From: Tepidibacillus decaturensis
Lineage (GTDB): Bacteria > Bacillota > Bacilli > Tepidibacillales > Tepidibacillaceae
Direction of reading: 5' to 3'
DNA length: 37,761 nt
NCBI RefSeq assembly: GCF_001561915.1
Contig: NZ_LSKU01000001.1
Location: 1,308,116-1,345,876, forward strand
Shown here: positions 1 to 37,761 of the stretch, piece by piece
Numbering within the stretch: the first letter of the stretch is position 1
Layout: the number at the start of each line of letters is the position of its first letter
The notes under the pieces: model-generated
Databases searched by the model: none
Seen by the model: only the letters and a program-made list of their open reading frames with translations
What the model was told of the DNA's origin: nothing
Translations under genes and position numbers: made by a program

Positions 1-18
1 CCCTTAAATGACAAATGG

Positions 19-36
19 AAGAAAGTTAACTTTCTT
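19..36 (-). repeat. Post-terminator palindrome, copy 1
   Basis: A perfect 18-bp palindrome, AAGAAAGTTAACTTTCTT, lies just beyond the T-run of the rnc terminator. It is the most symmetrical of five related copies in this window (the others are at about 2061, 13515, 21925 and 25871). Each copy lies directly downstream of a hairpin terminator. I do not know its function. Confidence 0.6.
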
Positions 37-43
37 AATCTTT

Positions 44-68
44 AAAAAAAGGAGCAGTGGTTTGCTCC
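44..68 (-). terminator. Intrinsic terminator after rnc
   Basis: On the minus strand a GGAGCA/TGCTCC stem with a six-base loop is followed by seven T. It begins a few bases after the rnc stop codon, so it probably ends the fapR-fab-rnc transcript. Confidence 0.85.
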
Positions 69-74
69 CTTTTT

Positions 75-785
75 CTATACGTTAACATCTAATTTTTTTA
101 AAGCTTGTCGAGCTGCCTGTTGTTCAGATTCTTTTTTGCTTTTACCAATCCCATGGCCGTATACCTTTCCTTCAATTTGTACTTCAGAATGAAATTCACG
201 ATCATGAGCAGGGCCAATTTCTTCAACAATTTGATATACGATATTTCCTAAGTTATCATGCTGAACAAGCTCCTGTAATTGACTTTTGTAATCATGAACA
301 AGAAAAAAGTCACCGTGATCAATCTTAGGAAATACGTACCTCTCTAAAAATTGTTTTACTGATTCGATTCCTTGATCCAAATAAAGAGCACCAATAAAGG
401 ATTCAAATACATCTGCAAGTAATGCAGGGCGAGCCCTTCCTCCAGTCAATTCCTCGCCTTTTCCAAGTAAGATATAGTCCCCGAAATGAAGGAATTCTGC
501 AAAGTCTACTAAAGAAGATTCACAAACGATTGCAGCCCTTAGCTTCGTCATTTCTCCCTCTTTCATCTTTGGAAACTTATGAAAAAGATAGTCGGATACC
601 GTAAGTTCTAATACTGCATCACCCAAATATTCTAAACGTTCATTATCTTGTAAATTACGATTACGATGTTCATTCACATAAGAGGAATGGGTAAAAGCCT
701 GCCTCAAGATTTGGGTATTATGAAAAGAAATACCCAAATCTTCTTGAAGCAGTTTAAAATCTCTTGCCACTATTGTCACCACCAA
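75..785 (-). CDS. rnc: Ribonuclease III
   Basis: Double-strand-specific endoribonuclease that processes rRNA precursors and other structured RNAs in the cytoplasm. The family signature [14 protein letters not shown], which carries the metal-binding acidic residues, is near residues 47-60. A double-stranded RNA-binding domain follows from about residue 160 to the C-terminus, with the typical [14 protein letters not shown] helix. The full length of about 236 residues is normal. The first codon is TTG at 785, and GTG codons at residues 2, 3 and 6 are alternatives. The AGGAA upstream is better spaced for residue 3, so the start is uncertain by a few codons. The gene follows fabF by 4 bp and is last in the fab operon; rnc beside acpP is a common Firmicute arrangement. 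Confidence 0.97.
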
Positions 786-789
786 GTTC

Positions 790-2031
790 CTATTCTTGAT
801 ATTTTTTCATAATAATCGTTGCATTATGACCACCAAATCCTAGTGAGTTGGATAGTGCAACTTTAATTTCTTGTTTTCTATATTCATTGGGTACGTAATC
901 AAGGTCACATTCAGGATCTCTTGTTTCATAGTTAATCGTTGGCGGTATGATTCCATTTTGTAGGGCTAGCGCCATCGCAATCGCTTCAACTGCTCCAGCA
1001 GCCCCTAATAAATGTCCTGTTACAGATTTTGTCGAACTTATAGCCAGTTTATAAGCATACTCTCCAAATGCTGCTTTAATCGCCATGGTTTCAAATTTAT
1101 CATTCAATTCAGTCGAAGTTCCATGAGCATTAATGTAGTCTACTTCTTCAGGTTGAATATTCGCCCTTCTTAAAGCCATTTTCATTGCTCTAGCTGCACC
1201 TTCTCCACCAGGAGCAGGACTTGTTAAATGATAGGCATCTCCAGTAGCACCATAGCCAATCACTTCAGCATAAATTTTTGCTCCACGACTTAAAGCATGA
1301 TCTAATGATTCTAAAATCAGAACTCCTGCTCCTTCACTCATGACAAAGCCATCTCGATCTTTATCAAAAGGGCGACTTGCTTTTTTTGGATCCTCATTTC
1401 GTGTAGAAAGAGCCTTCATAGAAGCAAAACCGCCGATCGCTAATGGGGTAATGGTTGCTTCAGTTCCGCCAGTAATCATGACATCTGCATCCCCACGTTG
1501 AATCATCAAATACGCATCTCCGATCGCATGGGTTCCAGTTGCACATGCAGAAACAGGTGCACTGTTTGGTCCTTTTGCTCCTGTAAATATAGAAACCTGT
1601 CCAGATGCCATATTACCTATTAACATAGGAATAAAAAATGGACTAATTCGTTTTGGACCTTTCTCCAGCATGACTTTATGTTGTTCTTCTATTGTTTTTA
1701 ACCCACCAATACCAGAGCCGATATAAACGCCCACATGATCTGCGTTTGTATCATCTATCACTAAATTTGCATCATTAATTGCCATTTTTGATGCAGCGAT
1801 AGCAAATTGAGTAAAACGATCCATCCTTTTCGTCTCTTTTTTATCGATATATTCTTCAGGATTAAAATCCTTTACTTCCCCTGCAAATTTAATTGTAAAA
1901 TCAGCAGTGTCAAATTGAGTAATATAATCAATCCCTGAATTGCCATGAATCAAGTTATGCCAAAATAAGTCGATATGATTCCCAATAGGAGAAACGACTC
2001 CCATACCAGTTACAACGACACGTTTATCCAT
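790..2031 (-). CDS. fabF: Beta-ketoacyl-ACP synthase II (FabF)
   Basis: Elongating condensing enzyme of type II fatty-acid synthesis: it joins malonyl-ACP to a growing acyl-ACP with loss of CO2. The catalytic Cys lies in [11 protein letters not shown], and the two active-site His lie in [11 protein letters not shown] and [13 protein letters not shown]. Length 413 residues is normal. The ATG start is preceded by AAGGGGTG. It lies in the fab operon between acpP and rnc. A hairpin and a repeated motif (2061-2115) separate it from acpP, so its expression may differ from that of the upstream genes. In B. subtilis fabF sits elsewhere with fabHA; here it is inside the main cluster. Confidence 0.97.
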
Positions 2032-2060
2032 TATTACACCCCTTATGACGCTGTTTAAGG

Positions 2061-2083
2061 AAAAGAAAGTTATACATTCTTTA
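2061..2083 (-). repeat. Post-terminator motif, copy 2
   Basis: The minus strand carries TAACTTTCTTTTC preceded by AAAGAATG, an imperfect palindrome. It lies about 8 bp beyond the acpP hairpin and 30 bp upstream of the fabF start codon. Its core TAACTTTCTT is identical to that of the other four copies. This is the only copy inside an operon. Confidence 0.5.
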
Positions 2084-2091
2084 TTGAGAAG

Positions 2092-2115
2092 AAAGTCCCG
2101 GAAGTTCGGGACTTT
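2092..2115 (-). terminator. Hairpin between acpP and fabF
   Basis: A 9-bp perfect stem, AAAGTCCCG/CGGGACTTT, with a six-base loop starts 9 bp after the acpP stop. It is followed on the minus strand by a T/C-rich tract (TTTCTTCTC), weaker than a classical T-run. It is likely a partial terminator or a 3'-end stabiliser that raises acpP mRNA relative to fabF and rnc. Confidence 0.6.
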
Positions 2116-2124
2116 ATGTTGTAC

Positions 2125-2358
2125 TTACTGATGAGCTTTAATATAATCTACAACTTCTCCTACTTTGGAGATTTTTTCTGCATCTTCATCAGAAATTTCT
2201 ATCTCAAACTCATCTTCTAACTCCATCACTAATTCTACAATGTCTAATGAATCAGCGCCAAGATCATCTTTAAATGAAGACTCAAGTTTTACCTCTTCTT
2301 CATCAACTCCCAGACGATCTACAATAATTTTCTTTACACGATCAAATATATCTGCCAC
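2125..2358 (-). CDS. acpP: Acyl carrier protein
   Basis: Small acidic carrier that holds growing acyl chains on a 4'-phosphopantetheine arm during fatty-acid synthesis. The attachment serine is in [10 protein letters not shown] near residue 37, the universal DSL motif. The protein has 77 residues, rich in Asp and Glu, as usual. It starts with GTG at 2358, preceded by GAGGAGGTGA at good spacing. It lies between fabG and fabF. A hairpin directly downstream may let it accumulate more transcript than its neighbours, as expected for an abundant protein. Confidence 0.98.
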
Positions 2359-2410
2359 GATCGTTCACCTCCTCTCCAGTATTATACGAAAATGATTAGG
2401 AAAAAACTAG

Positions 2411-3151
2411 TCACATGACCATTCCACCATCTACATGCAACACTTGTCCAGTCATATAGCTAGCATCCTCAGATACCAAAAATCTGACAACTTTTGCTAC
2501 ATCTTTGGCTGAACCAAGACGAGCTAATGGGATTTGCGATAATAGTTGTGTTCGAATCTCCTCTTTTAGAGAAGCGGTCATATCTGTCTCGATAAAACCT
2601 GGGGCTACCGCATTAACAGTAATTCCTCTAGATGCAAACTCTCGGGCCAATGTCTTAGTCAACCCAATTACCCCTGCTTTTGCAGCGACATAGTTCGCCT
2701 GTCCCGGATTACCAAGAACACCGACAACTGAAGAAATATTGATGATTCTTCCTTCTCTTTGTTTCATCATTTGCCTAGACACAGCTTTACTTAACAAGAA
2801 GACACTTTTTAGATTGGTATCGATGACAGTGTCCCAATCCTCTACTTTCATTCTCATAATTAAGTTGTCCCTAGTAATACCAGCGTTATTTACAAGTATA
2901 TCAATTTTACCGAATTTGGTTAAAGTCAGATTTACCATATTTTCTACATCATCAGGGTTAGACACATCAGCTTGTACCACTAATGCTACTCTTCCTAACT
3001 CCTTTACGAGCTCTGCTACTTCCTCAGCTCTTTCTCTATTTCCCATGTAATTGATAACCACATTGGCTCCTGCTTCTGCTAAAACTAATGCAATCTCTCT
3101 ACCAATTCCCCGAGAAGCGCCAGTTACAATAGCCACTTTAGAATTCAGCAT
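2411..3151 (-). CDS. fabG: 3-oxoacyl-ACP reductase (FabG)
   Basis: NADPH-dependent reductase for the first reduction step of fatty-acid elongation. It is a classical short-chain dehydrogenase/reductase. The cofactor-binding TGASRGIG is at residues 11-18, NNAG is near residue 89, catalytic Ser is in INISSVVG, and the YxxxK pair is in YVAAKAG. The C-terminal GGMVM is typical of FabG. Length 246 is normal. ATG at 3151 follows a weak GGGGGC ribosome-binding site 13 bp after fabD. The operon position between fabD and acpP supports FabG over other short-chain dehydrogenases. Confidence 0.97.
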
Positions 3152-3164
3152 TGGATTGCCCCCT

Positions 3165-4100
3165 TTATTTTAAACTATTTTTAAAGTTTTCAAATGAAGT
3201 AATATCTTCAATCGAATAAGTTTGTATTTGGTTATTAATCTTCTTCACTAATCCTGTTAGTACTTTTCCAGGACCCACTTCAACAAATGTATCAATTCCT
3301 TGGTCGATCATCCATTCGATTGAATCAGTCCATAAAACAGGGGACACCACTTGTTCTACTAAATGGTGTTTGATTGTTACAGGATTGGTCTCAGGTTTGC
3401 CTGTTACATTCATGACAACTGGAACTATTGGTTCCACTATTTTTGTTTCATTTAAGTAAGATTGTAATTTTTCTTTCGCAGGTTTCATCAAGCGGGAATG
3501 GAATGGACCACTCACTGCTAGGGGGATTACTCTTCTTGCTCCCTTTGCTTTTGCTTCTTGGCTAGCCATTTCAACCCCGGTTTTACTTCCGGAGATGACA
3601 ATCTGATTTGGTGTATTTAGATTAGCTAATTCCACAACATGGCCTTTTTCTGTTATTTCACGGCAGACTTGATCTAATTCATTTTTTTCCATTCCCATAA
3701 TGGCTGCCATTGTACCTTCCCCATTTGGAACGGCTTCTTCCATCCATTGGCCCCGTTTCTTAACTGCCTGCAAAGCATCTTTAAAAGATATACCCTCTGC
3801 TGCTGTTAAGGCACTATACTCTCCTAAACTATGCCCAGCAACAAAATCTGGTCTTACTCCCATCTCTTTGACTACATTCCATATCGCTAAGCTAGCAGTA
3901 AGGATTGCTGGTTGTGTATGGACTGTTAATCGCAAATCTTCTTCTGGTCCATTAAACATCAATCCAGATAAAGAATAACCCAGCCATTCATCGGCTTGTT
4001 TAAACGTTTCCCTAGCACTTGGGTATTCTTTATAAAACTCGGATCCCATCCCTACATATTGGGAACCTTGCCCTGGAAAAATGATCGCTATTTTTTGCAT
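3165..4100 (-). CDS. fabD: Malonyl-CoA:ACP transacylase (FabD)
   Basis: Transfers the malonyl group from CoA to acyl carrier protein, giving the extender unit for elongation. The N-terminal FPGQGSQ motif, the nucleophile serine in [10 protein letters not shown], and the later GPFHS motif carrying the active-site His mark the family. Length 311 residues is normal. ATG at 4100 is preceded by GGAGGATTTAA, a strong ribosome-binding site. It is 11 bp downstream of fabH and 13 bp upstream of fabG. Confidence 0.97.
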
Positions 4101-4111
4101 TTAAATCCTCC

Positions 4112-5110
4112 TTACTTTTGCTCAAACCATTTTAGAAGGGTTGCTCCCCATGTTAAACCGGCTCCAAAGGCAACGAGCAAGACATAGTCGCCATGCTTGA
4201 TTCTCTTTTCTTGTAAAGCTTCATCCAAGGCAACCGGAATCGAGGCAGAAGACATATTGCCATAACGATCTAGGTTAACAACGACTTTGTCGCGGTCTAA
4301 TTCTAAGCGTTGTACAGCATAGTCAATGATTCTTAAATTCGCTTGATGGGGTACAAGAAAATCAATATCTTCTTTGTTTAGACCAGCTTTTTCAATTACA
4401 CGCATTGGGGATTGTTCCATCGTTTTAACTGCAAATTTAAAAACTTCGCTACCTGCCATCTGAATATAATGTAATTTTTGCTGTACAGTTTCATCGGAGG
4501 AAGGCATTCTTGAACCACCTGCTGGTAATTTTAACAAACTACCACCTGAACCATCGGAGCCTAATTCAAAGGATAGAAAACCATACCCTTCTTCGACAGG
4601 ACCAAGGACTGCTGCTCCAGCACCATCACCAAATAAAACGCAAGTATTTCGATCTGTATAATCTGTAATTTTAGATAATGTTTCTACGCCCACAACAAGA
4701 ACATATTGATAAGTACCTGATTTAATAAATTGAGAACCTGTGGATAAACCATAAATGAAGCCTGAACAACCTGCTGCTAAATCAAAAGCTGCCGCTCGAT
4801 TAGCCCCTAATTTATCTTGCAAAATATTAGAAGTTGAAGGAAAAGAAGTGTCAGGTGTTACCGTTGCGACAATGATTAAATCTAATTGTTCTGGTGTTAT
4901 GTTTGCTCTTTCTAAAGCTAGCTTTGCAGCTTCATAAGCTAAATCAGACGAAGCTTGCTCTTTGGAAGCGATTCTTCTTTCTCTAATTCCTGTTCTTGAG
5001 ACGATCCACTCATTATTGGTGTCTACCATTTTTTCTAAATCAAAATTTGTTAACACTTTTTCTGGAACATACGAACCTATACCTAAAATTCCAACACTAT
5101 TTGTCATCAT
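4112..5110 (-). CDS. fabH: Beta-ketoacyl-ACP synthase III (FabH)
   Basis: Initiates fatty-acid synthesis by condensing an acyl-CoA primer with malonyl-ACP. Catalytic Cys is in [11 protein letters not shown], His in VPHQANLRI, and Asn in [10 protein letters not shown], giving the complete Cys-His-Asn triad. I place the start at the ATG at 5110 (or the next ATG at 5107), because GGGGTGGAGA is correctly spaced before it. A longer open frame to 5146 would overlap plsX further and lacks a ribosome-binding site. The start overlaps the end of plsX by 14 bp, suggesting translational coupling. Enzymes of this group in Bacilli often prefer branched primers; the sequence alone does not show this. Confidence 0.96.
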
Positions 5111-6110
5111 TTTGATTCTCCACCCCTTTTGCAATTTCTTGCTCAATTTTTTCGATTACTTGATTTTTCAAAAATAATCTAGCTTGTCGGACAGCATTCA
5201 TAATCGCTTTGCTATCTGATGAGCCATGTGCTTTTATAAAAGCACCATTCACTCCGAGAAGCGGAGCTCCTCCTACTTCGGAATAATCCAACTTTTTCTT
5301 GAAATTCTTAAGTCCTGGTTTCAGTATCGCAGCTGCTAATTTTGTTAATGTGTTATGCATAAATTCCTTTTTTAGCAATTGAAAAACAGTACTAGCAACA
5401 CCCTCTGTTGTTTTAAGAAGAATGTTCCCAGAAAAGCCATCAGTAATCAGCACATCACATACGCCATTTAAAACATCCCTTGCTTCCACATTTCCGACAA
5501 ACTGGACTGAAAGTGCTTTTAAGAGTGGGAATGTTTTTTTTGTCAGTTCATTTCCTTTCGTATCCTCTGTACCAACATTTAATAATCCTATTCTCGGATT
5601 TTGTATGCCTAAAACTTGTTCTGAATAAATTTTTCCCATTACAGCATATTGAACGAGATGTTCTGGCTTTGGATCCATGTTTGCCCCTACGTCAAGAATT
5701 AAAATTTCATTCTCACCCATTGTTGGTAAAACAGGAGCTAATGCTGGCCTTTCAATTCCTGCTAGTCTTCCTGCGATTAGTAACCCAGAAGCCATAAAGG
5801 CTCCCGTGTTACCAGCGGTAATCACTGCATCCACTTCTTTTTCTTTTACCATTCTTGATGCAACGACTAATGATGCTTCTTTTTTCTTTCTTACCGCTCT
5901 AGCTGGTTCGTCCTCAGTCAAAATCACTTCTTCCGCATGTTGAATGGTCAAGTTCTTTGGAAAGGGTTCGGTTTTCACTTTATTGATTTCTTCTGTTTTA
6001 CCAACCAGGACAATCTCAATATCATTAAAACGTTTTGCGGCCTCAATTGCCCCTTCTACTGTACTCTTAGGCGCAAAATCACCGCCCATAGCATCAATCG
6101 CAATTTTCAT
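5097..6110 (-). CDS. plsX: Phosphate acyltransferase (PlsX)
   Basis: Converts acyl-ACP to acyl-phosphate, the donor that PlsY uses for the first acylation of glycerol-3-phosphate; a peripheral membrane enzyme. It begins [14 protein letters not shown], the family's hallmark N-terminus, giving 337 residues. The ATG at 6110 has AGGAGG at ideal spacing; upstream in-frame codons run into fapR and are not used. It is 19 bp downstream of fapR and overlaps fabH. Acyl-phosphate is also the product of the FakA/FakB pair encoded at 17515-20120. Confidence 0.97.
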
Positions 6111-6129
6111 GACGATCCTCCTATTCAAG

Positions 6130-6702
6130 CTATAGTCCCTTGGATCGATAAACCGTAAATTTTCCTTTAAACACAATCTCATTTCTCACAAAGGTTTCTA
6201 CTTCTATTTCGCTTCGATCAAGATGTTGGTCGATCACTTTTGCTTTAGCGACAAGTCTTTCATTTAAATAAACAGGTCGAATAAAACGAATCTCAGCTTT
6301 AGCTGTTAACGCAATTTCTTCATTGATTAACGCGACAGCTAATGAATTGGCCTGTGCAAATATATAATGTCCTCTAGCAATCCCCGTTTTATTAAAAACT
6401 TGATCCTCTTGAATTTCCATCATCGAGATTCCGTATTGATCCAATTGTAAATCGAGGATTTCACCGATCACTTCATTTATTTGTAATGATTTTACATGAT
6501 CATTATTCTCTTTAGCCATCGATTTTAGCCGTTCTCTTTGTTCTGGAATTCCCAGCTCCATTCGATCTAAGCGAATCGTTTGAATACTCACCTGAAACTT
6601 CTTTGCTAGTTCTTCATCAGTTATCAACGGATTTTCATCCACCACATTTTTTAATTCTTCTTGCCTTTTCTTTTTTGGAATTCGTGCGATGGCAATCACC
6701 AC
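6130..6702 (-). CDS. fapR: Transcriptional repressor FapR
   Basis: Represses fatty-acid and phospholipid synthesis genes; malonyl-CoA binding releases it from DNA. The N-terminal winged helix-turn-helix includes FQVSIQTIRLDRMELGIPEQRER (about residues 36-58), nearly identical in character to the DNA-reading region of the family. The rest is a hot-dog-fold malonyl-CoA-binding domain with GIARGHYIFAQANSLA. Length 190 is normal. Translation starts at one of two adjacent GTG codons (6702 or 6699), with AGGTGA upstream. It heads the operon and has a FapR box over its own promoter, so autoregulation is expected. Confidence 0.96.
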   Translation of the reverse strand: MVIAIARIPKKKRQEELKNVVDENPLITDEELAKKFQVSIQTIRLDRMELGIPEQRERLKSMAKENNDHVKSLQINEVIGEILDLQLDQYGISMMEIQEDQVFNKTGIARGHYIFAQANSLAVALINEEIALTAKAEIRFIRPVYLNERLVAKAKVIDQHLDRSEIEVETFVRNEIVFKGKFTVYRSKGL

Positions 6703-6721
6703 CTAATCTTATCACCTATTT

Positions 6722-6739
6722 TTAGTATCAGGTACTAAT
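6722..6739 (-). promoter_or_regulatory. FapR operator
   Basis: The minus strand reads ATTAGTACCTGATACTAA, which matches the known FapR box (ATTAGTACCTGATACTAAT type) almost perfectly. It starts one base after the -10 box of the fapR promoter and so covers the transcription start, ideal for repression. It should control the whole fapR-to-rnc operon. Confidence 0.9.
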
Positions 6740-6740
6740 T

Positions 6741-6769
6741 AGTATAGTAAAAAAATACCGCTTTTTCAA
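6741..6769 (-). promoter_or_regulatory. Sigma-A promoter of the fapR-fab operon
   Basis: On the minus strand the -35 box TTGAAA (6764-6769) is separated by 17 bp from the -10 box TATACT (6741-6746). The FapR operator follows directly. The -35 box falls in the loop and 3' arm of the terminator at 6749-6775, so terminator and promoter are nested. Confidence 0.8.
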
Positions 6770-6775
6770 GCGGTA
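6749..6775 (-). terminator. Strong terminator between rpmF and fapR
   Basis: The minus strand shows stem TACCGCTT/AAGCGGTA with a GAAA loop and seven T. It insulates the fab operon from yceD-rpmF readthrough. It overlaps the fapR promoter: the GAAA loop is part of the -35 hexamer. Confidence 0.85.
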
Positions 6776-6808
6776 AAGGAAAATTAAGTATAACGATTAA
6801 AATAGAAA

Positions 6809-6831
6809 AGCAAGAACATTGTGTCCTTGCT
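6809..6831 (-). terminator. First hairpin after rpmF
   Basis: An AGCAAG...CTTGCT stem, extended inward by an ACA/TGT pairing, is followed on the minus strand by TTTCTATTTT. It lies 8 bp after the rpmF stop. With the hairpin at 6749 it forms a tandem terminator. Confidence 0.65.
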
Positions 6832-6839
6832 ATCTGAGA

Positions 6840-7013
6840 TTATTTACTTATAACTTCTTTTCCTTTGTAAGTTCCACAATTTTTACATACACGATGAGCT
6901 AATTTATACTCACCACATTGTGAGCATTTTACCATTCCTGGTACTTCCAATTTAAAATGAGTACGGCGCTTATCGCGACGGGTTTTAGAAGTTCTTCTAA
7001 AAGGTACTGCCAT
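6840..7013 (-). CDS. rpmF: Ribosomal protein L32
   Basis: Large-subunit ribosomal protein of 57 residues. It starts [17 protein letters not shown], the basic L32 N-terminus, and has a zinc-ribbon with CSQC and CKNC, so this is the zinc-binding (C+) form. ATG at 7013 follows GGAGGTGGG. Upstream in-frame codons to 7100 overlap yceD and have no ribosome-binding site. It lies 61 bp downstream of yceD, the pairing seen in most bacteria. Confidence 0.98.
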
Positions 7014-7074
7014 GAATCCCACCTCCTTGAAGAGATTAAAGTCTATACAAAATGAGTAAAATGACCATTTTATT

Positions 7075-7599
7075 TTACTCCGATGTATCATTTTGGTCAA
7101 ACCATTTTGCTAAATCTGCTAACCTAGGATCAACCTTCTCCTGTTTACATTCACATGTTCTCTCATTTAAGTTGATTCCACAGGTTGGACAAAGTCCTTT
7201 ACATTCCTCATGACAAACCAGGACATAAGGAGTATTTAACAATACATTTTCTTGGACAACAGCAGTTACATCGATTTCATCACTCTGTAAGATATGAATC
7301 CTCTCATCGTCATCGTCCCATTGTTCTTCCAAATCTTTGGGTAAAAAGACCTCATCAAGTTCACTTTGCAATGGATAGTCGAAAAAGGATAAGCATCTTG
7401 AACATTGTAATGTTAATATGGTTTGGACCTGTCCTTTTAGGATGTAGATATCTGCTGTTTTATCAGCTAGAGCTGTCACTTCAACGGGTTTTATCCCCTT
7501 AATCTGGTCAATCTCTTTTGTTAAATGAGACAAATCTTCAGTATAGTGAAGTTTTAAAGGTACTTTGCTTTTATCCAGTTCCCAAGTTTTGATAATCAA
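7075..7599 (-). CDS. yceD: YceD/YlbN family (DUF177) protein
   Basis: Member of the DUF177 family, always found upstream of rpmF and linked to large-subunit rRNA/ribosome production; biochemical role not established. About 174 residues, with an internal CSRC pair and a C-terminal Cys-rich segment ([12 protein letters not shown], then CEC) followed by the family-typical [12 protein letters not shown] choose TTG at 7599 because GAGGTGA precedes it at good spacing. The ATG at 7629 lies inside the -10 box of the promoter and cannot be the start. It is co-transcribed with rpmF from the promoter at 7628-7657. Confidence 0.9.
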
Positions 7600-7627
7600 G
7601 ACTGTCACCTCATAAACAACAAGTTTC

Positions 7628-7657
7628 ATTATATCTTATCATTTTTAAATTTGTCAA
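7628..7657 (-). promoter_or_regulatory. Sigma-A promoter of yceD-rpmF
   Basis: Consensus boxes on the minus strand: TTGACA (7652-7657), 18-bp spacer, TATAAT (7628-7633). It overlaps the divergent tmcAL promoter, sharing the -35 region. Confidence 0.82.
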
Positions 7658-7679
7658 TCATTGTTTCTTCGGTTATAAT
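7651..7679 (+). promoter_or_regulatory. Sigma-A promoter of tmcAL (ylbM)
   Basis: TTGTCA (7651-7656), 17-bp spacer, TATAAT (7674-7679), ending 22 bp before the tmcAL start codon. The -35 hexamer occupies almost the same bases as that of the divergent yceD promoter. Confidence 0.8.
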
Positions 7680-7701
7680 ACCTTTGAAACGGGGGAATCT
7701 T

Positions 7702-8910
7702 ATGACTACACTAGGAATTATTGTTGAATACAATCCATTCCATAATGGCCACCTTTACCATTTACAGCAAGCTAAAAAAATGATCCATCCTGAGACCACG
7801 ATCGCGGTAATGTCCGGTTCTTTTGTTCAGCGTGGAGAACCTGCGATTGTGGACAAATGGACAAGAACCAAAATGGCTTTACGCCAAGGTATTGATCTTG
7901 TTATCGAACTGCCAACGATCTTTGCCATTCAATCAGCCGATTGGTTTGCATTTGGCGCGATTTCCATTCTTGAACATTTAAAGGTTGATCACTTGGTCTT
8001 TGGAAGCGAGTCAGATTCCATCTCGTCCTTATACCAGATCGCCCATGTATTATACAAGGAACCCGATTCATTCAAAAATAGAATAAAAGAAGCTCTTTCA
8101 TTAGGCCATTCTTACCCAAAAGCACTATCTCTATCCTTAGAGTCATTTCTTGAACAGGATCATGTTCGATTAAAAGAACCAAATGATCTTTTGGGCCTAC
8201 AATATTTGATCCAATTAAAAAAATTAAACAGTAAGATTCAAGCTCACACAATTCAAAGAAAATCGGTCCATTATCACGAACCTATGCTTAATTATTCTGA
8301 TTCTTTTGCAAGTGCAACAGCGATAAGAAAAAATATTCTTTCAACCAACCGTTTGGATCAAATTGAACCCGTCGTACCTTCTAGTACCTACCATGAATTA
8401 GAACGAGAATTACAACATCAGAGAATCCATTCTTGGGATCACTTTTTCCCTTTTCTCCAATTTCTCTTAACGACTAAGTCCCATTCTCAACTAAAAGAAA
8501 TACATGGTATTGAAGAAGGGATAGAGTACCGGTTAAAAGAATATGCTTTTACCTCTTCCAATTTTGAAGAATTGATTCAGTCCATCAAAACAAAACGATA
8601 TACACGGACAAAACTCCAACGGATGCTCCTTCATATCTTGTTAAATGTTACAAAGGCTCAAATTGCTTCACTAGATATGAAAAAAGGTCCTAGTTATCTG
8701 CGAATCTTAGGATTTAATGAACGCGGACGTGCTTATTTAAATCGAATCAAACATCAGGTACAAGTTCCAATGATCACAAAAATCTCTCGTCATCAACCGC
8801 AAATGTTTGAAACGGATGTTCAAGCAAGTATGGTTTACGAATTAGGATTAAAAAATCGTTTACTAACAAAGTTAGAATACAAACAAAAACCTATTTTTTA
8901 TTCTCCTTAG
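7702..8910 (+). CDS. tmcAL: tRNA(Met) cytidine acetate ligase TmcAL (YlbM)
   Basis: Uses ATP and acetate to acetylate the wobble cytidine of elongator tRNA(Met), aiding accurate AUG decoding. The N-terminus TLGIIVEYNPFHNGHLYHL has the nucleotidyltransferase HxGH-type motif (HNGH). A later GSFVQRGEPAIVDKW segment is family-specific. The start ATG at 7702 has GGGGGAA upstream, giving 402 residues. The frame continues upstream to 7651 but that would begin in the promoter. The 3' end overlaps the convergent ylbL by 20 bp, with no terminator between them. It is divergent from yceD. Confidence 0.94.
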   Translation: MTTLGIIVEYNPFHNGHLYHLQQAKKMIHPETTIAVMSGSFVQRGEPAIVDKWTRTKMALRQGIDLVIELPTIFAIQSADWFAFGAISILEHLKVDHLVFGSESDSISSLYQIAHVLYKEPDSFKNRIKEALSLGHSYPKALSLSLESFLEQDHVRLKEPNDLLGLQYLIQLKKLNSKIQAHTIQRKSVHYHEPMLNYSDSFASATAIRKNILSTNRLDQIEPVVPSSTYHELERELQHQRIHSWDHFFPFLQFLLTTKSHSQLKEIHGIEEGIEYRLKEYAFTSSNFEELIQSIKTKRYTRTKLQRMLLHILLNVTKAQIASLDMKKGPSYLRILGFNERGRAYLNRIKHQVQVPMITKISRHQPQMFETDVQASMVYELGLKNRLLTKLEYKQKPIFYSP

Positions 8911-9982
8911 GGGATAAGCCTTGCAAATATTTTAGGGCTTCTTTTACATTAGATACGGGTACGATTGTAAGGGGATTTCCTAAGGAGCGATTTGACTCTT
9001 CAGCTTCTTTTTGGTTTATATCATCAGTAGCAATATCTTTTGGTACAAAGAAGATCTCTGCCCCCTTTTCATAAGCGGCCTTTACTTTTAAGCGAGCTCC
9101 CCCAATCTGCCCTACGGTTCCATCTGGCTGAATCGTACCTGTTCCAGCAATTTGATAACCCTTTGTGAGATCTTCCGAAGTCAATTGATTGATGATTTCT
9201 AAAGTAAACATTAAACCAGCTGAAGGTCCGCCAATATCTTCTGTGTTAAATACAACTTTTTTGGATGGGATCACTTCTCTTTCTTGAGCAGGATAAATTC
9301 CAAAACCAACTCTCCTCTCACTTTGAGATTTTGTTTCCAGATCTAAAGAGGTTTGTTGAGAAAGTTTAGCTAATTGTATTGACTTTAAGTAAGTTTTTCC
9401 TTCCCTTATAAAACGTACATCTATGTTTTCACCAGCCTTTTTCTTTTCAAGTATATGTAATAACTCCTTTACTTCTTTTATTGATTGGTGATCAACTTCG
9501 ATAATTAAATCTCCTACTTTAAATATGTTTTCTGCTGGCATCCCCTTAACCACTTCCATCACGAGAATTCCTTTATTTTTTACGATTATTGGTTGGTTAA
9601 TGGCTTGGAAAGCTGCAATCATTGCATCTTCTTGAGATATTTTCATCACTTGCAATTGCCTCTTCGAATAATCCTCAGGATTTTCATTTTCACCTAAAAC
9701 TGCCTTTTTAGGAAGCGTCTCCATATAAGGGTCTAGATATGTATAAAGGTAATATGCCAAATTTCCTGTTCCTAGTGCAACGGTCGTTAACAAGAAATTT
9801 CCTTTTTCTTTGTATCCCCCTTGTACTTCAATCATAGGACTTAATTCCATTGCAGAACCAGGACTTGTAATAAAATAAGGTACTGGTATGTAAAATGTGA
9901 GGTAAACAAAAATAATGATAACCATTACCACCCATTGAATCCGTTTTATTTTACGCGATTGAACATTATTATTTTTTCCCAT
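8891..9982 (-). CDS. ylbL: Membrane-anchored PDZ/Lon-type serine protease (YlbL family)
   Basis: Likely extracytoplasmic protease related to B. subtilis YlbL and streptococcal SepM. One N-terminal membrane segment (about residues 15-35) anchors it. A PDZ domain follows (about 120-205, with the GMPAENIFKVGDLIIEVD stretch). The C-terminal Lon-protease domain has the catalytic Ser in GGPSAGLMFTLE and a Lys in ARLKVKAAYEKGAEIFFVP, completing the Ser-Lys dyad. Length 363 is typical. Its start overlaps the end of ylbK by 14 bp. The substrate is not evident; in relatives, roles in peptide-signal processing or envelope stress are known. Confidence 0.9.
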   Translation of the reverse strand: MGKNNNVQSRKIKRIQWVVMVIIIFVYLTFYIPVPYFITSPGSAMELSPMIEVQGGYKEKGNFLLTTVALGTGNLAYYLYTYLDPYMETLPKKAVLGENENPEDYSKRQLQVMKISQEDAMIAAFQAINQPIIVKNKGILVMEVVKGMPAENIFKVGDLIIEVDHQSIKEVKELLHILEKKKAGENIDVRFIREGKTYLKSIQLAKLSQQTSLDLETKSQSERRVGFGIYPAQEREVIPSKKVVFNTEDIGGPSAGLMFTLEIINQLTSEDLTKGYQIAGTGTIQPDGTVGQIGGARLKVKAAYEKGAEIFFVPKDIATDDINQKEAEESNRSLGNPLTIVPVSNVKEALKYLQGLSPKENKK

Positions 9983-10760
9983 GATGATTCTCCCATTGTA
10001 TTAGTGATTCCTTAATTTCTTCAATCACTTCGTTAGCTTTTCGATAACCTTCATCAATAATCTCCTTCACATTTGTAAAGGATGTCGTACTAATCTCCCC
10101 TACATTAGGGCGAATGACGTAATCGGCACTTATGATTTGTTGGTGATAGATTTGCCTTTCCATAATATCGATCGTCTGAGTTATTACATCAAAAATCGAT
10201 TTTACTTTCATTTTAGCGTCAACCATCCCAACATCTACAGCGATCACAAATTCTGCCCCCATTTCTCGTACCGAATGGATAGGGACACGTTCAACAACCC
10301 CTCCATCTACAAGAAGCTGATCATTTACTCTCTCCGGAACAAAAATTCCTGGAATCGAAATACTAGCACGAACAGCTTGAGCGATTGGCCCTTTACGAAA
10401 TACTTTCTTTTGGCCGTTTTCAATATCTGTGGCAACAATAGCCAAGGGAATCGGCAAATCTTCTATATTCTTCCCATGAGTAAGGATTCGTATTAATTCT
10501 TTTATCTTATCACCAGTTATCAACCCCAATTTGGGAACGGAAAAGTCTAACCAATATTTACGCTTTAAATGAATCGCTAATTTCTCAATCATGTTAATAT
10601 CATTATGATTTGCAAATAAGGCACCAATTAAGCTTCCCATACTACTACCAGCAATAAAATCAATGGGAATTTGATGTTCTTGCAACACACGCAAAACCCC
10701 AATATGGGCTAATCCTCTTGCCCCTCCTGAGCCAAGGGCAATTCCGATCTTTGGTCTCAT
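9969..10760 (-). CDS. ylbK: Patatin-like phospholipase family protein (YlbK)
   Basis: Putative serine lipid acyl hydrolase. The glycine-rich oxyanion element GSGGARGLAHIGVL is at residues 10-23, the nucleophile in GSSMGSLIGA near residue 41, and the second catalytic residue in the DGG motif (VDGGVVERVP). It therefore has the complete Ser-Asp dyad of the patatin family. 263 residues, no signal peptide, so probably cytoplasmic or membrane-associated. It is overlapped by ylbL downstream and divergent from ylbJ. Natural substrate unknown. Confidence 0.9.
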   Translation of the reverse strand: MRPKIGIALGSGGARGLAHIGVLRVLQEHQIPIDFIAGSSMGSLIGALFANHNDINMIEKLAIHLKRKYWLDFSVPKLGLITGDKIKELIRILTHGKNIEDLPIPLAIVATDIENGQKKVFRKGPIAQAVRASISIPGIFVPERVNDQLLVDGGVVERVPIHSVREMGAEFVIAVDVGMVDAKMKVKSIFDVITQTIDIMERQIYHQQIISADYVIRPNVGEISTTSFTNVKEIIDEGYRKANEVIEEIKESLIQWENHHGKK

Positions 10761-10902
10761 CTGTATATCACCTCTTTTTCAATCATATGCCTTTCATGTA
10801 AAGATAGTCCAGTATTCCTTCCAATAACAAAGTATGAAAGGTTGGTCTAAACGGGACAGACCTTACGTACATATGTAAAAGGAAGGTGAATGGAGGGATG
10901 CT

Positions 10903-12153
10903 ATGAACACATCTAAAATTGGAAGTTCTCATTTAAAAACTTTAGTTTCTGGCATAGCAGCAATTTTTTTGGCCATTGCCATGGTGATGTTTCCCGATAC
11001 AGCCTTTGATGCTTCTTTACAAGGCTTAAGAATTTGGTGGGATATTATTTTCCCGGCATTATTACCTTTTTTTATTACATCGGAAGTTTTATTAGGATTT
11101 GGGGTCGTTCATTTTATGGGTGTTTTATTAGAACCTTTAATGAGACCATTATTTAATGTGCCAGGCGTAGGTGCCTTTGTTTTAGCCATGGGCTTTGCAT
11201 CAGGATATCCTATGGGAGCAAAACTCACAACTCGGTTAAGAGAGCAAAACATGATTACAAGAATAGAGGGAGAAAGGCTTGTGTCATTTACAAGTACCTC
11301 TGATCCACTTTTTCTCTTCGGTGCCGTTGCAATCGGCTTTTTTCATGATGTAGAATTAGGGGTTCTTATTGCACTTATTCACTACTCTTCAAGTATTCTT
11401 TTAGGTTTTATTATGCGTTTTCATGAAAGAAGCAATAAAGAGCGTATTATCATTCCAGACCGTTTACATAACCAAAGAAATATATTGGTTAAAGCTTTTA
11501 AGGCCATGCATCGGTCTAGATTAAATGATGGCCGAAAGTTAGGAAAATTACTCGGAGATGCTGTTACCTCATCCATACAAACCTTGTTAATGATCGGCGG
11601 ATTTATTATGGTATTTTCCGTTATTTTATCGATTTTGACACAAATTCAATTTACAGAAATCCTTACGAAGGGCATCACTCTGTTTTTACTCCCATTAGGC
11701 ATTGCACCTGAAATGTCCCAATCGATAATTTACGGTTTCTTTGAAGTCACATTAGGTGCAAAAACAGTGAGTGAAGCTTCTACAAGTATTCCAATGGTCG
11801 AAAAATTAGCGATTGTAAGCGGTATTGCTGCATGGAGTGGCATTTCTGTCCATGCTCAGATTGCTGCTATTCTGCAAAGGACAGATATTCGCTATACACC
11901 TTTTTTAATTGCAAGAATTCTTCACACACTTATCGCCTTTATGATTTCTTTTATCGTTTGGAAACCATTTCATCTTGAGCAAGCTGCAAATAGTTTGCCG
12001 ACATTTATATACCAATATTCTACAAGTCAGACCTCCATTGTTTCTCTTTGGAATACCTTTACCTACCAAAGCACATTACTATTATGGTTTCTTTTTATTT
12101 TGCTTCTGTTATCTTTCTTTTCTTATTCAATCAAACGCAAACACGGTAAATAG
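10903..12153 (+). CDS. ylbJ: Sporulation integral membrane protein YlbJ
   Basis: Polytopic membrane protein of 416 residues with nucleoside-transporter-like Gate repeats. Hydrophobic segments run through most of the chain, and the conserved MGFASGYPMGAKLTTRLRE segment is seen near residues 92-115. In B. subtilis ylbJ belongs to the mother-cell sigma-E regulon and is needed for heat-resistant spores; its transported substrate is unknown. The ATG at 10903 is preceded by GGAGGGATGCT. It is divergent from ylbK and converges on coaD, with a shared terminator at 12183-12210. I could not find a convincing sigma-E promoter upstream. Confidence 0.9.
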   Translation: MNTSKIGSSHLKTLVSGIAAIFLAIAMVMFPDTAFDASLQGLRIWWDIIFPALLPFFITSEVLLGFGVVHFMGVLLEPLMRPLFNVPGVGAFVLAMGFASGYPMGAKLTTRLREQNMITRIEGERLVSFTSTSDPLFLFGAVAIGFFHDVELGVLIALIHYSSSILLGFIMRFHERSNKERIIIPDRLHNQRNILVKAFKAMHRSRLNDGRKLGKLLGDAVTSSIQTLLMIGGFIMVFSVILSILTQIQFTEILTKGITLFLLPLGIAPEMSQSIIYGFFEVTLGAKTVSEASTSIPMVEKLAIVSGIAAWSGISVHAQIAAILQRTDIRYTPFLIARILHTLIAFMISFIVWKPFHLEQAANSLPTFIYQYSTSQTSIVSLWNTFTYQSTLLLWFLFILLLLSFFSYSIKRKHGK

Positions 12154-12182
12154 TTTCTTTTTGCGATTGATAAAGAAGGAAG

Positions 12183-12210
12183 GCACCTACGTAGTTGATG
12201 CTGTAGGTGC
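12183..12210. terminator. Bidirectional terminator between ylbJ and coaD
   Basis: An 8-bp stem, GCACCTAC/GTAGGTGC, with a 12-base loop lies between the two convergent genes. It is followed by TTTG on the plus strand and by CTTCCTTCTTT on the minus strand, so it can act in both directions, although neither T-run is perfect. Confidence 0.65.
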
Positions 12211-12216
12211 TTTGTA

Positions 12217-12705
<489 letters not shown>

Positions 12706-12731
12706 TTAAACCTCCATTTATTGTATGACGA

Positions 12732-13285
12732 TTAGATTTCATTTTGAAAAATTGTGATTCCTGTATTTCCGTAAATCGCTTTTTTAATAACTCGAAAATG
12801 GTCAATTCGTTCAGCTAACTCTACTTTACTATCGTGTTCAGTAACAATAATACCATTAGAATTGATCAAAGTGTATTCATAAAATGTATGTAATAGTTTT
12901 TCTATCATATTTAATTTGTAAGGAGGGTCAAGAAAAACCATGTCAAAATGCACTTCTCTCTTATACAATACCTTTAAAGCTCTTTCAGCCTCATTGAGAT
13001 AAACTTCTGCTTGGCTAGAAAACCCAGTCGTTTCTAAATTTTGTTTGATCACTTCAATACTTTTACGATTACGATCTATAAAAATGGCGTGTTCCATTCC
13101 ACGGCTTAAAGCTTCGATACCTAGCCCACCTGTACCAGCAAATAAATCTAACACATCCCCCCATTTATATAGGGATAAATCATATTAAAAATGGATTCCT
13201 TTACCTTATCTGTAGTTGGTCTCGTATGGGTTCCTGGGACAGGCTTTAAGAATCTTCCCTTCGCTTGGCCAGCTATGACTCTCAT
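12732..13285 (-). CDS. rsmD: 16S rRNA (guanine-N2-)-methyltransferase RsmD, frameshifted in this sequence
   Basis: Methylates G966 (E. coli numbering) of 16S rRNA using S-adenosylmethionine. The gene is split. The first part starts at ATG 13285 with [20 protein letters not shown] and the family-typical [14 protein letters not shown], then hits a stop after about 45 codons. The rest, from about 13154 to 12732, carries the SAM-binding [18 protein letters not shown] and the catalytic DPPY motif. The two halves join perfectly if the six-G run (C run at 13157-13162 on the plus strand) had seven bases; this restores a normal 184-residue protein. Either a base is missing from the sequence or the gene is truly disrupted. 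It lies next to coaD and is divergent from the csfG-like RNA. Confidence 0.9.
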
Positions 13286-13328
13286 GAAATCACTCTTTCC
13301 TTATACAGTAAAAAAATTATTTTTTCAG

Positions 13329-13357
13329 GTATAATATTCCCATTTTCGGTAATCCTA
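13329..13357 (+). promoter_or_regulatory. Candidate forespore (sigma-F/sigma-G) promoter of csfG-like RNA
   Basis: GTATA at 13329-13333 matches the sigma-F/G -35 pattern. GGTAATCCTA at 13348-13357 fits the sigma-F -10 pattern in most positions, and its last seven bases (AATCCTA) fit the sigma-G cATnnTA pattern. Transcription would start close to 13364, the foot of the first hairpin. Inferred by eye from consensus. Confidence 0.55.
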
Positions 13358-13363
13358 GTATTA

Positions 13364-13508
13364 GCAATACAAATGGTATTGCAGACAACCGCGGAGAAGA
13401 CTTACGTTTCCCCATAAGCTCTTCCTCCGGTTTCTCCTCTCCCATTTCGTTGATGCACCTTGCGTGCATTAACCCCACAGAGGCTTTTTTTCTCTGTGGG
13501 ATTTTTTT
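13364..13508 (+). ncRNA. csfG: Probable CsfG-type sporulation small RNA
   Basis: No convincing protein is encoded here, but the plus strand is highly structured. There is a perfect 7-bp hairpin at 13364-13382 (GCAATAC/GTATTGC). A pyrimidine-rich single-stranded stretch at 13419-13444 contains CTTCCTCCGG and TTTCTCCTCTCCC, both complementary to ribosome-binding sites. A 6-bp hairpin lies at 13453-13469 (ATGCAC/GTGCAT), and a strong intrinsic terminator closes the unit. A forespore-like promoter lies just upstream. In B. subtilis the forespore RNA CsfG is, from memory, encoded next to ylbH (rsmD), the same neighbour as here, and is conserved in spore-forming Bacilli. Position, size of about 145 nt, C/U-rich loops and promoter type all agree. 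I could not align it to the family. Confidence 0.7.
13474..13508 (+). terminator. Terminator of the csfG-like RNA
   Basis: A 9-bp perfect stem, CCCACAGAG/CTCTGTGGG, with a T-rich loop is followed by A and seven T on the plus strand. Because neighbouring genes read the other way, it implies a plus-strand transcript ending here. Confidence 0.85.
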
Positions 13509-13514
13509 AATTGG

Positions 13515-13536
13515 AGAAAGTATAACTTTCTTTTCA
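13515..13536 (+). repeat. Post-terminator motif, copy 3
   Basis: GAAAGTATAACTTTCTTTTC starts 6 bp after the T-run of the csfG terminator. It is the only copy on the plus strand, and it is also the only copy that follows a plus-strand terminator. It continues into an AT-rich stretch containing TATAAT, shared with copy 5. Confidence 0.6.
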
Positions 13537-13559
13537 TTATATTATAATGGATAATGGGT

Positions 13560-13611
13560 CCACGCAAAAGTAATCGGAATACGCTTCGAAGGAGGTCGTC
13601 ACTTTTGTGGG
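13560..13611. repeat. Dispersed 52-bp hairpin repeat, copy A
   Basis: A near-palindromic element with arms CAAAAGT and ACTTTTGTGG and a loop of about 30 bases containing GAAGGAGGTCGTC. Copy B at 25807-25858 is its reverse complement with only a few substitutions. It begins 9 bp after the recG stop codon and may form the 3' end of the recG transcript. Coding potential is not apparent. Confidence 0.75.
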
Positions 13612-13620
13612 TTTTCTTTA

Positions 13621-15687
13621 CTAGCTATCAACTGTCTTTTTCTGAAACAAGCCTAATAATTCAATTTCTTTTTTTAACCTACTCCATTTTTCTTGTTTCC
13701 ATAGGTCTTCATTTTGAATCAATTGTTCTGCATCTTTTCTAGCAACTTCTAATGTACGGTAATCCTCTATCAGATCAGCAAGTTTAAAATTAGGTACTCC
13801 ACTTTGTTTTACACCAAAAAAGTCACCAGGCCCTCGTAATTCCAAATCTCTTCTCGCAATTTCAAAACCATCATTTGTTTCTATCATGACTTTCATCCGT
13901 TCTTTACCTGTTTCTGATTTAGGATCAGCCAACAAAATACAATAGGATTGTTCAGAACCTCTTCCTACTCTTCCTCTTAATTGGTGCAATTGGGCTAATC
14001 CAAATCTCTCTGCATCATAAATGACCATAAGCGTTGCATTAGGAACGTTAACTCCAACTTCTACCACAGTTGTTGAAACCAAGACTTGAATCTGATTCAT
14101 ACTGAATCCTAACATGATTTCATCTTTTTCTTTAGGATGCAATCTCCCATGCATAAGTCCTATTTGATATTGCGGGAAATGTTGAATAAGTGCCGCATGA
14201 ATGTCGATCGCATTTTGAACATCTAACTTATCTGATTCCTCAATTAAGGGGCAAATGACATAAGCTTGTCTACCTTGATTGATTTGTTTTTCCATAAAAT
14301 CTAAGACTCGCGGAAACGTATCCGGTTTTACCCAATAAGTCTCAATTTTCTTCCTACCTGCTGGGTATTCATCGATCGTAGAAACATCCATATCCCCAAA
14401 AGCGGTAATGGCTAATGTTCTAGGTATTGGTGTCGCTGTCATATAAAGAACATCAGGCGTCTTTTCATCCCCTTTTTTCCTTAATAAGGCCCTTTGTTCT
14501 ACTCCAAATCGGTGCTGTTCATCGGTAATCACCAAACCAAGTTTGTGAAATTGAACATCTTCTTGTATCAAAGCATGTGTACCCACTATGACATCGATCA
14601 TCCCCATTTGTAACTGCCCCAGCATTTGGTGCCGTTGTTTTTCTGTCAATTTACCTGTCAATAAGCCAATTTCAACACCAAAAGGGGTAAGAATCTCTTT
14701 TAATGAATCCAAATGTTGTTCAGCCAATATTTCTGTAGGAACCATTAACGCTCCTTGGTAGCCAGTTAAAAAATTTGCATATAAGGTAATGGCAGCCACA
14801 ACTGTTTTCCCAGACCCAACATCCCCCTGAAGTAATCGATTCATTGCATAGGATTGAGACATATCATGTAAAATTTCTTTTAACACCCTTTTTTGCGATT
14901 GAGTAAGCTCAAAAGGAAGGGTTTTGATCAACGGGATGAGTTGCTGCAGATCGATATTTCTTTCTATCCCTTCCCAATTTTCTCGGTTCATTTTTTTAAA
15001 AAGTTGAAGGCTTATTTGATAGAATAAAAGTTCATCATATACAAGTCTTCTTCGAGCAAGTTTTCCATCCTGAGTGTTTTTGGGAAAATGAATCGCTTGA
15101 TATGCCTCGCGTAACGTATACAATTTGTACTGATCGATGATATCCTGTGGAAGATATTCTTCGATTGCTAGGCCAAACTGTTGTAAGCTTTGCATCATGA
15201 TTTTTCGAAATCCCTGTTGATTCATATTTGTTGGTATGGTGTAGAAAGGTAAAAGATTCCCTTTTTTTGTACTAACCGCCCTGTCCAAAAACTCTGATTC
15301 ACTTACTGTGATTTGTAATCGATACTTATCCCACTTACCAGTTAGGAGAATTGGACGTCCTGCTTTCAATTGATTTTTCAAAAAAGCTCTGTTAAACCAA
15401 GTTGCAGTAATGACAAATTGGTCAACAACGACGCGAACAGATACTATATTTTTTTTATTTGGTAGTCGTTTTAATAAAGGGTCACTATAAATCTTCCCTT
15501 CTATCGTGACCTTATCCCCGTGTGAAACTTCTGTGATTTTTTTTACACCATAGTCTTCATAACGATAAGGAAAATATTGGAATAAATCTTTAACCGTACG
15601 TATACCCATACCTAAAAGATCATCTGCTTTTTGCTTTCCTATTCCTTTTACACCAACTACTTCTTGTTGTAATGGATCGATACTCAT
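13621..15687 (-). CDS. recG: ATP-dependent DNA helicase RecG
   Basis: Branch-migrating helicase that regresses stalled replication forks and processes Holliday junctions. The N-terminal helix-hairpin-helix/wedge region includes VGVKGIGKQKADDLLGMGI (residues 11-29). The Walker A motif is GDVGSGKTVVA, the Walker B DEQH box follows, and the C-terminal helicase motifs include QLRGRVGRG. The C-terminal RecG-specific GPGDFFGVKQSG is intact. Length 688 is normal for Bacilli. The start at 15687 overlaps the end of sdaAA by 4 bp, implying coupling. Confidence 0.97.
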   Translation of the reverse strand: MSIDPLQQEVVGVKGIGKQKADDLLGMGIRTVKDLFQYFPYRYEDYGVKKITEVSHGDKVTIEGKIYSDPLLKRLPNKKNIVSVRVVVDQFVITATWFNRAFLKNQLKAGRPILLTGKWDKYRLQITVSESEFLDRAVSTKKGNLLPFYTIPTNMNQQGFRKIMMQSLQQFGLAIEEYLPQDIIDQYKLYTLREAYQAIHFPKNTQDGKLARRRLVYDELLFYQISLQLFKKMNRENWEGIERNIDLQQLIPLIKTLPFELTQSQKRVLKEILHDMSQSYAMNRLLQGDVGSGKTVVAAITLYANFLTGYQGALMVPTEILAEQHLDSLKEILTPFGVEIGLLTGKLTEKQRHQMLGQLQMGMIDVIVGTHALIQEDVQFHKLGLVITDEQHRFGVEQRALLRKKGDEKTPDVLYMTATPIPRTLAITAFGDMDVSTIDEYPAGRKKIETYWVKPDTFPRVLDFMEKQINQGRQAYVICPLIEESDKLDVQNAIDIHAALIQHFPQYQIGLMHGRLHPKEKDEIMLGFSMNQIQVLVSTTVVEVGVNVPNATLMVIYDAERFGLAQLHQLRGRVGRGSEQSYCILLADPKSETGKERMKVMIETNDGFEIARRDLELRGPGDFFGVKQSGVPNFKLADLIEDYRTLEVARKDAEQLIQNEDLWKQEKWSRLKKEIELLGLFQKKTVDS

Positions 15688-16577
15688 TTCTTTTTGTGTA
15701 AAGGTGCTCCAAAAATTTCTACTTCAAATTTTCTTGCGGTTGGTGTAGCTGCTAAACCACCTAAAGCAGTCTCTTTTAAAGGCATCGGCATAGTGCAGCC
15801 AATACGATACATGGTTTCAATCACTTCATCTGGCGGAATCACACTTTGGATTCCTGCCAATGCCATATCAGCTGCAATCATTGCATTTGCAGCTCCCATC
15901 GCATTTCTTTTCACACAAGGAACTTCAACAAGACCCGCTACAGGATCGCAGGTTAAACCTAGCATATTTTTCAATGCAATAGCTAATGCATTGGCTGATT
16001 GGGTTGGTGTACCTCCTGCCATTTCAACCACAGCGGCTGCAGCCATTGCTGTAGCTGAACCGACCTCTGCTTGGCAACCTCCTGCTGCTCCAGAAATAAA
16101 GGCATTGTTTGCAATGACTAATCCGATCGCCCCTGCTGTAAATAATGCATGAACCATTTCTTCTTCTGAAGAATGCAAATTTTTTGCGGAAGCAAAAATC
16201 GTTCCAGGTAAAATCCCTACTGAACCAGCCGTCGGAGTTGCGACAATCGTTCCCATGGAAGCATTTACCTCTGAGGTAGCCACAGATTTACTTACCGCTT
16301 CAAGAATCGTTGAACCTGAGAGATAATGGCCATTTGCCAGATATTGAGCAAGTTTTTTCCCATCTCCACCACTTAAGCCACTTCGCGATTTTATTTCTTC
16401 TGTTAAGCCTTTTGCAATTGCGTCACGCATCACATATAAACTATTTCTCATTTGTTCAACGATATCTTCCTTAGATCGATTGTGTATTTCCATCTCCGTT
16501 TCGATCATGATCTCCGAAATTTTCTTATTTTGTGATTCGGCCAATTCTACAAGTTGAGTAATAGATGTAAATTTCAT
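15684..16577 (-). CDS. sdaAA: L-serine dehydratase, iron-sulfur type, alpha subunit
   Basis: With SdaAB it forms the oxygen-sensitive 4Fe-4S enzyme that deaminates L-serine to pyruvate. Conserved cysteines that can ligate the cluster occur in LTCDPVAGLVEVPCVKRN and IGCTMPMP. Glycine/alanine-rich conserved blocks such as GAAGGCQAEVGSA match the family. 297 residues. ATG at 16577 lies 15 bp downstream of sdaAB, with GGAGG-type sequence before it. It overlaps recG by 4 bp, the same three-gene order as in B. subtilis. Confidence 0.95.
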   Translation of the reverse strand: MKFTSITQLVELAESQNKKISEIMIETEMEIHNRSKEDIVEQMRNSLYVMRDAIAKGLTEEIKSRSGLSGGDGKKLAQYLANGHYLSGSTILEAVSKSVATSEVNASMGTIVATPTAGSVGILPGTIFASAKNLHSSEEEMVHALFTAGAIGLVIANNAFISGAAGGCQAEVGSATAMAAAAVVEMAGGTPTQSANALAIALKNMLGLTCDPVAGLVEVPCVKRNAMGAANAMIAADMALAGIQSVIPPDEVIETMYRIGCTMPMPLKETALGGLAATPTARKFEVEIFGAPLHKKK

Positions 16578-16592
16578 TTGTCGTTTCCTCCA

Positions 16593-17258
16593 CTAGCTGG
16601 TTTTTAGAAGAGCAACACGTTTTACGTGAAGTAAGCCTTCAATTTCTTTCATCACTTCTTGGTTTATAGGCTGATCGGTTTCAATTACCATAAGGGCGGT
16701 TGAACCTTTTTCTTTTCTTGCTACTTCCATATAGCCAATATTGATTTCGAACAGACTTAAAACATTGGAAACAGAAGCAATCACACCAAATCGATCTTCA
16801 TGAATCACAATTAAAGATGGGATATTTCCAGAAACCTTAATTTTAAATCCATTGATTTCAGTAATCTCCGCTTTACCACCACCAATAGAAATACCGGTGA
16901 CTTCCAATGAGTTGTGATCATCTTCAAGGTGTATTTTTGCTGTATTTGGATGATCTGCTTCCTCTTCACTGATTACAAACTGTACGTCTATGCCAAAATC
17001 TTTTGCAATCACAAGAGAGTCTACGATTCGATTATCATAGGTATCAAAGTCTAATAAACCTCCAACAATCGCCACATCCGTACCATGCCCTTTATAAGTA
17101 TTTGCAAAAGACCCATATAAGGTGATAATGGCCTTTTTTGGCATTCTACCAAAAATACTTCTTGCAACTCTTCCTATTCTTGCTGCCCCAGCGGTATGTG
17201 AGCTAGATGGGCCAATCATAACCGGTCCAATAATATCAAAAACAGAATGATATTTCAT
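16593..17258 (-). CDS. sdaAB: L-serine dehydratase, iron-sulfur type, beta subunit
   Basis: Partner of SdaAA. The N-terminal half has the conserved GPVMIGPSSSHTAGAARIG motif. The C-terminal third is an ACT domain (about residues 148-221, starting near LIVIHEDRFGVIASVSNVL), thought to bind serine for regulation. 221 residues. ATG at 17258 is preceded by AGGAGGAGAAA. It heads the sdaAB-sdaAA-recG unit. I found no confident promoter in the 256-bp gap upstream. Confidence 0.95.
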   Translation of the reverse strand: MKYHSVFDIIGPVMIGPSSSHTAGAARIGRVARSIFGRMPKKAIITLYGSFANTYKGHGTDVAIVGGLLDFDTYDNRIVDSLVIAKDFGIDVQFVISEEEADHPNTAKIHLEDDHNSLEVTGISIGGGKAEITEINGFKIKVSGNIPSLIVIHEDRFGVIASVSNVLSLFEINIGYMEVARKEKGSTALMVIETDQPINQEVMKEIEGLLHVKRVALLKTS

Positions 17259-17431
17259 TTTCTCCTCCTGTGCCTAATCAAGTATGTTCTAAGCAAAAAA
17301 TCTTTCTTTCATCCATAAAAAATTTTCTCAAATTCATTAACCTTTAGCAAGAGTAAACTACTTTCACATCAGAGTTAATCATATACCCTCTTTTCTTTAG
17401 TAACAGACATTCAGTTGATTTTTCTAACTGT

Positions 17432-17500
17432 AAAAAAACCCCTTGCCTAAAATAAAATGTCCTTTACAAAGGGTACATTTTAAAATAGGCTTGGGGTTTA
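17432..17500 (-). terminator. Exceptionally long terminator hairpin after degV
   Basis: A nested, nearly continuous stem of about 28 bp. Its outer arms are AACCCC/GGGGTT, then GCCTA/TAGGC, then an A/T-rich middle with ATGT/ACAT, closed by a CCTTT/AAAGG top. On the minus strand it ends in seven T. It starts 15 bp beyond the degV stop. It is much longer than an ordinary terminator. Confidence 0.85.
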
Positions 17501-17514
17501 TCAGCAACACTCAA

Positions 17515-18369
17515 CTAAGATTTATACATCATGATTGCTAATGTTCCAGGACCTACATGAGTACCGATAACAGGTCCGATTTCCGTAATGACAAAATCCT
17601 GAACATTCATTTTTTCCCTTACGAGTTGTTCTAGCTTCTGAGCTTCTTCAAGGTTTATTGCATGAGAAATTCCTACACGTACTTTTTGATCTTTTGCATA
17701 ATCCATTAACATTTCTATAATCTTCGCCGTCGCTTTATTCCGTCCTCTTACTTTGTCAATTGCAAAAACTTCTCCTTGGTCATTCAAAGACAAAATAGGT
17801 TTGATGTTTAATAAAGATCCAAACAATGAGGAAGCCCTTCCAATACGTCCACCTTTATGTAAATAAGTTAAAGAGTCCACTAAAAAATAAACTTGAGTAT
17901 CCTTTATAAGTTCTTCTGCTATTTGAATCGCTTCTTCAAAGCTCTTGCCTGCCTTTACTGCTTCAGCAACTCCTACAACAATGATCCCAATCGAGTAAGA
18001 AGCCTTTTTTGAATCTAAAACTGCAACTTCGATTCCTTCTTCTTCGACCATAGACCTAGCAAGGAGTGCTGATTGGACGGTTCCACTTAATGCAGCTGAT
18101 AAATGAATCGAAATGATTTTGGCTTCATTTCCATTTGCCAACTTTTGATAAGTTTTAACAAAATCCATTGGAGATGGCTGTGATGTTGTTGGTAACTCAT
18201 CAGATTGCTTTAATTTTTCATAAAAAACATTGGGCGTAATGGTTTCCCCATCAAGGTAGGTTTGATTTTGCATATGTACCTTTAATGGGACAACCGTTAT
18301 TCCTAAAGATTGTGCAAGCTCTTTAGGGATATCTGCAGTACTATCAGTAACGACATAAACCTTCCCCAT
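17515..18369 (-). CDS. DegV family protein, probable fatty-acid-binding FakB
   Basis: DegV proteins hold a fatty acid while FakA phosphorylates its carboxyl group. The N-terminus VYVVTDSTADIPKEL is the family hallmark, the TTSQPSP motif is near residue 60, and a histidine in HLSAALSGTVQSA plus the GGRIGRA motif follow. 284 residues is typical. It starts 11 bp downstream of fakA (18381-20120), so the kinase and its carrier form one transcription unit. In B. subtilis the fakA homologue yloV is, as I recall, followed directly by sdaAB; here this gene lies between them. Bound chain type (saturated or unsaturated) cannot be told from sequence. Confidence 0.9.
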   Translation of the reverse strand: MGKVYVVTDSTADIPKELAQSLGITVVPLKVHMQNQTYLDGETITPNVFYEKLKQSDELPTTSQPSPMDFVKTYQKLANGNEAKIISIHLSAALSGTVQSALLARSMVEEEGIEVAVLDSKKASYSIGIIVVGVAEAVKAGKSFEEAIQIAEELIKDTQVYFLVDSLTYLHKGGRIGRASSLFGSLLNIKPILSLNDQGEVFAIDKVRGRNKATAKIIEMLMDYAKDQKVRVGISHAINLEEAQKLEQLVREKMNVQDFVITEIGPVIGTHVGPGTLAIMMYKS

Positions 18370-18380
18370 TTTGTCACCTC

Positions 18381-20120
18381 TTATTCCTCAAGTGAGAAAA
18401 TAAAATAATACAATGGTTGACCGCCATTATGTATTTCAACTTCGAGGTCTGGATAAGTTTCAGAAATTCTTTTCTCTAATTCATTCAATTGTTCAACATT
18501 TACATCTTCGCCATAGATAATGGTTAAGATCTCTTGATTTGTATCAATCATTTCCTTTAATAACATAAATGACGTCTCAAGCATGTCATTGGAAGTAGAA
18601 ATGATCTTTCCGTCGGCAATCCCTAAATAATCACCAGCTTTAATTTCCATACCTTCAAATTTTGAATCTCTAACTGCATAGGTTACCTGTCCTGTTTTAA
18701 CGTGTGCTAAGGCTTCAACCATCAATTCTTTATTTTCTTCTAATGAAGCATTCGGATTAAATGATAATAAAGCCGTCATTCCTTGAGGAATAGATTTAGA
18801 TGGAATCACCGCGACAGGCTGATCCACAAGTTTTTGCGCTTGTTCAGCTGCAAGAATGATATTACTGTTATTTGGAAGAATAATATATTTTTCTGCATGA
18901 ACTTCTTTCATGGCATTAACAATATCTTCAGTACTTGGATTCATCGTTTGCCCACCACTAATGACGATATCTACCCCAAGACTCTTAAAAATTTCACTAA
19001 TCCCTTCTCCCAAGGCAACAGCAATGATTCCATAGGGTTGTACCTCTTTTGTCGCTTCATCGTCCATATTTTCTTCAGTCTTTCCATTACTAGACTCAAC
19101 ATTTCCAGCAGTATCATGATAATATCCTTCACCTAAGACGATGTGGCTATGCTGCTCCCTCATATTATCAATTTTAATTTTATGTAGACTTCCAAAGTTC
19201 ATTGCAAAATTTAAAACGTCACCAGGATGTTCAGCGTGAATATGAACTTTAACAATTTCATCGTCAGCAACAACTAACAGAGAATCACCAAATTTAGAAA
19301 TATTCTTTCTAAATTCTATCTCATCAAATGATTTAGCTTTTATTATTTGTTCATTTAGTCCAACGATAAATTCGGTACAATATCCAAATTCAATTTCTTC
19401 TGTTGAGAGCTTTGCTTGAACGGGTTGATGTTTATGAGCCATCTCTGCCAAACTAGTTTGTTCTCTATTTTCCATCACCGATTCTTCAAATTGAAGCGTT
19501 TCTTCCCCTTTTAGAGCAGCCAAAAATCCTTCATAAATAAAGATTAAGCCTTGTCCCCCGGCATCAACGACCCCAACTTCTTTTAATACAGGCAACAAAT
19601 CCGGTGTCTTCAATAGAGCAACTTTTCCTTTAGCAATCGTCTCTTCCATCACTTTCACGATGTTCGTTTCACGGCGAGCCACTTTTATCGCTTCTCGAGC
19701 CGCTTCTCTAGACACCGTTAAAATCGTTCCTTCAACAGGTTTCATTACCGCTTTATAAGCAGTATCAACACCTAGTTTAAGCGCATCAGCAAATTGTTTA
19801 CTATCGATGGTCTCAAAGTTACTTACATATTTAGAGAAACCTCTAAACAACTGTGACAAAATCACACCTGAATTTCCCCTCGCTCCCATCAATAAACCTT
19901 TTGCAAGGGCCCCAGCAGCTTTGCCGATATGATCGGTATTGATTTTCTTCAACTCGTTAACACCTGATGTAAGTGATAAATTCATATTGGTTCCTGTATC
20001 ACCGTCTGGGACAGGAAATACATTTAGCGCATCAACATCTTTTACATGACGATTAAGATTTTGCGCTCCAGCAAGAACCATTTGCGTAAATAATTTTCCA
20101 TCTATTTGTCGGTCGTTCAC
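18381..20120 (-). CDS. fakA: Fatty acid kinase, ATP-binding subunit FakA (YloV)
   Basis: Phosphorylates FakB-bound fatty acid to acyl-phosphate, which PlsX and PlsY then use for lipid synthesis. The N-terminal DhaL-type kinase domain (residues 1-200) has the magnesium/ATP motif VFPVPDGDTGTNMNLS and the phosphate-binding RGNSGVILSQ. A middle domain and a C-terminal EDD/DegV-like domain follow. 579 residues is slightly longer than usual, with an acidic, Asn/Glu-rich linker near residues 330-355. It starts 15 bp after the Asp23-family gene. Confidence 0.92.
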   Translation of the reverse strand: MNDRQIDGKLFTQMVLAGAQNLNRHVKDVDALNVFPVPDGDTGTNMNLSLTSGVNELKKINTDHIGKAAGALAKGLLMGARGNSGVILSQLFRGFSKYVSNFETIDSKQFADALKLGVDTAYKAVMKPVEGTILTVSREAAREAIKVARRETNIVKVMEETIAKGKVALLKTPDLLPVLKEVGVVDAGGQGLIFIYEGFLAALKGEETLQFEESVMENREQTSLAEMAHKHQPVQAKLSTEEIEFGYCTEFIVGLNEQIIKAKSFDEIEFRKNISKFGDSLLVVADDEIVKVHIHAEHPGDVLNFAMNFGSLHKIKIDNMREQHSHIVLGEGYYHDTAGNVESSNGKTEENMDDEATKEVQPYGIIAVALGEGISEIFKSLGVDIVISGGQTMNPSTEDIVNAMKEVHAEKYIILPNNSNIILAAEQAQKLVDQPVAVIPSKSIPQGMTALLSFNPNASLEENKELMVEALAHVKTGQVTYAVRDSKFEGMEIKAGDYLGIADGKIISTSNDMLETSFMLLKEMIDTNQEILTIIYGEDVNVEQLNELEKRISETYPDLEVEIHNGGQPLYYFIFSLEE

Positions 20121-20135
20121 AAAAATCCTCCTTAC

Positions 20136-20498
20136 CTACACTTGGGTCACACGGACACCTTGCACCATTACATTTACTCTAGAAACCTTAACACCAATCG
20201 TATTCTCTAATGTATAAATTACTTTTTGTTGCACATTATGAGCAACCTCTGAAATTTTAGTACCGTAACTAACAATAATATACATATCAATAACAACCTC
20301 TTCATTTTCGCTACGCACTTCAATTCCTCTGCTAAGGTTCTCTCTTCTTAGTAATTCCGCAATACCATCTTTAATTTGCTTACGAGAAGCCATACCAACC
20401 AAGCCAAAGACTTCCATTGCTGCAACTCCTGCAACAGTAGCAATCACTTCATTGGTAATAAAAACTTTGCCTAACTGATTTGACATTTCAATTGTCAT
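20136..20498 (-). CDS. yloU: Asp23/Gls24 family envelope stress protein (YloU)
   Basis: Small (120 residues) member of the Asp23/DUF322 family. The segment GKVFITNEVIATVAGVAAMEVFGLVGM is the family's N-terminal signature. A central VDMYIIVSYGTKISEVAHNVQQKV block follows. Family members are membrane-associated and linked to cell-envelope homeostasis; the molecular role is not known. It is located directly upstream of fakA, as in most Firmicutes, and divergent from rpmB. ATG at 20498 follows AGGGGGATTAACTC. Confidence 0.92.
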   Translation of the reverse strand: MTIEMSNQLGKVFITNEVIATVAGVAAMEVFGLVGMASRKQIKDGIAELLRRENLSRGIEVRSENEEVVIDMYIIVSYGTKISEVAHNVQQKVIYTLENTIGVKVSRVNVMVQGVRVTQV

Positions 20499-20612
20499 GA
20501 GTTAATCCCCCTAAGAAATAGTATACCTTTGGGCTATATCTTATTTTACTATATATATTGTCATAATAAAAGTTTTTGATGATTTTTTATGGAATTCTGG
20601 TTCAAACTCGAC

Positions 20613-20641
20613 TTGAAAAAAGGAATTTGATATGCTACTAT
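20613..20641 (+). promoter_or_regulatory. Sigma-A promoter of rpmB
   Basis: TTGAAA (20613-20618), 17-bp spacer, TACTAT (20636-20641). The leader to the rpmB start is about 70 nt and ends with the ribosome-binding site AAGGGGGTGG. Confidence 0.7.
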
Positions 20642-20719
20642 ATCCAAGTATGTAATTCTTTGTGTATGTAACATCATTATTATTCATGTTTTTTAAGTAG
20701 TTTATAAGGGGGTGGGCAC

Positions 20720-20908
20720 ATGTCTCGTAAGTGCTATGTTACTGGTAAGAAAGGGCGTACAGGAAATGCTGTAAGTCACTCCAATCGTAAAAATAAACGC
20801 AAATGGGGCGTTAATGTACAAAAAGTTCGTATTTTAGTAGATGGCAAACCAAAACGTGTTTATGTAAGTACTAGAGCTTTAAAATCAGGTAAAGTTACTC
20901 GTGTTTAA
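20720..20908 (+). CDS. rpmB: Ribosomal protein L28
   Basis: Large-subunit ribosomal protein of 62 residues. [21 protein letters not shown] is the L28 N-terminus; only Cys5 is present, so it is the zinc-free form. Very basic. ATG at 20720 follows a strong AAGGGGGTGG. It is monocistronic, divergent from yloU, convergent with spoVM, and ends at a bidirectional terminator. The same setting occurs in B. subtilis. Confidence 0.98.
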
Positions 20909-20926
20909 TGAAGATTTTTGAATACA

Positions 20927-20952
20927 AAAAAGCACCAATCTTGGTGCTTTTT
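20927..20952. terminator. Bidirectional terminator between rpmB and spoVM
   Basis: AGCACCAA/TTGGTGCT stem flanked by A-runs on one side and T-runs on the other, so it works for rpmB (+) and spoVM (-). The T-run after the stem is five bases on the plus strand and six on the minus strand. Confidence 0.88.
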
Positions 20953-20990
20953 CTACTGTTTAAAATGAAGAATAAGTCCTATTCACGAAC

Positions 20991-21074
20991 TTACTTCTCT
21001 TTTTGGAAGATTCCCATGACGGCTTTTACAAAGCCTCCTAAAAATTTTGGAAGTTTGATTGTATAGAATCTCAC
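20991..21074 (-). CDS. spoVM: Stage V sporulation protein M (SpoVM)
   Basis: A 27-residue amphipathic peptide, MRFYTIKLPKFLGG at its N-terminus, followed by a short basic helix ending in KEK. In B. subtilis SpoVM (26 residues, with the very similar MKFYTIKLPKFLGG) recognises the convex forespore surface and anchors SpoIVA to begin spore-coat assembly. Pro9 and the GG pair are conserved here. Translation starts at GTG (21074), preceded by AAGGGAGGGGT. The location between rpmB and thiN is the same as in B. subtilis, which with the sequence makes the identification firm. It shows that the organism belongs to the endospore formers. Confidence 0.95.
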   Translation of the reverse strand: MRFYTIKLPKFLGGFVKAVMGIFQKEK

Positions 21075-21152
21075 CCCTACCCCTCCCTTATGGAAACGTT
21101 CATTATTCTCAGATTTAATGAAAAGATCATCAAATACACAAGTGCCTAATAC

Positions 21153-21181
21153 AGTATATTCATCTATCCAATAAAATGTAC
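21153..21181 (-). promoter_or_regulatory. Weak candidate sigma-E promoter of spoVM
   Basis: GTACATT (21175-21181), 14-bp spacer, AATATACT (21153-21160) on the minus strand each match about five of seven positions of the sigma-E boxes. It lies directly after the thiN terminator. B. subtilis spoVM is sigma-E dependent, which is why I looked; the match is modest. Confidence 0.3.
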
Positions 21182-21210
21182 AAAAAAAGCAACTATTTTT
21201 TATAGCTGCT
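21182..21210 (-). terminator. Terminator of thiN
   Basis: AGCAGCTA/TAGTTGCT stem (one G-T pair) with an A/T loop followed by seven T on the minus strand. It touches the thiN stop codon and separates thiN from spoVM. Confidence 0.82.
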
Positions 21211-21857
21211 TAGTCTTTACTTTCAATGATTAATAATATTCCTTTTAAGATTAAAATCGTTCCCTTTTCCTCTACTAATTCATTACTTATTCCATAGGGT
21301 ATGCCTAGTTTCATTACTGCATTTTGAAGCGGGTATTTGAATCCGGAAATCGTTAATCCCTCTACTTGATCACTAAATGGAATTAATGATACATAAGTAT
21401 ATTTACTTTTATCAATAATTTTTCTCTGTCCAGGTAAAAGGATTTGAATTCGGTTATTACCACCTATCATGACAGCTTCCACATTCTTTTCAGCTGCTTG
21501 CAATAGGACATGAATGTTCGCTATTACATGGTCTAACCGGGTTCCAATCCCCCCTAATAAAGTAATACGTTTTATATTTAAAGTAAGTGCTAACTGTACA
21601 GCTAATTCTGTATCTGTTTCATCCTTTTCGGCGGGAGACTGATGAATTCGATCGGCGTATTGGGTTTTTACTTTTTCAAAGAAAGAAGTATCAACCGAAT
21701 CAAAATCGCCAACAATATAATCTGGTACAATCCCATGAATAATAAGCCATTCTGCCCCACGATCAACCCCAATTACAATTGCACTTTTTTTGATGAAGGG
21801 TAAAATGCTTTCAGTAAGTAGTCCACCTGTTACAATCATAACCTCTTCCTTACCCAT
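21210..21857 (-). CDS. thiN: Thiamine pyrophosphokinase
   Basis: Transfers pyrophosphate from ATP to thiamine, making thiamine pyrophosphate. Family motifs: IGVDRGAEWLI, PDYIVGDFDSVD with acidic metal ligands, SPAEKDETDTELAVQLAL, and LGGIGTRLDHVIANIHVL. 215 residues is normal. ATG at 21857 is preceded by GAGGGAGTAGTAA. There is no thiamine riboswitch in its leader that I can see. In B. subtilis thiN follows rpe directly; here the opu/gbsR cassette lies between them. Confidence 0.95.
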   Translation of the reverse strand: MGKEEVMIVTGGLLTESILPFIKKSAIVIGVDRGAEWLIIHGIVPDYIVGDFDSVDTSFFEKVKTQYADRIHQSPAEKDETDTELAVQLALTLNIKRITLLGGIGTRLDHVIANIHVLLQAAEKNVEAVMIGGNNRIQILLPGQRKIIDKSKYTYVSLIPFSDQVEGLTISGFKYPLQNAVMKLGIPYGISNELVEEKGTILILKGILLIIESKD

Positions 21858-21924
21858 TTACTACTCCCTCACTTCTTTACCATATGGTTAGATTTATAAC
21901 TAATTGTATCAAATTTATATGAAT

Positions 21925-21951
21925 GAAGAAAAGAAAGTTATCTTTCTTTAC
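21925..21951 (-). repeat. Post-terminator motif, copy 4
   Basis: Minus strand AAAGAAAGATAACTTTCTTT, an almost perfect palindrome, begins about 10 bp beyond the opuAC hairpin. Its TAACTTTCTT core is the same as in the other four copies. It lies between opuAC and thiN. Confidence 0.6.
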
Positions 21952-21954
21952 TAA

Positions 21955-21980
21955 GAAAAGGGACATGATTTACATGCCCC
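21955..21980 (-). terminator. Terminator of the opuA operon
   Basis: GGGGCATG/CATGTCCC stem with one A-C mismatch, followed by TTTTCTT on the minus strand, 9 bp after the opuAC stop. Confidence 0.75.
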
Positions 21981-21989
21981 ACTCTCAAG

Positions 21990-22889
21990 TTATTCAGCTG
22001 ATAACCAAGCTTTTATTTTCTCTTCGTTCTCTTCTACCCATTTTTTTGCTGCTTCTGTCTCATCCATTCCATCCTGAATCCATCCCATTACTTGTTCCAT
22101 ATCGGAAGGTTCCCAATAAAATTGATCAAAGAAATTGTAAAGGGTTGGATCATCTTCTTTTAAACCTTTACGAACAAGTGTATCGATTTCCTCTGCTTCT
22201 CCATATATTCCCTTTGGATCTTCAAGATATTTTAAGTCATATTTAGCAAACATCCAATGAGGGGTCCAACCTGTTACTACAATCCACTCATTATTTTTAT
22301 AGGCTCGATCTAGTGCTGCTGTCATAGCTGCATCGGAACTTGAGCGAAGATTAAGGTCTAGCCCATATTTTTCGATGGCAATATCAGTTGTAGCCATAAT
22401 TCCTGCCCCAGCGTCGATTCCGACGATGTCACCATTAAATTTGTCTTTATTCTCATTTAAGTCTTCAATAGAGTTAATATCCACATACTTTGGTACTACT
22501 AAACCAATAATCGTTCCTTCTAAATTAGGCCCTAAATTTTCTAACTTATCTTTGTGTTTTTCATACAATGCTTTCTGTGTGGTTGGTAACCAAGCAGCAA
22601 CAGTTGCATCTGCTTCACCACTAGCGACAGAGTTGTACATTGCACCAGGATTTACCTGTTTCATATCAACTTCATAGCCTAATTTATCTTCCAGAATGGT
22701 TTTAACAACATTTGTGCTTGCAATTTCTGATGCCCATGCAACATAAGAAAGAGTAACTTTTCTTTTTGCTTTTTGTTCATTTTTTGCTATTTGATCCTCT
22801 GAAGTTGGAGTTGAACTACATCCACTTAGAACCAAACCTAAGCTCAAAACGGAAATTAATAAGAAAACACCTACTTTTTTCATGTTCAT
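21990..22889 (-). CDS. opuAC: Glycine betaine-binding lipoprotein (OpuAC)
   Basis: Extracellular solute-binding subunit of an OpuA-type ABC importer for glycine betaine and related osmoprotectants. The N-terminus is a lipoprotein signal with lipobox LSGC (Cys24). The OpuAC domain carries tryptophans suited to an aromatic cage for a quaternary amine: YVAWASE near residue 52, VTGWTPHWMFAKYDL, and FYWEPSDM. 299 residues. ATG at 22889 is preceded by AGGAGGGGAATTTC. It is 19 bp downstream of opuAB and last in the operon. Confidence 0.93.
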   Translation of the reverse strand: MNMKKVGVFLLISVLSLGLVLSGCSSTPTSEDQIAKNEQKAKRKVTLSYVAWASEIASTNVVKTILEDKLGYEVDMKQVNPGAMYNSVASGEADATVAAWLPTTQKALYEKHKDKLENLGPNLEGTIIGLVVPKYVDINSIEDLNENKDKFNGDIVGIDAGAGIMATTDIAIEKYGLDLNLRSSSDAAMTAALDRAYKNNEWIVVTGWTPHWMFAKYDLKYLEDPKGIYGEAEEIDTLVRKGLKEDDPTLYNFFDQFYWEPSDMEQVMGWIQDGMDETEAAKKWVEENEEKIKAWLSAE

Positions 22890-22908
22890 GAAATTCCCCT
22901 CCTATTTT

Positions 22909-23760
22909 TTATCTATTATTTTTGCGTTGACCAAGGTTTTGGGTTAGGCGGTCTAAAATAATAGCCAATACAACAACTGCTAATCCTGCTTCAAAACCAA
23001 CACCAATTTCTAAATTGGTAACCGCATATAAGACAACTTCACCCAATCCTGACGCCCCAATCATTGAGGCAATAACAACCATGGACAACGAAAGCATAAT
23101 CGTTTGATTGATTCCTGCCATAATCGTTGGCAAAGCTAAAGGGATTTGCACCTTCCATAGTTTTTGTCCGCCTGTAGAACCAAAGGAATCTGCAGCTTCA
23201 ATTAATTCACTAGGTACCTGTCTAATGCCTAAATTCGTTAATCGGATCGTTGGAGGCATCGCAAATACGACAGATGAAAGCACGCCCGGTACCACTCCAA
23301 TACTAAAGAACATTATCGCAGGTAATAAGTAAACAAAGGCTGGCATGGTTTGCATCATATCTAGAATTGGGGTAACAAAGTCCCTAACCACATCATTTCT
23401 TGCCGACCAAATACCAATCGGGATTCCAATAATAAAAGAAATAAAAGCTGAAGAAAGAACTAATGATAAAGTTTCCATGGTTTCTTTCCATAAATCCATA
23501 TTATAAATGTATAGAAATCCTATCAAAGTAAAGATCGTCATTGATTTTTTCTTTGTTAATAACCAGGACAGTAAGACGATCCCAATGATGAAAACTGGAA
23601 TAGGTATGGTTTGCAAGAAATGGGTAAGAGAATCAATAGGAACACCTACACCTTTTTTGAAAGCATCAAAAAAAGGTTGGTACTCTGTGGTCATAAATTC
23701 AGTTATTTGATCTATCCATTCTCTTATTGGTAGTTTGTGATTATTCATCCATTGGTCCAT
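22909..23760 (-). CDS. opuAB: Glycine betaine ABC transporter permease (OpuAB)
   Basis: Membrane subunit of the OpuA importer. About six hydrophobic segments run from residue 45 to the end. The cytoplasmic EAA-type loop, ELIEAADSFGSTGGQKLWKVQIPLALPTIMAGINQ, matches binding-protein-dependent permeases that contact the ATPase. About 283 residues. I choose ATG 23760, spaced well from GGGGTG; ATG 23766 is only one base from that site. Both overlap the end of opuAA, so translation is probably coupled. Confidence 0.93.
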   Translation of the reverse strand: MDQWMNNHKLPIREWIDQITEFMTTEYQPFFDAFKKGVGVPIDSLTHFLQTIPIPVFIIGIVLLSWLLTKKKSMTIFTLIGFLYIYNMDLWKETMETLSLVLSSAFISFIIGIPIGIWSARNDVVRDFVTPILDMMQTMPAFVYLLPAIMFFSIGVVPGVLSSVVFAMPPTIRLTNLGIRQVPSELIEAADSFGSTGGQKLWKVQIPLALPTIMAGINQTIMLSLSMVVIASMIGASGLGEVVLYAVTNLEIGVGFEAGLAVVVLAIILDRLTQNLGQRKNNR

Positions 23761-24948
23761 CTTCATTCACCCCATTTCCTGATAAGGCTCCAATCACTGC
23801 GCCACGAATCACTGCCCCTTTTAAACGTTTATCTTCATCGACAACAGCAACTGGTATTTTTGCTACAGCAACTAAAGGCAATAAGTCACTTAATACCGTT
23901 TCCGGCTTAACCCTTAGCACATCTTTTATCATGACTACATCAATAGGTAAATTCTGTTTTATTGCCCGATCTGCATCCTCTGCTGTTAACGCGCCAACTA
24001 GTTGTTTTAAACGATTGACTACATAAATACTAGATATTCCCAAATCTCTCATTCTTTTTAAAGCGACTCTAGGGCCATCTTTTTCAATCGTTACCGACTC
24101 AGGTCGTTTCATTACATTAGCTGCCGTTAATACTTTAGACCAGTCTACATCTTCAACAAATCGTTCTACATACTCATTAGCTGGATTCATCATGATTTCT
24201 TCTGGCGTACCAATTTGTACAATTGATCCATCTTTCATCAATGCAATCCGGTCGCCAATTCTTAATGCCTCATCCAAATCGTGTGTAATAAAAATGATTG
24301 TTTTTTCATTTTAGCTTGTAATTCAATTAATTCATCTTGCATTTCTTTTCGAATCAAAGGATCTAAAGCACTAAAGGCTTCATCCATCAATAAAATTTCT
24401 GGATCATTTGCTAGTGCCCTTGCTAGTCCAACCCTTTGTTGCATTCCGCCACTTAATTGATCAGGATATTGTTGTTCCCAACCCTTCAAACCGACCAATT
24501 CTAAGGCCTGTTTCGCTTGTTTTACCCTACTATCCTTATGTAAACCTTGGATTTCTAATCCATACTCCACATTTTCAAGAACAGTTTTATGAGGAAATAG
24601 CGCAAACCGTTGGAATACCATACTAATCTTTTTCCTTCTTACCTCTCGAAGTTGATCTTGTCTCATCTTCGTGATTTCCTCATTTTGAATCCATATCTGG
24701 CCAGCTGTGGGTTCAATTAATCGATTAAGCATTCGCACTAATGTAGACTTACCACTACCTGATAATCCCATAATCACAAATATTTCACCCTGATAAACAC
24801 CAAAGTTCGCTTGATTTACTCCTACTGTTAATCCTGTTTGATTTAAGATTGTATTTTTATCGATTCCTTTATTTAACATTTCAATTGCTTTACTGGGGTT
24901 GTGACCAAAAATTTTAGTTAAATTTTTCACCTCTAATATCTTCTCCAT
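23741..24948 (-). CDS. opuAA: Glycine betaine ABC transporter ATPase (OpuAA), frameshifted in this sequence
   Basis: ATP-hydrolysing subunit of the OpuA importer. Walker A is in [15 protein letters not shown], the ABC signature in [15 protein letters not shown], and Walker B in [14 protein letters not shown]. The C-terminal part holds two CBS domains (about the last 130 residues), thought to sense ionic strength. The frame breaks at the six-A run (T run 24301-24306 on the plus strand), just before the H-loop. With seven bases there the sequence reads through [18 protein letters not shown] to a normal 402-residue protein. ATG 24948 follows AGAGGTGGATT; an upstream in-frame codon at 24972 is not supported. 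It is the first gene of the operon. Confidence 0.9.
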
Positions 24949-25267
24949 AATCCACCTCTTCTCGAAGCACATTTCAAATGATTACTTTTCTATTTTAAGA
25001 AAACCTCGAATAAGAAACAAACATTATATTCCGTTATTTCCTTGTATATTGTTCATTCAGAAAAAACTGTACAAAATTATTTTAGTGTATACTTAGAAAT
25101 CCTTTCAGATCCTGCCATATGATACCTATCTTAACTCTTTACTGAAATGGCTCAATTAGTTACAATAAAAATCGAATGTTTTAATAAGAAAAGTACATTT
25201 TAGTATAATCATTTGTTTTTTAGTTTGAATGAATAAATAGACGTTAAGATGGGGAGCGGATCCATCA
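24949..25267. other. Divergent regulatory region opuAA/gbsR
   Basis: This 319-bp gap holds no gene that I can support. It is AT-rich. On the minus strand a TATAAT at 25023-25028 could be the -10 box for opuAA, but I see no good -35 box. The plus strand has a candidate gbsR promoter at 25181-25209. A GbsR operator may lie here; I could not identify one. Confidence 0.4.
25181..25209 (+). promoter_or_regulatory. Candidate promoter of gbsR
   Basis: A perfect TATAAT (25204-25209), a 17-bp spacer and a weak -35 box TTAATA (25181-25186). The leader to the gbsR start would be about 50 nt. Confidence 0.45.
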
Positions 25268-25819
25268 ATGAGAGATGATCAACAAATCTTAGAAGAGGCT
25301 CGGGAAAGGGTCATTCAATCGATTGCTGATAACATGGACTTATATGGGATTACAGACTCTATAGGTAGATTATATGGTACTCTTTATTTTTCTGATCGTG
25401 CCTTAACCCTTGATGAAATGCGGGAAAGCTTAGGTATGAGTAAAACCAGTATGAGTACTGGAGTTCGAACTTTATTAGATACAAAGATGGTACATAAGGT
25501 TTGGAAAAAAGGTGTAAGAAAGGATCTTTACCAAGCAGAAGGAGACTGGTATAAAACCTTTTTTGATTTTTTCTCTACAAAGTGGAAAAGGGCTATTGAA
25601 ATCAACTTAGCAGCTATTGAAAAATCAAAACAAGATTATAGTTATTTGATAGAACGAAAGGAAACTATACAAGAAATCAGAGAGCTCGCCCAATTAGACT
25701 TAAAAAAGCTAGAAGAAGCTGAAAGCTATTATTTTTGGTTAGAAAAACTAATCGACACTTTTGAGTCAGGGGAGATTTTCAAACTGATTCCAAAAATCAA
25801 AGATAACCCACAAAAGTGA
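25268..25819 (+). CDS. gbsR: GbsR/MarR-type transcriptional regulator
   Basis: Winged helix-turn-helix regulator of the GbsR group, which in B. subtilis represses choline uptake and glycine betaine synthesis genes in a choline-dependent way. The N-terminal segment SIGRLYGTLYFSDRALTLDEMRE and the recognition-helix region MSKTSMSTGVRTLLDTKMV (near residues 56-74) match that group. 183 residues. Placed divergently from opuAA, it most likely controls this transporter; no gbsA, gbsB or opuB is in the window. ATG 25268 follows GGGGAGCGG at a rather long spacing. Its last codons and stop lie inside hairpin repeat copy B. Confidence 0.9.
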   Translation: MRDDQQILEEARERVIQSIADNMDLYGITDSIGRLYGTLYFSDRALTLDEMRESLGMSKTSMSTGVRTLLDTKMVHKVWKKGVRKDLYQAEGDWYKTFFDFFSTKWKRAIEINLAAIEKSKQDYSYLIERKETIQEIRELAQLDLKKLEEAESYYFWLEKLIDTFESGEIFKLIPKIKDNPQK

Positions 25820-25858
25820 CGATCTCCTTCAAAGCGTATTCCGATTACTTTTGTGGGG
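25807..25858. repeat. Dispersed 52-bp hairpin repeat, copy B
   Basis: Arms CCCACAAAAGT and ACTTTTGTGGG pair over 11 bp around a loop of about 30 bases. It is the reverse complement of copy A (13560-13611) with a few substitutions. Its left arm forms the last codons and the stop of gbsR, so in vivo it would be a 3'-end hairpin of the gbsR mRNA. Confidence 0.75.
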
Positions 25859-25870
25859 TTCTATTATAAT

Positions 25871-25895
25871 AATGAAAAGAAAGTTATATTTTACC
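25871..25895 (-). repeat. Post-terminator motif, copy 5
   Basis: Minus strand AAAATATAACTTTCTTTTCA lies about 8 bp beyond the T-run of the rpe terminator. From the TATAAC onward, through an AT-rich stretch with TATAAT, it is shared with copy 3, and both run into the 52-bp hairpin repeat. Confidence 0.6.
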
Positions 25896-25899
25896 GATA

Positions 25900-25926
25900 A
25901 AAATGGGGGAAGCGTTGTGCTATCCC
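25900..25926 (-). terminator. Terminator after rpe
   Basis: On the minus strand, GGGGATAGC pairs with GCTTCCCC around a five-base loop; the inner AT/TT pair is imperfect. It is followed by CATTTTTAT. It begins 9 bp after the rpe stop codon and probably ends the long coaBC-to-rpe operon. Confidence 0.75.
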
Positions 25927-25934
25927 CTTATTTC

Positions 25935-26579
25935 TTATCCTTTTAAACTAGTGATGGCTTTGATTCGATCATTTTGTCCAAACACAAAAGAACCTGCGAC
26001 TAATACATTGGCCCCTGCTCCAATCACAGATTGATAAGTCTTGTCATTGATTCCTCCGTCTACTTCAATATCTAAAGATAAACCTCTTTCATTAATTATA
26101 TCCTTTAACTTCCTTATCTTTGGAAGAGTAGCAGGAATAAATGTCTGCCCGCCAAATCCTGGATTTACTGTCATGATCAGTACCATATCTAGGTCATCAA
26201 GAACATATTCTAATTGATCTAATGGAGTAGCTGGATTGATGGCAACAGAAGCTTTCACTCCAAACTTTTTGATCAAATGAATAGTTCGGTGCAAATGATT
26301 GGTTGCTTCAGCATGTACCGAGATTATGTCGGCACCGCTTTTTGCAAAATGCTCAATATATTGATCTGGATTTTCGATCATCAAATGAACATCTAATGGC
26401 AATTTTGTAATAGGTTTTATTGATTCTACAATTAGAGGCCCAATTGTAAGATTAGGAACAAAATGTCCATCCATTACATCAATATGCAGGAGATCAGCGC
26501 CTGCCTGTTCAACGGATAGAATCTCTTCCCCTAGTTTTGCAAAATTAGCAGAAAGAATGGATGGTGCAATTTTAACCAC
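25935..26579 (-). CDS. rpe: Ribulose-phosphate 3-epimerase
   Basis: Interconverts ribulose-5-phosphate and xylulose-5-phosphate in the pentose phosphate pathway. A TIM-barrel protein with N-terminal [14 protein letters not shown], the metal-binding [12 protein letters not shown] and DVHLMIENP motifs, VNPGFGGQ phosphate site, and EVDGGIND. I place the start at GTG 26579, spaced eight bases from GGAGGTAA; the TTG at 26585 is too close. This gives 214 residues. It follows rsgA by 6 bp and is the last gene of the operon, before a terminator. Confidence 0.96.
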
Positions 26580-26585
26580 AAGCAA

Positions 26586-27476
26586 TTACCTCCACTTATT
26601 TTCTTCTTTTTCCTTTATCTCTTTTAAAAAGCTTATATAATGCTCATAGCGATCACGATCAATCAACTGCTCGTTTACCGCTTCTTTTACAGCACAACCG
26701 GGTTCATTCAGATGTAAACATCCTCTATATCGACATTGATCTGAAAATTGATGGATTTCTTTAAAAAATTGATTTAATTCTTCTGACTCAATCCCATGAA
26801 AATCTAGTTGACTAAATCCGGGTGTATCCGCCACCATCCCGCCTTCTGATAAATGAATCAATTGAACAACTCTTGTCGTATGCTTTCCTCGGCCTAATTT
26901 GAAACTAATATTGGAAGTTTCTAATTGTAAATCAGGCAAAATCGCATTTAATAACGATGATTTTCCTACACCTGATTGTCCTGCAAACACCGAAATCTTG
27001 TTCTTTAACATTTCATTCAGTTCTTCTATACCTTTTCCATTTTTGCTACTCGTTTTGAGGATCGAATATCCCATCTGTTCATAAGTTTGTAGCAGGTTTT
27101 GCAACTTGTTTTCTTCAGCTAAGTCTAATAAGTCTAATTTTGTAATGCAGATGATCGGTTTAATTTCTGCCTTTTCAACATGAACAATAAACTTATCTAA
27201 TAATAAAGTACTAACATCGGGTTCTTTTGCTGAAAATACCAAAATGGCTTGATCTACATTGCTAATCGGTGGACGAATCAGTTGATTTTTTCTTATTTTG
27301 ATTTCTGTGATAAAGCCTTCATCTTCATTCACTTGATCAAAGCTTACATAGTCTCCTACTAAAGGAGATTGTTGGCGTAATTTAAATACACCCCTAGCCT
27401 TACAAGCAAAGGTTTTCCCTTCCGACTCAACATAATAAAAACTGCTTAAAGCTTTTACAATTTGCCCCTCAGGCAT
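26586..27476 (-). CDS. rsgA: Ribosome small subunit-dependent GTPase RsgA
   Basis: Circularly permuted GTPase that checks late maturation of the 30S subunit. N-terminal OB fold (residues 1-65), then the permuted G motifs: TKLDLL (G4) before GQSGVGKSSLLNAI (G1) and DTPGFSQ (G3). The C-terminal zinc site uses the Cys/His set in QCRYRGCLHLNEPGCAVK. 296 residues. Start MPEGQIVKALSSFYYV agrees with B. subtilis. It lies 15 bp downstream of prkC, the usual order. Confidence 0.96.
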   Translation of the reverse strand: MPEGQIVKALSSFYYVESEGKTFACKARGVFKLRQQSPLVGDYVSFDQVNEDEGFITEIKIRKNQLIRPPISNVDQAILVFSAKEPDVSTLLLDKFIVHVEKAEIKPIICITKLDLLDLAEENKLQNLLQTYEQMGYSILKTSSKNGKGIEELNEMLKNKISVFAGQSGVGKSSLLNAILPDLQLETSNISFKLGRGKHTTRVVQLIHLSEGGMVADTPGFSQLDFHGIESEELNQFFKEIHQFSDQCRYRGCLHLNEPGCAVKEAVNEQLIDRDRYEHYISFLKEIKEKEENKWR

Positions 27477-27491
27477 AAAGTACCTCCAATT

Positions 27492-29405
27492 TTAATAATA
27501 CTGAACGGTCTTCATTTTAACTAGCTTACCATTTTTATAAACATTGATTGTCCCTTGTTGATCAGGCAATAGTAGAAGTTCTATATTATCGTAAAACTTC
27601 GGTCCTGTGATCGTTTCCTTTTTCCAAATTACATCTGTTCCCCTTGCATCACGTAGAATAATCGTAATCTCTGCACTTTCATCTTCCTCAAGATCAACTA
27701 ATAGATCGCTATAGATCGATTTTAATTCTTTAGGATAACCAAGGCTTACATAAATATCCACTTGATCTCCAGCAGTCACTTCCTGATTAGGATCAAAAGG
27801 AAATTGTCGATAGACTTTTCCTTCTGGTTGTTGGTAAGAATAATCTTTTTGTACCCTAGGAACTAAACCTATAGCTGTGACCATCGCAACCGCTTCTGCT
27901 TCATCTCTTCCAATTAGATTTGGCATTTTCAATTGTTCTTTTCCTTCACTTATAAATAATATTACTTTTTGTTCATCAGGTACAACCATCTCTTCAGCAT
28001 TAGGTTCTTGCTTGAACACTTCGCCACTAGGGACCTCATTATTAAATTCTTTTTTTATTTCAATATGATTTTCATTGAATCCTAGCTGTTGTAGAAAGAT
28101 TTTTGCTTGCCGCTGCTGCTTATTCAGCAGATTTGGCATCGCTACCTTTTCCTTACCTAAACTAATATAAAGTGTGATTGACTGACTTGTTTTCATCGTT
28201 TCACCTGGATAAGGTTCTTGTTTGATTACTTTCCCCTTTTCTACAACTGGATCTGTTTTTTCTTCTATTTTATAAGTCAGATTTAATTCTTGAAGCAGTT
28301 TAATTGCATCTTCTTTCGATTTTCCCTCTAGCAAAGGGGCTTCTATTTCTGGAACGACAAGTTTACTGCTTATATACTGAAATCCAAAAACACCAAGCAA
28401 TAACAAGAAAAATATCGTTAAAATCGGGACTAATTTAGGCCGTAACGACCTTTTTTTATTTTTGCGTGACTGGGTAGAATATGCGTCATTTGCATTAAAC
28501 TCCTTCATTGCAGGTATGGTTATTGTATTTTCTTCATCATCATCAAAAACATCTGTTTCCAAAAGGATCCTTGGCTCGTGGATACGTTTTGGGTCTAAAG
28601 CAGTCTTTATATCTTTGAACATTTCTTCTGCTGAAGCATATCGTTTTAAAGGATCTTTCATCAATGCTCTTAATATGATATTCTCTACACTTTGGGGAAT
28701 ACTGGGATCAAGTTCCCTTGGATAGATAAAATTTTCCTGTAAATGTTTTAATGCGACCGAAATAGGGCTATCCCCCGAAAAAGGTAAACTACCAGTAATC
28801 ATCTCATAAAGGACAACACCTAATGAATATAAATCTGTTTTTTCGTCAGTCCAGCCCCCTCTAGCTTGTTCAGGAGATAAATAATGGACAGACCCTAAAA
28901 CTGACCCTGCTTGTGTAATCGTTGCTGAGGAAACAGCTCTGGCAATTCCAAAATCCGTTACTTTTACTTGACCTTGATTTCCAATTAAAATATTATGAGG
29001 TTTAATATCACGATGTATAATATGATGTTGATGCGCATGATCTAATGCTAACGCAATCTGTTCAGCAATCTTTAAGGCCTCTTTTATTGAAAGTTTTCCT
29101 TTTCGTTGAATCACTTCTTTTAAAGTTGAGCCCTTCACATATTCCATAACAATATAGTAGATTTCTTTTTCTTCCCCAATATCAAAAATCTTAACGACAT
29201 TTTCATGGGATAAACTAGCTACAGAATGGGCTTCCCTACGAAATCTCTTAACAAAGTCATCATCATGTACATATTGCTGACGTAAAACCTTAACAGCAAC
29301 TTCTTCTTGAAGAACTTCATCTATTGCCCGAAAAACGTCAGCCATGCCACCTCCGCCAATTTTCTCCACAATCTTGTATCGGTTTGCTAATAGGATGCCT
29401 ATCAA
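27492..29405 (-). CDS. prkC: Serine/threonine protein kinase PrkC with PASTA domains
   Basis: Membrane kinase that senses muropeptides and regulates cell wall, dormancy exit and stationary-phase functions in Bacilli. Kinase domain, residues 10-270: glycine loop IGGGGMADVF, catalytic HRDIKPHNI and DFG loop TDFGIARA. A juxtamembrane basic linker is followed by one membrane segment (about 330-350, ILTIFFLLLLGVFGF). Three PASTA repeats lie outside, about residues 357-560, then a C-terminal tail with beta-rich character. 637 residues. TTG start at 29405 with AGAGGTGATC upstream. It is 32 bp downstream of prpC, its cognate phosphatase gene. Confidence 0.96.
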   Translation of the reverse strand: MIGILLANRYKIVEKIGGGGMADVFRAIDEVLQEEVAVKVLRQQYVHDDDFVKRFRREAHSVASLSHENVVKIFDIGEEKEIYYIVMEYVKGSTLKEVIQRKGKLSIKEALKIAEQIALALDHAHQHHIIHRDIKPHNILIGNQGQVKVTDFGIARAVSSATITQAGSVLGSVHYLSPEQARGGWTDEKTDLYSLGVVLYEMITGSLPFSGDSPISVALKHLQENFIYPRELDPSIPQSVENIILRALMKDPLKRYASAEEMFKDIKTALDPKRIHEPRILLETDVFDDDEENTITIPAMKEFNANDAYSTQSRKNKKRSLRPKLVPILTIFFLLLLGVFGFQYISSKLVVPEIEAPLLEGKSKEDAIKLLQELNLTYKIEEKTDPVVEKGKVIKQEPYPGETMKTSQSITLYISLGKEKVAMPNLLNKQQRQAKIFLQQLGFNENHIEIKKEFNNEVPSGEVFKQEPNAEEMVVPDEQKVILFISEGKEQLKMPNLIGRDEAEAVAMVTAIGLVPRVQKDYSYQQPEGKVYRQFPFDPNQEVTAGDQVDIYVSLGYPKELKSIYSDLLVDLEEDESAEITIILRDARGTDVIWKKETITGPKFYDNIELLLLPDQQGTINVYKNGKLVKMKTVQYY

Positions 29406-29437
29406 TTCAGATCACCTCTTTTCCTGAGCCAATTCAT

Positions 29438-30178
29438 TTAATCATGGCGAATGACAATCACAGAAATATTGTCTTCTCCACCTGCTTGATTGGCTAATTC
29501 AACCAAATGATCTGTAATCTCTTGTGGAGATAATCGTGCTTGGTTGACTACTGATAATATTTTCTCTTCAGACAAGCGGTTAGTTAAACCATCAGTACAT
29601 AATAATAGAGTTTGATCTTGACTCCATTCGATAACATGCATATCAATTTTTACATTTTCATCAGTACCTAATGCCCTAGTTAATACATTCTTTTTAGGAT
29701 GGTTTATCGCTTCTTCTTGAGAAATTTGGCCACTTTTTAATAATTCATTCACTAAGGAATGGTCGGTCGTAAGTTGTTTAACCTGGTTTTCAGTAAATAA
29801 ATAAGCACGACTATCCCCAATATGGCCTATAATAATCCATTGAGGACTGATGATAGATGCGATAATGGTTGTTCCCATTCCCCGATAATCTTCTTGATTT
29901 ATCGATTGCTGGTAAACCTTAGAATTGGCTTGGCGGATTACGAATTCTAAAGCGTTTTGATATTCTTCAATTGTTCGTTGTTCTTGAATCGTTGATTTTA
30001 ATTCTTGATAGATCGTTTCGACTGCTGTCTTACTTGCAATCTCTCCAGCCAAGTGTCCCCCCATACCATCAGCAACAATAGCGATCATCAATTCATTGGT
30101 ATAAGGTTCACTCAAGTACACACAATCTTCATTGATTTCTCTTACCTTGCCCACATCTGACCGAACCGCAGCTAACAA
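29438..30178 (-). CDS. prpC: PP2C-type Ser/Thr phosphatase PrpC
   Basis: Manganese-dependent phosphatase that reverses PrkC phosphorylation. Metal-binding and catalytic motifs: REINEDCVYL, VADGMGGHLAGEIAS, GHIGDSRAYLF, LLCTDGLTN, and GGEDNISVIVI. 246 residues from TTG 30178, which follows GAGGTG; this start matches the N-terminus of the B. subtilis protein (MLTALKTDTGK type). An upstream GTG at 30187 in the same frame lacks good spacing. It is 10 bp after rlmN, in the prpC-prkC-rsgA order. Confidence 0.95.
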   Translation of the reverse strand: MLAAVRSDVGKVREINEDCVYLSEPYTNELMIAIVADGMGGHLAGEIASKTAVETIYQELKSTIQEQRTIEEYQNALEFVIRQANSKVYQQSINQEDYRGMGTTIIASIISPQWIIIGHIGDSRAYLFTENQVKQLTTDHSLVNELLKSGQISQEEAINHPKKNVLTRALGTDENVKIDMHVIEWSQDQTLLLCTDGLTNRLSEEKILSVVNQARLSPQEITDHLVELANQAGGEDNISVIVIRHD

Positions 30179-30188
30179 ACTCCTCACC

Positions 30189-31241
30189 TCATAGTTTAAA
30201 TTCGTGTTTTATATGTTTTGCCCGTAATTGACCACACGCTGCTTCAATGTCTCCACCTTGTTCCCTTCTTATGGTCACATTTACTTTATGTTTTTCAAGG
30301 ATTTTTTTGAAATTAAAAATTTGATTTCTAGGTGTTCTTACATAATCTCTTTCTGGTACATGGTTTACAGGAATTAGGTTTACATGACATTTCAAATCTT
30401 TAATTAAATTGGCTAATTCTTCTGCATGTTCATCCTGATCATTTACGTTTCCCATTAAAGCATATTCGAATGTAATTCGTCGATTTGTGGTATTTACATA
30501 ATAATGACATGCTTCCATGAGCTTCTTTAATGGATATTTTCGGTTAATAGGCATTAAACGTGTTCTTAATTCATCATTTGGTGCATGTAAAGAAACCGCA
30601 AAACCTACTTGCCATTTTAGATTAGCAAAATCATAAATCCGTGGAATAATTCCACTGGTAGAAACGGTAATATGTCTTTGACCAATATTTAGCCCCCTAT
30701 TGTCATTCACGATTCGGATAAATTGAATCGTAGGCTCATAGTTATCAAAAGGTTCACCTGAACCCATGACAACGATGCTACTAACCCTACCCTCTTCTTT
30801 ATCAAGAATTTTTTGTGATTCAACCACTTGGGCAACAATTTCTCCAGGAGTAAGATTTCTAGCAACACCTCCCAATGTTGAGGCACAAAAGGTACATCCC
30901 ATCTTACATCCTACCTGTGTCGTAACACAAACGCTATTCCCATAATCATGTCGCATAATCACCGTTTCTATCGCATGACCATCATAGAGTTGAAATAGGA
31001 ATTTCACTGTTCCATCTTGAGATGTGTGCTGATTAAGAGTATGAAGGGCTTGAAATTCGAACTGATCCTCTAATTTTTGCCGAAGTGTTTTTGATAAATT
31101 AGTCATCTGTTCTATTGAATCAACCCTTTTTACGTATAACCAATCAAAAATTTGTTTTGCACGATAAGCAGGCTCTTGGTTTTCTTTTAGCCAATTTTCC
31201 CATTCTTCAAAAGTTAAATCATAAATATTTGTTTTCTCCAT
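30189..31241 (-). CDS. rlmN: Dual-specificity RNA methyltransferase RlmN
   Basis: Radical SAM enzyme that methylates C2 of A2503 in 23S rRNA and A37 of some tRNAs. The 4Fe-4S cluster motif is in [11 protein letters not shown] (CxxxCxxC). Other landmarks are [12 protein letters not shown] and the C-terminal [10 protein letters not shown], whose Cys takes part in catalysis. About 350 residues. I start at ATG 31241, eight bases after GGTGA; a GTG four codons upstream is the alternative. It lies between rsmB and prpC. Confidence 0.96.
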
Positions 31242-31272
31242 GTTGTTAATCACCGTTTCTTAACAAATTTCA

Positions 31273-32634
31273 CTACTTTATTCTAAGGATCCGACTAATG
31301 AAAAAGCCATCGCTATCAAAGTAATGAGGTAGAATTTGAATCATTCCTTGTCTTGTATCTAGTTTCTCATTGATCGCCTTTGGTAATACATTGGCAATCT
31401 GCTGATCTAGCCTGAAGTCCGAATGTTGTTTTATAAACTCTCCCACTATTTTTTGATTCTCCTCAGTAGTCATTGTACAAGTACTATATACGAGAATCCC
31501 GCCTGGTTTTAATAAAAGAGATACGTTTTTTAAAATATCTTTTTGAATCTTCGTCAATTCTTCAATATCTGTTTCTGCTTTAACCCATTTTAAATCAGGT
31601 TTCCTACGAATAACCCCTAATCCAGAACAAGGAACATCTAATAGAATTCGATCAAACACTTGTCCAAATTGTTCTTTGATTTTCCTAGCATCCGAATGAA
31701 GGGTTTCAATGATATGTAAGTCAAGTCTTTCTTGTTGTTCTTCAATCAATTTGATTTTATGTTTATGTAAATCCGCTGCAATAATTTTCCCTTGATTTTG
31801 CATGAGTTCTGCTAGATGTGTCGTTTTTCCTCCTGGAGCAGCTGCAGCATCAAGAACGAACATACCGGGTTTTGGGTCTACTACATGTGCAACAAGCATT
31901 GAGCTTTCATCCTGAATAGTAAAATACCCATCTTTGTACCAATGGGTAAGTGCAAGATTGCCTCTACCTTTTACTCGAATCCCTTGTTCTGATAGAGGAG
32001 ATGGAAGAACTTCTGTGTCCTCTCCTAATTCCTCTTTTATTTTTTCCATCATTTCATCCCTAGTAATCTTTAAAGGATTAACCCGAATTGAAGTATGGGG
32101 AGCTATGTTGTTAGAGCGACAAACTTCTTCTGCTTCTTCTATGCCATAATCACGAATCAACCGTTCCACTAACCAATCAGGGTGAGAATGCTCGAGAGCA
32201 ATACGTTTCACATCGTTCAAATCAGTAGGAAATCGAATCTGATCTTTATTCCGAATGATGTTTCTTAACACACCGTTCACCAAGCTAGCGATCCCTTTAT
32301 GCCCTTTTTTCTTTGCAAGATTAACTGCTTCATTTACAATCGCATGTACAGGAACTCGGTCTAGATACCATAATTGGTAAACACTTAAACGAAGCAAACT
32401 TCGAACCCAGCTTTCTAATTTATTGGTCTTTAAAAAAGGTTGTAGAATCCAATCAATTGTATTTAGATGCTGAATCGTACCATAAATCAACTCTGTAGCA
32501 AAATTAGCATCCACTCGAGATAAATTGGCCTCTTTTAGCGCTTGATTGAGTTGTAGATTACTATAGGCTTTTTCTTTATCGACTTTGGTCAAAACCTCTA
32601 AGGAAACTTCTCTAGCTGTCCATTTCTTGTTCAT
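31273..32634 (-). CDS. rsmB: 16S rRNA (cytosine-C5)-methyltransferase RsmB
   Basis: Methylates C967 (E. coli numbering) of 16S rRNA. N-terminal NusB-like RNA-binding domain (residues 1-130), then the Rossmann methyltransferase: VLDAAAAPGGKTTHLAE binds SAM, LLDVPCSGLG and VYSTCTMTTEEN carry the two catalytic cysteines. 453 residues from ATG 32634, which has GGTGACAGC before it. The gene overlaps the end of fmt by 23 bp, suggesting coupling. Confidence 0.95.
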   Translation of the reverse strand: MNKKWTAREVSLEVLTKVDKEKAYSNLQLNQALKEANLSRVDANFATELIYGTIQHLNTIDWILQPFLKTNKLESWVRSLLRLSVYQLWYLDRVPVHAIVNEAVNLAKKKGHKGIASLVNGVLRNIIRNKDQIRFPTDLNDVKRIALEHSHPDWLVERLIRDYGIEEAEEVCRSNNIAPHTSIRVNPLKITRDEMMEKIKEELGEDTEVLPSPLSEQGIRVKGRGNLALTHWYKDGYFTIQDESSMLVAHVVDPKPGMFVLDAAAAPGGKTTHLAELMQNQGKIIAADLHKHKIKLIEEQQERLDLHIIETLHSDARKIKEQFGQVFDRILLDVPCSGLGVIRRKPDLKWVKAETDIEELTKIQKDILKNVSLLLKPGGILVYSTCTMTTEENQKIVGEFIKQHSDFRLDQQIANVLPKAINEKLDTRQGMIQILPHYFDSDGFFISRILRIK

Positions 32635-33568
32635 TGCTGTCACCCATTTTTTCTCCTTTTGCTACTGTTGTACCCTGTAAAAAAGAGCTGATATCCATCT
32701 TTCTTTTTCCAGCCGGTTGAACTTCCTTTAAGGCAATTGCCCCATTTCCTGTCGCAATAAGACATTCACCCTTGTCCACTAAAAGTACGGTACCAGGCTT
32801 TTCTTGATGGCTAGTATCAACAGGTTCTGCCCACCATATCTTAAACACTTCATCTCGAAAGGTGGTGAAAGCGACTGGCCAAGGATTTAAACCACGAATT
32901 TGATTATAGATTTCTCTATTCGTTTTGTTCCAATTAATTCTTTCATCTTCTCTTTTTAATGTTGGAGCATAAGTTGCTAGTTCATGTTGTTGTGGAATGG
33001 GGTTTATTTCTCCGGACTCAATTTGTCTGATCGTTTCAATTAAAAGCTTGGAGCCTGCCTGACTTAATTTATCATGTAAGCTACCTACAGTATCTTTCTC
33101 TTCAATAGGAACTCTTACTTGGGTTAAGATATCTCCTGCATCTAACTCTTTTACCATATACATAATGGTAATCCCTGTTTCCTTTTCGCCTTGAATAATA
33201 CTTTGATGAATAGGAGCCGCTCCACGATACTTTGGTAAAAGAGAAGCATGAACATTAATCGCTTTGAACCTTGGCTTTTCAAGAATCGCAACTGGGATAA
33301 TTTGGCCATAAGCTGCCGTTATAATTAAATCAGGTTCCCATTGCAATACATGTTGTATCGCCGTCTCCTCTTTAATTTTTACCGGTTGAAAAACTTCAAT
33401 CCCTAATTGTTCTGCTAGTACTTTAACTGGTGGAGGTGTCATGATTTGTTTTCTTCCCTTTGGACGATCTGGTTGTGTTACAACTCCTACCACTTGATAA
33501 CCTTCATTGACTAAATGTTGTAAAGAGGGCACCGCAAAATCTGGGGTGCCCATAAAGACGATACGCAT
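32612..33568 (-). CDS. fmt: Methionyl-tRNA formyltransferase
   Basis: Formylates the initiator Met-tRNA using 10-formyltetrahydrofolate. N-terminal MRIVFMGTPDFAVPSL, the catalytic INVHASLLPKYRGAAPIH block with Asn-His, and GITIMYMVKELDAGDIL are diagnostic; the C-terminal OB-fold domain follows from about residue 205. 318 residues. ATG 33568 is chosen because AGGAGTGAAGTTG precedes it. Just downstream of def: formylation and deformylation genes are paired. Confidence 0.96.
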   Translation of the reverse strand: MRIVFMGTPDFAVPSLQHLVNEGYQVVGVVTQPDRPKGRKQIMTPPPVKVLAEQLGIEVFQPVKIKEETAIQHVLQWEPDLIITAAYGQIIPVAILEKPRFKAINVHASLLPKYRGAAPIHQSIIQGEKETGITIMYMVKELDAGDILTQVRVPIEEKDTVGSLHDKLSQAGSKLLIETIRQIESGEINPIPQQHELATYAPTLKREDERINWNKTNREIYNQIRGLNPWPVAFTTFRDEVFKIWWAEPVDTSHQEKPGTVLLVDKGECLIATGNGAIALKEVQPAGKRKMDISSFLQGTTVAKGEKMGDSNEQEMDS

Positions 33569-33579
33569 CAACTTCACTC

Positions 33580-34044
33580 CTATAGGTTTAAATCTTCTTT
33601 ATAATATTCCTCTGCTAAGTCAGTAAATAAAATTCCATTTAAATGATCAATTTCATGTTGGAATGCTCTCGCCAATAATCCATGCCCCTCATAAATTCTC
33701 TCTTTACCGTTTCGATCCAAGGCTTTAACTTTCACATGTTCTGCTCTTGAGACTTTTCCTACTACACCTGGTACACTTAAACAACCCTCTGGCCCTATCT
33801 GAACGCCATCTTTTTCAATAATTTCAGGATTGATAAGTTCAATGAGCCCCTCACCTATATCAATCACAATCACACGTTTTAAAATAGCGATTTGGGGGGC
33901 AGCTAACCCTACGCCTTCTGCATCGTACATGGTTTCGGCCATATCGTCTAGTAACTTATGGATGCGTGGGGTAATTTCTTCTACCGGTTTGGAAATTTGT
34001 CTTAATAGTGGATCTGTATCTTTTAAAATCACTCGAATTGCCAT
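33580..34044 (-). CDS. def: Peptide deformylase
   Basis: Removes the N-formyl group from nascent proteins. The three deformylase motifs are present: [17 protein letters not shown] (metal Cys), and QHEIDHLNG (metal His pair and catalytic Glu). 154 residues, a short form similar to the E. coli length. ATG 34044 follows GGAGGGAATCAA. It lies 12 bp downstream of priA and 11 bp upstream of fmt. A six-base C run at codons for AAPQ is in frame here. Confidence 0.97.
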
Positions 34045-34056
34045 TTGATTCCCTCC

Positions 34057-36480
34057 TTACATTAATACATAGGGGTCTACATCTATACTGATCAACAATT
34101 GCCGATCTTTCAATGCTTCATTTACATGTTTAATCGCTTGCTGAATCCATATCATAATAGATGGTTCATCATTATATTTTATCATGCATTGAAACCGATA
34201 TCTATCTTTTATGCGTGAAATGGGTGCAGTTACTGGACCCAAAACTTCAACATTTGCAGAAACCAACGCTTTCATTTCCCTAACTAGACGTTCACTTGCC
34301 TTCATGACAACCGACAGTTCGGGATGACTCAATTGAATCGCAATCAATTTTCTAAATGGAGGATAATCCATCATTTCTCGATGTTTTAATTCTTGTTGGA
34401 AAAAGGATTGAAAATCATGTTGACTAGCATGTTGAATACTATAATGTTCAGGCGTATAGGTTTGAATCACCACATCACCAGCCAATTCATGTCTCCCGGC
34501 TCTTCCGCCTACCTGTGTTAATAATTGAAAGGTTCGCTCTGCCGCTCGAAAGTCTGGTAATCGTAGCATTGTATCTGCAGCAATCACTCCTACTAAAGTA
34601 ACTTTAGGAAAATCTAATCCCTTGGCAATCATTTGCGTACCTAAAAGAATGTCTGCCTCGTGTTTGCGAAACGACGTCAGAAGTTTTTCGTGAGACCCTT
34701 TTTTACTTGTGGTATCTACATCCATCCGAATCACTCTAACACCTGGAAATCTCCTTGCTAATTCTTCCTCTACTTTTTGCGTTCCAGTACCAAAGTAGCG
34801 AATATGAGAACTACCGCATTCAGGACAATTTTTGGGTTCATGTTCAGCATACCCACAATAGTGGCAGCGTAAAACATGATTTGTTTGGTGGTAGGTTAAA
34901 GAAATCTCACAATGTGGGCATTTCATCACATAACCACAAGAACGACACATGACAAATGTAGAGTACCCTCTGCGATTTAAGAATAAAACGATTTGTTCTT
35001 TTTTGTCTAACCGATCCTCGATTTTTTCTTGTAGTGCATGACTAAACATGGACCGGTTTCCTTTTCTTAGCTCCTCCCTCATATCAACGATATGAATGGT
35101 AGGCAAAGCTCTACCTAATACTCGATTCGGCAATTCTACCAAATGATAACGCTGATGGATCGCTTCGTAATAAGACTCCATGGAAGGCGTTGCACTTCCA
35201 AGAATAACGGTCGCTTGGTGATAGTTTTGTCGCCACAAGGCAATCTCCCTAGCATGATATTTTGGATGTTCTTCTTGTTTATAAGAGCTTTCATGTTCTT
35301 CATCAATAATAATAAGTCCCAAATCTTTAAATGGTGCAAAAATAGCAGATCTAGCTCCTACTACAATTTTTGCCTCTCCCCGTTGAATTTTTCGCCATTC
35401 ATCAAGTCTTTCTCCTTGAGATAAACGACTATGTAATACAGCAACTAGAGATCCAAACCTTCCTTTGAAACGTTCAACCATCTGAGGTGTTAACGAGATT
35501 TCCGGGACAAGAACAATCGAATCTTTTCCTTTCTCCAAATGATGTTCAATGACCTGTAGGTAAATCTCTGTTTTCCCACTTCCCGTTACTCCATGTAAAA
35601 GAAAAGGACTTTTCCTACCATTTTGGAAAGATTGAATGATTTGTTGTAATACCCCTTCTTGTTCAGCGGTTAATTGAACTTCTTTATCATGAAAATGGCG
35701 ATCTTTGTATGGGTCTCTTCCCTGTTCTTTTTCAGTGATTTGCAAATAACCCTTTTTGATTAACGTTTGAACAGTGGAACGGGTCACTTTTAAAGTAGCT
35801 AGAAGGAAAGCCAACTCCATTTCTTCAGCTTGATTGATTAAAAAGTACTCTAAAATCTGTCTTTGCTTTGTTGCCTTTTTTGGAAAACTGGCGATTTCTA
35901 AAAGTAATTGCTCTGATGGCATCTTCAATTGAACAACATTTATTTTTTTCTTTGTTGCCTTATTTTTGATTTGTTTATCTAGTCTTAGTACCTCTTTTTT
36001 GATCAAAGATTTAAGCAGATGAGATCGATCAGGAAATTGTTTTAAAAGTTGCGATTGTTTAACTGGTTCATTCTCACTAACCCAGTGTTTAATCTCTAAT
36101 TCTTCTCTAGAGAGTTGACCTTCTTCCTCATTTTCACCAATGGATATCGCTTGCTCTATCTTTGTTTTAAGTGCTGATGGGAGTAACATTTGCATCGTTC
36201 TAAAAAGATGACTTGTATAATATTGACTCATCCATTTTCCTAATTCGATTAACTCCGTTGTAAAGGATGGCTCAAGGTCCAAAACTTCTTTAATAGGCCT
36301 CACTTGCTTCACGTCTGTTGAGGAATGAAGGTCAAGTACAAAGCCTTCTGTTGTCCTTGAACCTAATGGAACCAATACGCGTACCCCCGGTTCAACCCTT
36401 GATAACAAATGTTTTGGGATTGCATAATCAAATCCTTGGTGGGACAAATCCGGAATATCAATCACTACCGTTGCATACAC
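34057..36480 (-). CDS. priA: Primosomal protein N' (replication restart helicase PriA)
   Basis: Recognises abandoned forks and reloads the replicative helicase. N-terminal 3'-DNA-binding domain (1-105), then helicase with GVTGSGKTEIYLQ (Walker A) and IIDEEHESSYKQEE (DEEH). The zinc-binding insert has eight cysteines (CRSCGYVMKCPHC, CHYCG, CPECG). Helicase motifs VI-type (TQVGGRAGRH) are present. 807 residues, normal for Bacilli. GTG start at 36480, with GGGGA ten bases upstream. It is 6 bp downstream of coaBC. Confidence 0.97.
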   Translation of the reverse strand: MYATVVIDIPDLSHQGFDYAIPKHLLSRVEPGVRVLVPLGSRTTEGFVLDLHSSTDVKQVRPIKEVLDLEPSFTTELIELGKWMSQYYTSHLFRTMQMLLPSALKTKIEQAISIGENEEEGQLSREELEIKHWVSENEPVKQSQLLKQFPDRSHLLKSLIKKEVLRLDKQIKNKATKKKINVVQLKMPSEQLLLEIASFPKKATKQRQILEYFLINQAEEMELAFLLATLKVTRSTVQTLIKKGYLQITEKEQGRDPYKDRHFHDKEVQLTAEQEGVLQQIIQSFQNGRKSPFLLHGVTGSGKTEIYLQVIEHHLEKGKDSIVLVPEISLTPQMVERFKGRFGSLVAVLHSRLSQGERLDEWRKIQRGEAKIVVGARSAIFAPFKDLGLIIIDEEHESSYKQEEHPKYHAREIALWRQNYHQATVILGSATPSMESYYEAIHQRYHLVELPNRVLGRALPTIHIVDMREELRKGNRSMFSHALQEKIEDRLDKKEQIVLFLNRRGYSTFVMCRSCGYVMKCPHCEISLTYHQTNHVLRCHYCGYAEHEPKNCPECGSSHIRYFGTGTQKVEEELARRFPGVRVIRMDVDTTSKKGSHEKLLTSFRKHEADILLGTQMIAKGLDFPKVTLVGVIAADTMLRLPDFRAAERTFQLLTQVGGRAGRHELAGDVVIQTYTPEHYSIQHASQHDFQSFFQQELKHREMMDYPPFRKLIAIQLSHPELSVVMKASERLVREMKALVSANVEVLGPVTAPISRIKDRYRFQCMIKYNDEPSIMIWIQQAIKHVNEALKDRQLLISIDVDPYVLM

Positions 36481-36486
36481 TCTAAA

Positions 36487-37685
36487 TCATTCCCCTACTA
36501 TTCTTTTATTGATTTCAGTGAGAATATGATGTGCTAATTCTTTTTTGCTTAATTTTGGAAAGTTGATTTGTTCTCCTTTTTTTGTAATTACTGTAACGAC
36601 ATTGGTATCTTGTTCAAAACCGGCACCTTCCATTAAAATATGGTTGGCAACGATCATATCCATATTTTTCTTCAATAATTTTCCTTTTGCCCGTTCTAAT
36701 AAATCCTCAGATTCTGCTGCAAACCCTACAAAAAATTGGTCATTTCTTTTCCGTTCCCCTACTTCTAAAGCAATATCTTTGGTTCTCTCCATCTCAATCA
36801 CCCAGGAACCTTCTTTTTTCTTAAATTTATGTGGGTAAACTTCTTTTGGACGATAGTCGGCAACTGCAGCTGCTTTAATAATCACATCCGCCTGATTAAG
36901 CTGGTTCATCACCGCTAAATACATCTCTTCAGCAGATTCAACGGAAATAAAATGTGCACCAGCTGGTGGAAGAAGATTGCTTTTTCCAGAGATTAGAATT
37001 ACTTCGCCCCCCGTTCTAATACAGCTTCTGCCAAAGCATACCCCATTTTTCCTGTAGATCGATTGGTAAAGTAACGAATCGGGTCAATTTTTTCCCTTGT
37101 TGCACCAGCAGTAATTAAGAATTTTTTCCCTTTTAAATCCTGCTTTTGATTTAGAAATTCCTCAAGCTTTTCTACAATAAATTCGGGTTCTGCCAATCTT
37201 CCTTTACCAACATAACCACAAGCCAACAATCCTTCTTCTGGTTCAATAAAGCGAATTCCGCGTGCTCTTAGTATTCTCATGTTTTCTTCAACTGCAGGAT
37301 GTTGATACATATGTACATTCATCGCAGGTGCTATAAAGATTGGGCTTGTTACAGCTAATAATGTAGTTGTTAACATATCATCGGCAATCCCATGTGCTAA
37401 TTTACCAATGACATTGGCTGTTGCTGGAGCAACCACGGTGAGGTCTGCGTTGTCAGCAAGATCAATATGTGAAACTCCTTTGGGGTCTTTTTCATCAAAT
37501 GTATCGATAAAAACATGGTTTCTTGATAAGATTTGCAAAGTGAGTGGTGTAATAAACTTGGTTGCTGATTCTGTCATGATCACTTGCACATTGGCACCTT
37601 TTTTGGTTAATTGACTAACTAAAGATGCTGCTTTAAAAGCAGCGATCCCTCCTGATATTCCTAATAAGATATTTTTCCCCTTCAT
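36487..37685 (-). CDS. coaBC: Bifunctional CoaBC (phosphopantothenoylcysteine synthase/decarboxylase), frameshifted in this sequence
   Basis: Couples cysteine to 4'-phosphopantothenate and decarboxylates the product, two steps of CoA synthesis. The N-terminal flavin decarboxylase (CoaC) has [11 protein letters not shown], catalytic His in [18 protein letters not shown] context, and [12 protein letters not shown]. The CoaB domain starts at [25 protein letters not shown]. The frame is lost at the six-G run (C run 37007-37012 on the plus strand): seven bases would restore [20 protein letters not shown] and a 399-residue protein. The rest (36487-36924) holds the CoaB C-terminal domain. ATG 37685 is eight bases from AAGGAG; TTG 37691 is too close. 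The gene is normally essential. Confidence 0.92.
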
Positions 37686-37704
37686 TTTCAACGCTCCTTA
37701 TGCT

Positions 37705-37730
37705 TACAAGGGAGTGAAATGACCCTTGTA
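37705..37730 (-). other. Hairpin upstream of coaBC, at the window edge
   Basis: An 8-bp stem, TACAAGGG/CCCTTGTA, lies 20 bp before the coaBC start. It lacks a T-run. Just to its right a minus-strand frame ends with TAA at 37731-37733; too little is in the window to name it. In related genomes rpoZ or gmk precedes coaBC. Confidence 0.3.
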
Positions 37731-37761
37731 TTAAGGTGGAAATCGGGTAGGAGGCTGGCCA

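Follow-up and report, generated by a model that had tools for sequence, protein, structure and literature searches.

CsfG (synonym S547) is a small RNA of Bacillus subtilis under sigma-F/sigma-G control (PMC8216469), and it contains three C-rich regions, as do RoxS and FsrA (PMC4409812). Disruption of a group of sporulation sRNAs that includes CsfG produced no obvious sporulation defect (PMC9147052), and papers from 2021–2022 report no known target for it (PMC8216469, PMC9147052). Northern analysis in B. subtilis detected a signal only from the reverse strand of the Rfam model of this locus, RF00516, and this signal was equated with CsfG (PMC3574147). Here we describe an element from a 37,761-nt stretch of the Tepidibacillus decaturensis genome (hereafter the window), which is almost certainly the orthologue of CsfG. 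It is a further copy of an already described family and no new kind of system. Taken as a whole, our explanation is that a plus-strand RNA of about 145 nt would be made in the forespore by sigma-F/sigma-G polymerase and would act in trans as a riboregulator, which we consider very probable.

Identification of the element relied on cmscan, in which RF00516 was the only Rfam family found in the whole window. The match lies on the minus strand at 13389–13511, spans the full model (1–122) and scores 77.8 bits against a gathering score of 50; the host has one copy. Other Rfam matches on the region were weak (NsiR1 at 30.3 bits, anti-hemB and others), all below their own gathering scores, and were set aside as chance or terminator likeness. 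An earlier note, made from the letters alone, had proposed a CsfG orthologue here, and the claim is borne out by the covariance match, synteny with rsmD, a forespore-type promoter, a terminator, conserved CU-rich blocks and a restriction to SpoIVA-bearing genomes. The parts it had listed are also present (Table 1): a plus-strand element with two perfect hairpins of 7 and 10 bp, a C/U-rich region, a terminator stem with seven T, which belongs to the sole terminator found within 13150–13750, and a promoter whose spacing is conserved in relatives. Its statement that all neighbouring genes read the other way holds for the adjacent rsmD, coaD and recG, but not for ylbJ. The host carries sporulation genes (SpoIVA, 5.1e-117; sigma-G, 508 bits), and its CoaD is 85% identical to that of genome G401. 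As a separate observation, rsmD has a frameshift near 13155–13165, at a run of six G, which leaves an N-terminal piece (13155–13285) and a C-terminal piece (12732–13154) in different frames, through either a sequencing error or a broken gene.

Table 1. Features of the csfG locus, in window coordinates.
Feature	Position	Strand	Basis and remarks
ylbJ	10903–12153	+	about 1.2 kb upstream
rsmD (ylbH), divergent neighbour	12732..13285	-	TIGR00095 matches both pieces
sigma-F/sigma-G type promoter	13329..13357	+	GTATA 13329–13333, 14 nt, GGTAATCCTA 13348–13357; sequence
csfG sRNA, about 145 nt	13364..13508	+	RF00516 match on opposite strand; putative 5′ end, from promoter
5′ hairpin GCAATAC/GTATTGC, perfect 7 bp	13364..13382	+	fold; outside Rfam model
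core hairpin	13383..13435	+	5′ arm GGAGAAG (13393–13399) masks CUUCCUCC (13421–13428); fold, consensus fold
C-rich region 1, UUUCCCC, hairpin loop	13407..13413	+	unpaired in fold and in mean over 65 Bacilli loci
CU-rich block, core-hairpin 3′ arm and linker	13419–13443	+	sequence
23-nt pyrimidine core CTTCCTCCGGTTTCTCCTCTCCC	13421..13443	+	C-rich regions 2 and 3
C-rich region 2, paired	13421–13428	+	unpaired probabilities
C-rich region 3, mostly single-stranded linker	13431–13443	+	unpaired probabilities
spacer hairpin TTGATGCAC/GTGCATTAA, 10 bp	13449..13473	+	fold
intrinsic terminator and T tail	13474..13508	+	CCCACAGAG/CTCTGTGGG 13474–13500, T7 13502–13508; fold
recG, other side, convergent with csfG	13621..15687	-	NF008165, 930 bits

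The strand of the RNA cannot be chosen from folding alone, as both strands fold equally well: the 145-nt plus strand reaches -53.8 kcal/mol against -28.1 ± 3.8 for shuffled sequences (z = -6.8), and the minus strand is equally good against its own shuffles (z = -6.9). We therefore compared loci, 132 of which were taken and 129 oriented by the core. A spacing peak between GNATA and ATNNTA appears at 18–19 nt on the csfG strand only (19 and 34 of the 129 loci, versus 0 and 2 at the same spacings on the opposite strand), and intrinsic terminators were found at 68 loci on the csfG strand, compared with a single locus for the opposite strand. The loci were retrieved by the RF00516 model or the core, a choice that does not bear on the results for synteny, promoter and terminators. 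In 51 Bacilli sequences, the 5′ hairpin pairs in 89% of cells, compared with 81% in shuffles, none of 1000 of which reached 89%. Read as plus, it contains 58 G-U versus 14 A-C cells, an excess expected where the RNA is the plus strand. Promoter, terminators and G-U tolerance each indicate that the RNA would be read from the plus strand, in agreement with the B. subtilis Northern.

Two readings of the minus strand have to be weighed against this. Rfam types RF00516 as a cis-regulatory leader, which would make the element a 5′ leader of rsmD; the minus-strand match and equal folding would fit, as would gene order, with rsmD downstream on that strand (that is, divergent from and upstream of csfG) in 120 of the 129 loci and coaD in 107. 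However, a structured RNA is expected to yield both the Rfam match and an equal fold on its complementary strand, the T-run terminators and forespore promoters sit on the plus strand, the G-U pairs favour the plus reading, and the Northern saw no leader RNA, detecting the opposite strand alone (PMC3574147). The comparison thus favours the plus strand, and a leader of rsmD is highly improbable. In the other reading the minus strand codes for a small protein, beginning MGKRKSSPRL after a perfect Shine–Dalgarno (SD) sequence, GGAGGAAGAGCTT, and an ATG start. A start codon, ATG or other, with a strong SD does occur in 57 of 71 Bacilli loci, and MGKRKSSPRL recurs, yet the frames range from 10 to 110 amino acids, are unrelated in sequence beyond the part conserved as RNA, and in other classes have a median length of 11 codons. 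What looks like an SD and a start codon is the anti-SD core in reverse complement. With frames so variable in length and sequence, this mini-ORF lacks conservation, and we rejected minus-strand coding, to which we give next to no credence.

Conservation of the plus-strand RNA centres on its pyrimidine core. Of the 129 loci, a sample enriched for core sequence by construction, 103 carry CTTCCTCCGGTTTCTCCTCTCCC without a change, and they span Bacilli and Clostridia. A wider consensus, TCCCCaTAAGcTCTTCCTCCGGTTTCTCCTCTCCC, stands out against variable flanks both in Bacilli and in other classes, which agrees with the earlier expectation that the CU-rich blocks would be kept in relatives, and paired and unpaired positions are conserved alike. 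With up to three mismatches allowed, 188 of the 398 phylum genomes carry the core, compared with 12 for a reversed control. Its presence follows sporulation: 183 of 336 SpoIVA-bearing genomes have it versus 5 of 62 lacking SpoIVA (Fisher p ~1e-12, a value that overstates independence since the species are related, with a negative set drawn in part from genomes remaining once the listed positives were removed). Three of these five genomes have incomplete assemblies (G074, G121, G284), and the other two, with three mismatches, are probably chance hits. Within the class, RF00516 matched 72 of 81 SpoIVA-positive and none of 20 SpoIVA-negative genomes. We inspected the rsmD upstream region in 25 genomes, finding an exact core in G058 and diverged copies in some; among SpoIVA-positive genomes without a match, such copies are present in G407, G003 and G035, and probably also in G006 and G411, so that the phylum-wide count is a lower bound. 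The G400 assembly has no rsmD.

One spore-forming clade, f4, appears to be without csfG through loss, as no csfG was seen upstream of rsmD in the f4 genomes inspected. The clade retains spoIVA, and could serve as a natural knock-out for finding the function of CsfG. One member, G169, lacks csfG and keeps spoIVA only as short, decayed pieces containing an internal stop (G169:C1:393093-393353); this lineage appears to have lost sporulation. We also observed that f4 (G169, G422, G437) and SpoIVA-negative genomes lack a TIGR04086 (YrzE-like) membrane protein; its presence closely tracks that of csfG, with a single fragmented assembly (G435) as the exception, on the basis of one clade. Separately, two assemblies have two exact or near-exact cores on separate contigs (L154 and L119 on G108:C122 and C147; G049:C4 and C18), possibly reflecting duplication or a mixed assembly.

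As to mechanism, sigma-F or sigma-G RNA polymerase would read plus-strand csfG in the forespore, as the promoter sequence and its comparison across loci suggest, and the product would most likely be a trans-acting riboregulator. Its exposed tracts, the UUUCCCC loop and the linker UUUCUCCUCUCCC, may base-pair with several mRNAs at their G-rich ribosome-binding sites, blocking translation or triggering decay, and the third tract, CUUCCUCC, might be freed when the core hairpin opens. Both exposed tracts are unpaired in the predicted fold of Bacilli, where GGAGAAG in the 5′ arm sequesters CUUCCUCC; the predicted folds of other classes leave this block more accessible than in Bacilli. The earlier suggestion that CU-rich loops act on ribosome-binding sites is plausible, but of the two blocks it named, CUUCCUCC is predicted to be paired in Bacilli. 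Pairing of the linker with GGGAGAGGAGAAA was computed at -26.9 kcal/mol. The analogy of RoxS and FsrA makes SD pairing the likeliest mechanism, and we infer it with somewhat better than even confidence.

Since the core is more conserved than SD pairing alone requires, it may have a protein partner or a single, highly conserved target. The core might chiefly be a binding site for Hfq or another forespore RNA-binding protein, which CsfG would titrate or guide: CsfG co-immunoprecipitates with Hfq and drops modestly without hfq (PMC3574147), the host has an hfq gene, and conservation extends over paired and unpaired positions alike. However, the C-rich tracts of RoxS, the best-studied sRNA of such design, pair with mRNAs (PMC4409812), and regulation by sRNAs in B. 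subtilis seems not to need Hfq (PMC12456014); we regard a mainly protein-binding role as unlikely, if worth keeping in mind. It is a good deal less plausible that CsfG is a phylum-wide mimic of the anti-SD end of 16S rRNA, competing at many G-rich ribosome-binding sites rather than at few targets, which would help to shut down forespore translation before dormancy. An action in cis is also conceivable, as csfG lies antisense between recG and rsmD, which run in the same direction, and could pair with read-through transcripts of the two. An antisense RNA matches its target perfectly whatever the sequence, with no need for conservation; the near invariance of 23 nt amid diverging flanks makes the antisense role very unlikely.

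For the favoured role, pairing in trans with ribosome-binding sites, we searched ten genomes for the pattern GGAGAGGAG-N(2–11)-ATG and read the places listed, in G335, G022 and G357 a part of them. Among the places read, no convincing conserved target emerged, and ribosome-binding sites with GGAGAGGAG vary between genomes. Orthologues recurred in two cases, a secreted protein (G000, G399) and the TIGR04086 (yrzE-like) membrane protein (two Bacillus-like genomes). The yrzE-like gene was rejected as a target, its complementary site not being kept in 30 relatives. The secreted proteins (L221, G000:C1:598700-600800; L234, G399:C8:21300-23300) are 94% identical, the housekeeping proteins of the two genera differing more, and their start is preceded by GGAGAGGAGAAATG, which is perfectly complementary to the CsfG linker over 12 nt. 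This protein is possibly a target or a recent transfer.

In all, CsfG is a very strongly conserved sRNA of endospore formers. The comparison adds a 23-nt core shared without change by Bacilli and Clostridia, a 5′ hairpin that covaries and lies beyond the Rfam model, and the apparent loss of csfG in the spore-forming f4 clade. The main use of our result is that the strand and type given by Rfam for RF00516 mislead. The ‘ylbH leader’ of Rfam covers the same locus and the same sequence, and its whole model is matched here; but Rfam models the other strand, treats it as a cis-regulatory leader and leaves out the 5′ hairpin. RoxS/RsaE and FsrA are likewise small structured sRNAs whose exposed C-rich tracts target SD sequences, but they differ in locus, sequence and control (ResD and Fur, respectively); the likeness drawn here is one of design. 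The closest relative is CsfG of B. subtilis (S547; Marchais et al. 2011), which likewise adjoins ylbH/rsmD on the opposite strand and shares the sigma-F/G promoter, three C-rich regions, terminator, core sequence and a host with sporulation genes. The two differ in location, the B. subtilis gene lying between ylbG and ylbH and the present one between rsmD and recG, and not in kind.
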